From a virus: 64,000 nt of DNA. Below, one piece after another: positions 1 through 64,000 of this stretch (the stretch's first letter is position 1; each line of letters begins with the position of its first letter). The notes below the pieces were generated by a model. That model did not search any database, was not told the origin of the DNA, and saw only the letters and a program-made list of their open reading frames with translations. A program made the translations under genes and the position numbers. The stretch covers positions 91,509-155,508 of the IMG/VR virus record IMGVR_UViG_3300026097_000980; one strand, 5' to 3'.

Positions 1-122
1 AGAGCACCCATTATGCTGGTAGGTGTCACCGTAATGCCAAAGATTTTCATCTTGGTATTTTTAAGATTTTCCATTTCGTTTTCTATATTTTCGGTGATTT
101 CACCCAAGTCTTTGTCACTCAT
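1..122 (-). CDS. Hypothetical protein, N-terminal fragment cut by the window edge
   Basis: Only the first 41 residues are in the window. The protein starts MSDKDLGEITENIENEMEN, an acidic helical N-terminus, and continues into a more hydrophobic stretch (KIFGITVTPTSIMGAL). The start is supported by the strong ribosome site AGGAGCGAACA directly before the ATG, a sequence reused before many genes in this genome. It overlaps the 3' end of the upstream sulfotransferase gene by eight bases, so the two are probably translationally coupled. No function is recognised. Confidence 0.7.
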   Translation of the reverse strand, partial: MSDKDLGEITENIENEMENLKNTKMKIFGITVTPTSIMGA

Positions 123-807
123 TGTTCGCTCCTAGTGTTGTATAAAGTTGTTTGAGTTCTGTGTAATTTTTTACAGTTGTATTTTTCCTAGCATTAGCTA
201 CAGTGCTAGGTTTTTTGTTAGAATGTAGGTCAAAATCAAACACTGTTTTAAGATCCTGTTTCGGATTAAATGATAGCCGATCATAATCAACTATCCTATC
301 AAATTCGCAAAAATTTTCCACGTAGTTTTTTTGTCTTTTAAGGGTATAATACGCTTCTGCGAATAGTTCGGTACTTACAGTGATCTTTTTAACCATACCA
401 AACTCAAATCTTTTTCTGTGCCATTTTCCTGTTTCAGACGCTACAGAATAACTTAACACAATATCAAATAAATTTTGTCTGTCAATGTATACTGTATAGA
501 AATTTGCATCTACATAATTTCTGTATTCTCTATCTAAATCTTTGAACTTTTCAAAGTGATTCTCTTTTTGGCTGATATACCAAAAAAGATTCCCGATATC
601 TTTTATTAGAGCCGAGTTACTGTTTTTTATATTTTTTAATTTGTTAACAAATTTTTTATAGTCTGTATCATATTCTAAGTCAGGGTTTTTGCCAGTGTGA
701 AACGGCTCACAATAATCAACATTATAATGTTGCATAAACTGTGCAATCTCTAACATATATGTGCTTCCTGATCTAGGAAGACTAATTATTGCAATTTTAT
801 CTATCAT
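115..807 (-). CDS. Sulfotransferase family protein
   Basis: This 230-residue protein begins with a beta strand followed by PRSGSTYM (residues 11-18), the 5'-phosphosulfate-binding loop of PAPS-dependent sulfotransferases. A later IDRQNLFDIVLSYSVA segment matches the 3'-phosphate-binding region (R..N..D...S). It would transfer sulfate from PAPS to a hydroxyl or amine, possibly a cell-surface or virion glycan; the substrate cannot be read from the sequence. It is second in a leftward run and overlaps both neighbours. The family call is firm, the substrate unknown. Confidence 0.8.
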   Translation of the reverse strand: MIDKIAIISLPRSGSTYMLEIAQFMQHYNVDYCEPFHTGKNPDLEYDTDYKKFVNKLKNIKNSNSALIKDIGNLFWYISQKENHFEKFKDLDREYRNYVDANFYTVYIDRQNLFDIVLSYSVASETGKWHRKRFEFGMVKKITVSTELFAEAYYTLKRQKNYVENFCEFDRIVDYDRLSFNPKQDLKTVFDFDLHSNKKPSTVANARKNTTVKNYTELKQLYTTLGANNE

Positions 808-994
808 TACCTATCCGTGTCTCTGACACTACGTTATCATTCTGTTTGATTTTTATTATTATGGTTTGTTCTAATTCTACTTGTTCTTCGCACACTTCTA
901 TTTTACATTTCAAATGTTCGTCGTATTGTCTATGTGTAAACTCGCCGATTTCTGCTCCAAAATATGCTAAAAATCCAAACGCTATCGCTTCCAT
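797..994 (-). CDS. Small hypothetical protein with a hydrophobic N-terminus
   Basis: A 65-residue product beginning MEAIAFGFLAYFGAEIGEF, a short hydrophobic segment followed by a charged tail rich in E, K and I. An in-frame ATG at 1042 would add 16 residues (MFKLSKSIRQRDGKKN). The shorter start is preferred because AGAGAG lies upstream and the hydrophobic segment then becomes N-terminal, but this is uncertain. The stop overlaps the sulfotransferase start by 11 bases. No family recognised. Confidence 0.5.
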   Translation of the reverse strand: MEAIAFGFLAYFGAEIGEFTHRQYDEHLKCKIEVCEEQVELEQTIIIKIKQNDNVVSETRIGNDR

Positions 995-1123
995 GTTCTT
1001 TTTGCCATCTCTCTGTCTAATGCTTTTTGAAAGTTTGAACATCTAGGGTTCATTCTTTTAATCTTTAGCTCATTATCCTGCCATTCACTGGTCCAACATA
1101 TCACAGGTGAATAACGAGTTCGT

Positions 1124-3115
1124 TCACTGTTCATATTGACTTCTCACCATTGATTTATGTTTTGCATCGCTGGCTCCATTAAAGAAGCGAGCCGCAGGAT
1201 TGTCATAGTTCTTCTTGTCCGTGTATATATCCTTTGGCGGGTATAAATCGCCGTCTGCCATTTGCGGTTGTTGATATGCTCTAAAGTCGGGATTATATCC
1301 TAACAGTGCTACCAGTGCTGATTCATCTGTGCTACCTGCCATTGCAGCCTGTGCCAGTCTATCTTCTTCTGCATTGGCTTGTGCGATACTGGTTTCATTG
1401 GCTTCTTCCATTGTATCTTCTTGTTCGTCCTTGATGTCTTGTAGTGTGCGTTCTGCAACGCCGTTCACAATGTCGCGTATCAGATTCAAATCCAAACTGG
1501 CCAGTTCAATGTCTGCCATGTCAGCACCTTGACTTAACTGCTCTGATGCGCTCAGTGCAGATTCGCCTGTGATGTCTTCAGTTTGCACTGACCCGCCCTG
1601 TGCAAGATCCATGCTGTTGTCACTGCCCGCATTGCCTGCACTACTACCAGAGCCGTCCATACTGTTCATACTGCCCATGCCACTGCCTTGTGAACTGCTA
1701 CTTCCAAAGCCTCCTCCACTGCTACTCATACTGGAGTTCATAGCACTAAGACTGCTTGTAAGGCTCTGTGTGCTACTCTCTGCGGCTGTGCTTTGTGCGG
1801 CACTGGCTACATCGTCAGCGGCACTGAGAGCGTTCAGTTCGTTTGCGTTTAAGGATCTTCCCGATCCTGATGAGGTTGTTTCCGTGCTCGGAGCAATATC
1901 CCCTGTTGACACTTCAATACCTCCAGCGACTGCTTGTGTTTCTTGCACAGGCGTTCCTGTTGCTGGGTCAGTTGTCTCCATTCCCACCATTCCTTGAGAT
2001 TGTGTATCCATTGAAACATTTCCTGTTCCTCCTGTTATATCTGGAGTGCCTGTAAAATCTTGTGTGCCTGAATATAAATCTTGTTGCGGTGCTATTTGTG
2101 CCATCATAGCATCATTGTAGCCTGGACATTCTGGGGAGAATGTAGGATCTGCTGAACACTGTGCTGACAGCAATACCGTATCCTCTAGGCTTTCCTCTTC
2201 TAGGGGATTGCCTGCGTATCTGTAGTTCAGTTTGATTGAGGGATTCGCAAACTCTGGACCGTAGTATCCTGCCCAGTATCCCAAATCTTTACCAGTCACA
2301 TTCAGTTGAATAGATTCCAGTGTGTTCACATCAAACGGGTCTTTGAATGTTTCCTCACCTGAGATGTTTGTCCACTCACTGTAATATTGACTGTAGTCAT
2401 AGGTCTTTGAAAACACAGCCGTGCCCTGTGTGTCACGAATAACTACCTCCACATAGAAAGTGTCTGGAGTGCTTCTTGCATTATTAGTATAGTTGGCATC
2501 CCAGTTCTTGACACTCCACGAATAGTTGTAGCCAGTGGCTTCTATTCCTGCTTGCTCTAGTGCAATGTTTATTGCGGCGAGGTTCGTGAGTGTGCGTTCT
2601 ACATATCCAAAGTTAATCTGTCCATCCGCCGCACCAACGTATTGATCATTAATAGTAGGACATGATCCGCCTGAAGTTCCACCCCATCCTCTGTTAAGTT
2701 CGTAGCATCCATTCCAATATTGGCTAGTGTCACCTATCAAGTCGCCGGTTTGCCCCACAATGTATTCCTGTGTTGCCCAGTCTATCTCGTCAATCTGTAT
2801 ATATGAGTAGGTAGAATCCATTGACCTATTGACGCAGACATCTGAACGACCCACATACACTTTGTTTACATCGTCTCTCAAACAAAGATATTCGTTGCCT
2901 AACACGCCGTCCGATCCTGTGGTTGAGTTTTCTGAATAGAAATATTCGTCAACACTGCCGCCTTGATCTATCCACCAATCTTTTATTTCATTGTGGTCGG
3001 GTGCTTGGAATGTGTGGGTGTCGTGAGGACCCGCTTTAGAAAGCGGCGCCACCAGTAGCATACATAAGCAGAGCACTGCCCAATATGCCCCAGCCAATGC
3101 CTTTGAGTGTGTCAT
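1124..3115 (-). CDS. Large exported or virion protein with a Ser/Gly/Met-rich region
   Basis: This 663-residue protein has a plausible signal peptide (residues 1-28, hydrophobic AVLCLCMLLVAPLSKA, likely cleavage before GPHD). A Cys/Trp/Tyr-rich domain follows (about 30-310), then a low-complexity Ser/Gly/Met/Thr region (about 340-540) and an acidic helical C-terminus. The start lies 80 bases inside the 3' end of the upstream gene, an unusually long overlap; a downstream ATG (residue 19) would destroy the signal peptide. It pairs with the Asn/Thr-repeat protein upstream. Likely an exported or virion protein; no precise function. Confidence 0.6.
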   Translation of the reverse strand: MTHSKALAGAYWAVLCLCMLLVAPLSKAGPHDTHTFQAPDHNEIKDWWIDQGGSVDEYFYSENSTTGSDGVLGNEYLCLRDDVNKVYVGRSDVCVNRSMDSTYSYIQIDEIDWATQEYIVGQTGDLIGDTSQYWNGCYELNRGWGGTSGGSCPTINDQYVGAADGQINFGYVERTLTNLAAINIALEQAGIEATGYNYSWSVKNWDANYTNNARSTPDTFYVEVVIRDTQGTAVFSKTYDYSQYYSEWTNISGEETFKDPFDVNTLESIQLNVTGKDLGYWAGYYGPEFANPSIKLNYRYAGNPLEEESLEDTVLLSAQCSADPTFSPECPGYNDAMMAQIAPQQDLYSGTQDFTGTPDITGGTGNVSMDTQSQGMVGMETTDPATGTPVQETQAVAGGIEVSTGDIAPSTETTSSGSGRSLNANELNALSAADDVASAAQSTAAESSTQSLTSSLSAMNSSMSSSGGGFGSSSSQGSGMGSMNSMDGSGSSAGNAGSDNSMDLAQGGSVQTEDITGESALSASEQLSQGADMADIELASLDLNLIRDIVNGVAERTLQDIKDEQEDTMEEANETSIAQANAEEDRLAQAAMAGSTDESALVALLGYNPDFRAYQQPQMADGDLYPPKDIYTDKKNYDNPAARFFNGASDAKHKSMVRSQYEQ

Positions 3116-4001
3116 TGCGTCTGGTTTCCTCTTCCTGTTCAGTAGGCTTTAGTTCTGGATACTTTGCCCACATTTCTTTGGCTTCATCGCCTATCTTGCC
3201 ATTGAACGGACAAGGTGTTCCAGCCATTTCCATTGCTGTAAATACCTTTGGATCCTGGCACATTAGACTCACAGCCGCAACCTTCATGCCCATGTTGTAC
3301 AGGGTCTTTGAATTCTTTAGTCGCTCACAGTTTAGATCACGAACATGTCCACCGCCCGCAATACCCAGTATTTGACTTTGCACTGCCGCTGAATATGAAA
3401 CTGTGCAGGTGTCATTGCCTCCTGCGTTCACCGTGGGGGCAATAGCACTGGGTGGTGGTGACTTGATGGTCTGTGTAATATCACTCTTGTTGTTGTTATT
3501 GTTTGTGTTGTTATTGTTGTTGGTGTTATTACTGGTTGACGTATTTGTGTTCGTGTTGTTGTTAGTGTTTGTGTTCGTGCTGGTGCTGTTCACAGTTTGG
3601 TCAACAGTTTGATCAATGGTGCTGTCCGTGGTCTGATTGATAGTGCTGTCTGTGGTCTGATTGATTGTGCTGTTAGTAGTGTTATTAATCGTGCTGTTGT
3701 TGGTGTTGTTGGTAGTCTGATCAATAGTGCTGTTATTAGTGTTTGTGTTAGTGTTGGTGTTGTTAGTGCCGCCACTCAGAATATTGTTGTTGGTGTTTGT
3801 GTTTGTGTTGGTGGTTCCGCCACTCAGCACATTATTGTTGGTATTTGTACTGTTCACCGTTGAGTTGGTATTTGTGGTGCTTTCCGTCACCACAAGGCTT
3901 GAACTGTCTGCTTCGCCATCTGCATCTTCAAGTGCATGTGCTTGTGGCACCGCACTGATAGACAAGGCTATAACTGCTACGAATAGCACTCTTTTAATCA
4001 T
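3036..4001 (-). CDS. Exported protein with a long Asn/Thr low-complexity stalk
   Basis: A 321-residue protein. The signal peptide is MIKRVLFVAVIALSISA..AHA. About 130 residues follow made almost only of N, T, S, D, Q and I, then a conserved C-terminal domain with four cysteines (DTCTVSYSAAVQS.., RDLNCERL, SLMCQDPKV, GTPCPFNGK). The start is set by GGGAGCGAAAA just before the ATG. From memory this C-terminal domain recurs in T4-like marine phages. The repeat looks like a flexible linker or adhesive stalk. It is co-directional and overlapping with the next exported protein. Confidence 0.6.
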   Translation of the reverse strand: MIKRVLFVAVIALSISAVPQAHALEDADGEADSSSLVVTESTTNTNSTVNSTNTNNNVLSGGTTNTNTNTNNNILSGGTNNTNTNTNTNNSTIDQTTNNTNNSTINNTTNSTINQTTDSTINQTTDSTIDQTVDQTVNSTSTNTNTNNNTNTNTSTSNNTNNNNNTNNNNNKSDITQTIKSPPPSAIAPTVNAGGNDTCTVSYSAAVQSQILGIAGGGHVRDLNCERLKNSKTLYNMGMKVAAVSLMCQDPKVFTAMEMAGTPCPFNGKIGDEAKEMWAKYPELKPTEQEEETRRNDTLKGIGWGILGSALLMYATGGAAF

Positions 4002-4097
4002 TTTTCGCTCCCGGGATAAATCGTATTCCCTCAACAGTATTTAATCACAGGTTATTGTGAATTTTAGTACTACTTTAGTACAAGTATTTATCATAAA

Positions 4098-4117
4098 GGT
4101 GTAAAAATATTTACACC
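4098..4117. promoter_or_regulatory. Inverted repeat between divergent genes
   Basis: GGTGTAAA and TTTACACC form a perfect 8-bp inverted repeat around AATA. It lies in the divergent intergenic region, five bases before the late-type box of the Fis-like HTH gene. It could be an operator, perhaps autoregulatory, or an RNA hairpin. Confidence 0.4.
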
Positions 4118-4121
4118 AGAC

Positions 4122-4129
4122 TATAAATA
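4122..4129 (+). promoter_or_regulatory. Late-type promoter box TATAAATA, 4 nt from ATG
   Basis: This is a perfect T4-type late box followed by CATC and the ATG at 4134. With T4-like geometry the transcript would begin at or next to the start codon. Confidence 0.55.
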
Positions 4130-4133
4130 CATC

Positions 4134-4355
4134 ATGTCCAGAGAAGAAGATGACGAACTGAGAAGAATCGTTGAGGAACTAGAAAGTTTAAGAAAACAAG
4201 TAGGGCTTCCAGACCGTGTTGAAAAAGTAGAAAAGGATGCTATTCAGAATGCTCTTTATGAGACCGATGGCAATCAAACACTTGCGGCAAAAAAACTTGG
4301 ATTAGGTAGAACCTGTTTGATTGCCAAAATGAAGAAGTATGGGATTATAAAGTAG
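4134..4355 (+). CDS. Small Fis/NtrC-type helix-turn-helix DNA-binding protein
   Basis: A 73-residue protein: a charged coiled N-terminal half (about 1-32), then a classic HTH_8 (Fis) domain at about 35-72 reading AIQNALYETDGNQTLAAKKL and continuing to KKYGIIK. The NQTLAAKKLGLGR helix-turn-helix is the NtrC-family DNA-contact motif. It is the only plus-strand gene among minus-strand late genes and carries its own late-type box. Likely a small transcription or nucleoid factor; the target is unknown. The 3' end overlaps the convergent gene by 11 bases. Confidence 0.75.
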   Translation: MSREEDDELRRIVEELESLRKQVGLPDRVEKVEKDAIQNALYETDGNQTLAAKKLGLGRTCLIAKMKKYGIIK

Positions 4356-6045
4356 CGTTAGGCTCGTTAGGTTTCTTATCTAGAGAATCTGGCATTCCAT
4401 CATTGTCAGCGTCATTATATGTATTAGGAGTGTCAGTGTCTTTCTTCTTATAGATTGTCAGCATTTCATTGTTAAGATCTGCTAACACCTTACCGGCGGC
4501 ATCTACTTCAACAATATTTCTAATAGTTTTTCCTTGTTGAATGTATGAACGATACTGTACTAGAATATTGTTCTTACCTAACTTCTGTGCAATATTTTTT
4601 ATTTCATCAGGTGCATCTTTTAGTTTTTCGCTAGGCTTAACTTTAACTTGTAACGCAACGCCATTTCCGCCTTTGGCAGTTAAAACATTACTGCACTCTA
4701 AGTCAAAATATTCGCAGACTTGATAAAATGTTTTTCCAAACCTTAGTTCTACAAAATCTTTACCTGCTCCTGGATCCATGATAGTCACAACTACTAGCTC
4801 GTCGCCGCGAGTCTTAGAAGAGGCATCTTGCTGATCAACATTCTTCCCTGAATGATATAGTAGTCCTTGCTGTAAATGTGATAGAAAGTCTATTTCACCT
4901 TCTGTTGTATCACCTGCAAGATGTTTGTTAATTTTTTGTTGGGCCCATTGATAAGTTTCTTTAATAGGCCCATTCATTACTGCTTGAAGAGTCTTAGGAT
5001 TTACTATGAACTCACCATCTTTGGTATAGTTGTCTATTACTTTTGCAAATGATGATTTGAAGTTTTCAGGTAACTCATAGTTAAAACTCTGTCTCCAGAA
5101 CAATCCAAGTTTCTCAAAAGTTCTACCACTTGCCTGTCCAATCTGTGAACGGCCACTGCCTGCTTTTAAACTTAAAAGACTTAGTGTTTCTGGATCTCCT
5201 TCGCTACCAGCAACGATAAGTTTTAAATCAACCTTTGTCATATTTTGGTTTTCTGCTTCTGCACCGTCACTTACTACGCTGATCTCTTGTTTGACATCAT
5301 CAGTGTAATATTCTTGGATTTTAGATACAGCATTACTTGGTTCAAGGCCTGTGTTTGCATAGTTTGCCGCCTTGCTTATCATTTCATTTAGTTTCTTTCC
5401 AGCATCATCACTTAATTCTAGTTTTCTCTGCACTGCTAATCCGTCGCCTTTTGCTTCTATAAGCATTCTTAAGGCTTTGATGTCTCCTCTAGGGAGTGTC
5501 ACTTTAATACTTAGACTATCATCGGTTCTGTCTTGCACCGGCAAACTTATTTCATTTTTTCCGCTTGCAAAGAAATTTTCTCCAATGCGTAGAACATCGT
5601 CTGCCGAAATTTCTGTAGATGTATTAGTAAATCTTGCAGCCATTGCAAATCCTAATACACCTTCAGTAACATTTCCTGCATTTACAGTAGTTTTAACAGC
5701 TGACTTATCTATGTTTGTAGGAATAAATTTATGAGTTTTGCCGTCTTCGTCTACGCCGGTTATTTTTTCTTTTACATTTGTTTTTTCACCCGACGATCTT
5801 AGTTCTACTTGCTTGTTTATTATTGCAAGAGCATTTTCTATCTCTTCTTCAGGAATAGTAACAGGAATTAACCCACTCCCTGCCTTAACTATGATTGTCT
5901 CTCCTGCTTTTATCTTTGCGATAAGAGGAGGTATGTATGCATTATGGCTTTTATTTTCCGGAGTCCAATATTCTCCCGAAATTAGAGCTTCGTGTAGTTT
6001 CATTGTAGACTTGACTGTTTCTGATAAAAATTCAAATGCTCTCAT
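4345..6045 (-). CDS. Conserved phage protein with MRAFEFLSE N-terminus
   Basis: A 566-residue soluble protein. The first residues (MRAFEFLSE) match a leader motif shared by several genes here (34893-36005 MRAFEILTE; 44892-45176 MRAIEI), which I recall from T4-like marine phages. The middle is mixed alpha/beta with no motif I can place. The C-terminus DADNDGMPDSLDKKP is a calcium-binding thrombospondin-type-3-like loop. A late-type box lies five bases before the ATG. Probably a virion-associated or morphogenesis protein; function unknown. Confidence 0.6.
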   Translation of the reverse strand: MRAFEFLSETVKSTMKLHEALISGEYWTPENKSHNAYIPPLIAKIKAGETIIVKAGSGLIPVTIPEEEIENALAIINKQVELRSSGEKTNVKEKITGVDEDGKTHKFIPTNIDKSAVKTTVNAGNVTEGVLGFAMAARFTNTSTEISADDVLRIGENFFASGKNEISLPVQDRTDDSLSIKVTLPRGDIKALRMLIEAKGDGLAVQRKLELSDDAGKKLNEMISKAANYANTGLEPSNAVSKIQEYYTDDVKQEISVVSDGAEAENQNMTKVDLKLIVAGSEGDPETLSLLSLKAGSGRSQIGQASGRTFEKLGLFWRQSFNYELPENFKSSFAKVIDNYTKDGEFIVNPKTLQAVMNGPIKETYQWAQQKINKHLAGDTTEGEIDFLSHLQQGLLYHSGKNVDQQDASSKTRGDELVVVTIMDPGAGKDFVELRFGKTFYQVCEYFDLECSNVLTAKGGNGVALQVKVKPSEKLKDAPDEIKNIAQKLGKNNILVQYRSYIQQGKTIRNIVEVDAAGKVLADLNNEMLTIYKKKDTDTPNTYNDADNDGMPDSLDKKPNEPNATL

Positions 6046-6050
6046 AAGTG

Positions 6051-6058
6051 TATTTATT
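6051..6058 (-). promoter_or_regulatory. Late-type box AATAAATA, 5 nt from ATG
   Basis: On the minus strand AATAAATA is followed by CACTT and the ATG at 6045. One of ten boxes in the window with a 4-5 base gap to the start codon. Confidence 0.45.
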
Positions 6059-6740
6059 CAATATCGGGGAATAGGCAATCTTGTATGAATGCTCGGACAT
6101 CCTCTTCGTCCAGGCCTAATGCGGCCATTGTGCGAGGAGTATGTGGATTTTGTTTTTGGTAATACGCATAACGATTTTGTGCGGTGATGCCTTGTTCGCG
6201 ATCGCCTTGATCATTAAAGAACGCAATCTCATCTAGGTAAGCATACACATTATGTTCAGCCATTGCGTAAATCTGTTCTAGTTCATCTTCCTTGTTAACA
6301 TTACCGGCAGCGACCATATGCTCAGAAAATATAGCTTGCGCCCAGTCTGGTAACTCTCTCTTTTTACGCCAGTCTAGTTTGGCAACTTCTTGAGCAAATC
6401 CTTCAATCATAACATGATGTGGATTTTGTGTTGCTGAGTAATCGTGAAAGCATCCTGTAATTTTATTTTTGCCTGCAATAACATCGAATCCAAATATAGG
6501 ACCGTCATTTTCTAGGTGTGGGAAGATGCAACAATGCATCATCCACAGTCCTTTGGTATCGCGAGCATCAACTACATCCACATGAGCCCTGCGATACTGA
6601 TCACTATTCCAAACACGATTAACCCACCCAGGCTGATTGAAGCGATCCATACCAGGCTCCGATACCTCAGTTCCTGTTTTGTCAAACGCCGCTTCAAAAG
6701 TCTGCTGTACTCCTATCAATGTATCCCAAACTTGACTCAT
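6054..6740 (-). CDS. pcyX: Ferredoxin-dependent bilin reductase, PcyX type
   Basis: A 228-residue protein of the ferredoxin-dependent bilin reductase family, which reduces biliverdin to phycobilins. The core MMHCCIFPHLENDGPIFGFDVIAG aligns by eye with the PcyA active site: the conserved His is residue 69 and the catalytic Asp residue 86. Length and similarity fit the viral PcyX group known from oceanic viral metagenomes, reported to make phycoerythrobilin. It overlaps the AhcY stop (TAATG), and heme oxygenase, which supplies biliverdin, is encoded 1.7 kb upstream on the same strand. PebS or PcyA is possible but less likely given the CCIFPHLEND segment. Confidence 0.85.
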   Translation of the reverse strand: MSQVWDTLIGVQQTFEAAFDKTGTEVSEPGMDRFNQPGWVNRVWNSDQYRRAHVDVVDARDTKGLWMMHCCIFPHLENDGPIFGFDVIAGKNKITGCFHDYSATQNPHHVMIEGFAQEVAKLDWRKKRELPDWAQAIFSEHMVAAGNVNKEDELEQIYAMAEHNVYAYLDEIAFFNDQGDREQGITAQNRYAYYQKQNPHTPRTMAALGLDEEDVRAFIQDCLFPDIE

Positions 6741-8026
6741 TAGTATCTATAAGTCTCTAGTTTGTAAGGTCCTTGTACAGGTACACTAATATACTTTGCC
6801 TGTTCTTTTGTGAGCACAGTTAGGTCAGCACCTAGTTGTTCTAGATGTAGTCTAGCTACCTTCTCGTCTAGATGTTTTGGTAGAAGATATAACTTGCCTT
6901 TTTCGTAGTTTTCTGCATTATTCCACATTTCAATTTGTGCAAGAACCTGGTTAGTAAAACTATTGCTCATTACATAACTAGGATGGCCAGTAGCACAACC
7001 TAGATTTACTAATCTTCCTTTTGCTAGAACGATAATCTTTTTACCATCAGGAAATTTTACATGATCAACCTGTGGTTTAATTTCATCCCACTCATATTTT
7101 TCTATGCCTTTAATATCAATTTCACTGTCAAAATGGCCAATATTACACACAATAGCATTGTTTTTCATTTTAATCATATGGTCGTGTGTGATAACATCGA
7201 TGTTGCCTGTGGCTGTAACAAAGATATCTGCTTTGTCTGCGGCATACTCCATTGTGGTAACTTTGTACCCTTCCATAGCCGCTTGGAGTGCAAGAATAGG
7301 ATCAATTTCAGTAATCCATACTTGAGCACTTAATGCTCTTAATGCCTGAGCAGATCCTTTGCCAACATCTCCATATCCACAAACGACAGCAATTTTGCCA
7401 GCAATCATAACATCTGTTGCTCTTTTAATTGCATCTACACAGCTTTCACGGCAACCATATAGATTATCAAATTTAGATTTAGTAACACTGTCATTTACAT
7501 TGATTGCAGGAATTTTAAGTGTGTTATTTTCAATTCTTTCCAACAGTTTGTGAATACCTGTAGTAGTTTCTTCTGTAACTCCTACAATGTCTTCCAACAG
7601 TTCAGGATACTTGTCGTGAATATAACCTGTAAGATCGTGGCCATCATCCAGTAGAATGTTAGGTGTCCAGCCATTAGAACCTCTCAGTGTTTGTTCGATA
7701 CACCACCAATACTCATCTTCAGTCTCACCTTTCCATGCAAATACTGGAATACCTTGATCAGCCAAAGCGGCTGCCGCATGATCTTGAGTAGAAAAAATAT
7801 TACAACTACTCCAGCGAACATCAGCACCTAGCTCTACTAGTGTTTCAACTAACACTGCTGTTTGAATAGTCATGTGCAAACTACCTGTAATTCTAGCACC
7901 AGCTAGAGGTTTTTTACCTGCATACTCTTTCCTAATTGCCATCAATCCTGGCATTTCGCCTTCGGCAATCTCTATTTCTTTTCTGCCGTAATCTGCAAGG
8001 TTAATATCTTTAATTTTGTAATCCAC
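6740..8026 (-). CDS. ahcY: S-adenosylhomocysteinase
   Basis: This 428-residue enzyme cleaves S-adenosylhomocysteine to adenosine and homocysteine, relieving product inhibition of methyltransferases. Visible signatures are the N-terminal [20 protein letters not shown], the Rossmann motif [10 protein letters not shown] for NAD, and the C-terminal end PYKLETYRY. Length is full for the family. The start is GTG, preceded by AAGGAAAAC. It sits between the bilin reductase and a membrane-protein gene, and MetK at 30 kb completes a partial methyl cycle. Confidence 0.95.
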
Positions 8027-8048
8027 TAATGTTTTCCTTATGTTAATA

Positions 8049-8444
8049 TTATAAACTGTTTACTAAATTCATTGCTACACTGGTTCCCGTTATCGCACTG
8101 CCTATCATAATAGCGCGATCGTTCCATACGCCGCCTACGTATATCCACAAGACAGATGCGATTAGATAGGACAGTTTTCCATAAACGTCCATATCAGCCG
8201 AAAACAAAAATACACCAATAATAGCCAATACAGTTGCACCCCACTTGGCATAATAATCAACGGTGCCAGTAGGTGTTGTCGGACGTAGATCATCCGCCTC
8301 TGCTTGAAGCTCTTCTAGCTCCTGCTTCAGTCTTCTTTTTTCTGTGGCAAGTTCCATTGCAAGCTTCCCTGCTTTAGACATGGTGCTGCCTTCGAATCTT
8401 TCGTGTGTTTCTTCACTCACTATCGGGTCATCTCTATCTGTCAT
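8049..8444 (-). CDS. Coiled-coil membrane protein
   Basis: A 131-residue protein with a charged helical segment at about 22-50 ([20 protein letters not shown] and following Glu-rich residues), then two to three closely spaced hydrophobic segments ([48 protein letters not shown]). It lies between ahcY and heme oxygenase. The topology would suit a small inner-membrane protein or holin-like protein, but nothing specific supports that. Confidence 0.6.
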
Positions 8445-8450
8445 AAAGGA

Positions 8451-8993
8451 TTATTTATCTACAAATTCCATCATTTCTTGAAATAATCTAGTTGCAAACT
8501 CAAAACATAGTTTAGCTTCATCGGCCATACTGTCGTCAACCTTTTTTCTAATTTTTTCTTTTAATTCTTCTCGATCACCATCGAATTGATAAAAACGTCC
8601 TTCTCCAGGAACTTTTTTAGCAATTATTTGTCCGCCACTTAGATCGCCCATGTGCCTTACATAGATATGAGCCATAAGTTTATGTGGGTCATTGCTGATG
8701 CTCATGATATGATCAAGATATTCTTTTACAACCGCACACTGAGGTGGCTGTTGATCCTTGTGCGGCCACAATTCCATAAAGTCCGCATAGATTTCCTTAG
8801 ATCGTTCAACAATTCGCATATCGTTTAATAATCCGTGACGTGCGGCCATAACTTCTAACAGTTCATACATTGGAAACTGATTCCATAGGTAGGTTGCATA
8901 TAATTCTGCATCGATATCTTTAAACAATACTTTTACAAATTCTTGCCTTTCGGCGTTTGTGTGTTGTTCTTTGGTAAGTTCTTTTAGACTCAT
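8451..8993 (-). CDS. ho1: Heme oxygenase
   Basis: A 180-residue heme oxygenase that opens heme to biliverdin, CO and iron using ferredoxin or another reductant. The N-terminal LTKEQHTNAERQEF carries the proximal heme ligand His, and YVRHMGDLSGGQIIAKK is the distal helix with the GDLSGGQ signature. It is shorter than cyanobacterial HO1 (about 240), as in viral forms. The start overlaps the clpS stop (ATGA). With the bilin reductase it forms a heme-to-bilin pathway. Confidence 0.93.
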   Translation of the reverse strand: MSLKELTKEQHTNAERQEFVKVLFKDIDAELYATYLWNQFPMYELLEVMAARHGLLNDMRIVERSKEIYADFMELWPHKDQQPPQCAVVKEYLDHIMSISNDPHKLMAHIYVRHMGDLSGGQIIAKKVPGEGRFYQFDGDREELKEKIRKKVDDSMADEAKLCFEFATRLFQEMMEFVDK

Positions 8994-9292
8994 TGTTCTT
9001 CTTCTACCACAATCTTTAACGGATACCCGTTGCTTCTCGCAATCGCTGTTGCTTCTAGACCTTTTTGTTCTGCAATTTCATATAGATATGCACCGGCTAT
9101 GCCACTTCCTGTATTATGCACTTCCATTGTGATTTGTTCAGCAGTCATCCTATCATGTCTAAATATTCCCATTAAGATTTCTATCACCAGTTCCATAGGT
9201 GTTACGTCGTCGTTCAACAATAACACTTTCCATAATTTTGGAGGTGACAGGTCCGTTTTGGTTTTTATTTTAAGATCATTTTCTGTTGTCAT
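8990..9292 (-). CDS. clpS: ClpS, adaptor of the ClpAP protease
   Basis: A 100-residue ClpS. The core PKLWKVLLLNDDVTPMELVI, then MEVHNTGSGIAGAYLYEIAEQK, matches the N-degron-binding adaptor fold; the NDD and the M of TPM belong to the substrate pocket. It delivers N-end-rule substrates to ClpAP. It is coupled to heme oxygenase downstream and follows hsp20; clpP is at 46 kb and no ClpA/X ATPase is in the window, so it would act with host ClpA. Confidence 0.93.
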   Translation of the reverse strand: MTTENDLKIKTKTDLSPPKLWKVLLLNDDVTPMELVIEILMGIFRHDRMTAEQITMEVHNTGSGIAGAYLYEIAEQKGLEATAIARSNGYPLKIVVEEEQ

Positions 9293-9311
9293 GTTATCCT
9301 CTGATATAAGT

Positions 9312-9329
9312 GGGGGAGTTGCCTCCCCC
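9312..9329 (-). terminator. Hairpin between hsp20 and clpS
   Basis: GGGGGAG/CTCCCCC forms a perfect 7-bp stem with a four-base loop, directly after the hsp20 stop. No T-run follows on the minus strand, so it may be an mRNA 3' stabiliser or processing hairpin rather than a full terminator. Confidence 0.45.
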
Positions 9330-9338
9330 TAGACTGTG

Positions 9339-9803
9339 TTACTTGCTATCTACTGTGAGAGATTCTTTTGAAGCAGGAGCCTCAATTGCAATCTTCTTAG
9401 GTTGTAGCTCTTCTGGAACTTCACGCTTGAGGTATACATTCAGCATACCGTTGTCTAGCGAAGCTCGTTCTACTTCTACGTGATCAGCAAGTGTAAACGA
9501 TCTGCTGAAGTTACGTCCTGCGATGCCTTTGTGTAGATAGTTTACTTCATCATCACCTTTTGGAGATATACCTTCTACAGTAAGGATATTTTTGTCCTTG
9601 GTAATATCCAAGTTATCCATATCGAACCCAGCAACGGCCAAAGTAATTACATACTCGTCGTCGTTAATCTGTGCAATGTTATATGGAGGATATCCTTGCG
9701 GAGCACTGTTTGCGAATTGACGATCTAGTTCGTCGAACAGTCTATCAAATCCCACAGTTGCTCTGTGTAATGAAGGTAGGTCTAGAGTTGTTAGTCTTGT
9801 CAT
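9339..9803 (-). CDS. hsp20: Small heat-shock protein Hsp20
   Basis: A 154-residue alpha-crystallin-domain chaperone that holds unfolded proteins. The N-terminal MTRLTTLDLPSLHRATVGFD resembles IbpA-type proteins. The domain spans about 38-135 with ITKDKNILTVEG, GIAGRNFSRSFTLADHVEV and LDNGMLNVYLKREVPEE, followed by an IAIE C-terminal anchor. The leader has AAAGGAG before the ATG and a late-type box about 60 bases upstream. Hsp20 is a common cargo of marine T4-like phages. Confidence 0.93.
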   Translation of the reverse strand: MTRLTTLDLPSLHRATVGFDRLFDELDRQFANSAPQGYPPYNIAQINDDEYVITLAVAGFDMDNLDITKDKNILTVEGISPKGDDEVNYLHKGIAGRNFSRSFTLADHVEVERASLDNGMLNVYLKREVPEELQPKKIAIEAPASKESLTVDSK

Positions 9804-9863
9804 TTTGTTTCTCCTTTTAAATAAGCAAGATTTTTACGTAGGACCCATTATGGCGTCCAAGTT

Positions 9864-9871
9864 TATTTATC
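9864..9871 (-). promoter_or_regulatory. Late-type box GATAAATA upstream of hsp20
   Basis: Minus-strand GATAAATA lies about 60 bases before the hsp20 ATG. The predicted leader contains a GGACGCCAT/ATGGGTCC inverted repeat and an AAAGGAG ribosome site. Confidence 0.4.
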
Positions 9872-10982
9872 ACACGAATACACCGTTGTACTGTTGTGTG
9901 ACTCTGACAAATGTAGTACATTTACTTAGGTGCTTGAGCTTTGCGGCTCCGGCATAGGTACAGGTACTACGCAAACCGCCCAGGATGTCCTGAACGACGT
10001 CTTCTACTGCTCCGCGATATGGCACAAGAACTTCTCTGCCTTCCGCGGAACGGTATTCTCGTAATCCACCAAAGTGTTTTTCATTTGCGGCCTTTGAGCT
10101 CATTCCGTAGAATTGTACAAACTGTTTTACTTCCACAATTGGTTTTCCATCTTGTAGGGTATACTCTTTCTGGTACCAACGGTTTACAACGTCTCCGCCG
10201 CCTTCATCACAGCCCGCAAGCATACCACCAAGCATTACAAAGTCAGCACCTGCGGCAAACGCCTTAGCCACATCGCCAGGACAAGTGCAACCGCCATCAG
10301 CAATAATGTGGCCGCCCAAACCGTGGGCTGCATCGGCACACTCAATGACAGCTGATAACTGAGGATAACCAACCCCAGTTTGAATCCGTGTAGTACATAC
10401 ACTACCAGGGCCAATGCCCACTTTAACAATATCTGCACCTGCAAGAATAAGTTCCTCAGTCATCTCACCTGTTACTACATTACCCGCAATGATGACAATA
10501 TGCGGATAAGTCTTGCGCATCTCTGACACAAAGTCACGGAAGCGATTTGAATATCCGTTGGCTACGTCGATGCAAACGTATTTTAGATTACCGTCTGCAC
10601 GACTGTATACATCTGCAAACTTGTTCCAATCACTGCCGTTGATGCCTATGCTCATAGCAACTTTATTAGTTCGTAGATATTCGTCTGTGTCGTAAAAGTC
10701 CACAAGCTCGTCCGCAGTGTAAGTCTTAACTAGACAGGTAAACATACCTAGACGTGCAAGTTCGTCTGCCATCTCAAATGTACCAACACCGTCCATATTG
10801 GCAGCCATAACAGGAATGCCTCGCCAGTGTTCATCTTCGATATTGTCAGGAAACTCTGGCGTCCAATTGCGCCAAGTGTATCCTCTATGAAGCTGTACTT
10901 CTTTGCGACTGCCTAGTGTGCTACGCTTGGGGCGAATAAGAACGTCTTTATAATCTAGTCTAAGTTCTGATTCAATTCTCAT
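9870..10982 (-). CDS. guaC: GMP reductase
   Basis: A 370-residue enzyme of the IMPDH/GMPR family that converts GMP to IMP with NADPH. The N-terminus [20 protein letters not shown] is close to E. coli Gua[42 protein letters not shown] (catalytic Cys) and [20 protein letters not shown] complete the signature. No CBS domain is present, which favours GMP reductase over IMP dehydrogenase. It has about 20 more residues than E. coli GuaC near the N-terminus. The ATG at 10982 overlaps the exonuclease stop (ATGA). Confidence 0.9.
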
Positions 10983-11542
10983 CTGCTTTCTCCAATAGGA
11001 TCTAGTCCTTTGTTTCGCAATCCTTTTAGCACATTCTGTACACCGACTGCTTGATTCCAAGCATCTTCTAGTGCGTGATGTTTTAGCACAGGCGGACGAT
11101 TGGGATCAATACCTAAGTCATACAATGTACGAGTGTCACGGGCTTGCCAAAACTGCCAAGGACATGATTTTTGTAATTTGCTAAAAATATGTTCTAGAAT
11201 TACCAAGTCAAATCCTGCTCCGTGACTCCACACTCGTTTAGCACCCCAACAAAATTTATACAATTGATCCATAGCATCCTTAATATCGACTCTGCCTTCA
11301 GGATTAAATGCTTCTTCTTGTGCTTCGGCACTTTGCTTTGCCCACCACTCAATGGTAGCATCGCTTGTGGTAAGACCTAGTGCGTCGCAACTGTCGATGT
11401 CCACACGGACATAAAACTTTTCACAGTCAGGTGATTCGACATCGTCACCATAAGGATCAAACTTCACAGCACCAATACTCAAAACTGTAGCCGTAGGCAA
11501 TACGTCCAAAGTTTCTAAATCTATCATTACATCACTTAGCAT
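10979..11542 (-). CDS. DEDDh-type 3'-5' exonuclease
   Basis: A 187-residue RNase H-fold exonuclease. Visible motifs are MIDLETLDV (ExoI: D, E), [12 protein letters not shown] (ExoII: D) and [11 protein letters not shown] (ExoIII: H..D). The phrase [19 protein letters not shown] resembles the Rv2179c-like/exonuclease VIII group of phage exonucleases. It would degrade RNA or DNA from the 3' end. It is coupled to guaC. Confidence 0.85.
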
Positions 11543-11601
11543 TATTTTCTCTCAAGTTTTTGATCTATGTTACTATAGTAACATCTAAGAAAATTTTGTC
11601 A

Positions 11602-11637
11602 ATAAAAAAGGACTCCGAAGAGTCCTTTTTGTTTTTT
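11602..11637 (-). terminator. Terminator after groEL
   Basis: AAGGACTC/GAGTCCTT stem around CGAA, with T-runs on both sides (TTTTTT on the minus strand). It lies between the groEL stop and the start of the next minus-strand gene and is probably bidirectional. Confidence 0.8.
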
Positions 11638-11638
11638 A

Positions 11639-13240
<1,602 letters not shown>

Positions 13241-13537
13241 TTACTCTCCCTCTCTTACAATTGCATACACTTCTTCTTCTTTTAGAATGTGGTAGTCCTG
13301 TCCGTCAACTTTAATCGTTTGTCCTTGGAAAGTACCAAACACTACAGTATCATCTACTTTAATTTGCATTTCTACATGTTCACCGTTGTCTAGTACTCTA
13401 CCAGGTCCAACTGCAAGAACTTTTCCTTTGGTGGGTTGCGCATTCACCGCATCTGGAATAACCAGCGATGAAGCATTTAATGTATCGTCATCTAGTAATT
13501 GGACAACGAGTCTGTCTCTGATAGGTTCAAATTTCAT
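13241..13537 (-). CDS. groES: GroES co-chaperonin
   Basis: A 98-residue Hsp10. MKFEPIRDRLVVQLLDD opens the beta barrel; the mobile loop that contacts GroEL corresponds to NASSLVIPDAVNAQPTKG; VLAVGPGRVLDNGE and KEEEVYAIV are typical. The loop hydrophobic triple reads LVI (GIVL in E. coli). AAAGGAG precedes the ATG, and a CCTAAATA box lies about 37 bases upstream. Confidence 0.96.
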   Translation of the reverse strand: MKFEPIRDRLVVQLLDDDTLNASSLVIPDAVNAQPTKGKVLAVGPGRVLDNGEHVEMQIKVDDTVVFGTFQGQTIKVDGQDYHILKEEEVYAIVREGE

Positions 13538-13573
13538 TATATTCTCCTTTTAAAGTAAGATTGTTTTCGGCCC

Positions 13574-13581
13574 TATTTAGG
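13574..13581 (-). promoter_or_regulatory. Late-type box CCTAAATA upstream of groESL
   Basis: Minus-strand CCTAAATA lies 37 bases before the groES ATG, leaving a leader with a good AAAGGAG site. A second AATAAATA lies about 18 bases further upstream. Confidence 0.4.
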
Positions 13582-13598
13582 TTCCATGACTATTTATT

Positions 13599-13841
13599 TT
13601 AATAGTTTTTCTGCGGTAATTTTTGTTGATTAAGTTTTTTACGCCATCGAGCTTTTGCCGCAGAACGTGCCCGCTTCCTTTCAGAACTAGGTTTTTCGTA
13701 AGACTCTCTTTTTCGTACTTCTTCCAATATACGACTATCGTTGACTTTTCGTTTAAGTCTACGAAGAGCTTGAGTAAGATTTTCATTGTCTTTTAATTTG
13801 ACAGATCTGCCTTTAAAATCGTTATGTTTATAATTAGCCAT
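13599..13841 (-). CDS. rpsU: Ribosomal protein bS21
   Basis: An 80-residue, highly basic protein. VKLKDNENLTQALRRLKRKV, continuing to VRKRESYEKPSSERKRARSAAKARW, is characteristic of bS21, the small-subunit protein near the anti-Shine-Dalgarno region. Phage copies may replace host bS21 and bias initiation. A perfect TATAAATA box lies five bases before the ATG with no Shine-Dalgarno between, which suggests a leaderless message. Confidence 0.93.
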   Translation of the reverse strand: MANYKHNDFKGRSVKLKDNENLTQALRRLKRKVNDSRILEEVRKRESYEKPSSERKRARSAAKARWRKKLNQQKLPQKNY

Positions 13842-13846
13842 GGAAA

Positions 13847-13854
13847 TATTTATA
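13847..13854 (-). promoter_or_regulatory. Late-type box TATAAATA, 5 nt from ATG of rpsU
   Basis: Perfect T4-type late box on the minus strand followed by TTTCC and ATG. Predicted transcription start coincides with the start codon. Confidence 0.55.
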
Positions 13855-13888
13855 TTTTAACCTTAATACAACTATTATATATGAAACA

Positions 13889-14299
13889 TTAAAGATTGTC
13901 TACCGAAGGATGCTTTAAAATAATATTAGTAATCTGACTATATGAATTTATAATTCTGTGATTGTAGCTTGGAAAAAATCTATCGTTGCCTACTGAATAT
14001 GCTTTTTTATTTGCTTTTAAAAACCCAACTAATTCTCTAAAATCTGATTCGGCATTATAGATTATTAAATCGCTTTTTACAATTTTATCGAGCAACCATT
14101 CCTGACTATGTTCTTGACCCCAATAATAACATATAACAGGCACTGTCTCCCCAATATCCAACAAAGGCTTTGTAAAATTTTGAGTTTGATCTTGATTTAA
14201 ATCCACAAGAAGAAGGCGAAATCCTGATTCAAGATAGTCATCCGGTTCGGTAACTACAATAATTTTCTGATCTACTTCTTGTTCTTGATTTGGTTCCAT
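13889..14299 (-). CDS. Hypothetical protein, Rossmann-like
   Basis: A 136-residue protein with alternating beta strands and helices: RLLLVDLNQ, VPVICYYWG, SDLIIYNAES, KAYSVGNDR. An acidic N-terminus MEPNQEQEVDQ precedes the first strand. No catalytic motif is visible. It lies between rpsU and a large membrane protein. I do not recognise the family beyond a possible nucleotide-binding fold. Confidence 0.55.
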   Translation of the reverse strand: MEPNQEQEVDQKIIVVTEPDDYLESGFRLLLVDLNQDQTQNFTKPLLDIGETVPVICYYWGQEHSQEWLLDKIVKSDLIIYNAESDFRELVGFLKANKKAYSVGNDRFFPSYNHRIINSYSQITNIILKHPSVDNL

Positions 14300-14336
14300 A
14301 TAGAGGTGCTCGATTGTTCAGAGTTTTGAATGTAAT

Positions 14337-16139
14337 CTATTTTTCTCTTTTGATCTGCTGGGTTCCCTGTTTCTCTATCCACTGAGATCTTTTTTTTTGA
14401 TCTTGTTGTTCAGCTATCCATTTGAGTGCTTCGGTAGCATCCTCGTCGAGCTCTAAATATTCTTCAGTTTCCCAAGGCAATAACTCTATTTTTCCGTGTT
14501 TTAACAATTGTCTTTGTCTTTTTAAACTGTCCTCAGGATTGTCTGCCTTCCACATTCTCATTGCTTCTCTTTCAGCTTCATGAACAGAATCTAAAATTTC
14601 TTCGTCCGTTTCGTCGTACTCTTCTTCTGTATCATTATCCGAATCGATCTCTGTCTCGACTGTCTCAATTTCTGTTTCAGTGATTTCAACTTCTTGATTG
14701 ATTTTTTCATCTCTACTTACAGGATTTTCGTCATTGTAAAATTCTTCTACCAATCCTTGTGTTTCTTTTTGCGTAGCAAGGTCCCAATCTTGTAAATATT
14801 TTGGATCTATCGTTGGCGCCGGTATGTAGTCATCTTGCGTAGGATCGCTTCCTTGTTCCTCTGGAATTGGTTCCTCACTTCCTCTATCCGTTCCATTAGG
14901 AGGTCCGTCTCCGTCAGGATCCTCTGGCCCTCCATCATTATCGTTGGGCTCATCTTTTTCCTCGGTGGCAGTTTCATTTCGCTCCTCCCTGCTCCAATTA
15001 AAAGTATACTGGCTTGCAATTAGAAGTAGTACAGCAAGAGGATCAAACACAATGATAATAACAATAATAACCCAACGAACTGCTTCTTCTAATAGATTTT
15101 TATCTGCTTGCTCGCCATAGATAAACTCTGCAATATACTTGATAGGACCAACTTCCGCTTCTAGCTTGCGATACTCAGCTTCTAGAGTAAACTTTTGTTC
15201 TGTGAGAGCGTCAAGCTCTGTGTTAGCGGCTTTGATTCTTGCGTTCTGTTCGTCGATGATAGCATCAATATCTTCGCCTGTGCTTTGACCTAATTGTCCA
15301 CGAAGTCTGCCAATAAGTTTGTTGCTGTCATCAATCTCTGCTTCAGCACGACTACGAAGTCTCTGTATTTCTTCTTGAGCGTTTGCTTTTAGTTCTTCAA
15401 TCTTAGCGAGAATCTCCGTACGTTCTTGCTCGAGCCCTTCTTTATATGCAGATACAGCACGGGCTGTGCCGCCGCCGTATGCACCGTCTGGTCTAGTACC
15501 TACTAGACTTTGTAGGCGTTTAACTGCTTCTTCGTCTGTGGTATCAATATCGGATAGTTCGTTAAATCTAGCAAGTTTTTCATCAACAGCTGGAAGTTGA
15601 CCTAAATAAAATTCTTTGTCTCGTTCAAGTTTTTCGTTAGTAGCATCAATAGCAGGTTGTACACGATCGTAGGCTGTGTCAATACGCTCTTGTTCTCTGT
15701 CAATCTGTGACTGTATGTTTTGATCTGCACCTGTGCCTGAAGTTTGTGTAGTTTCTACTATTTGTTCGGCACGAGCAATAACTGCTTGCTGTCTAGCAAT
15801 CTCTTTTTCAATCTGTTCAATTTGTGCAACGCCTTCGCCTGCGGCTGACGTCTGTTCTATGTGTGCCTTTGACAAGAACCCAAAGATACCCATGCTTGTA
15901 ATAAACATTAGAATAATAACAGCGGTACTTAGATAGGTTTTGAGCCACCAAGTAGCACGTTCCCAGTGCTTGTGTAACCACACTGCTGTGACCAGTTTAC
16001 CAATCTCAAGAGCGCCGCCCATAATGATAATTGGAACTGCGGCTGCCGCAAAGATAGCAACAAGCCCTGCTACTGAGTAGTAAATGGCAACCGCACTAAT
16101 AGTGAGTGCGGTGATGAGTGTTAGTACTGCTAAGAACAT
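14337..16139 (-). CDS. Large membrane protein with long coiled coils and acidic C-terminus
   Basis: A 600-residue protein. It starts with three to four hydrophobic segments (about 1-100: MFLAVLTLITALTISAVAI, GLVAIFAAAAVPIIIMGGAL, TYLSTAVIILMFITSMGIFG). A long coiled coil (about 110-330) contains a short peptidoglycan-binding-like stretch LQSLVGTRPDGAYGGGTARA. One more membrane segment (about 350-375, WVIIVIIIVFDPLAVLLLI) follows, then an acidic Glu/Asp/Pro-rich tail. Its placement before envelope lipoproteins and a cell-wall hydrolase suggests an envelope role at infection or lysis, but no family is certain. Confidence 0.65.
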   Translation of the reverse strand: MFLAVLTLITALTISAVAIYYSVAGLVAIFAAAAVPIIIMGGALEIGKLVTAVWLHKHWERATWWLKTYLSTAVIILMFITSMGIFGFLSKAHIEQTSAAGEGVAQIEQIEKEIARQQAVIARAEQIVETTQTSGTGADQNIQSQIDREQERIDTAYDRVQPAIDATNEKLERDKEFYLGQLPAVDEKLARFNELSDIDTTDEEAVKRLQSLVGTRPDGAYGGGTARAVSAYKEGLEQERTEILAKIEELKANAQEEIQRLRSRAEAEIDDSNKLIGRLRGQLGQSTGEDIDAIIDEQNARIKAANTELDALTEQKFTLEAEYRKLEAEVGPIKYIAEFIYGEQADKNLLEEAVRWVIIVIIIVFDPLAVLLLIASQYTFNWSREERNETATEEKDEPNDNDGGPEDPDGDGPPNGTDRGSEEPIPEEQGSDPTQDDYIPAPTIDPKYLQDWDLATQKETQGLVEEFYNDENPVSRDEKINQEVEITETEIETVETEIDSDNDTEEEYDETDEEILDSVHEAEREAMRMWKADNPEDSLKRQRQLLKHGKIELLPWETEEYLELDEDATEALKWIAEQQDQKKRSQWIEKQGTQQIKREK

Positions 16140-16143
16140 ACTG

Positions 16144-16151
16144 TATTTATT
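16144..16151 (-). promoter_or_regulatory. Late-type box AATAAATA, 4 nt from ATG
   Basis: Minus-strand AATAAATA followed by CAGT and the ATG at 16139. No Shine-Dalgarno is available, so the message is predicted to be leaderless. Confidence 0.45.
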
Positions 16152-16581
16152 TTTCTACCCATGTCCAAGCACCGGAACCGTTATCGAAACACGCAGTAGC
16201 GTCCATGGTTTTTGTAACATTATGTGCAGTTGCTTGAATGTAAATTTTTCGACAGTATCCGCTTCCGGCTGGATAGGTAATAACAGGAACAGCCATACCG
16301 GTTGCTTCAGAGCCGTACCAGATAACTTTTTCTCCGTTTTCCGCAAACATCAAAGCATGGTGAATTGAACTTTGATACTTCACTTCGTCCTGACTGTTCA
16401 TTGTTTTAAACCAGCCAAATGATAGTGTGATAATTTGGTTTGTAAAGTTTCCCGAACGATACTCGTAAAATTTAGGACTATTAAAGTCAGCAAATGCCTG
16501 ATTAGTAACCAGGCATAGCGGTATTAATAACTTCCCAAGTGCCGTCAGGACGTTGACAGCTGATAGCTTGGCGATGAACAT
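16147..16581 (-). CDS. Secreted surface-antigen-like protein
   Basis: A 144-residue product. An N-terminal hydrophobic run (LTALGKLLIPLCLVTNQAFA, likely signal peptide cut before DFN) is followed by a Tyr/Gly-rich domain ending YCRKIYIQATAHNVTKTMDA and a CFDNGSGAWTWV motif. The C-terminal Cys...Cys-W pattern resembles the 17-kDa surface antigen group. The signal peptide is encoded inside the last 80 bases of the upstream lipoprotein gene, in another frame; no alternative start lies after that overlap. Start therefore moderately supported. Confidence 0.5.
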   Translation of the reverse strand: MFIAKLSAVNVLTALGKLLIPLCLVTNQAFADFNSPKFYEYRSGNFTNQIITLSFGWFKTMNSQDEVKYQSSIHHALMFAENGEKVIWYGSEATGMAVPVITYPAGSGYCRKIYIQATAHNVTKTMDATACFDNGSGAWTWVEK

Positions 16582-16831
16582 AATGTCCTCCGATTTGCAT
16601 TGGATATGTGAACACTCCGCAATTAGGTGCCATACCTAATCTATGTTGTGCAACCCTTTTGATCTGATCATCAGTACACTCGACAAGAGTTTGACTTTCG
16701 ACAGTTTCGCCATTCTTGGTTAAGATTTCCTGTGAAGTATGGCAGTATTGCGGAGTGTGATTAACAACTTTTGTTTGAGCAGAGGAGCAACCTGCTAATG
16801 CAATTGCTCCTAAGATTAACAGACCACGCAT
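16502..16831 (-). CDS. Small lipoprotein, surface-antigen-like
   Basis: A 109-residue protein with a lipoprotein signal MRGLLILGAIALAGC (lipobox LAGC, lipidated Cys15). The C-terminal half has CGVFTYPMQIGGHYVHRQAI and then SCQRPDGTWEV, a pattern seen in 17-kDa-antigen-type outer-membrane lipoproteins. It would sit in the host envelope. It lies between two other exported proteins in one leftward operon. Confidence 0.7.
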   Translation of the reverse strand: MRGLLILGAIALAGCSSAQTKVVNHTPQYCHTSQEILTKNGETVESQTLVECTDDQIKRVAQHRLGMAPNCGVFTYPMQIGGHYVHRQAISCQRPDGTWEVINTAMPGY

Positions 16832-16832
16832 G

Positions 16833-17321
16833 TTATTGTGCCTTGTTAGTTGTTATTAAAGCGTCGAATACATCTTTAGGCATTTTAAGTTTTACAAACG
16901 TGTAATGTTTGCCCTGAAAAATATAAGTGCCTCGTTCTTCTTCAAGATGCTGGGTAATTGCAGTATCTTTTACACTGTATGAAATAACAGTATGAGTCGA
17001 ACGCTGGTCGTTTACAAATTCTAGTTTTGTTTCTGAATTAACTTTGCCATTAATTCGCTTGGCAAAATTATTCATTGCAATTGCATGCATTTGTTCTTCA
17101 GCGGCTTGCTGATAACGACTTTCACCTGCACCGCAAGCATATGCATAATCCTTTGACCACCAAAGGAACCCTTCTGTGCCTGCCTGTGCGCAACTTGCGT
17201 ACCACTTAGGTTGGGCGTATGAATCGCGTTCTGCGATTTCAACAGTTGATGAAAATGTAGAACAACCTGCTGTTACTGCAAATGCTGATGCTACTGCCAG
17301 TGCCTTAAATGTGCCTTTCAT
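16833..17321 (-). CDS. Lipoprotein of the host envelope
   Basis: A 162-residue lipoprotein: MKGTFKALAVASAFAVTAGC has a lipobox TAGC with the lipidated Cys at residue 20. The mature part contains WYASCAQAGTEGFLWWSKDY, YACGAGESRYQQAAEEQMHA and a beta-rich C-terminus. It resembles LPP20/FlgP-like lipoproteins in the Gly-Glu-Ser and Ala-rich segment, but this is tentative. It is first of three exported genes behind a strong sigma70-type promoter. Confidence 0.65.
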   Translation of the reverse strand: MKGTFKALAVASAFAVTAGCSTFSSTVEIAERDSYAQPKWYASCAQAGTEGFLWWSKDYAYACGAGESRYQQAAEEQMHAIAMNNFAKRINGKVNSETKLEFVNDQRSTHTVISYSVKDTAITQHLEEERGTYIFQGKHYTFVKLKMPKDVFDALITTNKAQ

Positions 17322-17361
17322 TGTATTAGTCTCCGTGTGTGTTTTCTAACAATGTTTAATT

Positions 17362-17390
17362 AGTATAAGTGAAATTGATCCGGTTGTCAA
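17362..17390 (-). promoter_or_regulatory. Sigma70-type promoter for the lipoprotein operon
   Basis: TTGACA-N17-TATACT on the minus strand, about 40 bases before the ATG at 17321, where GGAG gives a ribosome site. Confidence 0.75.
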
Positions 17391-17394
17391 CCTT

Positions 17395-17946
17395 TTATTC
17401 GGCTCTGTAAAAGATGTGAGCACCGATGCGTCCAATTGTGCGGAATCGCTTGTTCCAACTTGGGTCAACATAGGTTGCATGATAGTGAGTAGCACCTTCT
17501 GTGATGCCTCTGTATAAGTCGCGATTGAGGATTTGAAATGCCACAGTCTGTGCCCGTCTCCATGCCTCGGCATCAGTAGGATTATCACTCTTGCCATCAC
17601 AGAACCAGCTGAACTGACACTTGTGTCTAACAGGTACAAGTTTGTTGTGATTATCTTTCCACCATTTGGAATATTTCGCATCTTGAACTACTCCACAAGG
17701 TGTGTTCGGCCAGCGGCTGTCTCGCACACGATTAAGAACAACATCGCTGACAGCGAACATTCCTGCAAGATTGTCTGAACGACTTTCGTGGTACACATTT
17801 AGTGCCATACAGTATTCCTGCGGATGGCTCTCCATTGTGTATAATTCTGCTTCTGGTGCTCTGATAGTATCACCAAAGGAATTGTCTGACGCAACCGATA
17901 CTGTTGCAAACAACATCGAAGACACGATTGCTGTTGTAAATTTCAT
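17395..17946 (-). CDS. SleB-type cell-wall hydrolase
   Basis: A 183-residue exported hydrolase. The signal peptide is MKFTTAIVSSMLFATVSVAS. The catalytic domain starts NVYHESRSDNLAGMFAVSDV, with the catalytic Glu in YHES, and continues VVLNRVRDSRWPNTPCGVV, CQFSWFCDG and GATHYHATYVDPSW, all typical of SleB/CwlJ lytic transglycosylase-like enzymes. It would cleave peptidoglycan during lysis or entry. The start is fixed by GGAGCGAATA before the ATG. Confidence 0.9.
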   Translation of the reverse strand: MKFTTAIVSSMLFATVSVASDNSFGDTIRAPEAELYTMESHPQEYCMALNVYHESRSDNLAGMFAVSDVVLNRVRDSRWPNTPCGVVQDAKYSKWWKDNHNKLVPVRHKCQFSWFCDGKSDNPTDAEAWRRAQTVAFQILNRDLYRGITEGATHYHATYVDPSWNKRFRTIGRIGAHIFYRAE

Positions 17947-17999
17947 TATTCGCTCCATCAATTATTTAAAGGTTAATCTCTTATAATAAACTGTTAAGT

Positions 18000-18446
18000 T
18001 TACCCGCGACGCATTTTACTGATCATTTCTGCTTCTTCTTGATTAATAACAGGAACAGCATTACTTTTATGCATAGTAGCCACTCCCTTGATGAGTGTGC
18101 CTGTATATTCTTTCTTTGGTTGTGCAAGTGCATTTCCTGTGCTCAGTTCGCCACTGGGGATATGTGATCCGCTGTCTCTGCGATAGCCTTTTGGTTGCCA
18201 GTCGAATGTTTTTACTTCTGGTGCTGTCTGATACTGCACAGGCTTGCGGCGTTCTGTTTCGCCATGCACCCAAGCAACATATTGATCAATGTCCATGCAG
18301 AGATCGTGTTGATGTGCCTGCTTCATTCGCTTGTTGTAATCGCGAAGTTCTGCTTGATACTTTTTTAACTGCGTTTTTGTAAGTTTGCTTTTCTTAGGCT
18401 TGGCTGTTCGTAAAGTAGACAAACCTTTTTCGAGATGCATTGTCAT
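18000..18446 (-). CDS. Hypothetical basic protein
   Basis: A 148-residue basic protein; MTMHLEKGLSTLRTAKPKKS is followed by a Lys-rich helix (LTKTQLKKYQAELRDYNKRM) and CMDIDQYVAWVHGE. The ATG at 18446 is chosen because GGAG lies eight bases upstream and the promoter start point (about 18472) excludes the longer reading. The C-terminal half looks unstructured. It is expressed from its own sigma70-type promoter. Function unknown. Confidence 0.6.
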   Translation of the reverse strand: MTMHLEKGLSTLRTAKPKKSKLTKTQLKKYQAELRDYNKRMKQAHQHDLCMDIDQYVAWVHGETERRKPVQYQTAPEVKTFDWQPKGYRRDSGSHIPSGELSTGNALAQPKKEYTGTLIKGVATMHKSNAVPVINQEEAEMISKMRRG

Positions 18447-18478
18447 ACGACACTCCGTAGTTGTTAAACTATACAACT

Positions 18479-18507
18479 ATATTAAACTCGTGTTGTAGAA
18501 ATGTCAA
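18479..18507 (-). promoter_or_regulatory. Sigma70-type promoter
   Basis: TTGACA-N17-TAATAT on the minus strand, giving a start about 25 bases before the ATG at 18446. Confidence 0.7.
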
Positions 18508-18510
18508 CCG

Positions 18511-18558
18511 TTATTGTATTTGTGATTTCATCCACTGCCAGTATTCTGAATCAGTCAT
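18511..18558 (-). CDS. Possible 15-residue microprotein
   Basis: ATG at 18558 opens MTDSEYWQWMKSQIQ, preceded by GGAGAAAGGAA at good spacing. It lies downstream of the peroxiredoxin terminator, so it needs its own transcript, which I could not identify. The strong ribosome site is the only support. Confidence 0.3.
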   Translation of the reverse strand: MTDSEYWQWMKSQIQ

Positions 18559-18571
18559 TTCCTTTCTCCAT

Positions 18572-18606
18572 TAAAAAACCCCGGAACATTTCTATCCCGG
18601 GGTTAA
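18572..18606 (-). terminator. Terminator after the peroxiredoxin gene
   Basis: AACCCCGG/CCGGGGTT stem with an 11-base loop, followed by TTTTTT on the minus strand. Confidence 0.8.
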
Positions 18607-18684
18607 GTCTAGCACAATAGAGCCTACTCCCCGGGAGAGTATCCTAATAGTAGTAGACTGCTGTGTGCGATTGTCTTCATATTA

Positions 18685-19278
18685 TTATTTACTCAAACTT
18701 TTTAAAAATTGAAATGCTTCTTTAGATTTAAGATAATCTAAACAATTCTCCGGTGTTGATTCAAAATAAGGATCTTGATCTTCACCGAGGTCATTAATAT
18801 CTGGTTCTTGCCACCATTTTTCTATAACACAATCATTAATAATTGCAGAATAACGCCAGCTACGCATACCAAAACCAAGATGCGACTTATCGACTAACAT
18901 TCCCATTCTACGAGTAAAATCACCATTACCGTCTGGGATAAATTTAATGTTTTGAACGCTTTGATCAATCATCCACTTACGCATTACAAAGGTGTCGTTT
19001 ACTGAAATAACATAAATGTCATCTACGCCTTCGTCAAGAATCTGTTGATAGTTTTCTTCAAATCCTGGAACTTGAAATGTTGAACATGTAGGTGTAAATG
19101 CTCCAGGTAAAGAAAATAACACAATTCTTTTATTTGCAAAAATATCTTCGGTTGTAAATTCTTTCCAATCAAACGGATTTTCACCGCCGTTAGTTGTGTC
19201 TACATAAGTGATAGGATGTCCGTCAGTGCGGACACGATAATGAAATGTTGTAAACGGAATTTGTATGCCTTCTTTCAT
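18685..19278 (-). CDS. Peroxiredoxin, Prx5-like
   Basis: A 197-residue thiol peroxidase. The active site SLPGAFTPTCSTFQVPGFEE has the peroxidatic Cys in the PGAFTPTC form typical of the Prx5 group; NDTFVMRKWMID is the next conserved block. It reduces peroxides with glutaredoxin or thioredoxin. The start overlaps the stop of the GNAT gene (ATGA). With rubrerythrin two genes upstream it forms an oxidative-stress unit. Confidence 0.88.
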   Translation of the reverse strand: MKEGIQIPFTTFHYRVRTDGHPITYVDTTNGGENPFDWKEFTTEDIFANKRIVLFSLPGAFTPTCSTFQVPGFEENYQQILDEGVDDIYVISVNDTFVMRKWMIDQSVQNIKFIPDGNGDFTRRMGMLVDKSHLGFGMRSWRYSAIINDCVIEKWWQEPDINDLGEDQDPYFESTPENCLDYLKSKEAFQFLKSLSK

Positions 19279-19529
19279 GTGTGTGTTTCTCCTTGATAAG
19301 CACGAAAAAGTTTTGAACCTAATGGACTGATTGGTTCTTGAGGTTTCGCTTTTTTCCCTGTCCTTTCTTCTACCATCATTAACAGTCTGGTAGCGTGTCC
19401 TCGTTTTCTATATAGAGGATTCACAAAAATATATTCTATCTCTGCGTGTGTGTTATACCTAACAAAAGCAATAGTGGTGTTAGGATTACGAAAAGTGATG
19501 ACGCCATCACCGTAGATGACGTCCCACAT
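19275..19529 (-). CDS. Small GNAT-type acetyltransferase
   Basis: An 84-residue protein starting MWDVIYGDGVITFRNPN. TIAFVRYNTHAEIEYIFVNP then LYRKRGHATRLLMMVEE match GNAT motif A, with the acetyl-CoA loop RKRGHA. It is short for the family (usually 140 or more) and so is a minimal or truncated domain. An open frame extends upstream but overlaps rubrerythrin, so the ATG at 19529, between the two genes, is preferred. Confidence 0.65.
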   Translation of the reverse strand: MWDVIYGDGVITFRNPNTTIAFVRYNTHAEIEYIFVNPLYRKRGHATRLLMMVEERTGKKAKPQEPISPLGSKLFRAYQGETHT

Positions 19530-19536
19530 TACACAG

Positions 19537-19971
19537 TTAGGCGTTTTCTTCGTTGTATGCATCCAAAGTCTTCTTGAACTTGTTAGCATGTGAACGCTCT
19601 GCCTTAGCAAGAGTTTCAAACCAATCTGCAATCTCGTCGTGGCCTTCGTCACGAGCTGTCTTTGCCATGCCCGGGTACATGTCCGTGTATTCATGTGTTT
19701 CACCAGCAATAGCACTTTCCAATGCTTCTACAACATTGCCTGCCGCTAGACCGGTTTCTGGATCACCCGAGCCACCTTGAATTAGATATTCCATGTGTCC
19801 GTGTGCGTGACCAGTTTCGCCTTCTGCTGTGTTACGGAATACATTGGCTACTTCTGGAGCACCTTCAATGTCTGCCATGTTTGCAAAATACAAATAACGA
19901 CGGTTGGCTTTTGACTCACCTGCGAAAGCATCTTTCAATGCCTGTTCTGTTTTAGAACCTTTAAGACTCAT
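19537..19971 (-). CDS. rbr: Rubrerythrin-type diiron protein
   Basis: A 144-residue four-helix diiron protein. It has two Glu/His ligand sets: [20 protein letters not shown] with [17 protein letters not shown], and [20 protein letters not shown] with [12 protein letters not shown]. The C-terminal rubredoxin domain of classical rubrerythrin is missing. The likely role is peroxide reduction. It has its own sigma70-type promoter and an AGGAGG ribosome site and heads the rbr-GNAT-prx operon. Confidence 0.92.
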
Positions 19972-20003
19972 AGTTTCCTCCTGTTGTTGTAAACTATTAA
20001 ACT

Positions 20004-20032
20004 ATTGTAGTAGATATTTACTATTAATGCAA
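20004..20032 (-). promoter_or_regulatory. Sigma70-type promoter of the rubrerythrin operon
   Basis: TTGCAT-N17-TACAAT on the minus strand, about 33 bases before the rubrerythrin ATG, which has a CAGGAGGAAAC ribosome site. Confidence 0.65.
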
Positions 20033-20102
20033 CCGTAAAAATTGCAAAAATCTATGTTATTTTTCTATGGGTGTGTTAGTTAAAATCTATTATCTTTACA
20101 GA

Positions 20103-20130
20103 TAAAAAAAGGCCGCCGAAGCGACCTTTT
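20103..20130 (-). terminator. Terminator after the small outer-membrane-like gene
   Basis: AAAGGCCGC/GCGACCTTT stem (one mismatch) around CGAA with TTTTTTT following on the minus strand. Confidence 0.7.
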
Positions 20131-20144
20131 TACTAGATTCTATA

Positions 20145-20486
20145 TTAGAATGATAATTTGATGCCTACAGTTGTTTCTGTACGCTCAACATCCTCGTTTA
20201 GATCTGTGTTGACATATGCTGATACACTGTCTGTGATTGATTTACTAACGTCAACTTCAATGTCTTCAAGTGTAAAATCTGCACCAGCATCTGTGTCATG
20301 TAGATTGATGCTTGTTGCAACTTCTACGCCGTATGGTAAACCTGTAAGGCTGTTGCCTAATACAAAGTTATTAATTTCACCTTTCGCTTCGTGCTCAAGT
20401 GCAATCGATGTTCCAAGGTCTAGTCCTTCAGCTGATACTGCTGTTGCAGATACGGCAAACATTGCCGCGATTAACGTTTTAGTCAT
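20145..20486 (-). CDS. Small secreted beta-rich, outer-membrane-like protein
   Basis: A 113-residue protein. The signal peptide is MTKTLIAAMFAVSATAVSA, cut before EGLDLG. The mature part alternates polar and hydrophobic residues (GTSIALEHEAKGEINNFVL, DFTLEDIEVDVSKSITD) and ends TTVGIKLSF with a C-terminal Phe, the signature of outer-membrane beta-barrel strands. At about 94 mature residues it is too small for a normal porin barrel. It has its own terminator and lies next to tmRNA. Confidence 0.6.
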   Translation of the reverse strand: MTKTLIAAMFAVSATAVSAEGLDLGTSIALEHEAKGEINNFVLGNSLTGLPYGVEVATSINLHDTDAGADFTLEDIEVDVSKSITDSVSAYVNTDLNEDVERTETTVGIKLSF

Positions 20487-20534
20487 TTTATTTCCTTCTG
20501 TGTGTGATATTGTTTAGATATCTAAGTATAGTTA

Positions 20535-20563
20535 TAAAAGAAAAGCACCCGAAGGTGCTTTTC
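20535..20563 (-). terminator. Terminator of the tmRNA gene
   Basis: AAAAGCACC/GGTGCTTTT stem around a tetraloop, followed by TTTTCTTTT on the minus strand, directly after the tmRNA coding piece. Confidence 0.8.
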
Positions 20564-20565
20564 TG

Positions 20566-20883
20566 ACTTTTGGATTACAAGGCAGTCAACCCCGAAGCCT
20601 CATGCGGCCAGTGCGAATGTTTCATCATTTGCAGTTATTTTATTTTGCTTCTACGACCGGGTATACTCCCAATCCTAACGGCTTTCACATTGCCGGTAAC
20701 TCCACTCGCCTAATCATCTCGCCGTCGAATCCTTGATCTGCCCCATCATAGATACACCACGTTCTTCTCCTACTATTTCACCTTTCGGTCTACTCTCTCG
20801 GAGTTGTAGATGTATCTATGGTGGAACAGCCGGGAGTCGAACCCGGGTCCGTCAACCTTTCGGTCTGCTTCATCGTTACAGTA
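20566..20883 (-). ncRNA. ssrA: Circularly permuted (two-piece) tmRNA
   Basis: On the minus strand the acceptor piece comes first (about 20883-20819), ending in a T-arm GGTTCGACTCC, acceptor CTGTTCC, A and encoded CCA. An intervening segment (20818-20745) follows, then the coding piece starting GGGGCAGATCAAGGATTCGA at 20744. The two acceptor strands GGGGCAG and CTGTTCC pair over seven positions (two G-U). The resume codon GCA at 20632-20630 opens the tag ANDETFALAA, ending TGA at 20602-20600. CATAGATACA and TGTATCTATG extend the acceptor stem across the excised loop. The exact ends are estimates. It rescues stalled ribosomes and tags products for Clp proteolysis. Confidence 0.93.
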
Positions 20884-20885
20884 TT

Positions 20886-20914
20886 ATTTAACTATCTTTT
20901 TTGCTGTCTGTCAA
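20886..20914 (-). promoter_or_regulatory. Probable promoter of the tmRNA gene
   Basis: TTGACA-N17-TTAAAT on the minus strand, inside the last codons of the upstream gene, with a start predicted just before the acceptor piece. The -10 is weak; read-through from the upstream gene is the alternative. Confidence 0.45.
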
Positions 20915-21172
20915 GTCTTCTAATTGCTTTTTTAAATTTAAGACTTGGATATGCAGTAACATGTTTTCCACAACCAATTTAGTCATAGATGCAAGGAGCA
21001 CAACTTTGTCTTCTTCTGTGTACTCTTCTTTATCGAATTGCTCCAGGATAGATGTTCCTATCATTTTAAAGGCTTCGTCTTTGCCTACAGATAATTTATC
21101 CCAAGGAATAGGATCTCCCGATTCCGCTTCTTTAGCGATGTCTACTAATAATTCTAAATCAATTTCTCTCAT
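20888..21172 (-). CDS. Hypothetical acidic helical protein
   Basis: A 94-residue acidic protein, all helical by eye, with a C-terminal leucine-rich coiled coil (MLLHIQVLNLKKQLEDLTDS). The start MREIDLELLVDIAKEAESGD overlaps the stop of the 2OG oxygenase gene (ATGA). Its 3' end contains the -35 of the tmRNA promoter. I do not recognise a family. Confidence 0.6.
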   Translation of the reverse strand: MREIDLELLVDIAKEAESGDPIPWDKLSVGKDEAFKMIGTSILEQFDKEEYTEEDKVVLLASMTKLVVENMLLHIQVLNLKKQLEDLTDSKKDS

Positions 21173-21810
21173 AATTCTAAATCTCTACTTTCAAAAACGA
21201 TGTTATTAACAAATCTAGATCTGTGTTTTGTGGGACAGCTACCAGAATGCCATAATTTCGAAGGAAATAGCATAGCTCTTCCTTTTTTCGGCTCTACTTC
21301 TTTGAGAATTTTCAAGTTATCTTCTCCGAATCCTAAATGTGGTATCTTCTTTTTAAACAATCTAGTAGGACCATCCGAGTCGCTAACATAATATATTAAT
21401 GTGAATCTGTTAGGGAATGTACTGTCTTGATGTGGAGGATGAAATTTATTTTCAAATCCCGGATGCTGTAATAAACAGTTGTTTTTAATTCTATCAATAC
21501 CGTTAATTTGGCAGCTCAAAAGTTCTTGCAACAGATAGACCAAACTGCACTGTAAATAGAAATGCTCTCTATCGTATACACCATCTTCTTGTTTGCTAAT
21601 ATGAACAAGTTGAGGTGTTTCAAGTATGTTAGGATTGTTATTCCAGTCTTTGGGTTCTACTGTCCAATCTGTATACTTCCAATCTATGTCTCCATCTCGA
21701 AATATATTTTCTAGATCGTTCTGTAATGTTACCGGAGCAAAGTCGTCGATCACTAAACAGGTTTTATCTAAATAGTCCAATTTTTTTGTTGTTTTTAATT
21801 CTTTCATCAT
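21169..21810 (-). CDS. 2-oxoglutarate/Fe(II)-dependent oxygenase
   Basis: A 213-residue dioxygenase of the prolyl-4-hydroxylase-like class. HPPHQDSTFPNRFTLIYYVS holds the HxD iron ligands, and the second His follows in AMLFPSKLWHSGSCPTKHRS, with the 2OG-binding Arg in KHRSRF. It would hydroxylate a protein, nucleotide or small molecule; the substrate is unknown. The frame is open back to 21852; the ATG pair at 21810 is chosen to shorten the overlap with the DUF454 gene. Confidence 0.82.
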   Translation of the reverse strand: MMKELKTTKKLDYLDKTCLVIDDFAPVTLQNDLENIFRDGDIDWKYTDWTVEPKDWNNNPNILETPQLVHISKQEDGVYDREHFYLQCSLVYLLQELLSCQINGIDRIKNNCLLQHPGFENKFHPPHQDSTFPNRFTLIYYVSDSDGPTRLFKKKIPHLGFGEDNLKILKEVEPKKGRAMLFPSKLWHSGSCPTKHRSRFVNNIVFESRDLEL

Positions 21811-22183
21811 ACTCTTTCTTTGTACTAGGAAAATGCCATGCCCAAAATGCAATTAGAAACATAAAGCCGCCACTGTAAATAACTGCATTTAAATTTCCGG
21901 TTGCATAGTATGTTATCAAAACAGTCGAACTCATCACAGTAATCATGGCATACTTGGCTTTCAACGGAAAAACTTTATAATGTGTCCAATTGGTTAGAAA
22001 CTCGCCGAACCATGGATGATTGTACAACCAATCGTGCATCTTTTTAGAACTTTTACTAAACGCCCAAGCGGCAGTGACAAGGAATATTGAAAACGGAATA
22101 CCCGGTGTTACAAATCCTATGTAGGCCATTCCTACACAGAAAAAGCCTAAAGTCATATATAGATATTTTTTAAGGTGATACAA
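21764..22183 (-). CDS. DUF454/YbaN-like inner-membrane protein
   Basis: A 139-residue membrane protein. LGFFCVGMAYIGFVTPGIPF and FLVTAAWAFSKSSKKMHDWL, then YNHPWFGEFLTNW, match the YbaN/DUF454 pattern, with further membrane segments at about 75-95 and 98-118. The function of this family is unknown. It overlaps both neighbours. Confidence 0.8.
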   Translation of the reverse strand: MYHLKKYLYMTLGFFCVGMAYIGFVTPGIPFSIFLVTAAWAFSKSSKKMHDWLYNHPWFGEFLTNWTHYKVFPLKAKYAMITVMSSTVLITYYATGNLNAVIYSGGFMFLIAFWAWHFPSTKKEYDERIKNNKKIGLFR

Positions 22184-22973
22184 CTATAATCTCGCCGGTA
22201 GTCGGATTGTAATACATAGGACTAAATCCTGCAGGGGGTGTGCCGCCGGTTACTTCTCTAACTGGTTTTACATAGAATCTGTTTGAATCTTCAGATTCTA
22301 ATACAGCTATTGCAGGCTGTGCGGAGATGATAATTGTATGTTCATGTTGATTATTTGCCCCGGCGCCGAGGCCTATAGCAATTGATCTCGCTCCCTGGTT
22401 GTTACGACCTGCAGAATCACCGATGGCTATTGCATCTTCTCCCTGATCGATTCTACCTGCGAAAGCGCCCATGGCTACAGCGGCTTGTCCTTGGTTTTGA
22501 TATCCGGCGTTGTCGCCGACGGCTACAGCATCGTCTCCTTGATTGGAATTTCCGGCGACGTTGCCGATTGCAATAGCAGTAATACCTTGCGAGCTAATGC
22601 TGCCGGCTTTGTAGCCAATTGCTACAGATCTCAATCCTGCATCAAGTCCTGCTTCAAAACCTAATGCAATCGTCTGTTCTGAAGTTCTTATTTGTGACGT
22701 TTCGACCGGGCCGACAATTTTTCCGTCAACCCCGTCTACAAGTATAGTACTATCGTCAGCAAATACCGATCCTGTCAAATCTCCATCAATTCGATCAAGA
22801 CTAATAGTAGTGAACGAAAGTTGACCATTACCATCGGTGGTTAGTACCTGATTTTCTAATCCATCAGTAGCAGGAAATTGATATGATCCATCGCCACCTA
22901 AATGGGTAAAGTTTCCATCAAGTTCGTTATATGTTAAGGCTTCGCCCTTGTCGCTACGCTTAACTAAAGTCAT
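22170..22973 (-). CDS. Trimeric fibre protein with YadA-head-like repeats
   Basis: A 267-residue tail-fibre-like protein. After an N-terminal MTLVKRSDKGEALTYNELDG there are about seven 14-15-residue repeats of the type A(I/V)A(I/M)G..AG..NQG (residues about 105-225), the left-handed beta-roll repeat of YadA-type heads. The C-terminus (SNRFYVKPVREVTGGTPPAG) resembles the intramolecular-chaperone or tip region of phage fibres. Likely trimeric and host-binding. It lies next to the PAAR spike gene. Confidence 0.8.
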   Translation of the reverse strand: MTLVKRSDKGEALTYNELDGNFTHLGGDGSYQFPATDGLENQVLTTDGNGQLSFTTISLDRIDGDLTGSVFADDSTILVDGVDGKIVGPVETSQIRTSEQTIALGFEAGLDAGLRSVAIGYKAGSISSQGITAIAIGNVAGNSNQGDDAVAVGDNAGYQNQGQAAVAMGAFAGRIDQGEDAIAIGDSAGRNNQGARSIAIGLGAGANNQHEHTIIISAQPAIAVLESEDSNRFYVKPVREVTGGTPPAGFSPMYYNPTTGEIIVVSP

Positions 22974-23167
22974 TCGCTAATATTTCCGTCATCGTCGTAG
23001 TGTTCGCCTACATAACTACTAAACACACCATTCTCTATTCCTGGATTGTTTTCAACATAATCAAAAACAACATATTCAAATCTTGCTGTTTGTTGACGAG
23101 TTGGCAATCTTAAAAAGGTAAAACCAGTGTCATCAAGTGTTGCTTCTGTTTCTCCGTATCTTGGCAT
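22970..23167 (-). CDS. Small hypothetical protein between fibre and spike genes
   Basis: A 65-residue acidic protein, MPRYGETEATLDDTGFTFLR and then LPTRQQTARFEYVVFDYVEN. It overlaps the fibre start by four bases and sits five bases after the PAAR gene stop. Position suggests a tail-tip component or fibre chaperone; there is no motif evidence. Confidence 0.6.
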   Translation of the reverse strand: MPRYGETEATLDDTGFTFLRLPTRQQTARFEYVVFDYVENNPGIENGVFSSYVGEHYDDDGNISE

Positions 23168-23172
23168 TTATT

Positions 23173-23469
23173 TCATCCATTGGCAATCACATCGCCACTT
23201 CCTGTAGCCGCAGAGTTCGGAACCCAAGAACCGTGTCCGCTCGTAGCATCGCCTAGCCGATGCACTGGAATATTATTTGCAAAAACATCAGGAGAACCGG
23301 CCGAAGCAGGATCTCCACAACTTGTAGTATCACCAATTCTTACTGTTTTAGAATTATTTGTGAATACATCCGGAGAACCAGTTGCATAAGAAGTTTGGTG
23401 GAAAGGGCTAGGTGTAGGACTTGCGTGTCCAACGTGAACATCTTGCCCAACTCTAACCACCGCAGGCAT
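23173..23469 (-). CDS. PAAR-motif tail spike tip protein
   Basis: A 98-residue protein beginning MPAVVRVGQDVHVGHASPTP. GSPDVFTNNSKTVRIGDTTS and GSPDVFANNIPVHRLGDATS, then GSGDVIANG, are the repeated strands of the PAAR cone, with His and Cys residues (HVGH, CGD, GHG) able to bind a metal at the apex. It would cap the central spike of the contractile tail. The ATG at 23469 is internal to a longer open frame and gives the typical family N-terminus. Confidence 0.9.
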   Translation of the reverse strand: MPAVVRVGQDVHVGHASPTPSPFHQTSYATGSPDVFTNNSKTVRIGDTTSCGDPASAGSPDVFANNIPVHRLGDATSGHGSWVPNSAATGSGDVIANG

Positions 23470-23488
23470 TATAATGCTGGTCCTTGTG

Positions 23489-23797
23489 TCATAACGTTCC
23501 TTGATTAGGAGAAACAGAAATCCCAGTGGTAGCTTGAATATATTGATCGGCAAACCCTGCTTCTGTGTTAGTTGCAACACAAACTGATCCCTTGTCAACT
23601 GGAATTTCTTTAGTTACATCTACGGTAAACAAAAACGGAACTAATCCAATACCTTGCGGCGATGCACTAATAACCATAGGCGAACTAATTACATAAACGT
23701 TGTCTTTATCTTCTACAAACTTTGCTACCAATTCTTCTCCACTAAAAAGTTTTAGTGTAACAATTTCGCCTGCGACTAAGCCTTTTTCGATTAACAT
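23489..23797 (-). CDS. Small beta-barrel protein, LSm-like
   Basis: A 102-residue protein. GEIVTLKLFSGEELVAKFVE and DKDNVYVISSPMVISASPQG recall an Sm/LSm fold (a Sm1-like strand pair with G-x-x-V/L-x-G-x-E). From memory similar proteins lie near tail and RNR genes in T4-like cyanophages. An RNA-binding role is possible but unproven. The start overlaps the glutaredoxin stop. Confidence 0.6.
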   Translation of the reverse strand: MLIEKGLVAGEIVTLKLFSGEELVAKFVEDKDNVYVISSPMVISASPQGIGLVPFLFTVDVTKEIPVDKGSVCVATNTEAGFADQYIQATTGISVSPNQGTL

Positions 23798-24051
23798 TAT
23801 AATTTTCCTTCTGTTGAACCTGTTGTTGTTTCTTCTAAATATGTTTTTAAGTCTGTCATTCCGCCTACATATTGACCATAGATAAAAATCTGAGGAACTG
23901 ATCTTGCAGTCGGAACCTGCTCAATCAACTGCTCTTTCGTCCAGCCCGAGCCTATCTTTCTTTCTTCAAATGATATATCGTGCGCATGTAGAAGATGCTT
24001 TGCTTCTTCGCAGTGCGGACAATTTTCTTTACTCCAAACAATAGTTTTCAT
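23797..24051 (-). CDS. grx: Glutaredoxin
   Basis: An 84-residue thioredoxin-fold protein. The active site CPHC is at residues 11-14 (VWSKENCPHCEEAKHLLHAH), with the cis-Pro region TARSVPQIFIYGQYVGGMTD. It is a dithiol glutaredoxin and probably reduces the C-terminal CEAC of the phage NrdA. It lies downstream of nrdAB with one small gene between. Confidence 0.92.
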   Translation of the reverse strand: MKTIVWSKENCPHCEEAKHLLHAHDISFEERKIGSGWTKEQLIEQVPTARSVPQIFIYGQYVGGMTDLKTYLEETTTGSTEGKL

Positions 24052-24059
24052 TCTTTTCC

Positions 24060-24227
24060 TTATGATGTAAACACAATTTTATTTTGCTTGTCGGTCACCC
24101 GAACTAGGACTGCGCCAGCATTTTTCTTTGCAATTGCCATTGAAATTGCTTGGTTCTCACTACTGTAAGAACCAATCGTTGTCCATTTTTCATACGGACT
24201 GTTTCTTTTTAATTGTGCTTTAAACAT
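24060..24227 (-). CDS. Small hypothetical protein between nrdB and glutaredoxin
   Basis: A 55-residue protein, MFKAQLKRNSPYEKWTTIGS, then SENQAISMAIAKKNAG and VLVRVTDKQNKIVF, beta-alpha-beta by eye. The ATG at 24227 overlaps the nrdB stop by about one codon. No family recognised. Confidence 0.6.
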   Translation of the reverse strand: MFKAQLKRNSPYEKWTTIGSYSSENQAISMAIAKKNAGAVLVRVTDKQNKIVFTS

Positions 24228-24228
24228 A

Positions 24229-25329
24229 TTATATATTAGGCAAATCGTCGTAGTCAAGTTTTTCTGTCATAACTCCTATGACGTAATTTGTGCTCTCATT
24301 CTCCTGTAGTGCAGTTTGCTTTGAAGACGTATCCGAGTGCTTGTTGAACCAAGGAATCGGAGTAGTCTTGGGAGCCTGCTCAGTGTATTTAATCCCAATG
24401 TCCTTCAAACTTTCCTTTGCCGTGTAGTCTACAAAGTCTCTGAGAATGTTTGCATTTAGACCAATCACTGGACCTTTCATAAACAAGTAGTCTGCCCATT
24501 GCTTTTCTTCTTCAATAACAGCCATATACATATCATAAACTTCTTGCTCGCATTCTTCCTTAGCACGAGCAAATCTTTCATCTTCTTTAACAACTTGATT
24601 GATAAGATATGCAGTCCATCCTTTGTGTAGTAGCTCGTCCTGCAGAATAAGGCTGATGATATTGCCGTTGCCGATAAAGATCTTATTCTCTACCATTGCG
24701 AGGCTTGTAGCAAAACTTACCATAAAGCGAAGTGCTTCGAGCGCATAACTTGCGTTCAATGCCAGCCAGATAGCTTTAATGTGTTCGTACTCATCTACTT
24801 TCTTACCTAGTTCAACTTCACAGTTTAGCACATGCAGTTTGTCATAGTATTCGCCTACATTGGCAGCCATGTCTACGATTTCATTCGTATCGTGAATAGA
24901 GTTAAACACCTCCTTAGGTACATTGTAAATGTTACGAATGATATGGCTGTATGAACGGCTGTGAATATTTGTTTCAAAAAATCCCCAGTTTAAACACAGT
25001 GCTTCTAGTTCTGGTAGACTCACAACAGGAGTGAATACCTGTGTAGGACCTCGTCCTTGGATACTGTCCAGTGCGGTCTGTCTCAGTAGATTAGAAGTAA
25101 AGATGTGTTTAACTGCGTCGCTTGAATCTTTAAAATCTTGTGAATCTTTTGTTAAACTTACTTCTTCAGGAACCCAAAAGAATCCGCGAGCTGTAGTTTC
25201 AAAGCTCTGAATTTTTGGATATTTTACTTCTTCGAAACGTTGGATAGTTACAGGACCTGCTGGATCCAGAAACATTTTACGCTGTAAATAGTCTGTATTC
25301 TTTGTTAAGTCATATTGTGCTTTGCTCAT
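24229..25329 (-). CDS. nrdB: Ribonucleotide reductase class I, small subunit
   Basis: A 366-residue R2 subunit that generates the tyrosyl radical for dNTP synthesis. NWGFFETNIHSRSYSHIIRN holds the Glu-x2-His iron ligands and the radical Tyr in HSRSY. EELGKK-type and NIISLILQDELLHKGWTAYL supply further ligands (Glu and His of DELLH). The C-terminus YDDLPNI is the tail that docks on R1. It lies nine bases after nrdA. Confidence 0.96.
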   Translation of the reverse strand: MSKAQYDLTKNTDYLQRKMFLDPAGPVTIQRFEEVKYPKIQSFETTARGFFWVPEEVSLTKDSQDFKDSSDAVKHIFTSNLLRQTALDSIQGRGPTQVFTPVVSLPELEALCLNWGFFETNIHSRSYSHIIRNIYNVPKEVFNSIHDTNEIVDMAANVGEYYDKLHVLNCEVELGKKVDEYEHIKAIWLALNASYALEALRFMVSFATSLAMVENKIFIGNGNIISLILQDELLHKGWTAYLINQVVKEDERFARAKEECEQEVYDMYMAVIEEEKQWADYLFMKGPVIGLNANILRDFVDYTAKESLKDIGIKYTEQAPKTTPIPWFNKHSDTSSKQTALQENESTNYVIGVMTEKLDYDDLPNI

Positions 25330-25337
25330 GTTTGCTC

Positions 25338-27689
25338 CTATAATTTACACGCTTCGCAATCTTCATCTTCTTCGAATCCAATAACACTGTGTCCGTTAGT
25401 TTGTATTTCTAATTTAGGTTGTTCTGTTGTGTTGAGAAGTTTATCTTCTTGTTTTGCACCGCTTTTGTTAATTAGACTGTAATAGAATGTTTTTAGTCCC
25501 CAATAGTGTGCCTGCATTAAATTTTTAGCAATCATGGTACTAGGAACTTTACCTCCTTCAAAGTAAGCAGGATTATAAAATGTATTGGTGCTAATACTCT
25601 GATCAACATACGCCGCCAAAACTGCCGCAGTTTTTATATACCCGACGCAGTCTGTCTGTTGCCACATCAACTGGTATTTCTTTTTAAGTTTATGATACTC
25701 GGGAACTACTTGTACAAACGACCCTGCTTTTGATTCTTTGGTTGAAATCAGTGCCATTGGCATTTCGATACCGTTAGTACTGTTAATAACAACTGAGCTT
25801 GACTCTACCGGAGCAATAGCTGTTAGTGTGGCATTATGAATTCCGTATTGTTTCATATCAGCTCGTAAAGTTTCCCAGTCAAGTTCTGGAGTAAAATCAA
25901 CCAAGTCGTTAACTCCCGGAGCGCGGCATTCCCAAGGAAACACTCCACGGCCGTACCGAGTCTTACTTGAATCTTTGCAAGCGCCTCTTTCTTTAGCAAG
26001 TTCGACACTGGCTTCGGTTAAGAAAAACGCTTGATGCTCCATCCATGTTTTTACTTCTTCTAGTGAATCTTGTTCGCCGTACTGTAAATTCCTCTTAGCA
26101 TGCCAATACGCAAGATTGGTAACACCGATGCCTAAAGGACGGATTTCGTCATTGCTTAATCGACTTTGGACACTTAAGAAGTCTTGATAGTCTAGGATAT
26201 TACACAAACTACGCTGTAAGATTCTACATGCCCTGCGCATGTCTTCCGGATTTCTAAAGGAACCCCAATTAATGCTTCCTAAGGTACACAACGCTATGCG
26301 TCCATCTTCATCGTCCAGGCGCTTAAATGGTTTTGTGGGCAGTAGAATCTCACAGCATAGGTTTGATTGGTAAATTGTGTGATACTCAGGATCAAAAGGA
26401 CCTTGATTCATCACATTGTCAATGAACACAAGATAAATGCGTCCAGTGTCAGTGCGTTCTTTCAGTATGCCTGAGCGGAACACTTCATCTGCTGAGATTG
26501 TTTTCTTTCTAATGTCTGTGCGCTTTTCATATTTTACGTACAGCCTTTCGAACTCCTCCGTGTTAGAATAAAATGCTTCGTACAGTTCAGGTACTTCATT
26601 AGGATCAAAGAATGTTATTTCTTTTTGTTCTTTAAATCTTCTCCAAAAGAATGCATTGAGGACGACACCATAGTCCATATGTCTGACTCGGGTTTCATCG
26701 GTTCCTTGATTATTTTTAAGAACAATAAGATCGTCAAACTGGTAATGCCAAATAGGATAAAACACTGTAGCACTTGCATTTCTAATCCCTCCTTGCGAGC
26801 AACTACGAAGATCACCAAACCACTTCTTAAGGAATGGGATCATACCTGTGTGCATAATCTCTCCGCCTCGAATAGGAGCACCTAGCGGACGAAGCCTACC
26901 AATTTCAAATCCAATACCTGCTCGCTTTGAAGCATACTTCGCCATCATTTCGCCTGACGCAAAAATACTATCAAGATCATCGTCCGAACGAATTAACACG
27001 CAAGAACTGAACTGTTTTGTTTTAGTACCAAGTCCGGCAAGCACAGGAGTGGCAAGGGTAAACAAGCCGTCCGAGGCACAGTTATAATACTCTTTGATTA
27101 ACTTCATTCTTGTGCGATTAGGTTCTTCACGATGCATAACGGTTGCGGCGGCAATCATATATCTAACTTGAGGCGTTTCGTATATGGTCTTAGTACTTCT
27201 GTTCTTGACTAGATACTTTTCAATCATCTGTTCAATTGCAGAATAGGAATAGTTCTCATCCTTTTCGTGATCGATGATTGTGTTCATACGATCCCAATCC
27301 TCTTCTGTGTACCACTCAAGAAGTTCAGGTGTGTACAATCCGACCTGGACGTTCTTTTTTACAATATCATACAGGCTCGGAACTTCGTATGAGCCGTATA
27401 CATCTTTGCGTAACATAGATAATCGCTGTTTGCCTGCGACATATTGATAGTTTGTATGGCCGACTCCTGGATTTGATTCTACATTAATAAGGTCGACGAT
27501 TGCTCTCAGTGTTATTTCGTCAATTTCTTTTGTGGTAATACCGTCATAAAAGTGCGGCTGTGCATTAATTTCGATCATGCTCTGACTTACGTCGGCAATT
27601 CCTTGACAAACTTTCGCTATCTGTGCCTGCCATTTTTCGACTGCTAATATTTCTTTCTTTCCGCTTCTTTTAATGACTGTGATTGACAT
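25338..27689 (-). CDS. nrdA: Ribonucleotide reductase class I, large subunit
   Basis: A 783-residue R1 subunit. It has an N-terminal ATP-cone-like region (MSITVIKRSGKKEILAVEKW), the catalytic core FSSCVLIRSDDDLDSIFASG, QSNLCCEILLP (radical Cys region N-x-C-x-E), ESSSVVINSTNGIEMPMALI, and the C-terminal redox pair CEACKL. Length and layout match class Ia enzymes. It starts the nrdA-nrdB-small ORF-grx group. Confidence 0.96.
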   Translation of the reverse strand: MSITVIKRSGKKEILAVEKWQAQIAKVCQGIADVSQSMIEINAQPHFYDGITTKEIDEITLRAIVDLINVESNPGVGHTNYQYVAGKQRLSMLRKDVYGSYEVPSLYDIVKKNVQVGLYTPELLEWYTEEDWDRMNTIIDHEKDENYSYSAIEQMIEKYLVKNRSTKTIYETPQVRYMIAAATVMHREEPNRTRMKLIKEYYNCASDGLFTLATPVLAGLGTKTKQFSSCVLIRSDDDLDSIFASGEMMAKYASKRAGIGFEIGRLRPLGAPIRGGEIMHTGMIPFLKKWFGDLRSCSQGGIRNASATVFYPIWHYQFDDLIVLKNNQGTDETRVRHMDYGVVLNAFFWRRFKEQKEITFFDPNEVPELYEAFYSNTEEFERLYVKYEKRTDIRKKTISADEVFRSGILKERTDTGRIYLVFIDNVMNQGPFDPEYHTIYQSNLCCEILLPTKPFKRLDDEDGRIALCTLGSINWGSFRNPEDMRRACRILQRSLCNILDYQDFLSVQSRLSNDEIRPLGIGVTNLAYWHAKRNLQYGEQDSLEEVKTWMEHQAFFLTEASVELAKERGACKDSSKTRYGRGVFPWECRAPGVNDLVDFTPELDWETLRADMKQYGIHNATLTAIAPVESSSVVINSTNGIEMPMALISTKESKAGSFVQVVPEYHKLKKKYQLMWQQTDCVGYIKTAAVLAAYVDQSISTNTFYNPAYFEGGKVPSTMIAKNLMQAHYWGLKTFYYSLINKSGAKQEDKLLNTTEQPKLEIQTNGHSVIGFEEDEDCEACKL

Positions 27690-27806
27690 ATCTTTCCTTA
27701 TTCTTGATTGAACTTGTGATACACATCAACTGAGATGATGCGTTCGAGTGTAGAAGTATGTATCCAAATTCAGGACTTCATTAAACATTTAGTTAATTTT
27801 TTGTAA

Positions 27807-29375
27807 TCAGCCGCCATATGTGACTGAGAACGCTAAAGTGCCCGGTAACGCTGATGACAACGGATTTCTGTACGTTAACAGTATTGTGTCTTGGCGAGAA
27901 CTGTCGTCGGCAATGTTGTTTCTTAGTGTAGCAGAAAATTCAAAATTTGTAAATATTGTAGGAGAACTTCCTCCTTCTATTACGTAATCATAGTCATCTG
28001 ATATGCTAACAACATTGTTATCTTCCACGGTCATAATAGTAAGACGACCTCGTCTTACTGATGTATCTAATGTAAGAGTATAATCTACATAGATATAACC
28101 GTTATCAGCTCCTAATGCTAAGAATGGTCTAGGACTTGGATCAAGGAATACTTCAGTTTTAATAACATTAGAAAATTCAGCAAAACTAGAACCAATTACT
28201 TCGGCTATTGCTCCAGTTCCTTCTCCGGTTGTAAGTCCTGCATTTTCTACTCTGTTTGATGTACAGTTGTACATCACGTTTTCTAGTGTGTCTCCGAAAT
28301 AAACTATTTCGCTTATAGGGTTAGCGGCAGACTGAGTTCCGTTTCCGCAATTTCTAAAGTCGGTGGTACGAATTGTTGTGCCACCGCCAGCGTTAAAATT
28401 TATTGCTCGTGTGTGTATCTCTTCAAATGTACAGTGATCGAAAATCCAATTATTGGTCTGTCCTGTTACACCATTTACATAGACACCGTCGTGTAAGTTA
28501 GTAAAGTTACAGGATTCAAAAGTTAATCTGGTTTGAAAATTATCTGTCTGTGTAATCTTAACAGCAAGATCGGAATCTTTAAAAGTACAATTATCAAAAA
28601 AGACATCAGTTACACTAACTCCGACAAGCTCGTTAGTCCAGTTTAGCATTCCGAACCTACTTTCTATCGGCCCTACGGCGTTTCCTAATGTATAATTTGA
28701 TTCGAACGTGACATTTTCAAATTTAGAATTTTGTAATCCAGACAGGTTCATTTGTCCGCCTGCGAAGTCTAAAGTTAGATTTGAAATTTGAACATTATTA
28801 GGTATGTTAGAACTGGTGAAATCTGCAAGTTCGTCGCCATCCTCGGTAATAAAAAACACACTGTTCCCGCCGAATCTTAAAAAAGTGTTCTGTTCAGTTT
28901 CTCCTCTTAGGATAACGTTGGAAGGAATATTTAGAGTTTGTGTAAAAAGGTATTCTCCATTCGGAACTATTAAAACTTTTCTAAGATCAGTGTTAGTGCT
29001 TCTAAATAATTGTGTGAATGCGTTTTCGAAAGCTTGAGTACTATCAGTGGATCCATCATTGACTGCTCCGAAATCAGCAACACTTACATACTCGTCTAGT
29101 TTATTCTGCAAGCTTCTCGAAGTAGAAAGACTTATTCCACTTACATTTCTTCCGTACTGATAACTTGCCGCTAATTCTAAGAGATTATCATTTTCAGTAA
29201 CAATTTTAGTGTTTCCGACATATGGAGCGCCTTCTGCTACACTGCCATTTCCTATAAACAATTCCTGAGAATCAATTGCCCAGGCGATCTCACCTGAACT
29301 TAATTGAGGAATGCCGTTATTGTTATTTTTAAGACCTCGTCTTACCTGAATTTTTGAGATTTGAACCACTGCCAC
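27807..29375 (-). CDS. Pectate-lyase-fold tail spike
   Basis: A 522-residue protein. The N-terminal MAVVQISKIQVRRGLKNNNN and GEIAWAIDSQELFIGNG are a typical virion-attachment domain of marine T4-like tail proteins. SVADFGAVNDGSTDSTQAFE opens a right-handed beta-helix (pectin-lyase fold, about 95-420), seen as stacked strands SNVILRGET, ISNLTLDF, FENVTFES, FDNCTFKD. A C-terminal sandwich follows. It would bind or cleave host surface polysaccharide. The start is GTG with AGGAG upstream and a late-type box at 29408. Confidence 0.85.
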   Translation of the reverse strand: MAVVQISKIQVRRGLKNNNNGIPQLSSGEIAWAIDSQELFIGNGSVAEGAPYVGNTKIVTENDNLLELAASYQYGRNVSGISLSTSRSLQNKLDEYVSVADFGAVNDGSTDSTQAFENAFTQLFRSTNTDLRKVLIVPNGEYLFTQTLNIPSNVILRGETEQNTFLRFGGNSVFFITEDGDELADFTSSNIPNNVQISNLTLDFAGGQMNLSGLQNSKFENVTFESNYTLGNAVGPIESRFGMLNWTNELVGVSVTDVFFDNCTFKDSDLAVKITQTDNFQTRLTFESCNFTNLHDGVYVNGVTGQTNNWIFDHCTFEEIHTRAINFNAGGGTTIRTTDFRNCGNGTQSAANPISEIVYFGDTLENVMYNCTSNRVENAGLTTGEGTGAIAEVIGSSFAEFSNVIKTEVFLDPSPRPFLALGADNGYIYVDYTLTLDTSVRRGRLTIMTVEDNNVVSISDDYDYVIEGGSSPTIFTNFEFSATLRNNIADDSSRQDTILLTYRNPLSSALPGTLAFSVTYGG

Positions 29376-29407
29376 TTTGGCACACTCCTAATTGATATTA
29401 TCCAAAG

Positions 29408-29415
29408 TATTTATG
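29408..29415 (-). promoter_or_regulatory. Late-type box CATAAATA upstream of the tail spike
   Basis: Minus-strand CATAAATA about 33 bases before the GTG start at 29375, leaving room for the AGGAG site. Confidence 0.4.
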
Positions 29416-30127
29416 TGATTCTGTAGTACTGTTCGACTCGCTTACACCACTCTTCAGTCCAGTAATCAAAGTGTTCAGGCTCAAGGACAAATTCTTGATA
29501 TTGCGGATCTCCCCATTTACCTGGTTCAACTTCAGGTGGACGAACACACATAAGCACAACACCTTTGCGAATATTTGTACCATGCACTTCATTATGCGCT
29601 AATGCATATGCCGTTAGTTGTAAAAAGTAATCATTAATCCATTCTCTTTTTTTAGGTTTGTTAGATTGTTTGAAGTCGAGAATAGCTTCGTCACCGTTAT
29701 GCAACCCCACACAGTCAGTGGTACCAGCGTAAAGCTCTGGAAAATATAAAGGAACTTCTGAACCCCATACTTCTGAGATAGCAGGGAATCCAACTTCGAT
29801 GACTTTCTTTGCCATGTTTAGACTTTGTTGAGCATACGGATTGCTCACGCTTTCTTTAAGTTCGTCGCCTTTGATGTAGTTTTCAAGATAAGTGTGCATA
29901 CGAGTTCCGCGACTGGCAGCTTCTGTAGTAATCTGCTGTGCTTTCTGTTCGCCTACACGTTTACGCCATGCTTGAAGTGCTTGTCTTTGTTCTTCAGGTT
30001 TAGTCTTATCTAAGATAGTTGTTACTGAAGGAACTCGACTGCCATCCGGGCATTGATATAATCTTTTACCTTGGGAGTCATCACGAGAGAGATTGAAGTA
30101 TTGAAATTTATTTTTTAATAAGCTCAT
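29411..30127 (-). CDS. PD-(D/E)XK nuclease, RecB/MGME1-like
   Basis: A 238-residue nuclease. The core AGTTDCVGLHNGDEAILDFK has the catalytic Asp (TTDCVG) and D-x-K (LDFKQS), followed by QLTAYALAHNEVHG as in RecB-family motif III. Upstream are GTRMHTYLENYIKG and SEVPLYFPELY. T4-like marine phages carry this exonuclease, probably for host DNA breakdown or recombination. The ATG at 30127 lies on the predicted transcription start of its promoter, so the message should be leaderless. Confidence 0.85.
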   Translation of the reverse strand: MSLLKNKFQYFNLSRDDSQGKRLYQCPDGSRVPSVTTILDKTKPEEQRQALQAWRKRVGEQKAQQITTEAASRGTRMHTYLENYIKGDELKESVSNPYAQQSLNMAKKVIEVGFPAISEVWGSEVPLYFPELYAGTTDCVGLHNGDEAILDFKQSNKPKKREWINDYFLQLTAYALAHNEVHGTNIRKGVVLMCVRPPEVEPGKWGDPQYQEFVLEPEHFDYWTEEWCKRVEQYYRIT

Positions 30128-30133
30128 CAAACA

Positions 30134-30162
30134 AGTATACTTGCTCTTTGTACCGTTGTCAA
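30134..30162 (-). promoter_or_regulatory. Sigma70-type promoter, start on the ATG
   Basis: TTGACA-N17-TATACT on the minus strand; six bases separate the -10 from the ATG of the nuclease gene, so transcription should start at the start codon. Confidence 0.75.
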
Positions 30163-30163
30163 G

Positions 30164-31261
30164 TTAATTTTCAATTAATTTTTCCCAGGGTACATCTTTA
30201 CTACCGAAATGTCCGTAAACACAATTGGCACTGTACTGAGTAAAATTAAACATATTAAATTGTCTAATGATACCAAGTGGTGTAAGATCAAATTGTTCAA
30301 TCCAATTAAGTATACTCGCGTCGGCGCCGTCGCTGTCAACATATATGCTAACTGGATCTTTTACTCCAATAGCATAACCTAACTGTATAGTACAACTGTT
30401 ACAAAAACCTTTTGCTACAGCGTTTTTAGCTAACCAGCGAGCCATGTATGCCGCACTTCGATCTACTTTGGTAGGATCTTTTCCACTAAACGCACCGCCA
30501 CCGTGACGAGCATAGCCGCCGTAAGTGTCTACAATAATCTTACGACCGGTAACACCTGCATCGCCATCCGGGCCACCTACTACAAAATTGCCTGTTGGGT
30601 TAAGATATAATTTTGTAACACCTTCTTGATATAATCCTCCAAGTTCTTCTATAATTGCAAGATTAGCTAAACCAAGTGCTTCTAATTTTTTACCTTCGGC
30701 ATGCTGTGTGCTTACAACCACGGCTGTAGCCACACTAGGCTTTCCGTCTACATATTTAATAGATACCTGTGACTTGGCATCTGGACCTAGTATATCTAAA
30801 TTAGATAAACGCTTGTTATCTAAATTTTTAAGTATTTCGTGACTGTAATGGATAGGTGCTGGCATATAACTTGACGTTTCGTTACAGGCATACCCGAACA
30901 TTAGTCCTTGATCGCCTGCTCCGAAGTTGTCTGTGCCTAACCCAATGTCTCCACTTTGCTTGTGTAAATGATTGTGTACTGTTAATTGGTTCCAATGAAA
31001 TCCTTGTTGTTCGTAACCGATTTCTTTGACCTTGTCTCGCACTAACTGCTCAACTTCGTCAGTAGTTAGATTGAAGTTTTTAACTTCTCCCGCTAGGCAA
31101 ACATAGTTTGTAGTTACAAGAGTTTCGCATGCTACTCTGGTAGTTTCATCACCCGCTTGCAATGCCGCATCTAAGATTGCATCTGAAATCTGATCAGCAA
31201 CTTTATCAGGATGTCCGGAGCTCACTGACTCGCTTGTAAATATAAAGTTATCTTTATTCAT
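30164..31261 (-). CDS. metK: S-adenosylmethionine synthetase
   Basis: A 365-residue enzyme that makes SAM from ATP and methionine. FTSESVSSGHPDKVADQISD, FGAGDQGLMFGYACNET, FVVGGPDGDAGVTGRKIIVD and YGGYARHGGGAFSGKDPTKV are the family signatures (methionine site, P-loop-like, active-site loop). It is slightly shorter than cellular MetK (about 380). With ahcY it could sustain methylation while recycling SAH. Confidence 0.96.
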   Translation of the reverse strand: MNKDNFIFTSESVSSGHPDKVADQISDAILDAALQAGDETTRVACETLVTTNYVCLAGEVKNFNLTTDEVEQLVRDKVKEIGYEQQGFHWNQLTVHNHLHKQSGDIGLGTDNFGAGDQGLMFGYACNETSSYMPAPIHYSHEILKNLDNKRLSNLDILGPDAKSQVSIKYVDGKPSVATAVVVSTQHAEGKKLEALGLANLAIIEELGGLYQEGVTKLYLNPTGNFVVGGPDGDAGVTGRKIIVDTYGGYARHGGGAFSGKDPTKVDRSAAYMARWLAKNAVAKGFCNSCTIQLGYAIGVKDPVSIYVDSDGADASILNWIEQFDLTPLGIIRQFNMFNFTQYSANCVYGHFGSKDVPWEKLIEN

Positions 31262-31284
31262 ATATGTAGTTATTCGTTTGCTTA

Positions 31285-31644
31285 TTAGGAAAGATTTTTT
31301 TCGGCGTTTGATGCGGCGATCTGATCAACAGCATCTTGGCTGTCGTCGCCATCTGAAGTTCGTTTTTCTTTTCCGACACCCGGAACATTTAGTTCAATAC
31401 CACTGCCGTCATAGTTTTTTGTAAGATTTTTTATAACTTTCCCTTCATCGCTATTAAAAATAGCGTCGAAGGTTTCATAATCCATAGTAACATAGATTTC
31501 GTTGTTTGCGAGGAAGTCAGTCAGCGCACCGTAGTTTATCTTAGCTGGGGAAGTTCTGTAAGATGACTTTGAAATGTAATTTTTCAAGACAGTAGCAAGA
31601 ACACTTATAATGTGTTCTTGGTTTGAAAATTCAAACAGCTTCAT
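31285..31644 (-). CDS. Conserved phage hypothetical protein (MKLFEFSN N-terminus)
   Basis: A 119-residue protein with MKLFEFSNQEHIISVLATVL, then ALTDFLANNEIYVTMDYETF and an acidic tail (SDGDDSQDAVDQ). The N-terminal hydrophobic-acidic leader resembles the MRAFEF family here. It overlaps the next upstream gene by four bases. Possibly a prohead-core or virion protein; unassigned. Confidence 0.6.
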   Translation of the reverse strand: MKLFEFSNQEHIISVLATVLKNYISKSSYRTSPAKINYGALTDFLANNEIYVTMDYETFDAIFNSDEGKVIKNLTKNYDGSGIELNVPGVGKEKRTSDGDDSQDAVDQIAASNAEKNLS

Positions 31645-32711
31645 CCAGCTAAAATTCCTAACATTCTGCTAGAACGCTCGATGCTTTCTCTCTTTGCTCT
31701 GCCCTCTGCTTCACTGCCACCTACTGCTGGTTCCGAAGTCCCAAAATCATCTTCTTCAGGCTCTAATTCATCTAAATCCAAAGGACCTTCATCTTCTGGT
31801 TCTTCCTGAGGTTCGTCGCCTAGCATATCAGTTGGAGCTGATTCTCCCGATAGTACCAAAAGTGCATTATGTAAATCCATTCTGGTAGTCTTAAGATGAT
31901 CTAATGCATCAGAAATTGCAGGTGATACCGACTCAATGAAGTCTTTTGCTTCTTGATAACCCATTTCTTCGCGGATGGAATCGCCTAGTTGTAGTAAAGT
32001 TTCATTTTCCATACCACTAAGTTCGTCAATCCAGCGATCCACTCTATCAACCATTGTTTTTGCAGTTACAATTGCAGAAGCCTGTTGTACTTCACCTTCT
32101 GCTACTACACTGTTATTATTTTCTATACTATCCATCATATCATCCATCGGGTCGTCATCGTATTCTTGTCTAAAATCAAAATCATCATTTTCGTATTCTA
32201 TTACTGCCTGAAAATCATCTTCAAGATCCTGTAAGAGATTATCGAATCCCCTTCTTGGTTCTTCGCCATCATCGCCTGAATATTCATATGCCACAGCTTC
32301 TATTGCGGCCTCAACATCACCTTGTTCTAGGTGACGAATCACTGTTTCAGGATTTACATCACCGTAGGCACGATAATCATCGTTGGCTTTTTGGTCAAAC
32401 TTTTTTAGTAGTTCACGGACCATATTTTCATCAACGTCCTGTCCTTCAGCAACCTGTTCCTCTCTCTCAGCAAGTTCGGCATTGATAGCATCAAGCATCC
32501 ACTGTGCTTGAAGATAATTTTCATTTTGTAAATCTTCATTAAATTTGCTATTTGATCTAAAATTATGTAACTGTGTACGTAATTTATTTCTAGAATCTTC
32601 TAATTGCGGATCGGAGAACGACTCAAAATTAATTTTTTTACCGAAAGTTTTAGCCATACTTTCGTTAATTTTTTTCGAAGTGTTCTTTGAAAAAATTTCT
32701 TTTGTTATCAT
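31641..32711 (-). CDS. Acidic coiled phage protein, possible scaffold
   Basis: A 356-residue, very acidic helical protein: an N-terminal MAKTFGKKINFESFSDPQLE, then RNKLRTQLHNFRSNSKFNED and long Glu/Asp-rich helices ending in a Pro/Glu/Asp segment and ERSSRMLGILAG. The composition is scaffold-like, and similar proteins occur in T4-like marine phages from memory. It overlaps both neighbours. Confidence 0.6.
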   Translation of the reverse strand: MITKEIFSKNTSKKINESMAKTFGKKINFESFSDPQLEDSRNKLRTQLHNFRSNSKFNEDLQNENYLQAQWMLDAINAELAEREEQVAEGQDVDENMVRELLKKFDQKANDDYRAYGDVNPETVIRHLEQGDVEAAIEAVAYEYSGDDGEEPRRGFDNLLQDLEDDFQAVIEYENDDFDFRQEYDDDPMDDMMDSIENNNSVVAEGEVQQASAIVTAKTMVDRVDRWIDELSGMENETLLQLGDSIREEMGYQEAKDFIESVSPAISDALDHLKTTRMDLHNALLVLSGESAPTDMLGDEPQEEPEDEGPLDLDELEPEEDDFGTSEPAVGGSEAEGRAKRESIERSSRMLGILAG

Positions 32712-33160
32712 AATAAAATTTCCAACTGTCTTTTATTTAGTGAATTTTTAACTAAATTTTCTATTTTTTGTTTTGTAAGATCTAAACGGATTTTTGCTTC
32801 TTGATATCTCGATTCGAATATTTCAGCGTCATAATATTTTCTCTGACCAAGTTTTTCTTTGTGATGTTTCGCAAAAATTTTTGTTTCGATTAACCAGTGT
32901 CCGTATTCTTGATCTAATCCGTACAATTGTTGTTGTTTCTGTGCGTTGGCTTTGAAAAAAACGTATTCTGCAAGTGCAAGTGCAGTATCATTTAAAAATA
33001 TGTTATCGTATAATGTTTTATTTTTAAAAATGATTTTTTTTCTTTTATTTTTTTGAACTATTTTAATTTCGCCTAGCTGAATACCTTCATTAATTTTTTT
33101 AGGAATTAATTTATTACTTGTTTTAATGATCTGATTAAGTTTTTTGTCAAGATCGTTCAT
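32708..33160 (-). CDS. Basic hypothetical protein
   Basis: A 150-residue Lys-rich protein (KIVQKNKRKKIIFKNK) with a helical C-terminus (SRYQEAKIRLDLTKQKIENL). YNIFLNDTALALAEYVFFKA is a central helix. It has no recognisable motif and is coupled by a four-base overlap to the acidic gene downstream. The basic/acidic pairing may mean the two products interact. Confidence 0.6.
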   Translation of the reverse strand: MNDLDKKLNQIIKTSNKLIPKKINEGIQLGEIKIVQKNKRKKIIFKNKTLYDNIFLNDTALALAEYVFFKANAQKQQQLYGLDQEYGHWLIETKIFAKHHKEKLGQRKYYDAEIFESRYQEAKIRLDLTKQKIENLVKNSLNKRQLEILL

Positions 33161-33191
33161 GATCTTGTATTTAAAAAAAGAAAAGGACTTC

Positions 33192-33434
33192 TTAGCCCAT
33201 TTTGAGTAGTATGGTAACTACAATTGACAGCACACCAGCTACCACAGTACCTGCTGTACCAATGATTACTTTGCTTAGGCTTTTTTGTCCGGTGATGATG
33301 TCGTCGTGAATGTCATCTACTTTGGTTTCGAGGGTTGTTAAGCGGTTGTCTAACTGCTCATAACGAAGGGCACACAAATCAACATGTGCTTCTAGACTTT
33401 CTTTTTCTAATGATGTAGGCTGTTTAGTTGCCAT
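33192..33434 (-). CDS. Small tail-anchored membrane protein
   Basis: An 80-residue protein: a helical coiled part (EKESLEAHVDLCALRYEQLD, then TTLETKVDDIHDDI) followed by one C-terminal membrane segment (VIIGTAGTVVAGVLSIVVTI). The layout resembles XhlA/hemolysin-type phage membrane proteins that assist lysis. The function is inferred only from topology. Confidence 0.65.
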   Translation of the reverse strand: MATKQPTSLEKESLEAHVDLCALRYEQLDNRLTTLETKVDDIHDDIITGQKSLSKVIIGTAGTVVAGVLSIVVTILLKMG

Positions 33435-33529
33435 CTTATCTCCGTTTATCTCGCTCCGAGATGAATAAAGTAAACTCTTGGTTGGCCTTTATTGAGTTGT
33501 TCTAAGATGCCTTGTTTGCCTATATGTGT

Positions 33530-33853
33530 TTATTTATCTTCTTGCTTTAAATTCTGATTGATCTCGCGAAGTTCTTCGCTGATTTCTTTTAGATTGTTTG
33601 CTGTATTTAATAAGAGATTACTTAATCGTGCCAGTTTAAATATTGCCCACCACCACCAATACACAGCAACAGCGAAAAATGCAATGCCGCCGATAACAAC
33701 AGCACGATTCCAACCTTCAGTCCAGCCGATCATGTCTATAAAAAATATACCGGCTAATGCAATTAGTGGAACAGTCCAGCCAGCATACGCCCACCAACGA
33801 ACTTCTCTGTTGGTAGTAGAATAGAAATTTTTAAACCGTTCTAAGTTGATCAT
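33530..33853 (-). CDS. Two-helix membrane protein with coiled C-terminus
   Basis: A 107-residue protein with membrane segments WTVPLIALAGIFFIDMIGW and VVIGGIAFFAVAVYWWWWAI, and a C-terminal coil (NTANNLKEISEELREINQNL). Together with the tail-anchored protein just downstream it could form a holin/accessory pair, but this is speculative. A TTTAAATA box lies five bases before the ATG. Confidence 0.65.
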   Translation of the reverse strand: MINLERFKNFYSTTNREVRWWAYAGWTVPLIALAGIFFIDMIGWTEGWNRAVVIGGIAFFAVAVYWWWWAIFKLARLSNLLLNTANNLKEISEELREINQNLKQEDK

Positions 33854-33858
33854 ACTAA

Positions 33859-33866
33859 TATTTAAA
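33859..33866 (-). promoter_or_regulatory. Late-type box TTTAAATA, 5 nt from ATG
   Basis: Minus-strand TTTAAATA followed by TTAGT and ATG at 33853; predicted leaderless. Confidence 0.4.
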
Positions 33867-33889
33867 TTTTTTTGTAAAAAAAGAAAACA

Positions 33890-34282
33890 CTAGGCTTTAA
33901 TATGAACCCAGGTGTTAGACGCTTCGCCGATGGTTATAAATGCAGGCGGTGAGAAATCTACAGTATCGTCGAGCCCTTCTATAATGGGAACACCTTGTAG
34001 GTCTTTTATAAGTAAACCGGCTTCTCCGTCTTCGTCAAGAAAAAACCCATTCTGTTCTGTGTTGAATTCCCAGATCCAGTGAGCGGCTTTTCCTCTGTTC
34101 GCAACCGGAACTGTGCCAGTATGTTTTACAGGATCGACTATCCAATCTATATTACTGCGAAGCCCTATCGTTTGAATTAGAGCGTTGAGATTAGACTGTT
34201 GAAGCTTCTGATAATCAGATTGAGGACGCAGATTATCTGTTCTAGTTATGTCTACTAATGTAATAATCTCAAAAGTCTGCAT
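33890..34282 (-). CDS. Conserved phage hypothetical protein (MQTFEIIT N-terminus)
   Basis: A 130-residue beta-rich protein: MQTFEIITLVDITRTDNLRP, SNIDWIVDPVKHTGTVPVAN, HWIWEFNTEQNGFFLDEDGE. I recall similar proteins near structural genes in T4-like marine phages. A GTAAATA box with AAGGTC lies just before the ATG. Function unknown. Confidence 0.6.
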   Translation of the reverse strand: MQTFEIITLVDITRTDNLRPQSDYQKLQQSNLNALIQTIGLRSNIDWIVDPVKHTGTVPVANRGKAAHWIWEFNTEQNGFFLDEDGEAGLLIKDLQGVPIIEGLDDTVDFSPPAFITIGEASNTWVHIKA

Positions 34283-34300
34283 GACCTTTATTTACGTCAT

Positions 34301-34328
34301 AAAAAAAGGGCAATAAAATTATTGCCCT
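34301..34328 (-). terminator. Terminator after the abundant small structural gene
   Basis: GGGCAATAA/TTATTGCCC stem followed by TTTTTTT on the minus strand. Confidence 0.75.
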
Positions 34329-34351
34329 TCTTCGTAATAGTTTAAAAACTA

Positions 34352-34798
34352 TTAAGCGAAAGTACCGCCAGTAAGTGTGACTTCAGTGATAGCCACGTCG
34401 TCAGCTGACTGACCTAGTGCAGAAGCAACTGCTTCTTCCATGCTTTCGAAAGTAGTGTTTCCAGTATCGTCTGTACCACCGTATGCAGAAGCACCACGTC
34501 CGCCTCTGTTTACTGTGTTTGCATTGACAATTACAGTAATAAAGTTAGAAGCCGGAACACCAATGTAATAAACTTCAGCAAAGCCTTGAACTGCATTGAT
34601 AATCTTTTGAAGATTTGAGTTTGCAGCCGCTGGTGTAGTAGTTTCGTCTACTGCTGTAGAAACAATTTTAAGAGCTGTAAGTTGTGGTGTACCAAAACGA
34701 GTGTATGGTCCAACACCTGAAGCTCCGTCGCCTAAAATTTTACGGTTGTTAGCACCGAGGGTAGTTGATCCTACCACTGTTGAATATAGATCTGCCAT
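34352..34798 (-). CDS. Probable small virion protein, own late promoter and terminator
   Basis: A 148-residue Ala/Thr/Gly-rich protein: MADLYSTVVGSTTLGANNRK, FGTPQLTALKIVSTAVDETT, NTVNRGGRGASAYGGTDDTG. The composition (no Cys, no Trp, rich in small residues) suits an abundant capsid or tail accessory protein. It is the only gene here with its own GCTAAATA box, strong AGGAG-type site and strong terminator, which suggests high independent late expression. Family not recognised. Confidence 0.6.
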   Translation of the reverse strand: MADLYSTVVGSTTLGANNRKILGDGASGVGPYTRFGTPQLTALKIVSTAVDETTTPAAANSNLQKIINAVQGFAEVYYIGVPASNFITVIVNANTVNRGGRGASAYGGTDDTGNTTFESMEEAVASALGQSADDVAITEVTLTGGTFA

Positions 34799-34846
34799 GA
34801 TATTTCTCCTTCTCTTATCATTAGCCTCGCTCAGAGACTGGCATAG

Positions 34847-34854
34847 TATTTAGC
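34847..34854 (-). promoter_or_regulatory. Late-type box GCTAAATA
   Basis: Minus-strand GCTAAATA, 48 bases before the ATG at 34798, which has a GAGAAGGAGAAAT ribosome site. Confidence 0.55.
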
Positions 34855-34892
34855 AATTTTGTAATATTTCAAGGAGATAGGTTTGTTTTTGA

Positions 34893-36005
34893 TCAGTTCA
34901 GTGTGAATCTTTTGCGAGGGACCAGCTTGACTTTTTCGCCATGTTTGACATACCCTTCTCCGCCTTTCTCTGAACCTATGTTTGCTATAACATCGCCTTC
35001 AGCGGCATCTAGTTCGCGAATAACTTCGTCTTTGGCTGACATAATCTGTCTTACCAAGTCGATAATATCTGCGGTTATGTCTTCAACAGTATTATCATTC
35101 TTCACAACAAATTCTTGTGCTAGGTCGAGAACTCGCTGTCTTTTTGGATCAGTAAGTTTGGCTTCTTCTTTTTGCAAATAATCTAAGAATGACTCTTTGC
35201 TGAGATCATCCAGCCTACGCTGTTTGCCCATATAGTTTACATAACGATAGAATATTTCTTGTATGTCGGCTAAGCCTTTTCTTGGAGCAAAGAACTCTTT
35301 TATTCTGGATTGAACTTTTTTAGCTTTTGCATCTATATTATCTAAATTTTCTACGTCAACTTCTGGCTTGCTGTCAACATATGTTTGTCCTAACACCGCA
35401 ACATCACCTTTAAACAAATCTTGTCCGTCGAATGGTTTGCCTTGTTTAGACCCAAACTCGTCAAATATTGCAGTAGCTGCCACAGCGGCTTTTTTACCTT
35501 GAAGTTTTGCACCGACTTCGCTGTCAGTTTTGACTGTGTAGGTTACTTTATTTGGTGTAAACACGATGCTTCCATCTGTTGATTGTGCAGGTCTTCCTGG
35601 ATGAAACAGTATGTCTGCATATACAAATCCACGAAAGTCTTTTGGAGTTGCACTTTCAAATATTGGCCACAGTGCCGCCATATCGCCTGCAAACTTTTCA
35701 CGCCATTCTTCGCCCTTACCAGTCGATAAAATAAAGTCTGCTAGATCATCTGCACTGGTTGTTTTGTTTCTTCCCCAGCCATTCTTTCCTGTGAGAATAA
35801 ATGTTCCGTCACTGTCTCTGCCCCAGTACATTGTGGGATACCCGTCCCACTTCACAGCGACATCTTTAGCGCCTTGTTCCATATTTCGTAGTATTTCTAC
35901 AGCACGAACAGCACCGTTCTCTGGATCTGTAAACACTAGGTCTTCTAGGTGATTAAACTCTCTACCTACTTTTTTAGCTTCTGTTAGGATTTCAAACGCT
36001 CTCAT
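34893..36005 (-). CDS. Adenylyl-ligase-like protein (KxDG motif)
   Basis: A 370-residue protein starting MRAFEILTEAKKVGREFNHL. AVKWDGYPTMYWGRD carries Lys52 in a K-x-D-G motif, the covalent adenylylation site of DNA/RNA ligases and capping enzymes. FRGFVYADILFHP and VTYTVKTDS could be the later motifs. T4-like marine phages encode this family (recalled as DUF6267). It may seal or modify nucleic acid ends. It is coupled to a small ORF and a nucleotidyltransferase upstream. Confidence 0.7.
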   Translation of the reverse strand: MRAFEILTEAKKVGREFNHLEDLVFTDPENGAVRAVEILRNMEQGAKDVAVKWDGYPTMYWGRDSDGTFILTGKNGWGRNKTTSADDLADFILSTGKGEEWREKFAGDMAALWPIFESATPKDFRGFVYADILFHPGRPAQSTDGSIVFTPNKVTYTVKTDSEVGAKLQGKKAAVAATAIFDEFGSKQGKPFDGQDLFKGDVAVLGQTYVDSKPEVDVENLDNIDAKAKKVQSRIKEFFAPRKGLADIQEIFYRYVNYMGKQRRLDDLSKESFLDYLQKEEAKLTDPKRQRVLDLAQEFVVKNDNTVEDITADIIDLVRQIMSAKDEVIRELDAAEGDVIANIGSEKGGEGYVKHGEKVKLVPRKRFTLN

Positions 36006-36202
36006 TAAATTGCCTTCTCACCTGTTAGATGCGGCATCGAAAACCAAAGTTTGAACCATTCGGGTGTACCTGGTTTAATATTGTGTTTCTTTTCGAGTCG
36101 TTGTTTTTCTGTGCCTGTAATTGAAAGGTTCTCAGGAACATATTCAGTGTATCCTTTAAACTCGTTAACCCCTGCTAATTTTTTAAGTTCGTTTATGGTC
36201 AT
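36005..36202 (-). CDS. Small hypothetical protein between ligase-like and NTase genes
   Basis: A 65-residue protein, MTINELKKLAGVNEFKGYTE, ending PGTPEWFKLWFSMPHLTGEK. The stop and the next ATG overlap by one base; its own start overlaps the nucleotidyltransferase stop by four. Probably part of the same functional unit. No family recognised. Confidence 0.6.
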   Translation of the reverse strand: MTINELKKLAGVNEFKGYTEYVPENLSITGTEKQRLEKKHNIKPGTPEWFKLWFSMPHLTGEKAI

Positions 36203-36966
36203 GATACTATATCTATCATCGATCTCATCCAGCCGATAGTTCCGGGTTGGAAAGATTCTATCTGTTTGTGACTGGGCAGTTCAATGCCTTGCTTGCCTAG
36301 TGTTTCTCTAGCATCCACTGTGAGTTCTTCATAGTTAGGAAGCTTTTTAATAAAGTCCATAATCTTTGGAAAGCTCATTGCGATTTCTGCTGTGGCTGTT
36401 GGCCCTAGCAAAATCTTTGCAATTTGATTAGGGTCTTTTGTAATAACTTCATTGGTTGCTCTGTCAACAAGTCCTTGGGTGTAGCTCCACTTTAGTCCTT
36501 GCGGATATTCATCGCTGATCTTTGCTTTGCCGATACTGTTTAAAAGTATATGGCGATGCTGTCCTTTGATACCATCTTCGCCATACTCGCCTGCCATTGA
36601 AAACTTTAACCATTCAGGGTCGCCGAACATAAAATCAGTCTGTACAAATCCGTTTTCTTCTTTGCCGTTAATTGGTGTTTTGAAATGAACACTAATTCCG
36701 GATTTAGCAACAGCATTTTCTAAACCTGCTTGTTCTGCATAGGCTTTCAGCTTTGATTCTAGATCGCCTTTAGATGTAGAAGCCACGTCTACCGCAAGAT
36801 CTAAATCACCCGAAGTAGGCTTTTTGCCAGTAGTGCCCAGCATGTTATCTGACAACGGTAATCCTGTGATGCCTTCAAGATATTTAACAGTTGACTCAAC
36901 ATCACCTTGATTGATGCGTTGAGTTAGACTATTGCCTTCGCTGTCTTTAAATACATTTCCGCTCAT
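36199..36966 (-). CDS. Nucleotidyltransferase-fold protein
   Basis: A 255-residue protein. TSGDLDLAVDVAS gives the polymerase-beta-type metal motif D54-x-D56, and FVQTDFMFGDP supplies a third carboxylate. The rest is helical (LESKLKAYAEQAG) with a C-terminal domain (IMDFIKKLPNYEELTVDARE). It would transfer a nucleotide to RNA, protein or a small molecule. Pairing with a KxDG adenylyl-ligase-like protein suggests a joint end-processing role. Confidence 0.7.
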   Translation of the reverse strand: MSGNVFKDSEGNSLTQRINQGDVESTVKYLEGITGLPLSDNMLGTTGKKPTSGDLDLAVDVASTSKGDLESKLKAYAEQAGLENAVAKSGISVHFKTPINGKEENGFVQTDFMFGDPEWLKFSMAGEYGEDGIKGQHRHILLNSIGKAKISDEYPQGLKWSYTQGLVDRATNEVITKDPNQIAKILLGPTATAEIAMSFPKIMDFIKKLPNYEELTVDARETLGKQGIELPSHKQIESFQPGTIGWMRSMIDIVS

Positions 36967-37217
36967 CGTTCTTTTGACTCTATTACTTTTTTCATGCCAC
37001 GTTTAAACTTGTTGGAATCCTGTCCTTTAATACTGTTGATCAATCTTCTTTCTAATTCGTCAGCGGTTTCACTGTCATAGTGATTGCGAAGACTTTCAAT
37101 AAGATTGACTGCACTATTGATTACGTTCACAGCCCTGGACTCTATTATACGATCAGTGTCTCTGTGATTACCAAAGTCGTTTAGCTCTTGTAATATTGAT
37201 CTAGTTTTTAATTTCAT
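36963..37217 (-). CDS. Small hypothetical protein
   Basis: An 84-residue basic helical protein: MKLKTRSILQELNDFGNHRD, VINSAVNLIESLRNHYDSET and a Lys-rich end. It overlaps the nucleotidyltransferase start by four bases and is the first gene of the leftward block after the divergent promoter region at 37.3 kb. Confidence 0.55.
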   Translation of the reverse strand: MKLKTRSILQELNDFGNHRDTDRIIESRAVNVINSAVNLIESLRNHYDSETADELERRLINSIKGQDSNKFKRGMKKVIESKER

Positions 37218-37312
37218 AACACCAACTTAGTTTAATTTATTTACCGAAGTTTGTCTACATTTTTTACATCCAGAATAAAATGTTAAATTTTGATTAATTT
37301 TTTTGTGCGAGT

Positions 37313-37320
37313 GCTAAATA
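37313..37320 (+). promoter_or_regulatory. Late-type box GCTAAATA in a divergent region
   Basis: GCTAAATA just upstream of a sigma70-type promoter. The two elements together may give both early and late expression of the 37.4-38.3 kb genes. Confidence 0.4.
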
Positions 37321-37323
37321 TTG

Positions 37324-37351
37324 TTGCAAAGCACAATAACTGTGCTACAAT
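37324..37351 (+). promoter_or_regulatory. Sigma70-type promoter
   Basis: TTGCAA-N16-TACAAT, about 30 bases before the ATG at 37382; AAAGGA gives the ribosome site. Confidence 0.6.
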
Positions 37352-37381
37352 AGTATAACACACAAAAGGAACTTTCACACA

Positions 37382-37573
37382 ATGAAAAAACTCTTAAATT
37401 GGATCTCACAAGGACTCAAAAGAACTTCTCAGACAGAAGAAGAACGTTATCTGTCACAGGCAACTGATCTAGCTGATCTAGAAAGACGTCAAAGATTACT
37501 TACCTACGGTAAGGCACCTCATCAAACAGGATATCAATACTATCACGATGTCCGCGGTGGGAGAGCGGTATAA
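37382..37573 (+). CDS. DUF3563-like small protein
   Basis: A 63-residue protein. EERYLSQATDLADLERRQRLL matches the DUF3563 core (YLxxATDxxDLExRxR) found in alpha- and betaproteobacteria. Its stop overlaps the next ATG (TAATG). Role unknown; the family points to a proteobacterial host. Confidence 0.7.
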   Translation: MKKLLNWISQGLKRTSQTEEERYLSQATDLADLERRQRLLTYGKAPHQTGYQYYHDVRGGRAV

Positions 37574-37782
37574 TGGAACAGTCAATGCAATCAAGCAGAA
37601 ATGGCGTAGCGTTTAGACGACCAACCTTTGACGGCTGGCGAATCCTTAAAAACTTCTGGAAGGGAGTAGCTTGGAGACTAGAGCTCTTAGGTAGAGCAAA
37701 GGCAGCATCAGAACTGTCAAGAATGGGCTATCATGATCAAGCCAAAGAGCTGATGATGGAAATGCTCAAGGAGAGACGTTAG
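37573..37782 (+). CDS. Small basic protein, DUF1127-like C-terminus
   Basis: A 69-residue basic protein. LGRAKAASELSRMGYHDQAK resembles the short DUF1127/YjiS-type helix often found beside DUF3563 genes. It is translationally coupled to the upstream gene. The assignment is tentative. Confidence 0.5.
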   Translation: MEQSMQSSRNGVAFRRPTFDGWRILKNFWKGVAWRLELLGRAKAASELSRMGYHDQAKELMMEMLKERR

Positions 37783-37888
37783 TTCAACCTAACACAGACC
37801 AGTGTCATCATAATGATACTGTTATCACTGAACGGTGCAGGGAAGTACCGTTCAACACTAGACGCAGAGACACATAGGAGAAAACATC

Positions 37889-37957
37889 GTGGCACATATA
37901 CCATACTTTGGCGAAGATGAACCCAAAAAAGATTCTAAGCCAGTTGACAAGAAATAA
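37889..37957 (+). CDS. 22-residue microprotein (GTG start)
   Basis: GTG at 37889 opens a frame reading AHIPYFGEDEPKKDSKPVDK, preceded by TAGGAGAAAACATC. Only the ribosome site and codon use support it. Confidence 0.35.
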   Translation: MAHIPYFGEDEPKKDSKPVDKK

Positions 37958-38013
37958 ATAATAATGTTACGTTAGTAACACATTACACATACACACACAA
38001 AAGGAGAAATGTA

Positions 38014-38334
38014 ATGAATGACTTTAATCAAGTTACACAACAACTCTCTGCTATGGCAGAGCAATTCAAAGACATGGCGGCACAGTATACGCCAAAAGCA
38101 CCAGAAGTTAAGTTCAATCGTAACGGTTATGAAATCCGTACAGAAGTTCTTGATATGGCCAAAGCATTCACAGAGTTTGAATACTCAATGAAGTTTACTG
38201 GTTGGGAACAAACTGTAACACGCGATCCAGAAACTGGCGAAGTTGTTACCACAGTTGAAGTTCCATCTGTACCTGGTGTTGATAAAGTTCTTGAGAACGC
38301 TGAAAAGTTCTATGAGTTTATAAATAAAAAGTGA
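38014..38334 (+). CDS. Conserved phage hypothetical protein
   Basis: A 106-residue protein: an N-terminal helix (VTQQLSAMAEQFKDMAAQY) and a mixed C-terminal part (FNRNGYEIRTEVLDMAKAFT, GWEQTVTRDPETGEVVTT). AAAGGAGAAATGTA precedes the ATG and a strong terminator follows. I recall similar proteins in marine T4-like phages. Function unknown. Confidence 0.6.
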   Translation: MNDFNQVTQQLSAMAEQFKDMAAQYTPKAPEVKFNRNGYEIRTEVLDMAKAFTEFEYSMKFTGWEQTVTRDPETGEVVTTVEVPSVPGVDKVLENAEKFYEFINKK

Positions 38335-38386
38335 ACAAACTACTAAGACAATCAGGGACATAGTCCTTATATAATAAAGTAGAGTT

Positions 38387-38413
38387 GAAAGGGTCTTCGG
38401 ACCCTTTCTTTTT
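38387..38413 (+). terminator. Strong terminator
   Basis: GAAAGGGTC/GACCCTTTC stem with a TTCG tetraloop followed by TTTTT. Confidence 0.9.
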
Positions 38414-38415
38414 GG

Positions 38416-38444
38416 TTGACAATTCATAAATCATCAGCTATATT
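38416..38444 (+). promoter_or_regulatory. Sigma70-type promoter, start on the ATG
   Basis: TTGACA-N17-TATATT immediately after the terminator. Six bases separate the -10 from the ATG at 38451, so the HAD-protein message should be leaderless. Confidence 0.75.
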
Positions 38445-38450
38445 AGCAGT

Positions 38451-39041
38451 ATGATGAAAAATAAAGTAATATTAACAGACGTTGATGGCGTCCTCTTTGA
38501 CTGGCAGTATTCATTTGAAAACTGGATGAATCGACACGGTTATGAAATGAATCTCGATCACAAAGATGATTATCTAATGGATAAAAAGTACGGGATCGAT
38601 AAAAAAGAGTCTAAGCGTTTAATCCGCATGTTCAATGAAAGTGCTTGGATACGTAGACTTCCGCCTTTTAGAGATGCTATCCATTATGTAAGAAGATTGC
38701 ATCAAGAACACGGGTATGTTTTTCATGCTATTACAAGTTTAAGTAATGATCAATATTCTCAACATCTTCGCACAAAGAATCTTAGAGAAATGTTTGGAGA
38801 CACTGTATTTGAAGATTACGTATATCTAGATACTGGCGCTGACAAGGACGAAGTATTAGAAATCTATAGAGACACAGATTGCTGGTGGGTCGAAGACAAA
38901 CCTCAAAATGCTTTGGTTGGTAGGGATCTTGGGTTGAGTTCAATCCTAATGGATCACTCCCATAACCAAGGAGAATTTTCCGGAGTCACAAGGGTAAGGA
39001 ACTGGAAAGAAATATATAGTATCATAATAGGAGAAAAATAA
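38451..39041 (+). CDS. HAD-superfamily phosphatase, 5'-nucleotidase-like
   Basis: A 196-residue protein. VILTDVDGVLFDWQYSF has the D-x-D nucleophile pair; HAITSLSNDQ is motif II; and WWVEDKPQNALVGRDLGLSS is motif IV. The size and cap match phage HAD nucleotidases acting on nucleotides or other phosphomonoesters. The ATG is at the predicted transcription start; a second ATG follows at once. It overlaps nothing downstream and the next gene starts one base after its stop. Confidence 0.8.
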   Translation: MMKNKVILTDVDGVLFDWQYSFENWMNRHGYEMNLDHKDDYLMDKKYGIDKKESKRLIRMFNESAWIRRLPPFRDAIHYVRRLHQEHGYVFHAITSLSNDQYSQHLRTKNLREMFGDTVFEDYVYLDTGADKDEVLEIYRDTDCWWVEDKPQNALVGRDLGLSSILMDHSHNQGEFSGVTRVRNWKEIYSIIIGEK

Positions 39042-39218
39042 ATGACACTACATGAGCAAATCGTAGAAGCCTACGAAAACTACCTAAAAGAAGCTGAAAC
39101 TTTTGATGGAAAAGGTGTAAAGGCTGCCGCTACCCGTGCAAGAGGAGCACTAAACGATCTTGGTAAATTAACTAAAGAAAGACGTAAAGAAATCCAAGAA
39201 ACAAAAAACGCAATGTAA
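39042..39218 (+). CDS. Histone H1/Hc1-like DNA-binding protein
   Basis: A 58-residue basic helical protein: MTLHEQIVEAYENYLKEAET, then GKGVKAAATRARGALNDLGK and ERRKEIQETKNAM. The stretch K-A-A-x-T-R-A-R-x-x-L...R-x-E-I-Q is the hallmark of the Hc1-like bacterial histone-H1 family. It could compact phage or host DNA. The ATG follows the HAD-gene stop by one base and a strong terminator follows. Confidence 0.78.
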   Translation: MTLHEQIVEAYENYLKEAETFDGKGVKAAATRARGALNDLGKLTKERRKEIQETKNAM

Positions 39219-39243
39219 AAAAAGCCCCTTTCGGGGCTTTTTT
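39219..39243 (+). terminator. Terminator after the histone-like gene
   Basis: AAAGCCCC/GGGGCTTT stem around TTTC, followed by a T-run; bidirectional because A-runs precede it. Confidence 0.88.
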
Positions 39244-39251
39244 GTGTCTAC

Positions 39252-39413
39252 TTAAAAATCAGTGACAATCCACTTCGGACCGAAGCTGGTTTTACCTTCA
39301 CGCCTTTTGGCTAGGATATGTTCCAGTTCTGCTTTATGAAGCTCTATCATTTTGTCTTTGCGGTGAGATAGTGAGGCTTCATACATTTTTTTGATTAGTT
39401 CATTTTGTTTCAT
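39252..39413 (-). CDS. Small hypothetical basic protein
   Basis: A 53-residue protein: MKQNELIKKMYEASLSHRKD, then LHKAELEHILAKRREGKTSF and GPKWIVTDF. CAGGAGGCGAAAGTC precedes the ATG, an excellent ribosome site, and a promoter and late box lie just upstream. Function unknown. Confidence 0.65.
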   Translation of the reverse strand: MKQNELIKKMYEASLSHRKDKMIELHKAELEHILAKRREGKTSFGPKWIVTDF

Positions 39414-39437
39414 GACTTTCGCCTCCTGTTGTATAAT

Positions 39438-39445
39438 TATTTAGC
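39438..39445 (-). promoter_or_regulatory. Late-type box GCTAAATA next to a sigma70 promoter
   Basis: Minus-strand GCTAAATA abutting the downstream side of the -10 at 39446, so both start about 20 bases before the small basic gene. Confidence 0.4.
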
Positions 39446-39475
39446 ATTATACGCACAGTTTGCGCAAAAAGTCAA
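39446..39475 (-). promoter_or_regulatory. Sigma70-type promoter
   Basis: TTGACT-N18-TATAAT on the minus strand, driving the 39252-39413 gene. Confidence 0.65.
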
Positions 39476-39563
39476 GCTCGATTTTGACTTCGAGGGTAGC
39501 GAACACTCTCCGTCGGGCTCGAGCACACCCATCACCCTAACGTAACGGTCCCAAGGTGAATTC

Positions 39564-39812
39564 TTATGTTTCGTGTCCTTCAGTGTAAGGACGAACACCG
39601 TGTTCTTCCAGTTTGTCTTCACGGATGCATACCGAGTCGTGTATTTCCCAGCCATTGGGATAGATGGAGTTAAGAGTTTGTATGATAGGCACAGGATTGT
39701 TTTCTGCCCAGTAAACACATTCCTGTTCAGTTTCAAATTTGGGATCATACCAAAGGAAACCTTCGTGCATGCCCTGACTCATCTGTGTGACCAATATCAT
39801 CACATACCACAT
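39564..39812 (-). CDS. Small hypothetical protein, probably exported or membrane-associated
   Basis: An 82-residue protein: MWYVMILVTQMSQGMHEGFL begins with a short hydrophobic stretch, then FETEQECVYWAENNPVPIIQ and SVCIREDKLEEHG carry two cysteines. The 39564-39812 and 39812-40087 products share a theme of one hydrophobic N-terminus and paired cysteines with (E/H)xECxxW/F, suggesting periplasmic proteins. Start overlaps the upstream stop by one base. Confidence 0.6.
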   Translation of the reverse strand: MWYVMILVTQMSQGMHEGFLWYDPKFETEQECVYWAENNPVPIIQTLNSIYPNGWEIHDSVCIREDKLEEHGVRPYTEGHET

Positions 39813-40087
39813 TAGATACGGTCTCTGTTTATCTTGTCTTGAAACTGTTCAGCTGTGTAACACACGCCGCGGAATATTAAGCCGTCCTTGCTGGCAAACT
39901 TAAACTCATAGTTATCATCAACTACATCGATGCCTGTGCCATCATCCGCCACAGCATTCACAAACTGTTCACAGGCTTCGTGCGAGTCAAACAGCCTATC
40001 ACTCACAGATGGACCTTGTGTGACCAAAGGATTAGATACATCAGTTACTGAAAAAATCAACATTATGCCGACTGATATAAGTGTCAT
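39812..40087 (-). CDS. Small exported cysteine-containing protein
   Basis: A 91-residue protein with a hydrophobic N-terminus (LISVGIMLIFSVTDV), then DRLFDSHEACEQFVNAVADD and GLIFRGVCYTAEQF, two cysteines that could pair in the periplasm. It overlaps the neighbours by 1-4 bases in a three-gene exported set. Function unknown. Confidence 0.6.
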   Translation of the reverse strand: MTLISVGIMLIFSVTDVSNPLVTQGPSVSDRLFDSHEACEQFVNAVADDGTGIDVVDDNYEFKFASKDGLIFRGVCYTAEQFQDKINRDRI

Positions 40088-40416
40088 ACATTAGGTTCCT
40101 CTAGTATCGGAGCGAACTCATCTCCCATTAGCATAACGCAACCTTTGTTGAGTTCGGGGAATTCGATCGTAACGGTAAACCCTTTGCCTTGCGGATCAAC
40201 ATACAGTTTACCAGCACCTTGGATTATATCGCCATTGGGCATACGGATAACACTGGGTCCACCAGCAAAGGGTTGTTCGTTATATGTTTCTAGAAACTGT
40301 TTGTTTTCATCTATGGATTTACAAACGGCTACCATTGGAAGTGATTCAACCGCGAATGTCAGGGCTGATAAAGTTAGCCCTAACAAAAAAGCAGTCGTTT
40401 GGGCTAACTTCTTCAT
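40084..40416 (-). CDS. Secreted hypothetical protein
   Basis: A 110-residue protein with a clear signal peptide (MKKLAQTTAFLLGLTLSALT, cut near FAVES). The mature part has AVCKSIDENKQFLETYNEQP and GKGFTVTIEFPELNKGCVML, two cysteines and beta-rich sequence. A ribosome site CAGGAGAATATCCT precedes the ATG. First of three exported genes. Confidence 0.65.
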   Translation of the reverse strand: MKKLAQTTAFLLGLTLSALTFAVESLPMVAVCKSIDENKQFLETYNEQPFAGGPSVIRMPNGDIIQGAGKLYVDPQGKGFTVTIEFPELNKGCVMLMGDEFAPILEEPNV

Positions 40417-40439
40417 AGGATATTCTCCTGTTATAAAGT

Positions 40440-40447
40440 TATTTAGT
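40440..40447 (-). promoter_or_regulatory. Late-type box ACTAAATA upstream of the secreted gene
   Basis: Minus-strand ACTAAATA, 23 bases before the ATG at 40416, with an AGGAG site between. Confidence 0.35.
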
Positions 40448-40449
40448 GA

Positions 40450-40932
40450 TTACTTGCCTTCCATTAGTTTAACTGCGGCATCGTAGTCCGCTTGTGATAC
40501 TAAACCTTCTTCTAGTAAACGCTGTCTGTTAACCGCATGAGCCGCTTGTGTTTCTTCTTTGCTTCCGCCGAAGTAAGGAACACAATGTCCTTCGGCGATC
40601 ATAATCTCTGTGACTCGCTTCATTTCGCCGTTATAGTCAACTTTAAAGTCTCCTAGAATACGACCAAACTTGCCTTTCATATCCTCGCCGTGCTTGTCTT
40701 CTGTGGTGATTAACTTGCCACCATTCTTCATTAGCTCTTTTAATCTTGCTTTTGCCGCTTCGCCGAAAAGATCTTCTACTCTATCGCTGGTGCGTGACTC
40801 TGGTGTGTCGATGCCCATAATGCGAACACGCTCGTCCTTTAGGCAAACGCCAAATCCTAGATCAATGTCAACATCAACTGTATCGCCGTCAACAACTTTT
40901 ATTACTGTTACATCATATTCATTTTGTGTCAT
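40450..40932 (-). CDS. Thermonuclease (staphylococcal nuclease family)
   Basis: A 160-residue OB-fold nuclease. VIKVVDGDTVDVDIDLGFGV holds the calcium-site Asp residues, RVRIMGIDTPESRT the first catalytic Arg, LFGEAAKARLKELM the Glu, and GKFGRILGDFKV the second Arg. It cleaves DNA or RNA and may degrade host nucleic acid. No signal peptide is seen, so it acts in the cytoplasm. It overlaps the upstream gene stop by one base. Confidence 0.88.
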   Translation of the reverse strand: MTQNEYDVTVIKVVDGDTVDVDIDLGFGVCLKDERVRIMGIDTPESRTSDRVEDLFGEAAKARLKELMKNGGKLITTEDKHGEDMKGKFGRILGDFKVDYNGEMKRVTEIMIAEGHCVPYFGGSKEETQAAHAVNRQRLLEEGLVSQADYDAAVKLMEGK

Positions 40933-41564
40933 TAGAAATATACCTTCTTTGAGTTAAATGCTCGCTCCCAACCCCAGAAACGGGCCTTCCAGTCTGATTG
41001 ATCATCGGAGCAGAGATTGATCCATTCACTCTTTCGGTCTATGATTTCTTGAATCCTTCCCTCCCAGTCTGCAGAATCGATTAACTCTTCTGCACGGTCT
41101 TTCAAATCAACTGCGTCATTGTATGTCACGGCATCTTGCTCTATGTGAAAAACTTCAAAACAGTGTTCGTGGGTGACATAGTCTATTGAAAAGTCAATGC
41201 CCCACTTTGGCTGTATACGAAGCAGTTTGTTCAGCACAGGTCGAACCCGTGCGGCTCGTTCTATTGCTTCTCTTGCTTCGCCTGCATATGCCCAACGATG
41301 CAGTATTTGTGTATGATCTAATATTAATCCGCTTTCGCTAGAATCACTGTCTCTATACCATTGTTGACAACAGGCTGTGTGATATTGCACATCACCTATT
41401 AGGGCACCATTGTATTCATAATGAAGTCTTTCGATAGGAGTTGCTACCTCGTAGCCATCCTTGTCAAAGTCTCTGAACTCTGCATTGTAGAGAACATCTG
41501 TGTGGATCGGCTGTGTGAGATAAGGTTCCGGAAACAGAACCACATGATTTTTATGTAGACGCAA
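40932..41564 (-). CDS. Hypothetical protein, TTG start
   Basis: A 210-residue protein: LHKNHVVLFPEPYLTQPIHT, VATPIERLHYEYNGALIGDV, CCQQWYRDSDSSESG, and a C-terminal WINLCSDDQSDWKARFWGWE. The start appears to be TTG, nine bases after AAGGAGCGA, the same ribosome site used across the genome. No family recognised. Confidence 0.55.
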   Translation of the reverse strand: MRLHKNHVVLFPEPYLTQPIHTDVLYNAEFRDFDKDGYEVATPIERLHYEYNGALIGDVQYHTACCQQWYRDSDSSESGLILDHTQILHRWAYAGEAREAIERAARVRPVLNKLLRIQPKWGIDFSIDYVTHEHCFEVFHIEQDAVTYNDAVDLKDRAEELIDSADWEGRIQEIIDRKSEWINLCSDDQSDWKARFWGWERAFNSKKVYF

Positions 41565-41648
41565 TCGTCGCTCCTTTAATCTACTGTAATCATATTTATT
41601 GCAAAAACCCTATAAATATTAGTAGATTAAACTTCCGGGAGCGAAACA

Positions 41649-42452
41649 ATGGAACTTATTTCACCAGCCGTTAAAAGCGGTATTTCAACTCTTACACTGT
41701 CAGGTCGTGCTTTGTTATTTGCAGAGCTGGCCTCAATAGCCTATATGGACGAAAAAGAAGCAACCAGTCAAGCAAAGAAACTAGGATTCACAACTGTTGA
41801 ATTCTACAATAAAGCTGGTGCTCAAGCCTATCGGTTTATGAGCAAGCGAGATCTTGTGATCATCTGCCGTGGCACAGAGCCAACAGAATGGAATGACATT
41901 AAAGCAGACCTAGATGCTGTTCCTGTTATGGCTGAAACTGTTAGTCGTGTTCATAGAGGATTCAAAGCAGAAGTTGACGAACTATGGCCAATGGTTATAG
42001 AAGATGTTCAGCGTGAAGCAGAAGGCAGAGACCTTTGGTTCTGCGGACACAGTTTAGGTGCGGCAATGACTACAATCATGGCAAGCAGATGCTTCCACGA
42101 TCCGGACCTTGCTGATCCAGTAGAAGTTCACACATATGGTTCACCAAGAGTAGGATGGCCAGGATATGCTAAAAGTCTCGGTATGACACATCATCGTTGG
42201 GTTAACAACAACGACATAGTCACCCGAGTTCCTATGTGGATTATGGGTTATCGTCATCACGGTATAGAACACTATATCGATTCAGAAGGCGACGTGGATC
42301 AGGAAAAAGGTCTTGCTCGTTTCTGGGATGGCTTTCAAGGAACTGTAAGAGGACTACTAAAAGGAAGTGTGGATCAGATTTCAGATCATAATATGAGTGA
42401 ATATATCAAACATCTTGCTAGAAATGCACGGGGTAGAATAGAACCCAAATAA
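41649..42452 (+). CDS. Class 3 lipase
   Basis: A 267-residue alpha/beta hydrolase. WFCGHSLGAAMTT has the nucleophile Ser135 in G-H-S-L-G; RWVNNNDIVTRVP provides the Asp, and GIEHYID a His. VIICRGTEPTEWNDIKADLD and RVHRGFKAEVDELWP are typical of class 3 (fungal-type) lipases. It could act on host lipids at lysis. GGGAGCGAAACA precedes the ATG and it stands alone with its own terminator. Confidence 0.88.
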   Translation: MELISPAVKSGISTLTLSGRALLFAELASIAYMDEKEATSQAKKLGFTTVEFYNKAGAQAYRFMSKRDLVIICRGTEPTEWNDIKADLDAVPVMAETVSRVHRGFKAEVDELWPMVIEDVQREAEGRDLWFCGHSLGAAMTTIMASRCFHDPDLADPVEVHTYGSPRVGWPGYAKSLGMTHHRWVNNNDIVTRVPMWIMGYRHHGIEHYIDSEGDVDQEKGLARFWDGFQGTVRGLLKGSVDQISDHNMSEYIKHLARNARGRIEPK

Positions 42453-42456
42453 CCCA

Positions 42457-42481
42457 CAAAGCCCCGAAAGGGGCTTTTTTA
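42457..42481. terminator. Bidirectional terminator between lipase and fibre genes
   Basis: AAAGCCCC/GGGGCTTT stem with GAAA tetraloop and a T-run on the plus strand. It separates two convergent genes; it serves mainly the lipase transcript. Confidence 0.85.
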
Positions 42482-43786
42482 TCTAACTTCGATCCAACCC
42501 AAACTTGCCCAACCCTTTTTGTTGGCACCAATACTTGCCATTGCGATTAGGAATATGCCTGAAGTGTCGCCCAGTGTGGTTGTGGTTGTACGACTAAGTT
42601 GTGTGATGCTTCGATTTGGAAACTTGTATACTTGTCCCATATTACCTGAACTGATATAAGTTGTGTTTAGGATACTACCGTTAGTAAACCCTGTTGCGGT
42701 TAGGTTGTATTCAACAGCACTATCATCGCCCATGCTTACCCAAGTGCCGCCTGTGATGGTAGGATTTTCAATAGCACGAACAAAGATGTTGGTGTTGTCT
42801 AGTGTAGCACCAGAGAACTCATCAGGTATGATAACGCTGTCTAAGGAGTCGCTCTTTAGTCGTATAGCAACCAACGGATAGAAAGTATTGGCAGTAGTAA
42901 GTGTCTTACCAGTGATGGCATTTGACACGCTGTTCTGTCTACCTAGTAGTTCTGTGATTGCTTCCACAGTCATTGAGTGTGAACCTTGGTAGAAGGTGTG
43001 TGTTCCTGCTGTGCCTGCGACATTGGTTAATTCTACGCGAATAGGTAGTGCGGCTTTGGCAGCCCATGGATGGTCATGTGTGTTAGCGTGTTGTATTTTA
43101 TGAACAGGATATTTGTTGTTGTCTATCACAAAGTTCCATTCAATCTGTCCAGCACCGTACCATTCAAACTCTATAGTCATATGCTGTATGGCTGTAGGAT
43201 CTGCTGTGATACCACTAGGTCCTGTGCCGTCTAAAGGATCTACATTCCACTCGTCTCTAGCAAAACTTTCTGTTTCAACTCCACCAGCTGTGTTCCTGCG
43301 TAGCACACAACGATAAGTGCCATCTCCACTATCCTCAAAGTAGAATCCGTTGAGTTCGTCAAACAGGCCAAAGCGTCTGCGAATGCCTGTGGTAGGTGTG
43401 CCAAATATCATACTCATAGCCACTTCAGCTTGGCGTCCTGGAATGTATCGCTGAACACGATTAGTTTGGCGTATAACTTCATCGCCAGCATCGCCGCCTA
43501 CTTCTAGTTTTACCATGCCAAGATATTCATCGTGTGTAGCTGAAGCTGTGCCCGTAATCAGCTCGTCAAAGATATCTGTGTCTTTGCTTCTTGTGAATGT
43601 TGCGAAGTCTGTGATTTCGTTGGTGCTGACTTTCACACGGTTGGTTGATGTATGCTGTTTGGTAGTGTCGTCTATGCGTATAACAGGATAACCATACGGA
43701 TCGTAGGCCATTGCCTGTACTAAGTCGTTGGTGTTAGGTTCGTGACTGTGGACATAGTTGGTTGAGTTGGGGTTAATGTTTGGCAT
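42479..43786 (-). CDS. Tail-fibre-like virion protein
   Basis: A 435-residue protein: MPNINPNSTNYVHSHEPNTN, AMAYDPYGYPVIRIDDTTKQ, then a beta-sandwich part (RFGLFDELNGFYFEDSGDGT, MTIEFEWYGAGQIEWNFVID). Similar domains with the F-G-L-F-D and G-x-x-E-W-N-F patterns occur in marine phage fibres and adhesins. It is coupled to the PA14-like protein upstream (shared base) and both are likely distal tail parts. Confidence 0.7.
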   Translation of the reverse strand: MPNINPNSTNYVHSHEPNTNDLVQAMAYDPYGYPVIRIDDTTKQHTSTNRVKVSTNEITDFATFTRSKDTDIFDELITGTASATHDEYLGMVKLEVGGDAGDEVIRQTNRVQRYIPGRQAEVAMSMIFGTPTTGIRRRFGLFDELNGFYFEDSGDGTYRCVLRRNTAGGVETESFARDEWNVDPLDGTGPSGITADPTAIQHMTIEFEWYGAGQIEWNFVIDNNKYPVHKIQHANTHDHPWAAKAALPIRVELTNVAGTAGTHTFYQGSHSMTVEAITELLGRQNSVSNAITGKTLTTANTFYPLVAIRLKSDSLDSVIIPDEFSGATLDNTNIFVRAIENPTITGGTWVSMGDDSAVEYNLTATGFTNGSILNTTYISSGNMGQVYKFPNRSITQLSRTTTTTLGDTSGIFLIAMASIGANKKGWASLGWIEVR

Positions 43787-44892
43787 TACTGGCCGTCCGT
43801 AGCAGTATTATAGAAAATAAGTCCAGTAAAATCAGATCCTACGCCGCCAGGTCCGTCTTGATTTTCTGATTCGCCTGGTGCTGTAAAGTAAAACTCTGCT
43901 GTGCCTGGGCCTCCATCATTGCCGAAGATTGCATAAAGATAATAATAAGAATCAGCTTCAAGATAAAAGTCTCCTGTAGCATTTGCAGCCGGATGCTTAC
44001 CGCCATTATCAACGACTGCATCAGCCAGTGTGATATTTGTAGGTGCATCATTATCGTTCACATCTGCATCTGTGCCTAAGAACAAATAACTTGCATCATC
44101 ACTGCGTATTCTGAATCCCCAAGTGCCTGTGCTGTTCGGCTTGAAATATCCTAACAGCGTATAGGTTGTGGTTTCGGCTACAGTTCCATCTCTGCTGATG
44201 TTGTTAACCACATTCTCATCATTTATCGCAGGCGAACCGCCAAAGAAGTTATCATATGCTGTTTGATCATCGTATGGAGAAGTTTTATCTCCAAAATAAT
44301 CCACGGTGTATTCTCTTTCAACTAATCCTGCACTTAATGTCAATCCACTTACGTCTACGCCCGCTACGCCTAACGCTGTATTCCAAGGACGAAAAGGAAT
44401 AAGTCCACTTGCATTTGGATTATCGAATATAGTTCCGTCTGTGTTGTAAACTGTAGGTAGGTTATCCCACTCGTAGGTATTGTTTGTTCTATAGTAATCT
44501 TCTGTTGTGGGGTTATCACTCATAAGGGCTTTTCTTTTGATTTGAGCGATGCCCAGTTTGACCTGCTGTCTTACTCTTTTGTTCGCGGCCGACCCTGTTC
44601 CATCTTTGGGTGTGCAGATGATTTCGTCACCGTCAGCCAGGTGTTGATCGATAGTGTCTGAGCCTGTTAGATCTGTAAGCTGGATCGAAGTGTCTCGAGA
44701 AACATAAAAACGATCATAGCAGTCTCCGTAGCTGAGACTGTCTGGTCCGTCTATGGTTGTGGAAGCGGCACCACCTGTTTCATCACTTTTGATATCAGCA
44801 ATCAGTTGTGTAATAGTTTTAGCAGTTTCGTCAATGCCAGTAAAAGACCCAGGAACTGCTGTAATACCTTTGTAGGTTAAACTCCACGCCAT
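43786..44892 (-). CDS. PA14/GLEYA-like adhesin, virion protein
   Basis: A 368-residue protein. The N-terminal MAWSLTYKGITAVPGSFTGI resembles a virion-attachment domain. The C-terminal half reads GYFKPNSTGTWGFRIRSDDA, SYLFLGTDADVNDNDAPTNI and EADSYYYLYAIFGNDGGPGT, a PA14/GLEYA-type carbohydrate-binding domain with a D-D and a G-x-G turn. It likely binds a surface glycan. It overlaps both neighbours by one base. Confidence 0.75.
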   Translation of the reverse strand: MAWSLTYKGITAVPGSFTGIDETAKTITQLIADIKSDETGGAASTTIDGPDSLSYGDCYDRFYVSRDTSIQLTDLTGSDTIDQHLADGDEIICTPKDGTGSAANKRVRQQVKLGIAQIKRKALMSDNPTTEDYYRTNNTYEWDNLPTVYNTDGTIFDNPNASGLIPFRPWNTALGVAGVDVSGLTLSAGLVEREYTVDYFGDKTSPYDDQTAYDNFFGGSPAINDENVVNNISRDGTVAETTTYTLLGYFKPNSTGTWGFRIRSDDASYLFLGTDADVNDNDAPTNITLADAVVDNGGKHPAANATGDFYLEADSYYYLYAIFGNDGGPGTAEFYFTAPGESENQDGPGGVGSDFTGLIFYNTATDGQ

Positions 44893-45176
44893 CAGTTATC
44901 CCCGTATACCCTACCGTGTTCTCCACGAATGTCCGCAGGGTGCTTGGGCTCTTGCCATCCACCGCCTGCATCTACGGTCACGCTGGCAATATCTGAAACT
45001 TGTTCATCTGGCTCGTTTGCATAGGTACTACCACATCCTGAACTTTGTAGGTCATCGATCTGATCCATTCTACGAGATTCATCGTCGTAGTAATCTTGTT
45101 CTTCGTTATGTTTACTTTGATCTTCTACTTTATCTATTAGATCTAATAGATCTCTGATTATTTCTATAGCTCTCAT
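44892..45176 (-). CDS. Acidic protein with MRAIEI N-terminus
   Basis: A 94-residue acidic protein: MRAIEIIRDLLDLIDKVEDQ, YYDDESRRMDQIDDLQSSGC, GGGWQEPKHPADIRGEHGRV. The leader resembles the other MRAFEF proteins, suggesting shared targeting into the virion or prohead. A perfect TATAAATA box lies five bases before the ATG. Function unknown. Confidence 0.6.
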   Translation of the reverse strand: MRAIEIIRDLLDLIDKVEDQSKHNEEQDYYDDESRRMDQIDDLQSSGCGSTYANEPDEQVSDIASVTVDAGGGWQEPKHPADIRGEHGRVYGDN

Positions 45177-45181
45177 GTTTG

Positions 45182-45189
45182 TATTTATA
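45182..45189 (-). promoter_or_regulatory. Late-type box TATAAATA, 5 nt from ATG
   Basis: A perfect T4-type late box on the minus strand, then CAAAC and ATG. It drives the adhesin/fibre genes and predicts a leaderless message. Confidence 0.6.
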
Positions 45190-45784
45190 GAGATTCAGCG
45201 AACTGTTTTAGGTCATCGAATATCTGAACTTTTTTGCGAATGTCTCTGTAGGTAAATTTCTTCAACTCTTGTTCAGTCTTTAAACCATGCCCGGTTCTAA
45301 CTAGAATAGGTCTAGCTCCAATTTTTACCGCCGCTTTTAGATCTTTGATTTTATCACCTACAAAATAACCTCTGTTGAACTTGATATGTGGATTTTCTTT
45401 TTCACAACGTTTGAACATACCAGTGTTTGGCTTTGCGTACATATCATCTTTACGACTGCTGGCACTGTAGTAAATTGCATCAATGCTAGGGCATCCGGCT
45501 TTGCCAAAAAGTTCAAGCATGTGATCATGAACCTTTTCCACATGTTCTTGGGTGTATAGTCCTTTTTCTATGCCTCCTTGATTAGTAATAATTACAATTT
45601 TATGTCCTAGAGATCTAAGCAGTGAGACGGCTTCGATAGATCCTTCAATCGGCTCGAAGTCTTCTACGTTACAACAATAACCTCTGTCTTTGTTAATAAC
45701 ACCGTCTCTGTCTAAACCAATGACACATTTATCGTAGACTTTTCCTGTCCACCCTAGATTAACTTGATTCTGTGTTGTTTCCAT
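45185..45784 (-). CDS. HAD phosphatase, GmhB/HisB-N-like
   Basis: A 199-residue HAD hydrolase. VIGLDRDGVINKDRGYCCNV carries D-x-D, IVIITNQGGIEKGLYTQEHV is motif II, AKPNTGMFKRC the Lys, and YFVGDKIKDLKAAVKIGARP motif IV. The layout fits D-glycero-D-manno-heptose-1,7-bisphosphate phosphatase or HisB-N. The usual zinc-binding Cys/His set of GmhB is not visible (YYSASSRKDDMYAKP), so the substrate is unsure. It lies with a cupin gene, suggesting sugar metabolism. Confidence 0.8.
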   Translation of the reverse strand: METTQNQVNLGWTGKVYDKCVIGLDRDGVINKDRGYCCNVEDFEPIEGSIEAVSLLRSLGHKIVIITNQGGIEKGLYTQEHVEKVHDHMLELFGKAGCPSIDAIYYSASSRKDDMYAKPNTGMFKRCEKENPHIKFNRGYFVGDKIKDLKAAVKIGARPILVRTGHGLKTEQELKKFTYRDIRKKVQIFDDLKQFAESL

Positions 45785-46166
45785 TTTCTTCTTTGGCTAT
45801 CCTTTGACTGTCTCCAGGAATAATTCGATAGTTATCTGTTGGCTCATCTTTGGTGCTTACTTCGAATATAGTTGCACCCGGAACAAGAGCCTCTAACTGA
45901 TGAGGTTGCAAAGGTGGATTATGCCATGCTTCGCCTTCCTGCAGGATTTTTTCTTTATACTCGGCTGTTTCAGTGTCGCACCAAAGAAGTCTAAATTTAC
46001 CGTAGTTTACAAACCACGATTCTTCTTTATCTTTATGGAAGTGCATACTAAATTTACTGCCTTCTTTTTCAAACACTAAAAACTTTGCACAATAATCTTC
46101 TCTGTTAGCCCAAATAACTTCGTAGCCCCAACCTTTATCGACTTTACCTAAAAATCTGTCTGCCAT
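45759..46166 (-). CDS. Cupin-fold protein, sugar-isomerase-like
   Basis: A 135-residue single-domain cupin. FSMHFHKDKEESWFVNYGKF is motif 1 (H-x-H...E), and HNPPLQPHQLEALVPGATIF motif 2 (H). KGWGYEVIWANREDYCAKFL resembles mannose-6-phosphate isomerase/GDP-mannose pyrophosphorylase cupins. It overlaps the HAD gene by 26 bases and shares a base with the clpP stop; together they may modify a nucleotide sugar. Confidence 0.75.
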   Translation of the reverse strand: MADRFLGKVDKGWGYEVIWANREDYCAKFLVFEKEGSKFSMHFHKDKEESWFVNYGKFRLLWCDTETAEYKEKILQEGEAWHNPPLQPHQLEALVPGATIFEVSTKDEPTDNYRIIPGDSQRIAKEENGNNTESS

Positions 46167-46783
46167 TATCTATTCTCCACGATCTTATCAGCCAAACCCC
46201 ATTCTACCGCTTCTTCGGCACTGAGGAACGTATCAAACTTCATGGTCTCGAACATATCATCATAGGTCTTGCCTGCGGTGTTGTGACGAACATACAGTTC
46301 GGTTAGACGTTGATTAATACGCTGGCTTTCTTCGAATGTGCGTTTCGCATCTTCAAATTGTAATTCTTGTACATGTACTGAACCCCGGGTGCCTGGAGTA
46401 CCCGAACTCACACGGTGAACCATTGTGCGACTTTCTGGCAGTACATAACGCTTGCCTTCTGCTCCTGCTTGTGCTAAGAAACTGCCCATGCTGGCGGCTT
46501 GGCCCATAACATATGTAGCAACATCTGGTTTGATAAACTGCATGGTGTCATAGATAGCAAGCCCTGCTGTGACTAATCCTCCCGGACTGTTAATAAACAG
46601 TTGAATATCTTTGTCTGGATTCTCTGATTCTAAAAATAATAATTGTGCAACAACTACATTGCTCATATGATCTTCTACAGGGCCATTCAACATAATGATT
46701 CGCTCTTTGAGCAATCGACTGTAGATATCATAAGCTCGTTCGCCTTTTGATGTTGATTCTACTACCATTGGTATCAGTGACAT
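46166..46783 (-). CDS. clpP: ClpP protease subunit
   Basis: A 205-residue ClpP. The catalytic Ser98 is in [15 protein letters not shown] and His123 in [11 protein letters not shown]; the Asp lies near [31 protein letters not shown] and [17 protein letters not shown] are conserved. It has no propeptide. In place of the usual MVHQP the motif is MVHRVSSG, a modest divergence. It would form the proteolytic chamber with host ClpA/ClpX. A sigma70 promoter lies 30 bases upstream; it starts the clpP-cupin-HAD operon. Confidence 0.95.
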
Positions 46784-46811
46784 AGATATTTCCTTGTGTG
46801 TTTAAACGTAT

Positions 46812-46840
46812 AATATATAGTAGTATTACTAGAATGTCAA
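46812..46840 (-). promoter_or_regulatory. Sigma70-type promoter of clpP
   Basis: TTGACA-N17-TATATT on the minus strand, divergent from the promoter at 46854. Confidence 0.78.
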
Positions 46841-46853
46841 CGAGTAATTGAAG

Positions 46854-46882
46854 TTGACAACACTTTAAATTGATCGTACAGT
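46854..46882 (+). promoter_or_regulatory. Sigma70-type promoter of the HNH gene
   Basis: TTGACA-N17-TACAGT on the plus strand, about 35-40 bases before the ATG at 46924. Confidence 0.65.
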
Positions 46883-46923
46883 TTAATGTTAATGTAATCA
46901 TTTTTCAAGTAAATATTTTATCG

Positions 46924-47433
46924 ATGGCAACCTTAGTTTTAAACGCAGATGCACAGCCTACTAATTTGGTGCCACTTTCTGTTATCTCATGGCAGGAAGC
47001 TATCAAATATATAGTGCTGGAAAAAGCTCGAGTTATGACATACTATGACGATTGGGTTGTGCGTAGCCCCACGTGGGAAACTGCTGTGCCTGCGATTATC
47101 ATGCTGTTAGAATATCAAAAACCCAAGAAGGGTGTAAGGCTTTCTAAGAAAAATATCTATTTGAGAGACAACTACAAATGCCAATACTGTGGCATACGAG
47201 TTACTGAATCTACAGCCAGTATTGATCATGTGATTCCACAGAGCAAAGGCGGGCGTGGCGGATGGGCAAATCTAACCACAGCCTGTCGTAGATGTAACAG
47301 TGCAAAGTCAGATAGAAGCGACATGCTACCTTCGACTATGCCTTACAAACCCGATTATTGGGAACTTGCGGCGAAACGCAAAGCCATGGGCTATGACATC
47401 AAACACCCAAGCTGGCTTGACTTTATAGGTTGA
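46924..47433 (+). CDS. HNH endonuclease
   Basis: A 169-residue protein. The HNH core CQYCGIRVTESTASIDHVIP, continuing ANLTTACRRCNSAKSD, has two CxxC zinc pairs and the D-H of the catalytic site. The N-terminal part MATLVLNADAQPTNLVPLSV is typical of stand-alone bacterial and phage HNH proteins. The longer frame from 46870 is rejected because it precedes the promoter start. The stop TGA lies within the -35 of the next promoter. Confidence 0.85.
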   Translation: MATLVLNADAQPTNLVPLSVISWQEAIKYIVLEKARVMTYYDDWVVRSPTWETAVPAIIMLLEYQKPKKGVRLSKKNIYLRDNYKCQYCGIRVTESTASIDHVIPQSKGGRGGWANLTTACRRCNSAKSDRSDMLPSTMPYKPDYWELAAKRKAMGYDIKHPSWLDFIG

Positions 47434-47458
47434 CAACTCTTAAGATTTTTTGTATACT
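47430..47458 (+). promoter_or_regulatory. Sigma70-type promoter of the second HNH gene
   Basis: TTGACA-N17-TATACT; the -35 overlaps the stop codon of the preceding gene. GTTAGGAGCGAAGC before the ATG is the ribosome site. Confidence 0.78.
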
Positions 47459-47484
47459 TGTATAAATTGTGTTAGGAGCGAAGC

Positions 47485-47991
47485 ATGAGCAAACACTTTT
47501 TCGAGAGAGTACAACAAGGGTATGCAGGTGTAAAGAAAACAGTTTCGACTACCTGTTCACTTGCATACTGTAACGAAACATCTTCTAAATATAAAGGATA
47601 CGGTTCGAGATTATGTGAACACCATCAGAGTTTGATGCGTGAATACGGCGGCCCGGGCCGCACTGATCGTCCGTATACATTCCATAAAAACCGCCACTGT
47701 GAATGTTGCGGACTTGACCCGTGGGAACATCCTATGGTTAAAAAAATAGACGACGAACTGGTTCGAGATAGAGTTGCATGGGGCATGCTTATTGTAGATC
47801 ATCTACACACCCAGCGTGACGGCGGCTGTGACAGCAAGCATAATGTACAAACACTATGTAGAATGTGTGATCAAATAAAAACCACACTGGCCTGTGACAG
47901 CATGCCAAAAGCTCGTTACAAAGACGAAGCAGAATATTATGCTGTTATTGAACGTCTCCGTCCTTATTATGAAAAACTGTTTGGAAAATAA
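47485..47991 (+). CDS. HNH/recombination-endonuclease-like protein
   Basis: A 168-residue zinc-rich protein. It has CSLAYCNETSSKYKGYGSRL and CEHHQ, then CECCGLDPWEHPMV and LIVDHLHTQRDGGCDSKHNV, NVQTLCRMCDQIKTT. The VDHLHT...N...LC..C pattern is an HNH/endonuclease VII-like site. It could process DNA branches. It is next to another HNH gene and upstream of DNA ligase. Confidence 0.75.
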   Translation: MSKHFFERVQQGYAGVKKTVSTTCSLAYCNETSSKYKGYGSRLCEHHQSLMREYGGPGRTDRPYTFHKNRHCECCGLDPWEHPMVKKIDDELVRDRVAWGMLIVDHLHTQRDGGCDSKHNVQTLCRMCDQIKTTLACDSMPKARYKDEAEYYAVIERLRPYYEKLFGK

Positions 47992-47992
47992 A

Positions 47993-48667
47993 ATGGAAAT
48001 TGATTTAGAAACAATGCGTATTGCTACTCGCGAACGTATCGAAATGGAACAGAAAATGAGTAAGGGTGAGTTTGATAATCATCCGTGGGACGAATGTCCT
48101 ACACTCAGTCGCTTTATTGCCAACTCAAACATTACCAGTCGTTGGTGGGAACGTAGAATTGCAAATTTATTAAGTTGGGGTACACAGCCTTCCAGTGATG
48201 ATCCCGACGATGAACAAGACTATGGAGATCTATTTGCTCCTCCATTTGTATTAGGTGAAGACAACATCGAATTAAAAACAAATGAAAAACTTGGACGGCC
48301 ACACATTGTAGGTCAACAGTTTCGATTCTACGAAAACATTCCATTCTACATGATGTTTAAATTAGATCCTGAGGAAGACATTGGGCGATGTTTTATGTTT
48401 TCAAAAGAAGATCTATACAAAGAGATTTTTGAACACGAAAGTAGTTATCCTTGGAGTTCACAAGGTAGCGGTAAGACCACAGGACTTGATCGTCCAGAAC
48501 GTCTTCGATTGATTGAAGATTCGTTTGAAGGAAAAAATCAAATATTATGGGGCTTTGGTATAAATCCAAAGTCAAAGCCAGATGTATATGAAAGATGGTG
48601 CGACGAGTATCTAGTTGATATATACACACTTAAAGATTGGAAAGGATTTAAGGAAAGCAAGGCATGA
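47993..48667 (+). CDS. Hypothetical protein, possible PD-(D/E)XK nuclease
   Basis: A 224-residue protein beginning MEIDLETMRIATRERIEMEQ. The stretch DYGDLFAPPFVLGEDNIELK has an Asp followed by E-x-K about ten residues later, as in PD-(D/E)XK nucleases, but the rest is not recognisable. It lies between an HNH gene and DNA ligase (four-base overlap), which fits a nucleic-acid role. Confidence 0.5.
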   Translation: MEIDLETMRIATRERIEMEQKMSKGEFDNHPWDECPTLSRFIANSNITSRWWERRIANLLSWGTQPSSDDPDDEQDYGDLFAPPFVLGEDNIELKTNEKLGRPHIVGQQFRFYENIPFYMMFKLDPEEDIGRCFMFSKEDLYKEIFEHESSYPWSSQGSGKTTGLDRPERLRLIEDSFEGKNQILWGFGINPKSKPDVYERWCDEYLVDIYTLKDWKGFKESKA

Positions 48668-49983
48668 GAACACAACCAGAATACATTATTGGACAACTAG
48701 AAATCCATAACAGTCGCTTGAACAAAGAAGCGATTCTAGAGTCTGCAATGGAGGAAGAATTAGATGAATTCTTCCACGGTTTACGATTAGCATTAGACAA
48801 GCTGGTAACATTCGGTGTCAAGGAAATTCCATTAAAGGAAACAGACGACGGACAAGGCCTAGCTTGGGATAATTTCTTAAAACTGACTGATTTGTTAGTT
48901 AGCAGGCATGCGACAGGTCACACCGCTCGTGATGCTATCTTGCTTGCTATGGAAGTATCAAGCAAGTCACAGTGGAATGACTGGTATCGTCGTATCCTTA
49001 TCAAAGATCTACGCTGTGGTGTAAGTGAAAAGACAGTGAATAAGGTTGCTAAAAAGATGAAGCGACCTGAGTATCAAGTTCCTGTGTTTGAATGTATGTT
49101 AGCCCAGGACAGCAACAATCACGAACGTCACTTAGAAGGAGTTAAACGTTTAGAGCCCAAGCTGGATGGGGTACGCTGTTTGACCATTATTGATCCAGCA
49201 TCCGGAAAGGTAGAACAATATACCCGCAACGGCAAATTACTCGAAAACTTTTCTCATATCACCCAGGCCCTTCAGCCTTATGTTACCGAGATAGGTCGAG
49301 GGTGGGTCCTTGACGGCGAAGTTGTCAGCAGTGATTTCCAGACCCTTATGCGACAGGTGCATCGTAAAAAGGATGTCCAGGCAGAAGATGCACGATTGAT
49401 GTTGTTTGACGCTGTACCCTTGCCAGAGTTTAAAGCAGGTCAGAGTGTGATGGGCTTACGCAAACGCAGGGTTATGCTGAAAGAACTGTGTGCTATGTTA
49501 GAAGACGTTGACTGCATAGGTCTTATTGAGCAGTCCAGGGTTGATCTTGATACCCTAGAAGGCAAAGTAGAAATGGAAGACTATTTAGAGAACGCTGTGG
49601 CACAGGGCTATGAAGGCATTATGATCAAAGATGATGACTCTCTTTATGAATGTAAGCGTAGCACGGCGTGGCTTAAACAGAAGCCATACATTGAAGTATC
49701 CTTAAAGGTGATTGAAGTTGAAGAAGGTACAGGTAGGAATGCGGGACGATTGGGTGCTGTTGTGTGCGAAGGCATCGACGACGGAAAAGATATTAGAGTT
49801 AACGTCGGTAGCGGCTTCACTGACACTGATAGGGATGAGTATTGGGATTGTCGTGATGCTGTTGTTGGGCAGGTTGTAGAAGTAAGGGCTGATGCCATCA
49901 CACAAAATCAGGATGGCACCTACAGCCTAAGATTCCCTAGATTCCTAAAGTTCCGTGGCTTTACACGCGGAGAAAAGATCTAG
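48664..49983 (+). CDS. ATP-dependent DNA ligase
   Basis: A 439-residue ligase. The adenylylated Lys166 lies in EPKLDGVR (motif I); WVLDGEVVS is motif III; EGIMIKDDDSLYECKRSTAWLK covers IV-V. An N-terminal helical domain (LDEFFHGLRLALDKLVTFGV) resembles the T4 gp30 DNA-binding region. It joins nicks in replication or repair. It overlaps the upstream gene by four bases. Confidence 0.93.
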   Translation: MRTQPEYIIGQLEIHNSRLNKEAILESAMEEELDEFFHGLRLALDKLVTFGVKEIPLKETDDGQGLAWDNFLKLTDLLVSRHATGHTARDAILLAMEVSSKSQWNDWYRRILIKDLRCGVSEKTVNKVAKKMKRPEYQVPVFECMLAQDSNNHERHLEGVKRLEPKLDGVRCLTIIDPASGKVEQYTRNGKLLENFSHITQALQPYVTEIGRGWVLDGEVVSSDFQTLMRQVHRKKDVQAEDARLMLFDAVPLPEFKAGQSVMGLRKRRVMLKELCAMLEDVDCIGLIEQSRVDLDTLEGKVEMEDYLENAVAQGYEGIMIKDDDSLYECKRSTAWLKQKPYIEVSLKVIEVEEGTGRNAGRLGAVVCEGIDDGKDIRVNVGSGFTDTDRDEYWDCRDAVVGQVVEVRADAITQNQDGTYSLRFPRFLKFRGFTRGEKI

Positions 49984-49986
49984 TCC

Positions 49987-50853
49987 ATGACAACACTACA
50001 CACGTTCGGCTGTTCTATAACCCAAGGGTTTGCACTTCCAGATGTAGTGAAACCTTTGCTTAACGAACAAGGAAAACCATTAACCGACGACGAAGTGCGG
50101 GCATTGGGTGACCAGTTTAACTGGAATGACGTCCATGTGTACGCTCCTAGCGACTATGCATGGCCTAGTGTGCTTGCCGATAAGTTGGGTATCTCTGTAC
50201 AGAACTATGCAAGACGCGGAGCATGTTTTAAACAGATAGCCAGACAGTGTGCTACAGAAGCAAAAAACATACAGCCCGACGACACAGTAATTGTGATGTG
50301 GACATACCTATCTAGGCTAAGCCTTCAGTGGCCTGCTAGAACATCGGTTCCGTTCTGTAATATCGTGGATCCAGACAGAGGATGGCGCACAAGAATTCTG
50401 CCAAAGTTTAACAAGTTCTTTGGGTTGAGCCCTTCCGACAAGAGCACCAACGAAGCAGATGCCCACATTCACAATTACATACAAGACTCTGCACACACCT
50501 ATCTCAGTCCGTTAGGAGTGTATGACAGATACTACAACAGCATGGTGCTTCAGCAAATGACCGATGGATTTCTCAGGGCTACTGGTGCAAGGGTTATACA
50601 TCTCAGCGTAGAGTCAGAGAGCGTGATCCAACAACTTGAACAGGCAAGAGCAGAACTTGATGAATCGCTGAAAGGGCCTTACAGCATTCCGCACCCAGAC
50701 GAATGGTATTCTGTAGACGTAGATTATTCATGCTGTCCTGTGATATTCAATCCTGAAATACCCCCTGCGGAGAACGACATGCACCCAAGCGTGACGCATC
50801 ATCGTAACTTTGCCGAATACGTCTACGCAGGGTACTTCGAGGGTAGGGTCTAG
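49987..50853 (+). CDS. SGNH/GDSL-like hydrolase
   Basis: A 288-residue protein. TLHTFGCSITQGFALPD matches block I of SGNH hydrolases with Ser in GCSIT; DDTVIVMWTYLSRLSLQWP is near block III; ENDMHPSVTHHRNFAEYVYA carries D-x-x-H of block V. It may be an esterase acting on acylated sugars or lipids, as in other marine phages. It overlaps convergently with the AlgH gene. Confidence 0.7.
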   Translation: MTTLHTFGCSITQGFALPDVVKPLLNEQGKPLTDDEVRALGDQFNWNDVHVYAPSDYAWPSVLADKLGISVQNYARRGACFKQIARQCATEAKNIQPDDTVIVMWTYLSRLSLQWPARTSVPFCNIVDPDRGWRTRILPKFNKFFGLSPSDKSTNEADAHIHNYIQDSAHTYLSPLGVYDRYYNSMVLQQMTDGFLRATGARVIHLSVESESVIQQLEQARAELDESLKGPYSIPHPDEWYSVDVDYSCCPVIFNPEIPPAENDMHPSVTHHRNFAEYVYAGYFEGRV

Positions 50854-51413
50854 GCCAGCCACGTGCTTGTGGTTTGATTGCCTATTATTTCACAGGCATC
50901 ACGCCACATGTCTTCTGGGTCAGTTTCCCAAATAAACTCTGGGTCTGGCTGTTTCAGTATCATCCATGAGTGCTTGGGTGTCCAAGGATGTTCGCCTTTG
51001 ATCTCACCCGCTAACTGCCCAGGTGCCCAACCCGTGTAACCCAAGAACAATCTTAGATATCTGGGTGCGTCCTGATCCTGTAGGTGTCCAAACATTGCTG
51101 AATGACTGGTGTAGCTGAGATACTCGGTGATGTGTTGTGTGTTGTTCATGCTCCACTCTGCACTGTGTAGCATCCACACACTGCTTGGAGCAACAGGCCC
51201 ACCTAGATACATGGGGAATCTCAAATTAATTTCGTCTTCTATCATGACGTCATCCACGGTTAGGTCTGTGCTACGATTAAGCACAACTCCAAACGTGCCA
51301 TCCGCTGAGTGTTGGCAGATCATGATTACTGAATTCTTGAATCGTGGGTCAGCACAGCTGGGCAGTGACACCACACAGTCTCCGGGTCTTATTCTCATCG
51401 TGTTTAACTCCAA
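50850..51413 (-). CDS. YqgE/AlgH family (UPF0301) protein
   Basis: A 187-residue protein. RFKNSVIMICQHSADGTFGV and VLNRSTDLTVDDV, YLGGPVAPSSVWMLHSAE and RLFLGYTGWAPGQLAGEIKG are the signature blocks of UPF0301. The function of the cellular family is unsettled. It overlaps the upstream small gene by ten bases. Presence in a phage is unusual but reported by memory in marine myoviruses. Confidence 0.9.
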   Translation of the reverse strand: MELNTMRIRPGDCVVSLPSCADPRFKNSVIMICQHSADGTFGVVLNRSTDLTVDDVMIEDEINLRFPMYLGGPVAPSSVWMLHSAEWSMNNTQHITEYLSYTSHSAMFGHLQDQDAPRYLRLFLGYTGWAPGQLAGEIKGEHPWTPKHSWMILKQPDPEFIWETDPEDMWRDACEIIGNQTTSTWLA

Positions 51414-51634
51414 TCAGGTAATGGGCCGCCGTACTTTTTGCCTTTGATCTTCTTGCCACGCACACGTATGCGTTCTGGTCCGACCTTGTGGCTCTTTCCA
51501 CCGTCACGGGCACGATAGCCCTGACTTTTACAGGAAGCAAGCTGAGAAGCACCCAGGGCGGCATCCGGCTTTCCACTGGTACACAGTGCTCTGCTGGCAG
51601 GTGCTTCAGTAACGATTACTTCTTGAATCTTCAT
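51404..51634 (-). CDS. Small basic hypothetical protein
   Basis: A 76-residue basic protein: MKIQEVIVTEAPASRALCTS, ASQLASCKSQGYRARDGGKS and Lys/Gly-rich KKIKGKKYGGPLPDW. A similar SCKSQG-x-RAR-x-G phrase recurs in T4-like marine phages from memory. Function unknown. Confidence 0.55.
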   Translation of the reverse strand: MKIQEVIVTEAPASRALCTSGKPDAALGASQLASCKSQGYRARDGGKSHKVGPERIRVRGKKIKGKKYGGPLPDWS

Positions 51635-51912
51635 TGTGTGTGTTTTTCCAGTTCTGCAATGCGAGCTTCTAGCTCGTCTATTTTACGAGTTACGTGTGGA
51701 TACTTCTTGCGCCATGCGTCCACGGGCTGTTCTAACCAAGTCCAGCCATAACGCTCAACAAGGAAGTCTAGAGTTTGATCCAGTTTTGCATAACACCAAA
51801 TGCCCGCTCGAGTGTCTTTGAAGTATGCCAAGAATGCGGCTCCCGCCAATGAGCCAAGGATGGCTGTGTAGATCCACAGCGTGTCCGCAAACAGTTTGTC
51901 AATGATGTCCAT
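51631..51912 (-). CDS. Small membrane protein with C-terminal coil
   Basis: A 93-residue protein with one hydrophobic segment (TLWIYTAILGSLAGAAFLAY) and a C-terminal coiled coil (VTRKIDELEARIAELEKHT). The leader has AGAGGGAATC and a GCTAAATA box. It overlaps the genes on both sides. Possibly a membrane or lysis-associated protein. Confidence 0.6.
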   Translation of the reverse strand: MDIIDKLFADTLWIYTAILGSLAGAAFLAYFKDTRAGIWCYAKLDQTLDFLVERYGWTWLEQPVDAWRKKYPHVTRKIDELEARIAELEKHTQ

Positions 51913-52096
51913 TTGATTCCCTCTGTACAGTATTTAGCGGAACCCTGCGAGTCTCTCCGGTCTTCCTGTTATACTGAGTCTTCCCCCAAGGATTGATCGC
52001 AATCAGTATCCAATCTTGGGCTGTGTCACACCCTCCACAACACAGCTCAGTACCGCACTGCTGATGTAGTTCTGCCATTTCTTTTAGATCGCTCAT
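51899..52096 (-). CDS. Small cysteine-containing hypothetical protein
   Basis: A 65-residue protein: MSDLKEMAELHQQCGTELCC, then GGCDTAQDWILIAINPWGKT. The HQQCGTELCCGGC cluster has four cysteines and a His, possible metal ligands. CGGGAGAATTC precedes the ATG and a GCTAAATA box lies 18-25 bases upstream. Function unknown. Confidence 0.6.
   Translation of the reverse strand: MSDLKEMAELHQQCGTELCCGGCDTAQDWILIAINPWGKTQYNRKTGETRRVPLNTVQRESNGHH
51931..51938 (-). promoter_or_regulatory. Late-type box GCTAAATA
   Basis: Minus-strand GCTAAATA, 19 bases before the ATG at 51912, inside the upstream gene. Confidence 0.45.
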
Positions 52097-52113
52097 TGAA
52101 TTCTCCCGTAAAA

Positions 52114-52121
52114 TATTTAGC
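52114..52121 (-). promoter_or_regulatory. Late-type box GCTAAATA
   Basis: Minus-strand GCTAAATA with a GGGAG site before the ATG at 52096. The DNA beyond (52145-52200) holds a GC-rich run with CCCCGAGGGG and inverted GCGCGGC/GCCGCGC elements that could act as a terminator between the divergent genes. Confidence 0.45.
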
Positions 52122-52237
52122 GACGATGCACACAGAGCAAGAGAAATCCCCGAGGGGCCGCGCAATTTTTCAACGCGAAGCGCCGCGCAGATTTTTACAC
52201 ACAAGCGATAGAATAGAGCACCCAGCACAATCAAAAC

Positions 52238-52245
52238 CATAAATA
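52238..52245 (+). promoter_or_regulatory. Late-type box CATAAATA, 5 nt from ATG
   Basis: CATAAATA followed by GCAAC and the ATG at 52251; no Shine-Dalgarno, so a leaderless message is predicted. Confidence 0.45.
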
Positions 52246-52250
52246 GCAAC

Positions 52251-52517
52251 ATGCAGATTGCGTTTAATACTGAACAGGATATAGAATTCCTCCGCTGGCT
52301 GAAAACCACTGACCACGAAGCAACTATGATCGCAGTAGACTGCGGTTGGACGCCTGACTATGCCACGGGTACATACTACGCATGGTTCACTTGGGAGCTA
52401 GACGAAGATGCGCTAGAAGAATATGTACACAGTATTCCGCACAGAGTTCCGGAACAGTTAACACTAGACTTGGACTACACACTGTGCAACATATCAAGAT
52501 CAGTGAGGTTTCCATAA
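52251..52517 (+). CDS. Hypothetical protein
   Basis: An 88-residue protein: MQIAFNTEQDIEFLRWLKTT, then WTPDYATGTYYAWFTWELDE. The stop shares bases with the next ATG. It starts a run of five overlapping small genes (to 53197) with no recognisable family. Confidence 0.6.
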   Translation: MQIAFNTEQDIEFLRWLKTTDHEATMIAVDCGWTPDYATGTYYAWFTWELDEDALEEYVHSIPHRVPEQLTLDLDYTLCNISRSVRFP

Positions 52518-52696
52518 TGACCGAAGCTAAACACTATACCAAAGAACAACTGTACAGCATACTTGACTGGCATACTGAACGTGGCTATGACATACAGTGT
52601 GTATGGCAGTATCATCCAGAAGGCGGACACCTAGGTGTAATGCTGAAGTGGCATGATCCCCTAAGACAGTTAGAATACTGGTTAACTGCGACATGA
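52517..52696 (+). CDS. Hypothetical protein
   Basis: A 59-residue protein: MTEAKHYTKEQLYSILDWHT, ERGYDIQCVWQYHPEGGHLG. Overlaps the upstream stop by one base and the downstream start by four. No family recognised. Confidence 0.55.
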   Translation: MTEAKHYTKEQLYSILDWHTERGYDIQCVWQYHPEGGHLGVMLKWHDPLRQLEYWLTAT

Positions 52697-52920
52697 TAAC
52701 ACATACACTGGAACTGGATCGATTAACAGACTTATGTGACTACTCCCAAGCACAGTTCGGAGAAGATGCTAAACTGTGGCCTTGGTACTATACCACAGAA
52801 GGCTTGGACATATACGAAATGCGCACAGACGATGTAATCACAGTGTACTGGAAGGATGAACAGGCAGCAATGTTATTCATGTTAAAGAGAGGTGCAGAAT
52901 GGAAAGTGGTAGTAGCATAG
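52693..52920 (+). CDS. Hypothetical protein
   Basis: A 75-residue acidic protein: MITHTLELDRLTDLCDYSQA, EMRTDDVITVYWKDEQAAML. ATGA coupling with the upstream gene. No family recognised. Confidence 0.55.
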   Translation: MITHTLELDRLTDLCDYSQAQFGEDAKLWPWYYTTEGLDIYEMRTDDVITVYWKDEQAAMLFMLKRGAEWKVVVA

Positions 52921-53132
52921 CAAGTATAGCGAGTACGGTGAGTAACACACTGAGCTCAGTAACACGAGTAGCAAACATCAACGGTGGCTACACAGTAACT
53001 AACACGATACACGAAGAGACTGGCAAAGGCATAACCAGTTCAAGTACCCAATACACAGTGTACGACAAGACTGCAAGCATAACCGATGACAGTACTCCAC
53101 GTTATGGGATTAGCATAGACACATGGGCATAA
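52899..53132 (+). CDS. Ser/Thr-rich hypothetical protein
   Basis: A 77-residue protein of unusual composition: MESGSSIASIASTVSNTLSS, TNTIHEETGKGITSSSTQYT. Rich in S, T and I with no Cys; overlaps the upstream gene by 22 bases. Start uncertain; the low-complexity sequence lowers confidence that it is expressed. Confidence 0.45.
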   Translation: MESGSSIASIASTVSNTLSSVTRVANINGGYTVTNTIHEETGKGITSSSTQYTVYDKTASITDDSTPRYGISIDTWA

Positions 53133-53197
53133 CAGAACTGTTATTGTGTGTGTGCATAGGCTCCGCCGTGGGAATTTTTATATATCTACTGACCTAA
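53123..53197 (+). CDS. 24-residue single-span membrane microprotein
   Basis: ATG at 53123, overlapping the upstream stop, opens MGITELLLCVCIGSAVGIFI and ends YLLT. It is one continuous hydrophobic helix and fits the tight overlap pattern of this operon. Confidence 0.4.
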   Translation: MGITELLLCVCIGSAVGIFIYLLT

Positions 53198-53218
53198 CTG
53201 TGTATCTTTGTGTAGGAT

Positions 53219-53232
53219 AGGCCCCGCTGTAA
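53219..53232 (+). repeat. AGGCCCCGCTGTAA repeat, copy 1
   Basis: Intergenic, followed by an alternating CACACACACGTATGTG segment. The same 14-mer occurs at 53618, 53826 and 57285. Confidence 0.8.
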
Positions 53233-53280
53233 GGTGCGCACACACACGTATGTGAGGGTATAGTGTAGAATTGTGTGCCA

Positions 53281-53320
53281 AACTGTGTGGAAAAGTGTGA
53301 CAAAGTGTGATATTGTGTGG
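53281..53320 (+). repeat. Four tandem 10-bp GTGTG iteron-like repeats
   Basis: Four successive decamers end in GTGTGG, GTGTGA, GTGTGA and GTGTGG in exact 10-base register, one per helical turn. They precede the DnaA-box cluster and resemble iterons. Confidence 0.55.
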
Positions 53321-53453
53321 TATTGTAGCAATGCCTGTCATCCCCTCCATCCTGATTCACAATTCTCCACAGTAAATCTACCGTTTCCCCCAGAATATGA
53401 CTCACTTTCGGGGTTTCACTGTGCATAAATCACACAATCTGAGTGGATATCAC

Positions 53454-53462
53454 TGTGGATAA
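53454..53462 (-). promoter_or_regulatory. DnaA box (TTATCCACA)
   Basis: Perfect consensus on the minus strand. Confidence 0.7.
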
Positions 53463-53538
53463 GTCGGTGATTTCACAGTTCGACCTGCGCATAAGTGATA
53501 TTATGTTAAATCACAGTCCCTCTACTGTACACACAGAG

Positions 53539-53547
53539 TTATCCACA
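53539..53547 (+). promoter_or_regulatory. DnaA box (TTATCCACA)
   Basis: Perfect consensus on the plus strand, 22 bases from the next identical box. Confidence 0.7.
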
Positions 53548-53560
53548 GTACAGTACACAG

Positions 53561-53569
53561 TTATCCACA
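53561..53569 (+). promoter_or_regulatory. DnaA box (TTATCCACA)
   Basis: Perfect consensus on the plus strand, two helical turns after the preceding box. Confidence 0.7.
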
Positions 53570-53617
53570 GTGTGTAGAACAGCGACAGAAGATTCTATAC
53601 TACTGTGTAGACCGCAT

Positions 53618-53631
53618 AGGCCCCGCTGTAA
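53618..53631 (+). repeat. AGGCCCCGCTGTAA repeat, copy 2
   Basis: Intergenic, 49 bases before the ATG at 53681, followed by a CACGTG-centred alternating segment. Confidence 0.8.
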
Positions 53632-53668
53632 CACATATACATATACACACGTGTATGTGGGCACACAG

Positions 53669-53676
53669 TGTAAATA
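53669..53676 (+). promoter_or_regulatory. Late-type box TGTAAATA, 4 nt from ATG
   Basis: TGTAAATA followed by CAAT and the ATG at 53681. Confidence 0.4.
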
Positions 53677-53680
53677 CAAT

Positions 53681-53827
53681 ATGCAGATACACAAGTATCA
53701 CAACACATACATTATAGAGTGGGCGGATGGTTCATACACAGTAGTAAGTGAAGACTCGGTGGATGACAGTTGGTCAGAGCTTGCTGATATACTGGATACA
53801 CTGCATGACGGTGAACAGCCCCAATAG
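53681..53827 (+). CDS. Small acidic hypothetical protein
   Basis: A 48-residue protein: MQIHKYHNTYIIEWADGSYT, VVSEDSVDDSWSELADILDT. It is flanked on both sides by AGGCCCCGCTGTAA repeats, one touching its stop codon. No family recognised. Confidence 0.6.
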   Translation: MQIHKYHNTYIIEWADGSYTVVSEDSVDDSWSELADILDTLHDGEQPQ

Positions 53828-53839
53828 GCCCCGCTGTAA
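53826..53839 (+). repeat. AGGCCCCGCTGTAA repeat, copy 3
   Basis: Overlaps the stop codon of the 53681 gene and precedes a sigma70-type promoter by 27 bases. Confidence 0.8.
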
Positions 53840-53865
53840 CACATGCGCATATGCGTATAAAGAGG

Positions 53866-53894
53866 TTGACACACCCTGTGTTTGATCATACTAT
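53866..53894 (+). promoter_or_regulatory. Sigma70-type promoter, start on the ATG
   Basis: TTGACA-N17-TACTAT; six bases separate the -10 from the ATG at 53901, giving a predicted leaderless message. Confidence 0.7.
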
Positions 53895-53900
53895 AACTGT

Positions 53901-54149
53901 ATGACTATGCCATATGAGAGATTCAACGCAGTTAACAGGACCCGTGAGTGGTTGCTGGTGAACATCCATAACACACGACTTCCCAAGTATATTCGTGAGG
54001 AGATGCGGAGTTTATTACGACACTATCCTGTACATTCGGAACTGGCACATATTGCCGAACAGGTTCCTGGATATCTAGAAGCTTCGCCGGACCCGTTTGT
54101 TAAAATGGTAAATGAATATCCCGGGGTTGACACCGAAGGGGATACATAG
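53901..54149 (+). CDS. BPSL0761-like small protein
   Basis: An 82-residue protein. MTMPYERFNAVNRTREWLLV and YIREEMRSLLRHYPVHSEL match the BPSL0761 pattern (MTxPxERTRAVxxTRxFL...LLRHYP) known in proteobacteria. Function unknown. The promoter places the transcription start on its ATG; a second ATG two codons on is possible. Its stop overlaps the tRNA promoter. Confidence 0.7.
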   Translation: MTMPYERFNAVNRTREWLLVNIHNTRLPKYIREEMRSLLRHYPVHSELAHIAEQVPGYLEASPDPFVKMVNEYPGVDTEGDT

Positions 54150-54155
54150 TATACT
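54127..54155 (+). promoter_or_regulatory. Sigma70-type promoter of the tRNA cluster
   Basis: TTGACA-N17-TATACT, starting inside the preceding gene; the predicted start is about 35 bases before the first tRNA. Confidence 0.75.
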
Positions 54156-54197
54156 GTATTCACAGTGAGCGGAAAAGGATATATACACAACAGTTTC

Positions 54198-54274
54198 GCG
54201 CCTATAGCTCAGTTGGTTAGAGCAGGGGACTCATAATCCCTTGGCCCGAGGTTCGAGTCCTCGTGGGCGCACCA
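54198..54274 (+). tRNA. tRNA with CAT anticodon (Met or Ile2)
   Basis: A 77-nt cloverleaf: acceptor GCGCCTA/TGGGCGC, anticodon stem GGGGA/TCCCT with loop CTCATAA, T-loop GGTTCGAGTCC, encoded CCA. CAT can be elongator Met or, after lysidine modification, Ile reading ATA. The G-rich anticodon stem and the other two tRNAs reading codons ending in A make Ile2 plausible, but identity is not settled. Confidence 0.95.
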
Positions 54275-54279
54275 TAACA

Positions 54280-54355
54280 CTCTCGGTAGCATAATGGATA
54301 ATGCAACAGCCTTCTAAGCTGTGGATTGCAGGTTCGAGTCCTGCCCGGGAGGCCA
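54280..54355 (+). tRNA. tRNA-Arg (TCT)
   Basis: A 76-nt cloverleaf: acceptor CTCTCGG/CCGGGAG, anticodon stem ACAGC/GCTGT with loop CTTCTAA (anticodon TCT), T-loop GGTTCGAGTCC, encoded CCA. Reads AGA/AGG. It begins with C, unusual but seen for other tRNAs. Confidence 0.95.
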
Positions 54356-54359
54356 CTTT

Positions 54360-54446
54360 GCCAGTATGGTGGAATTGGTAGACACAATGGACTTAAAATC
54401 CATCGCCCGCAAGGGTATCCCGGTTCGAGTCCGGGTACTGGTACCA
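54360..54446 (+). tRNA. tRNA-Leu (TAA)
   Basis: An 87-nt type II tRNA: acceptor GCCAGTA/TACTGGT, anticodon stem ATGGA/TCCAT with loop CTTAAAA (anticodon TAA), a long variable arm CGCCCGCAAGGGTAT, T-loop GGTTCGAGTCC, encoded CCA. Reads TTA/TTG. Confidence 0.96.
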
Positions 54447-54506
54447 CGTTGAACAACAGTTGAACAAAAAAGTTTTACTGTTCACCATTTGTCCTAAAAA
54501 TAACAC

Positions 54507-54535
54507 TTTACACATACGTGCGCAGACGTTACTAT
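54507..54535 (+). promoter_or_regulatory. Promoter of cassette gene 1
   Basis: TTTACA-N17-TACTAT followed by ATACACATAC and an ACGGAGCGTACACT leader. Confidence 0.65.
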
Positions 54536-54567
54536 ATACACATACTTTAAAAAACGGAGCGTACACT

Positions 54568-54819
54568 ATGCAAAATTACACAACTGCTGTTGCAAGCGTT
54601 ATTGCTTACTATGCAAAAATGATTGCAGAAGCAAGCTACGACTCAGTAGCGGAAGCAAGCGACTACAGCATTACAGACAACTGCGCAAAAATACAGTACT
54701 TGCTTGCGGAAAGTGCGCAACACACTACTGTGCAAAGTTTAGCAGTTGCCGCAATAAACAGCAGTGCGGATACAGTAGTACGCGAATGCATGTACACACA
54801 ATTAATGCAACACACGTAG
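54568..54819 (+). CDS. Cassette gene 1, proline-free hypothetical protein
   Basis: An 83-residue Ala/Ser/Thr-rich helical protein, MQNYTTAVASVIAYYAKMIA, ASYDSVAEASDYSITDNCAK, no Pro. ACGGAGCGTACACT precedes the ATG. It is the first of five small genes with near-identical leaders in the TC/CC-depleted block. Codon choice follows that rule (for example GCA, AGC, TTA). No family recognised. Confidence 0.6.
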   Translation: MQNYTTAVASVIAYYAKMIAEASYDSVAEASDYSITDNCAKIQYLLAESAQHTTVQSLAVAAINSSADTVVRECMYTQLMQHT

Positions 54820-54836
54820 TTAATAGTAAAACACAA

Positions 54837-54866
54837 TTGTACACTGTAGCATGCATGTGTTACTAT
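54837..54866 (+). promoter_or_regulatory. Promoter of cassette gene 2
   Basis: TTGTACA with 17-18 bases to TACTAT, then ATACACATAC, sharing the cassette leader. Confidence 0.5.
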
Positions 54867-54899
54867 ATACACATACTAAACAAAACGGAGCGTGTATAT

Positions 54900-55109
54900 A
54901 TGTTAACTACTAAGCAACTTAGTGCTAAAACGTTTGTAACATACTGTAGTACTACTAACACACTGTTTTTGCACAAGCAAAAAGTAAAACCCAAAAACGT
55001 AGCATTTGCTACAGCGGATTTTGTAGTTAAAAATGCGGCTGTGCAACAAGTTAAAAAGTTTTTTGCACTGCCCGCGCTGTACAACTTACGTAAAAAAACT
55101 GCAACTTAA
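54900..55109 (+). CDS. Cassette gene 2, basic hypothetical protein
   Basis: A 69-residue Lys-rich protein: MLTTKQLSAKTFVTYCSTTN, HKQKVKPKNVAFATADFVVK. The leader ACGGAGCGTGTATAT is a variant of the shared one. No TC occurs; CC only in its two proline codons. No family recognised. Confidence 0.55.
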   Translation: MLTTKQLSAKTFVTYCSTTNTLFLHKQKVKPKNVAFATADFVVKNAAVQQVKKFFALPALYNLRKKTAT

Positions 55110-55122
55110 TTGCAAAAAACAC

Positions 55123-55151
55123 TTGCACTATGTGTGCAAGTGTGCTACTAT
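55123..55151 (+). promoter_or_regulatory. Promoter of cassette gene 3, with inverted repeat
   Basis: TTGCAC-N17-TACTAT. ACTTGCAC and GTGCAAGT form an 8-bp inverted repeat over the -35 and spacer, a possible operator. Confidence 0.6.
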
Positions 55152-55193
55152 ATACACATACACTAAACAATTAACTGCATTAGGAGCGAACTT

Positions 55194-55640
55194 ATGCAAT
55201 ACTGTAATATTAATACACACTGCGCTGTGGTTGATAGCGCAAACTATGCACTGCTTACAGCAGAACAACAGCAAACACTTACACAAGCGGAAAAGTGTTT
55301 TGTTGTGCAATTTTTAGCAGATACACTTGCAAGCTTAACACAACTTAATAATGCAAGTGTAGTTGAGGGTGAGGAGTACGTTATACGTTTAACGGACGCA
55401 CTTGAAGTTATGCAAAACTTGCAAGCACTGTATGAAACGTATGAGGATGATAACGCACAGTTAACGTTTACAATAGCAGATGCGGGTGCGGCAATTTGTA
55501 GTTACGATACAGAGTACAGAGAGTGCATTGCGGAGCAATTTGAGTGTGCGTGTGATGAGCAAGCAAAACTTGCAAAGCAATTGCACACTACTGGTGCGGA
55601 CTATAGCACACTTGCACTGCGTGTAATTTACGCTTACTAA
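55194..55640 (+). CDS. Cassette gene 3, proline-free cysteine-containing protein
   Basis: A 148-residue acidic helical protein with no proline: MQYCNINTHCAVVDSANYAL, LADTLASLTQLNNASVVEGE, CSYDTEYRECIAEQFECACD. Seven cysteines, four clustered near residues 110-130. TTAGGAGCGAACTT precedes the ATG. Its 447 bases contain no TC or CC. Serines are all AGC/AGT and phenylalanines all TTT. The largest cassette product; family not recognised. Confidence 0.6.
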   Translation: MQYCNINTHCAVVDSANYALLTAEQQQTLTQAEKCFVVQFLADTLASLTQLNNASVVEGEEYVIRLTDALEVMQNLQALYETYEDDNAQLTFTIADAGAAICSYDTEYRECIAEQFECACDEQAKLAKQLHTTGADYSTLALRVIYAY

Positions 55641-55648
55641 AAAAACAC

Positions 55649-55677
55649 TTGACAAAGTGTGCGTATGCTGTTATAGT
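55649..55677 (+). promoter_or_regulatory. Promoter of cassette gene 4
   Basis: TTGACA-N17-TATAGT followed by ATACGCATAC and the leader AGGAGCGTACACT. Confidence 0.75.
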
Positions 55678-55709
55678 ATACGCATACTTTAAATACAGGA
55701 GCGTACACT

Positions 55710-55877
55710 ATGCAAGCAAAGCAAGCATACACTGTTAACTTAACAGCAAACGAAGTTAGCACACTGCTAGAGTTAGTAAAAGCGGAGCAACAGCACTACG
55801 AGGACAGTGAGGACACAACAGACGTTGCTGTGTACACACTGTGCGACAACATACTAAACAAATTGTATAACGCATAA
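55710..55877 (+). CDS. Cassette gene 4, small hypothetical protein
   Basis: A 55-residue acidic helical protein, no Pro: MQAKQAYTVNLTANEVSTLL, ELVKAEQQHYEDSEDTTDVA. ACAGGAGCGTACACT precedes the ATG. No TC or CC in the gene. The beta-alpha pattern could suit a small DNA-mimic or regulatory protein, but there is no direct evidence. Confidence 0.6.
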   Translation: MQAKQAYTVNLTANEVSTLLELVKAEQQHYEDSEDTTDVAVYTLCDNILNKLYNA

Positions 55878-55884
55878 AAAACAC

Positions 55885-55913
55885 TTGACAACTGTGTATG
55901 TGTGTGCTATAGT
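55885..55913 (+). promoter_or_regulatory. Promoter of cassette gene 5 and the ATPase operon
   Basis: TTGACA-N17-TATAGT, then ATACACATAC and ACGGAGCGAACA before the ATG at 55946. Confidence 0.78.
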
Positions 55914-55945
55914 ATACACATACACTAAACAAAACGGAGCGAACA

Positions 55946-56128
55946 ATGACAGTAGCAGAACTTGTAGCACAGCTACAGCAACTTCCACAAGACCTCGCAG
56001 TCACAGCGTTTTCACATCAACAAGCACAAGAGCTTGAACTGTATAGTGCGGAACTGTTTGAAGCAATGGGCACACCTGAAGATGAGCACTATATTCCAGA
56101 ATCAGTCACACTGCACTTCGACGTATAA
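55946..56128 (+). CDS. Cassette gene 5, small acidic protein
   Basis: A 60-residue protein: MTVAELVAQLQQLPQDLAVT, ELYSAELFEAMGTPEDEHYI. It begins inside the TC/CC-depleted block, which ends about 38 bases into the gene, and is followed nine bases later by the ATPase gene. The N-terminus (TVAELVAQLQQLPQDLAV) resembles many short phage proteins of unknown role. Confidence 0.65.
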   Translation: MTVAELVAQLQQLPQDLAVTAFSHQQAQELELYSAELFEAMGTPEDEHYIPESVTLHFDV

Positions 56129-56137
56129 GGAGCGAAC

Positions 56138-56932
56138 ATGCCAGCCAAAAGAGAAACAGATGCGGAAATTGTCGAACGCTTACGCGAGCGTTTCGATATC
56201 CTTAACTTAATGACAGCCGCTGTTAAAGCAGGCGATATCCGAGCAATGATTGTAACAGGTCCTCCGGGTGTGGGCAAGAGTTTCGGTGTTCAAGCCACAC
56301 TAGAGAAGGACGACCTATTCGCCACACTGGGCAATCGTCCACCCAAGTATGAGTTTGTTAAAGGTGCTATGAGTGCAGTGGGCTTGTACGCCAAACTGTA
56401 TCAGTATAGTGCTCGAGACGAAGTCCTAGTGTTTGATGACTGTGATAGCATTCTACTAGACGATCTCTCGCTTAACATTTTAAAGGCCGCATTGGATTCG
56501 GGCAAGAAGCGCATGATCCATTGGAACACGGATTCACGTAGCCTACGACAGGAAGGCATCCCTCACAGCTTTGAGTACAAGGGCGGTGCTATCTTCATCA
56601 CCAACCTTAAGTTTGAGAACGTGCGTAGCAAGAAACTAAAGGACCACCTTGAGGCATTAGAGTCACGCTGTCACCACATTGACTTGGGCATGGACACTGA
56701 TCGTGAAAAGGTTCTGCGCATCAAACAGATTGTGCAGGATGGCATGCTAGACGGATATGATCTTGCCAGCGACATCAAAGACAGCATTGTAGACTACGTA
56801 GTTGCCAACAAAGAACGACTGCGCGAACTCAGCCTGCGTTCAGTGTTGAAGATTGCAGACTTAGCCAAAGCACACCCGGATCGTTGGGAGCGCATGGCTG
56901 AGGTCACTGTGATGCGGAGGGCTCGTTCATGA
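56138..56932 (+). CDS. AAA+ ATPase
   Basis: A 264-residue ATPase. Walker A is GPPGVGKS (Lys47), Walker B EVLVFDDCDS near residue 110, sensor 1 GAIFITNLKF, and a possible Arg finger in ALESRCHHIDL. The C-terminal helical lid has DGYDLASDIKDSIVDYVVAN. It is the size of phage DNA-handling AAA+ proteins (loaders or regulators). AAGGAGCGAAC precedes the ATG; the stop overlaps a GcrA-like gene. Confidence 0.85.
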   Translation: MPAKRETDAEIVERLRERFDILNLMTAAVKAGDIRAMIVTGPPGVGKSFGVQATLEKDDLFATLGNRPPKYEFVKGAMSAVGLYAKLYQYSARDEVLVFDDCDSILLDDLSLNILKAALDSGKKRMIHWNTDSRSLRQEGIPHSFEYKGGAIFITNLKFENVRSKKLKDHLEALESRCHHIDLGMDTDREKVLRIKQIVQDGMLDGYDLASDIKDSIVDYVVANKERLRELSLRSVLKIADLAKAHPDRWERMAEVTVMRRARS

Positions 56933-57099
56933 TCGATGCAGGATATTGGAGTACTTGCCAGTACATTCTCTACAGGGGTCGTACACCAGACGGTACCAAG
57001 TACTGTGGAGTTGACAGCAACGGGCGTAGTTCATACTGTGAAGAACATCATGCAGTATGTTATACAGCACACAAGCGCAAGCGCAAGAAGAAACTTTAA
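56929..57099 (+). CDS. GcrA-like zinc-motif protein
   Basis: A 56-residue protein overlapping the ATPase stop (ATGA). TCQYILYRGRTPDGTKYCGV and SYCEEHHAVCY reproduce the C-terminal pattern of alphaproteobacterial GcrA cell-cycle regulators (C...YCG...SYC..H...Y), followed by a basic KRKRKKK tail. The N-terminal HTH of GcrA is absent. It may mimic or antagonise host GcrA or simply bind nucleic acid. A different frame over the same DNA is rejected. Confidence 0.65.
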   Translation: MIDAGYWSTCQYILYRGRTPDGTKYCGVDSNGRSSYCEEHHAVCYTAHKRKRKKKL

Positions 57100-57155
57100 T
57101 TCAATTTGGATCCCTAAGGGGTTGTTAAAAGAGTATATAACATGTACTATAATAA

Positions 57156-57185
57156 TATAATAAAAACAATAACAATTTTATTATA
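57156..57185. repeat. AT-only inverted repeat
   Basis: TATAATAAAA and TTTTATTATA form a perfect 10-bp inverted repeat around ACAATAACAA in an AT-rich intergenic stretch after the GcrA-like gene. It could be an easily melted element or a weak terminator. Confidence 0.45.
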
Positions 57186-57237
57186 GACATTACCGATCAC
57201 ACTGCGCAAGCTCCGATTCGCTCCCGGGGTGCAGTGG

Positions 57238-57270
57238 GGGGACTACGATCTTGTAGTCCCCTTTCTTTTT
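57238..57270 (+). terminator. Strong terminator
   Basis: GGGGACTAC/GTAGTCCCC stem with a 6-base loop followed by TTTCTTTTT. It ends the ATPase operon. Confidence 0.9.
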
Positions 57271-57284
57271 ATTCAAAATACCAC

Positions 57285-57298
57285 AGGCCCCGCTGTAA
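57285..57298 (+). repeat. AGGCCCCGCTGTAA repeat, copy 4
   Basis: Lies between a terminator and the promoter at 57304, 3.4 kb from the other copies. Confidence 0.8.
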
Positions 57299-57303
57299 AG
57301 GGG

Positions 57304-57332
57304 TTGACAAGTCCTATCAAAGACCATATACT
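57304..57332 (+). promoter_or_regulatory. Early promoter, type B
   Basis: TTGACA-N17-TATACT, then GTATAGACAATGAAG. The palindrome TATACTGTATA covers the -10. Confidence 0.8.
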
Positions 57333-57367
57333 GTATAGACAATGAAGCAATAAGTGGAGCGAACACT

Positions 57368-57685
57368 ATGAGCCAAAGAGATACTAACTCATTCGATAGA
57401 ACAGCAACCGCTGTCACAGCAATCATGCAACTTGAATCCGTAGAAGAGATCCGTGCGGTATGTGATGCGATCAAGCGTCAGCAAACATACCTCAGCACAC
57501 AGAACATCCGCAAGGTTGTGAAGGGTGCATGCGTGAGCTTTACTGATCGTTCGGGTCGTAAGATAGTTGGCACAGTCACAAAAGTCAACCGCAAGACTGT
57601 GGAGGTGTTAGGTGGCATGAGCAACGGCCTGTTCAGGACAACCTATAAGGTTCCAGGATCAATGTTAACAGTGGAGGGTGCGTAA
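57368..57685 (+). CDS. Hypothetical protein with SH3-like C-terminus
   Basis: A 105-residue protein: a helical N-terminus (ATAVTAIMQLESVEEIRAVC) and a small-barrel C-terminus (KGACVSFTDRSGRKIVGTVT, NRKTVEVLGG), KOW/SH3-like by eye, as in translation or nucleic-acid-binding proteins. TGGAGCGAACACT precedes the ATG. Its stop overlaps the next start (TAATG). Confidence 0.6.
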   Translation: MSQRDTNSFDRTATAVTAIMQLESVEEIRAVCDAIKRQQTYLSTQNIRKVVKGACVSFTDRSGRKIVGTVTKVNRKTVEVLGGMSNGLFRTTYKVPGSMLTVEGA

Positions 57686-57873
57686 TGATCAAGTTAGCAA
57701 TTGGAATTGTAATAGGGGCCCTCGTGGTTGCCTATTACCCTAAAGCGGGCACAGAAGTTCGCAAACTAACCAACACCGCGGCCGCTGAAGTAGAGAGTGC
57801 TACTAGGGATGAGGCCAAGTTTGAGCAATTGTACAAAGAAACGTTGAAGGCACTACAGGAGAAGTCAGAATGA
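57685..57873 (+). CDS. Small single-span membrane protein
   Basis: A 62-residue protein: membrane segment MIKLAIGIVIGALVVAYYP, then a charged helix (RKLTNTAAAEVESATRDEAK). Coupled to both neighbours. Function unknown. Confidence 0.6.
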   Translation: MIKLAIGIVIGALVVAYYPKAGTEVRKLTNTAAAEVESATRDEAKFEQLYKETLKALQEKSE

Positions 57874-58043
57874 TCACTTCAGATGCTGACCTCAACCTAG
57901 CACGGTTGATCTTCGATGACATCACGGACTTCACTGCCGAAGAGGTCCTGGAGATGGAGCTGGCACTAATGGATAGCATTGCGATCAAACAAGCTGGTGG
58001 CGAGCACCTCGTACACTGGGATGCCGCAGGAGATTATCAATGA
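57870..58043 (+). CDS. Small acidic hypothetical protein
   Basis: A 57-residue protein: MITSDADLNLARLIFDDITD, FTAEEVLEMELALMDSIAIK. ATGA overlaps on both sides support it. No family recognised. Confidence 0.6.
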   Translation: MITSDADLNLARLIFDDITDFTAEEVLEMELALMDSIAIKQAGGEHLVHWDAAGDYQ

Positions 58044-58246
58044 GTGGTCCAACCTTTCACTGGGACGGAGACAGACGTCGTTGGATTATTATGCACGGCA
58101 GTCACAACCCTGTCTACAGTAATAACCTAGAATCACTCACAGAGTTAGCCAAACTGCAAGAGATTGATGATTCCGTAGAAGATTGGTGTGACTGTGATGA
58201 TGCAGAGGCTATTTGGCAGAAAATGGTTGACTGTGATCCAAAATGA
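58040..58246 (+). CDS. Small hypothetical protein
   Basis: A 68-residue protein: MSGPTFHWDGDRRRWIIMHG, ending EDWCDCDDAEAIWQKMVDCD. Three Cys near the end. Its last codons also encode the -35 and spacer of the next promoter. Confidence 0.6.
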   Translation: MSGPTFHWDGDRRRWIIMHGSHNPVYSNNLESLTELAKLQEIDDSVEDWCDCDDAEAIWQKMVDCDPK

Positions 58247-58255
58247 CCATACACT
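58227..58255 (+). promoter_or_regulatory. Early promoter, type A
   Basis: TTGACT-N17-TACACT with spacer GTGATCCAAAATGACCA, then ATACATATAGT; ACTATA/TATAGT is an inverted repeat at the start site. The -35 and spacer lie in the preceding gene. Confidence 0.78.
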
Positions 58256-58293
58256 ATACATATAGTTAGGAAATAGGCATTAGGAGCGAAACT

Positions 58294-58638
58294 ATGCAAG
58301 CACAAATCGAAAAGCTTATCCAAGACATCAAAGCGGACTACGTGCGTTTCATGACTGGCGTTGGCGACAAAGAAGACATCCGCCAAGACATGATCGACAA
58401 CTTCGTAGACAGCATCACATACAACGAAGGCAAGAAGTATATCAAGATCCTCAAGAAGCTGGGTAGCCAGACTATGGTGTGGGGCTTCATCGTAAATGTA
58501 GACGACGACAAGAAGTTCCGCAAGGGTGACATCTTAATGGCGGCAGGCTACAATGCTCCTGCTCGCAACAAGCCACGTGGCAATGTTATTGATGGCAACT
58601 ACAGTATTCGTTGGACTGGACCGGAGTACTTAAAGTGA
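58294..58638 (+). CDS. Hypothetical protein
   Basis: A 114-residue protein: MQAQIEKLIQDIKADYVRFM, KEDIRQDMIDNFVDSITYNE, VWGFIVNVDDDKKFRKGDIL. TTAGGAGCGAAACT precedes the ATG. C-terminal half is beta-rich. No family recognised. Confidence 0.65.
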   Translation: MQAQIEKLIQDIKADYVRFMTGVGDKEDIRQDMIDNFVDSITYNEGKKYIKILKKLGSQTMVWGFIVNVDDDKKFRKGDILMAAGYNAPARNKPRGNVIDGNYSIRWTGPEYLK

Positions 58639-58850
58639 AGAAGTGCCAGGATTGGCAGATCGAGATCCTCCGAGAAGTCACAGAGGGTCTCCATCAAAGC
58701 CATTACTATGTGACTAAGGGACGCACCAAGTTGGTTGCGTATTATCCAGAGGACCGCAAGGACGAGTTCGTTATCTTCAAGAAGCCCAAGAGCTTCTCAA
58801 CTCGTTATCGCAAGTTCGAGGTCATTGCCTCAGGATTAAATAGCCTTTAG
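58635..58850 (+). CDS. Hypothetical protein, GTG start
   Basis: A 71-residue basic protein: KKCQDWQIEILREVTEGLHQ, LVAYYPEDRKDEFVIFKKPK. GTG at 58635 overlaps the upstream stop (GTGA); an ATG at 58611 would overlap by 28 bases and is less likely. Confidence 0.55.
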   Translation: MKKCQDWQIEILREVTEGLHQSHYYVTKGRTKLVAYYPEDRKDEFVIFKKPKSFSTRYRKFEVIASGLNSL

Positions 58851-58853
58851 GGG

Positions 58854-58882
58854 TTGACATCTTTCTTTACAGAGGCTATACT
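58854..58882 (+). promoter_or_regulatory. Early promoter, type B
   Basis: TTGACA-N17-TATACT followed by GTAAAGACAATGAAC. Confidence 0.8.
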
Positions 58883-58912
58883 GTAAAGACAATGAACAGA
58901 CAGGAGCGAAAC

Positions 58913-59272
58913 ATGTCAAATTCAGTAGAAGCAATGTTGGTAGAGGCGGCACACGCCAAAGCAATCCAAGCGGCTCGCAATGCGGCCCAAGCGTTCGCAG
59001 ATCGCCACTTCGGCGGCGGCGATGGCGGTGCGTGTGGCTTTGCTTGGGTTGACGCATACAAGGTACGTTCAAATTCAAAGATGGGCAAGGCACTGCAGGA
59101 AGTAGGCTTCCGCAAGAGCTACACTGGTGCACTCCAACTGTGGAACGGACGTGATGGTTGGTATTTTGGCCAGAGCGTGGATGCCGCAGAAGAAGGTGCT
59201 CGTGCCTACGCTGAAGTATTCAAAGAAGAGCTTGAGCTTGACAACATCTACGCAGGATCGCGCTTAGACTAA
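58913..59272 (+). CDS. Hypothetical protein, Ala-rich with Gly loop
   Basis: A 119-residue protein: MSNSVEAMLVEAAHAKAIQA, FADRHFGGGDGGACGFAWVD, EVGFRKSYTGALQLWNGRDG. AGGAGCGAAAC decides the start at 58913 over an upstream ATG. The Gly-rich loop HFGGGDGGACG is distinctive. Family not recognised. Confidence 0.65.
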   Translation: MSNSVEAMLVEAAHAKAIQAARNAAQAFADRHFGGGDGGACGFAWVDAYKVRSNSKMGKALQEVGFRKSYTGALQLWNGRDGWYFGQSVDAAEEGARAYAEVFKEELELDNIYAGSRLD

Positions 59273-59331
59273 GGAACAAACGACCTGGGCACGTCGCGAG
59301 GAAAACTGCCCGTTTTATTTTTCCTAAATGG

Positions 59332-59360
59332 TTGACACTGATCCAAAATGGCCATACACT
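59332..59360 (+). promoter_or_regulatory. Early promoter, type A
   Basis: TTGACA-N17-TACACT with spacer CTGATCCAAAATGGCCA and ATACATATAGT. A GGGCA...TGCCC hairpin with a T-rich tail (59287-59322) just upstream may terminate the previous message. Confidence 0.8.
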
Positions 59361-59392
59361 ATACATATAGTAAGAAATTAGGAGCGAATCCA

Positions 59393-59788
59393 ATGACCAC
59401 ACTTTTACAACACATCGAGTCACTTAACGCACACGCAGACCTCATGATGGAGCAGGAGCCAGGTCTGTGGATGAGCAAGTACACGGACGATATGTCGCAT
59501 TGGGCAGACATGGGTGTGTACACCGTGGAGGACTTCAAGCGCAATCAGTTGATCAACGGCATCTCGGATGCCAGCAAGGACCTCTATGGTTGCCGCTTGC
59601 GTTTGGACTGGGATGAGATGACTATTGAGCAGATGGAGTCTACATACGAGAACATCTGTGCTCAACTGCGTATCCAGTTCGAAGAGGAGCAGGCTTGGGA
59701 GGCTTGGGAAGCAGAGTGTAAGAAAGGCTTGCCAGATGACTGCGAGCCTCTTCCATACGAAGAGTATGCAGACTTGGAGCGTGTGTAA
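59393..59788 (+). CDS. Acidic hypothetical protein
   Basis: A 131-residue acidic protein: MTTLLQHIESLNAHADLMME, LDWDEMTIEQMESTYENICA, EEEQAWEAWEAECKKGLPDD. TTAGGAGCGAATCCA precedes the ATG. Strong negative charge suggests a DNA-mimic or binding partner, but this is conjecture. Confidence 0.65.
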   Translation: MTTLLQHIESLNAHADLMMEQEPGLWMSKYTDDMSHWADMGVYTVEDFKRNQLINGISDASKDLYGCRLRLDWDEMTIEQMESTYENICAQLRIQFEEEQAWEAWEAECKKGLPDDCEPLPYEEYADLERV

Positions 59789-59859
59789 TGGAGTTGGCGA
59801 TCGCAAGTTTGGTTCTTATCCCTTTAATTGCAACGGCTATTCTAGCAAGGTTCTTATAA
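59788..59859 (+). CDS. 23-residue membrane microprotein
   Basis: TAATG coupling opens MELAIASLVLIPLIATAILA and ends RFL, one hydrophobic helix. It is coupled downstream as well (TAATG), which supports expression. Confidence 0.5.
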   Translation: MELAIASLVLIPLIATAILARFL

Positions 59860-60026
59860 TGCTAGAGCTGATTGGATTCGTCGCCCTTGCCTACTTGGCA
59901 TTCAAGTTTCTTCCTGCGGTGTTAGAAGCAGGGTTCAAATTTGCCATCATCTGCATTGGACTGTTGGCATTCATTTTGCTGATCGGATTCTTTACCACAT
60001 CAATTCAAATTGCATTTAGTGGTTGA
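59859..60026 (+). CDS. Two-span small membrane protein
   Basis: A 55-residue protein: MLELIGFVALAYLAFKFLPA, then FAIICIGLLAFILLIGFFTT. The stop TGA lies within the -35 of the next promoter. Could be a superinfection-exclusion or holin-like protein; not determined. Confidence 0.6.
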   Translation: MLELIGFVALAYLAFKFLPAVLEAGFKFAIICIGLLAFILLIGFFTTSIQIAFSG

Positions 60027-60051
60027 CACTGATCCAAAATGATCATACACT
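60023..60051 (+). promoter_or_regulatory. Early promoter, type A
   Basis: TTGACA-N17-TACACT with spacer CTGATCCAAAATGATCA and ATACATATAGTGAAG. Confidence 0.8.
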
Positions 60052-60080
60052 ATACATATAGTGAAGTTAAGGAGCGAACA

Positions 60081-60236
60081 ATGGACTACAGAGATTACAC
60101 ACTTGAGCTGGTAGACGAAGGTCTAGTCGATGCACGTGACTTATTGGTCATGGCTGTAAAGTATATGAGTCAAGACGACGTCCGCGACATGATTACTGTC
60201 AACGAACTAGAAGCACTAACAGCGGAGGACGCATAA
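60081..60236 (+). CDS. Small acidic hypothetical protein
   Basis: A 51-residue protein: MDYRDYTLELVDEGLVDARD, LLVMAVKYMSQDDVRDMITV. AAGGAGCGAACA precedes the ATG. Pattern resembles short phage helix-bundle proteins. Coupled to the next gene. Confidence 0.65.
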   Translation: MDYRDYTLELVDEGLVDARDLLVMAVKYMSQDDVRDMITVNELEALTAEDA

Positions 60237-60397
60237 TGTTCCAACAATACTTTGTTTATTATGATGGCCGGTTTGCTGGCACTGTGATGGCACTGTCAGA
60301 GTCTAGTGCAAAGGACAAAGGCTGTCAGATGGTTGGTGTGAGTGCGAGTGCTTACACTGGTAAGGCAAGACGTTTGGTAGAGGTAGTAAGACGATGA
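60236..60397 (+). CDS. Small basic hypothetical protein
   Basis: A 53-residue protein: MFQQYFVYYDGRFAGTVMAL, SESSAKDKGCQMVGVSASAY. TAATG start and ATGA end couple it to both neighbours. Confidence 0.55.
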   Translation: MFQQYFVYYDGRFAGTVMALSESSAKDKGCQMVGVSASAYTGKARRLVEVVRR

Positions 60398-60546
60398 ACG
60401 GGAAGCGCATTGAACTCACTGTTAGTCTTTGGATTGCAGAAGACGCAGACGTTGCAGAAGTGTTCGAGAACATGGACTACGACTTCTCATATGAAGACAA
60501 GATTCTCGACACTGAGATTACCGACTTGAATACGGAGGTGGCATAA
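60394..60546 (+). CDS. Small acidic hypothetical protein
   Basis: A 50-residue protein: MNGKRIELTVSLWIAEDADV, EVFENMDYDFSYEDKILDTE. Coupled to both neighbours. No family recognised. Confidence 0.6.
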   Translation: MNGKRIELTVSLWIAEDADVAEVFENMDYDFSYEDKILDTEITDLNTEVA

Positions 60547-60755
60547 TGAGCGCAGGTTCAAGCAACTATGAGTCAGTGGATGTGATCACAACGATCCGTC
60601 AGACTGTTGAAGTCCCCAAAGGCAGCGACAAGCAAGAGATCCTAAACTTCCTAGCACAGGAACAGAGTTTCAACGATGCATTCAAAGGCACTCGCAACGA
60701 AGCCTACGATATGTATATCCAAGACATTGAAGTAATAGATGAGGAGGTAGAGTAA
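60546..60755 (+). CDS. Small acidic hypothetical protein
   Basis: A 69-residue protein: MSAGSSNYESVDVITTIRQT, VPKGSDKQEILNFLAQEQSF. It resembles the 60394 product in its beta-strand then acidic end (ADVAEVF / KQEILNF; DTEITDL / IQDIEVID), so the two may be divergent paralogues. Confidence 0.6.
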   Translation: MSAGSSNYESVDVITTIRQTVEVPKGSDKQEILNFLAQEQSFNDAFKGTRNEAYDMYIQDIEVIDEEVE

Positions 60756-61276
60756 TGCCCAATTGGTGTTATAATCATGTGGACATCACAGCCACCACAG
60801 ACGAGCAGAAAGACTTGTTGGACCGTGTGTCACGAGCAGAGACAGCGGACGGGTTCTTTGCAATGTTCCGTCCTATCGGAGAGTGGGACTACAATGTCGC
60901 ACTAGAGAAGTGGGGCACCAAGTGGGATGTTGAGCCTCTGGATGTGGAGTTCGATGGTGAGATGTTAACCACAAGTTTCGACTCAGCCTGGGCTCCACCC
61001 GTTGCACTCTACGAGTATTTGAAAGAACAAGGCTTTGGAGTCACTGCTTCTTACTACGAACCAGGTATGAACTTTGGCGGCTTCTGGAACGATGGTGAGT
61101 CGATCGAGCTTGACGATGTTAGCACTATGGCTCGCACACCGGATGACACTTGGGACGAAGACTTCCGTGAACTGGACGACATCTATGGCATTGCAGATGA
61201 TGTTGCCCAGTGGGACGAAGACGAAGAAGAGGAAGAAGATCCTTATGTGAGTCCAGGGAGTGACTGTCAGGTATGA
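60755..61276 (+). CDS. DUF1281 / Api92-like protein
   Basis: A 173-residue protein. MPNWCYNHVDITATTDEQKD, FFAMFRPIGEWDYNVALEKW and GTKWDVEPLDVE match the DUF1281/Api92 family (MPNWC-N-x-x-x-I...P-P...WGTKW), found in plasmids and phages, function unknown. The tail is strongly acidic (WDEDEEEEEDP). Confidence 0.82.
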   Translation: MPNWCYNHVDITATTDEQKDLLDRVSRAETADGFFAMFRPIGEWDYNVALEKWGTKWDVEPLDVEFDGEMLTTSFDSAWAPPVALYEYLKEQGFGVTASYYEPGMNFGGFWNDGESIELDDVSTMARTPDDTWDEDFRELDDIYGIADDVAQWDEDEEEEEDPYVSPGSDCQV

Positions 61277-61446
61277 GGACATATCATTTCCATTTTGAAA
61301 TCACGTGTGCTTCAGAAGGGCATGCGGACCTAGAGCGTGTTGAACAGATGATCGATCTGTCAATGCAGGAGTTGGTGTTTGATGATGAGTTCATCAAGGC
61401 ACTTGCAGAGAAAGAATCAGTAACTATACAGGTAACACAATCATGA
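61273..61446 (+). CDS. Small acidic hypothetical protein
   Basis: A 57-residue protein: MRTYHFHFEITCASEGHADL, EQMIDLSMQELVFDDEFIKA. ATGA overlaps at both ends. A short beta-alpha-beta fold is likely. No family recognised. Confidence 0.6.
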   Translation: MRTYHFHFEITCASEGHADLERVEQMIDLSMQELVFDDEFIKALAEKESVTIQVTQS

Positions 61447-61679
61447 AACAGTATCAAGCGGCAGGCGTATCGTTCTTTCGAGATCGATACAAGGTACGGG
61501 TAGCACAAGACATCAGCAGAGTAAACGTGTTGAGCCGTAACGGACACACCAACATCGATATGGAGACACTGCCACGCTCAATGACCAAAGCAGAGATCGC
61601 AGAATGGTTCGACGGCGAGCTGTGGCCCACAGAAGCAAGAGAGGCAATTACCAAATTCCAGATCAAGCACTTGGCATAA
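61443..61679 (+). CDS. Hypothetical protein
   Basis: A 78-residue protein: MKQYQAAGVSFFRDRYKVRV, NGHTNIDMETLPRSMTKAEI. Its stop TAA is part of the CATAAATA box of the next gene. Confidence 0.6.
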   Translation: MKQYQAAGVSFFRDRYKVRVAQDISRVNVLSRNGHTNIDMETLPRSMTKAEIAEWFDGELWPTEAREAITKFQIKHLA

Positions 61680-61682
61680 ATA
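61675..61682 (+). promoter_or_regulatory. Late-type box CATAAATA, 5 nt from ATG
   Basis: CATAAATA, then TTTTT and the ATG at 61688; the box contains the previous stop codon. A late box here lies within early genes. Confidence 0.45.
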
Positions 61683-61687
61683 TTTTT

Positions 61688-62077
61688 ATGGAAGAGCTTG
61701 TGGGATACATCATTGTTCTCGTCATTGGAATTGCGATTGGTTGGTTCTATGCTAACCGTATTGCCATCCAGGCATTCGCCAACGTGATCCAGCGACTGGG
61801 AGTTCCTGAAGAAAAGCTCATAGAGCTTATGGAAGATATCAAAGAGAACGGCTATCAAGAAGAAGAAGAATCCTCGCCCATTGAGGATACTGTAGAGGTT
61901 CGCGTGGAACAGGTTGACGGCGTCCTCTATGCCTACAATGATGTAACCCAGGAGTTTCTCGCCCAGCACTCCGATCCAGAACAGTTGATAGAAAGAATCT
62001 CCCAACAAATCCCCACTGGATCTCTAGTAAGCATCCCCGTAAACAAAGGCGGACTTTTCTTTAAAGATATAGCCTAA
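61688..62077 (+). CDS. Single-span membrane protein with acidic domain
   Basis: A 129-residue protein: membrane segment LVGYIIVLVIGIAIGWFY, then RIAIQAFANVIQRLGVPEEK and an acidic linker (ENGYQEEEESSPIEDTVEVR) to a small beta domain. There is no Shine-Dalgarno (TATTTTT before the ATG), so a leaderless late message is predicted. Function unknown. Confidence 0.65.
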   Translation: MEELVGYIIVLVIGIAIGWFYANRIAIQAFANVIQRLGVPEEKLIELMEDIKENGYQEEEESSPIEDTVEVRVEQVDGVLYAYNDVTQEFLAQHSDPEQLIERISQQIPTGSLVSIPVNKGGLFFKDIA

Positions 62078-62082
62078 ACCGG

Positions 62083-62111
62083 TTGACAACCTCTTCAAAA
62101 GATCCTATACT
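62083..62111 (+). promoter_or_regulatory. Early promoter, type A
   Basis: TTGACA-N17-TATACT, then ATACATATAGTGAAG; same start-site repeat as the other type A promoters. Confidence 0.8.
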
Positions 62112-62140
62112 ATACATATAGTGAAGTTAAGGAGCGAACG

Positions 62141-62242
62141 ATGGCTTACACTGCAAATCACCTAGATGTCATGCTTGTACTTGCCGCCACCGGCATTGCG
62201 ATTAGTTATTTGATGATCACCGGCGAATGGAGGAAGTTCTAA
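62141..62242 (+). CDS. 33-residue membrane microprotein
   Basis: MAYTANHLDVMLVLAATGIA then ISYLMITGEWRKF: one hydrophobic helix. AAGGAGCGAACG precedes the ATG and TAATG couples it to the next gene. Confidence 0.6.
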   Translation: MAYTANHLDVMLVLAATGIAISYLMITGEWRKF

Positions 62243-62538
62243 TGCCTTACTACACTCACACCAAAGATCCAATCGGCGTATTCACGGAAAAGGACACCGG
62301 CAACTATTTTGAATACAGCCTCAACCCAGAACGAGTATTGGCTCCACCAGCACACGGCGGACGCAACATGGACTTCCCACACCGAGTTTGGGTAGGCGGC
62401 GAAGGCGTGTGCGGTATGAGTGGATGGCGACACGCTAAGGTTGGCAAGACTGTGGTCCACATCATCACAGACGAAGACGATCGTGGTCGTGCTGTGGTTG
62501 AGAAGTGGTATATTAAGAATCATCGGGAATATGCATAA
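62242..62538 (+). CDS. Hypothetical protein
   Basis: A 98-residue protein: MPYYTHTKDPIGVFTEKDTG, PPAHGGRNMDFPHRVWVGGE, VVHIITDEDDRGRAVVEKWY. Beta-rich, His-containing. No family recognised. Confidence 0.65.
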   Translation: MPYYTHTKDPIGVFTEKDTGNYFEYSLNPERVLAPPAHGGRNMDFPHRVWVGGEGVCGMSGWRHAKVGKTVVHIITDEDDRGRAVVEKWYIKNHREYA

Positions 62539-62543
62539 AGGGG

Positions 62544-62572
62544 TTGACTGTGATCCAAATTGAGTCTATACT
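62544..62572 (+). promoter_or_regulatory. Early promoter, type B
   Basis: TTGACT-N17-TATACT with spacer GTGATCCAAATTGAGTC and GTATAGACAATGAAG. Confidence 0.8.
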
Positions 62573-62605
62573 GTATAGACAATGAAGCATTAAGGAGCGA
62601 ACACA

Positions 62606-62875
62606 ATGCGAGTAGTAGAACAATACGGCATGTTTACTGACACTGGCGACTACATGGTAGACCGCATCGTACGTGCCGGCATCACAATGTGCCACGCAGA
62701 CACCCCAGCAACCAATGCTGAAATTTGGGGATTCGTCAAGCGTGAGTGCGCCAAGCTTGCAACTTCAGAAGACTTTGCAGAAGCAACTGACACTGTGGTC
62801 AGAGAGGAATGCTTCACAGCACTGTTCAATTGCATTCCAGGATTTAACCTTTCAGAAGACCAATACTGGGCATAA
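62606..62875 (+). CDS. Cysteine-containing hypothetical protein
   Basis: An 89-residue protein: MRVVEQYGMFTDTGDYMVDR, KRECAKLATSEDFAEATDTV, ECFTALFNCIPGF. AAGGAGCGAACACA precedes the ATG. No family recognised. Confidence 0.65.
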   Translation: MRVVEQYGMFTDTGDYMVDRIVRAGITMCHADTPATNAEIWGFVKRECAKLATSEDFAEATDTVVREECFTALFNCIPGFNLSEDQYWA

Positions 62876-62885
62876 GGAGTCTAGC

Positions 62886-63065
62886 ATGCACATCAACGAC
62901 GTATACGCATTGCGCACAGAGTTAAGCAAAGTATTAAGCAACGAACAGGTAGACCGTACCACAGTGAGAGCTCTATTAAGTGCGGCCTGTGACGAGATCA
63001 CTGAGTTCGAAGCACACTTACATGAACTGGCATTAGCAGAAGAAGCACGGGAGTTATACTCATGA
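62886..63065 (+). CDS. Small helical hypothetical protein
   Basis: A 59-residue acidic protein: MHINDVYALRTELSKVLSNE, ALLSAACDEITEFEAHLHEL. AAGGAGTCTAGC precedes the ATG; ATGA overlap with the next gene. No family recognised. Confidence 0.6.
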   Translation: MHINDVYALRTELSKVLSNEQVDRTTVRALLSAACDEITEFEAHLHELALAEEARELYS

Positions 63066-63322
63066 ACATGTTTGAAATGCAGAAGTTGGCAGAGCGTGGC
63101 ATGGAGTTCCTAGCATACATGCGTGAGTTCTACAGTAAAGAGCACGGTGGCATCTACGCTGATGAGACTGACTTTACCACAGAAGAGATTGTGGACGGCA
63201 TCAACGAATACTTGAAGGACCAAGACTGCTATCGTGGCATCATGCAGTACGGTGCTGACACAGTGGACCGTGAGCGAGTAAGACTGATCATTGAGCTGGC
63301 ACGGGAGGAGGCTACAGCATGA
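63062..63322 (+). CDS. Acidic hypothetical protein
   Basis: An 86-residue protein: MNMFEMQKLAERGMEFLAYM, EIVDGINEYLKDQDCYRGIM, VRLIIELAREEAT. Coupled to both neighbours by four-base overlaps. Confidence 0.6.
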   Translation: MNMFEMQKLAERGMEFLAYMREFYSKEHGGIYADETDFTTEEIVDGINEYLKDQDCYRGIMQYGADTVDRERVRLIIELAREEATA

Positions 63323-63516
63323 AGCTGTTAGTGTTAACCGTGTGCATAGCATTGGGGGGCTGTAAGTTTAACAGCCACAAGGATGCACCCTGGGATCCTG
63401 CACACCCGGGTGAGCTACTACAACAACTACCTAACTGGGACCGTGAAGCCAATCAGATCTGTGCGGGACATCTTGATCCTCGAGACAGACTGCCTCACCA
63501 GAGTGGTCGGTGCTGA
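63319..63516 (+). CDS. Small lipoprotein
   Basis: A 65-residue protein with a short lipoprotein signal, MKLLVLTVCIALGGC (lipobox LGGC, Cys15). The mature part is Pro/His/Asp-rich (AHPGELLQQLPNWDREANQI). It might be an Rz1-like spanin or exclusion lipoprotein; no partner is seen. Confidence 0.6.
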   Translation: MKLLVLTVCIALGGCKFNSHKDAPWDPAHPGELLQQLPNWDREANQICAGHLDPRDRLPHQSGRC

Positions 63517-63553
63517 GGGGATGACAGTCGGTGGGTATGGGGGCTATAGTGTA

Positions 63554-63571
63554 ATACTGTATATACAGTAT
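63554..63571. promoter_or_regulatory. Perfect 18-bp palindrome
   Basis: ATACTGTATATACAGTAT is a perfect palindrome after the last early gene. CTGT-N4-ACAG is too tight for a LexA box. It could be an operator; the same TACTGTATA half-site occurs at the type B promoters. Confidence 0.5.
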
Positions 63572-63586
63572 AGCTGTCCTTAACTC

Positions 63587-63651
63587 TCTACTTTCTTCTA
63601 TTCTTCTCTACTCTTCTCTACTCTTTTCTATTCTTCTTCTACTCTTTCTAC
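63587..63651 (+). repeat. Pyrimidine-rich tandem 10-bp repeat
   Basis: Six successive units of the type TCTAYTCTTC in 10-11 base register. No G occurs from 63577 to 63657. It is non-coding, between a palindrome and the last gene; the role is unknown. Confidence 0.7.
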
Positions 63652-63756
63652 ATTTTTGAACCCAGGGGTTGTAAATCACCAGGGGGAGGGAAATCTTCAG
63701 ATATAATTTTTTTGCGCGGTAATTTTTTTTTGGCACAGAACCCCTTTTGTGCACCT

Positions 63757-63764
63757 GCTAAATA
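63757..63764 (+). promoter_or_regulatory. Late-type box GCTAAATA, 5 nt from ATG
   Basis: GCTAAATA followed by ACACT and the ATG at 63770. Confidence 0.5.
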
Positions 63765-63769
63765 ACACT

Positions 63770-63943
63770 ATGCTATACACACTATTCATAATCACAGTCA
63801 CAGTTTCAGGATACTCGACACAGTTGGTAGATCATTATCCCACCATGCAGTCATGCTTTCAAGCTCGCACTGCTGTTGTACAACAGTTAGGCAAGCCAGT
63901 GGATAACCATTATCAAGCTGTGTGCATTACTCGTCCACTGTAG
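63770..63943 (+). CDS. Small exported hypothetical protein
   Basis: A 57-residue protein with a hydrophobic N-terminus (MLYTLFIITVTVSG) and two cysteines (QSCFQARTAVVQQLG, AVCITRPL), like the exported set at 39.6-40.4 kb. Predicted to be translated from a leaderless late message. The last 57 bases of the window hold nothing I can support. Confidence 0.6.
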   Translation: MLYTLFIITVTVSGYSTQLVDHYPTMQSCFQARTAVVQQLGKPVDNHYQAVCITRPL

Positions 63944-64000
63944 ACCCTAAGATTCAATCACAGACGCCTTTAGGAATTGCAGTCCACGATCATCCCACGA

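Follow-up and report, generated by a model that had tools for sequence, protein, structure and literature searches.

Small genes of large uncultured phages that appear to avoid the dinucleotides TC and CC from transcription start to stop codon

The window analysed here, 64,000 nucleotides long, comprises the last 64 kb (positions 91,509 to 155,508) of the 155,508-bp virus record IMGVR_UViG_3300026097_000980. On its plus strand, downstream of three tRNA genes, lies a block of four or five small genes, all preceded by a Shine-Dalgarno (SD) sequence and by a sigma-70-like promoter of their own, in which cytosine is hardly ever preceded by a pyrimidine, i.e. the dinucleotides TC and CC (together, YC) are nearly absent. 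Its limits lie 12 bases ahead of the first -35 box and 37 bases into the gene of product 5. The gene calls listed below are mechanical and the promoters are consensus matches.

54198-54446, plus strand: genes of tRNA-Met, tRNA-Arg and tRNA-Leu, directly upstream of the block; YC use ordinary, context only
54495-55983, plus strand: YC-less block with 1 TC and 5 CC, from dinucleotide counts and a scan
54507-54535, plus strand: promoter of product 1 (TTTACA, 17 nt, TACTAT), consensus match
54568-54819, plus strand: product 1, 83 aa, no Pro; homologues in L002, L004, L010, L011 and L014
54838-54866, plus strand: promoter of product 2, consensus match
54900-55109, plus strand: product 2, 69 aa; contains the CCs of its two Pro codons
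55123-55151, plus strand: promoter of product 3 (TTGCAC, 17 nt, TACTAT), consensus match
55194-55640, plus strand: product 3, 148 aa, TC 0, CC 0; homologues in L002, L004 and L010
55649-55677, plus strand: promoter of product 4 (TTGACA, 17 nt, TATAGT), consensus match
55710-55877, plus strand: product 4, 55 aa, TC 0, CC 0
55885-55913, plus strand: promoter of product 5 (TTGACA, 17 nt, TATAGT), consensus match
55946-56128, plus strand: product 5, 60 aa; ordinary YC use after the first 37 nt, the block ending inside this gene, as the sequence-only reading had noticed

Family searches yielded no credible match for the products of the block: product 3 barely passed the cut-off for PF09730 (Bicaudal-D coiled coil), a match judged spurious, and, although predicted to be helical, gave no match at E≤0.001 in a fold search of the PDB. 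The homologues of product 1 are YC-less in L004, L010, L011 and L014, with a partly relaxed copy in L002, and those of product 3 (65% identity in L002, 48% in L004 and 50% in L010) are all YC-less. Among cultured phages, no relatives were found of product 3, of the GSSIWD family or of the P0001 family considered below; the AAA protein adjoining the block matches PA5oct-like and many other phages. Elsewhere in the window, ARAGORN identifies a phage-encoded tmRNA gene with the tag ANDETFALAA (20509-20911, minus strand). The motif GGCCCCGCTG recurs at 53220, 53619, 53827 and 57286 of the window and within 5632-12080 of contig L020, always on the early-gene strand; the L020 copies are located inside CCCC...GGGG inverted repeats between cassettes. 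The non-coding stretch 53400-53600, where gene orientation flips from minus to plus, contains repeated TTATCCACA words, which resemble DnaA boxes, and is possibly a replication origin.

The near-absence of TC and CC, first noticed by eye, was borne out by counting. Over the 1,489 bases of 54495-55983, 6 YC are found against 166.8 expected from the whole record (Poisson P ~1e-62), the ratios of observed to expected counts being 0.01 for TC, 0.09 for CC, 1.62 for AC, 1.99 for GC, 1.11 for TT and 1.14 for CT. An unbiased scan of the 155,508-bp record for 100 dinucleotide classes ranked YC at this position as the most depleted class, and this was the sole YC block of the record; under a codon-preserving null, the four coding sequences of the block would be expected to contain 71.7 +/- 6.8 YC instead of 6 (z -9.7). 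Thus, the desert withstood both the scan and the codon null that the sequence-only reading had proposed. Its claim that TC and CC are missing altogether from the later part of the block is likewise correct, the longest YC-free run extending over 912 bases from 55072-55073 to 55983, as compared to at most 105 bases in the window outside 54-57 kb. Cytosine itself is not rare (0.197 in the block versus 0.217 in the rest of the window), with AC and GC raised. GA and GG (together, GR), which had been described as common, actually occur at about half the expectation; in non-coding DNA they are nearly confined to SD sequences and -35 boxes, and they are avoided at codon junctions. Assembly error as the cause is ruled out because independent contigs hold YC-free blocks of their own: L002 and L003, from two metagenomes, each contain 1,358 bases without a single TC or CC. 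The low-YC block is, therefore, confirmed as real.

Among 1,805 genes in 66 related loci, the fraction of cytosines that are part of YC is bimodal, with a main mode at ~0.35 and 183 genes at or below 0.05. The YC-less class comprises 154 distinct proteins from 47 loci, which fall into 64 single-linkage sequence families. The YC-less genes analysed deviate from a codon-usage null by z -28.9, so that the depletion exceeds amino-acid and codon constraints, and TC is shunned more strictly (3 versus 346 expected) than CC (14 versus 227 expected). In contigs that bear homologues, YC-free stretches include, besides those of L002 and L003, 946 bases of L004 without any YC, 2,448 bases of L011 with 5 YC, and ~8 kb of L020 with few. 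Since isolated YC-less genes sit amid normal ones in L019, L004 and L020, YC avoidance is a property of genes; YC persists in other early and late genes of these phages. The suggestion that the block had been acquired from a genome with this bias fares poorly, given that the bias is set gene by gene, with normal genes adjoining in the same phages, and that the P0001 family has no relative in 84,980 species genomes. Judged from the sequences, the block is a member of a discrete class of small genes in large uncultured phages.

A strong desert score alone is no proof of a ban, as can be seen from the G003 record, where 565 bases without AT or TT (58986-59550) belong to a gene for a charged, Glu/Ala/Arg-rich coiled-coil protein. 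Short islands without TC, CC, GA and GG are present in the cultured P. aeruginosa jumbo phage PA5oct (MK797984) at L060:38999-39138, L060:41342-41557 and L062:2085-2231; being short and scoring below AT-content variation in the unbiased scan, they are not claimed as part of the class.

A family of ~117-aa proteins, found from L014, has 45 distinct members on contigs of up to 400 kb. The 34 YC-less members among those aligned contain 4 YC in 2,260 C, at a median amino-acid identity of 0.47 and with the third bases of NYN boxes differing at 50% of the sites. In these genes, Phe is always TTT (132/132) and Ser always AGY (305/305), Pro does not occur at all, and C takes 734 of the 932 NRY third positions. 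GR is normal (~0.5) in the family, hence the YC ban is one-stranded. The tree of the family requires several changes of YC state, so the ban can be gained or lost.

The limits of the ban were traced in 28 units of the 117-aa family with a clear promoter. YC amounts to 31/228 in the region -100 to -61 and to 4/94 in the -35 box and spacer, drops to 0/155 between the -10 box and the ATG, amounts to 3/1869 within the coding sequence, and returns to 15-26% just past the stop codon, with GR staying at ~0.5. Similarly, 14 first-of-unit promoters from other phages have 62/237 upstream versus 10/507 in the transcribed part (P 1e-23), and in L020 the counts are 6/1160 in transcribed DNA versus 70/534 between a terminator and the next promoter (P 1e-29). 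The depletion is thus confined to the transcribed region and to one strand; only in a doubly purged subset (see below), and not in the main family, does the avoidance extend to the other strand and to untranscribed DNA. Taken together, these counts indicate that the YC ban runs from transcription start to stop codon on the coding strand. Since a DNA-level rule would ignore both of these limits and would not be one-stranded, the ban appears to act at the level of RNA. Of the causes put forward in the sequence-only reading, the one that gains support is, accordingly, that the genes evade an enzyme or factor which requires YC in RNA, the more so as the ban is kept in diverged homologues.

Another of these causes was past cytosine deamination in YC context, i.e. 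a mutational scar left by repeated deamination of the exposed non-template strand. The strand and context observed here are in line with known deaminases that prefer TC and CC, and the region from the -10 box on is the strand that is melted. However, the expected excess of T is missing. In fourfold boxes, the third base is T in 268 of 978 cases, against 285 expected from plain loss of C and 411 if all C had turned into T; A, G and T have each taken up part of the missing C. The P0001 family includes normal members (L067, with TTGACA and an SD, and L068), a partly purged one (L065) and purged ones (L004, L017, L020 and L066). At YC sites of the normal or partly purged members, the purged ones show C>T 135 times, C>A 131 times and C>G 45 times, and at another 143 sites it is the first base of the word that was changed, so that, in the alignment of homologues, the conversion of YC into TT or CT that deamination predicts is just one of several kinds of change. 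In addition, the C content of the block is hardly lowered, C is favoured after purines, and the ban halts at a stop codon. A deamination scar is, therefore, hardly credible, and the loss of YC is best described, as far as alignments and counts can tell, as avoidance and not C-to-T mutation. The P0001 genes are translated, as follows from their dN/dS of 0.09-0.39 and the excess of third-position changes; a fold search with P0001 matched only uncharacterised phage proteins. Because the ban tracks the message, C is favoured after purines, the lost C is not found as T, and Pro and TCN-encoded Ser are gone, the cause is very probably selection on transcripts as opposed to a deamination scar, codon bias or assembly error.

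A second ban accompanies the first in part of the class. Many YC-less genes also shun GA and GG wherever the cost is low: across codon junctions, G|A is found in 29/499 cases versus 228/785, no avoidance is seen for G ahead of an Asp or Glu codon, and non-coding GR is nearly restricted to SD sequences and -35 boxes. In a subset, the P0001 family and its neighbours, TC, CC, GA and GG are all near zero (observed/expected 0.01-0.04), the purged P0001 proteins have become almost devoid of Asp, Glu, Gly and Pro, there is no SD, and the -35 boxes read TTGCAT or TTTACA. The GR ban is thus weaker than the YC ban in general and total in a subset without SD. The GR ban could be read as evidence for a two-stranded DNA rule, but the one-stranded 117-aa family speaks against this reading. 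The two bans are separable, since a gene for a 94-aa basic protein (L002:16770-17054, plus strand) avoids GR only, with GA 0, GG 0 (no Gly, Asp, Glu or Trp) and 46 YC; besides its own contigs, the search turned up just one relative, at 87%.

What, then, could select against YC in a message? We suggest that YC-less mRNAs evade a dinucleotide-specific anti-mRNA enzyme, either an RNase or an ADP-ribosyltransferase like CmdT, a reading to which we assign a probability of just under one half (about 0.47). More generally, YC-less messages probably escape an agent of the infected cell by which this RNA word is recognised or attacked. Each YC in a message would be a target for an agent that acts on single mRNA dinucleotides during infection, most likely an endoribonuclease of low specificity or an mRNA-modifying enzyme like the GA-specific CmdT, which the host could make as a defence or the phage for shut-off. 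Any message that has to be translated while the agent is active would have no target left. That it would act at individual dinucleotides is suggested by the strictness of the ban, every single site having been removed. Escape has proceeded by change of either base, to any base, which also speaks for such an agent. A second or broader agent reading GA or GG could account for the weaker GR ban and for its total form in genes without SD. Three observations count against the proposal: YC is kept elsewhere among the early and late genes, so that the agent would have to be limited to a time window or to a subset of messages; the gene L002:16770-17054 lacks GR and yet keeps its YC; and the YC remaining in the L020 spacers are not more often paired than RC (0.66 versus 0.65), which gives no support for their protection by base pairing. 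No YC-specific enzyme was found, nor was an RNase like RegB of T4 in a search that had no positive control.

The main rival to an anti-mRNA enzyme is evasion of the termination factor Rho, which among readers of YC in RNA is the best known and whose primary RNA site binds 5'-YC, so that YC-less transcripts, having no rut site, would escape termination before the stop codon. Here the letters match exactly, 5'-YC repeats being the proposed contact points of the primary site (PMC9160355); TT and CT are not avoided, and the ban is one-stranded, covers the transcribed region up to the stop codon (0/155 and 3/1869, as rut evasion would expect) and then relaxes. Nevertheless, Rho needs several YC over a long unstructured stretch, so that single sites should be tolerable, whereas only 4 in 2,260 C are left; ribosomes should shield translated genes with strong SDs; TC is shunned more strictly than CC; the GR ban is not explained; and L002:16770-17054, C-rich, G-poor and with 46 YC, would be an ideal Rho target but is not avoided. 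On balance, Rho evasion appears unlikely. Some other constraint on messages, namely a phage-specific machinery of translation or RNA handling that copes badly with YC, or a phage regulator with affinity for YC-containing RNA, would fit a ban that spans the 5'UTR and the coding sequence up to the stop codon, the very part that ribosomes read, as well as the lack of SD in doubly purged genes. Such a constraint would have to single out a few genes and spare their neighbours, and we know of no machinery of this kind; we consider it quite unlikely. As to avoidance at the level of DNA, where a nuclease, a restriction or modification enzyme or a CRISPR PAM would read YC or GR in the double strand, the genes of L004, L017, L020 and L066 that lack both YC and GR do so largely in spacers and promoters too, down to the altered -35 boxes. 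However, the largest family is one-stranded with normal GR, and its YC is back right past the stop codon; the few kb that obey the rule in genomes of 150-400 kb cannot protect the DNA; and no guanine modification enzyme of the TGT/DpdA type was found in nine records, which together make this explanation improbable.

A parallel to the preferred anti-mRNA enzyme is the bacterial anti-phage system CmdTAC: CmdT ADP-ribosylates solely the GA dinucleotides of single-stranded mRNA and thereby blocks translation of phage mRNA (PMC11618068), so that weapons of this type do exist. The GA target includes the SD, the very element absent from doubly purged genes; evasion of CmdT would account for the SD loss. 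GA is at 0.04 of expectation in these genes, in line with such evasion, but GR is at 0.5 in the main YC-less family, which is not. CmdT reads GA, however, whereas the YC-less genes avoid YC; the agent would have to be a YC-reading counterpart. The consulted passages of PMC11618068 do not mention phages that escape by purging their sequences.

The avoidance of words as such is a known principle. To our knowledge, a near-total dinucleotide ban that is confined to single genes between promoter and stop codon and shared by dozens of phages is unprecedented, and searches of the open-access literature turned up nothing similar. Phage genomes are known to lose short words to escape restriction enzymes, but such avoidance concerns double-stranded DNA genome-wide and usually palindromes of at least 4 bases, in contrast to a ban that affects one strand of a few genes within transcript limits. 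Single protein production from ACA-less messages is an engineered use of MazF. There, too, messages without the recognition word survive while the rest are cut, MazF cleaving single-stranded RNA at ACA (PMC9102682), although the word is of three bases and the system man-made, whereas the YC ban is natural, of two bases and spread over dozens of phages. Suppression of CpG and UpA (ZAP/KHNYN) likewise depletes viral RNA of a dinucleotide read by an RNA-directed antiviral system of the host; in RNA viruses it is genome-wide and partial (PMC3829696, PMC12709174), unlike the near-total YC ban, which is restricted to individual genes of DNA phages, goes no further than the stop codon and costs the proteins amino acids. 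We tentatively propose that messages without a given dinucleotide (YC and, in a subset, also GR) are the only ones translatable under a dinucleotide-specific anti-mRNA weapon, a natural counterpart of the ACA-less system; this weapon may represent a new enzyme family, either of bacterial defence or of phage shut-off.

The YC ban would, then, be the record of a strong selective agent that reads two RNA letters, and identifying this agent could bring to light either a new enzyme of defence or host shut-off, or Rho as a major barrier to phage genes. The 64 families offer a searchable marker for genes expressed under the agent. The rule is strict enough to drop whole amino acids, and the purged P0001 proteins, with their extreme composition, show how far a nucleotide rule can rewrite a protein. 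In L020, positions 4200-12570 are occupied by an array of more than 10 small genes, each with a promoter and an intrinsic terminator, which looks like a set of shuffled cassettes; even the terminators of this array are built without YC or GR (AAGCAAGC..GCTTGCTTTTTTT).
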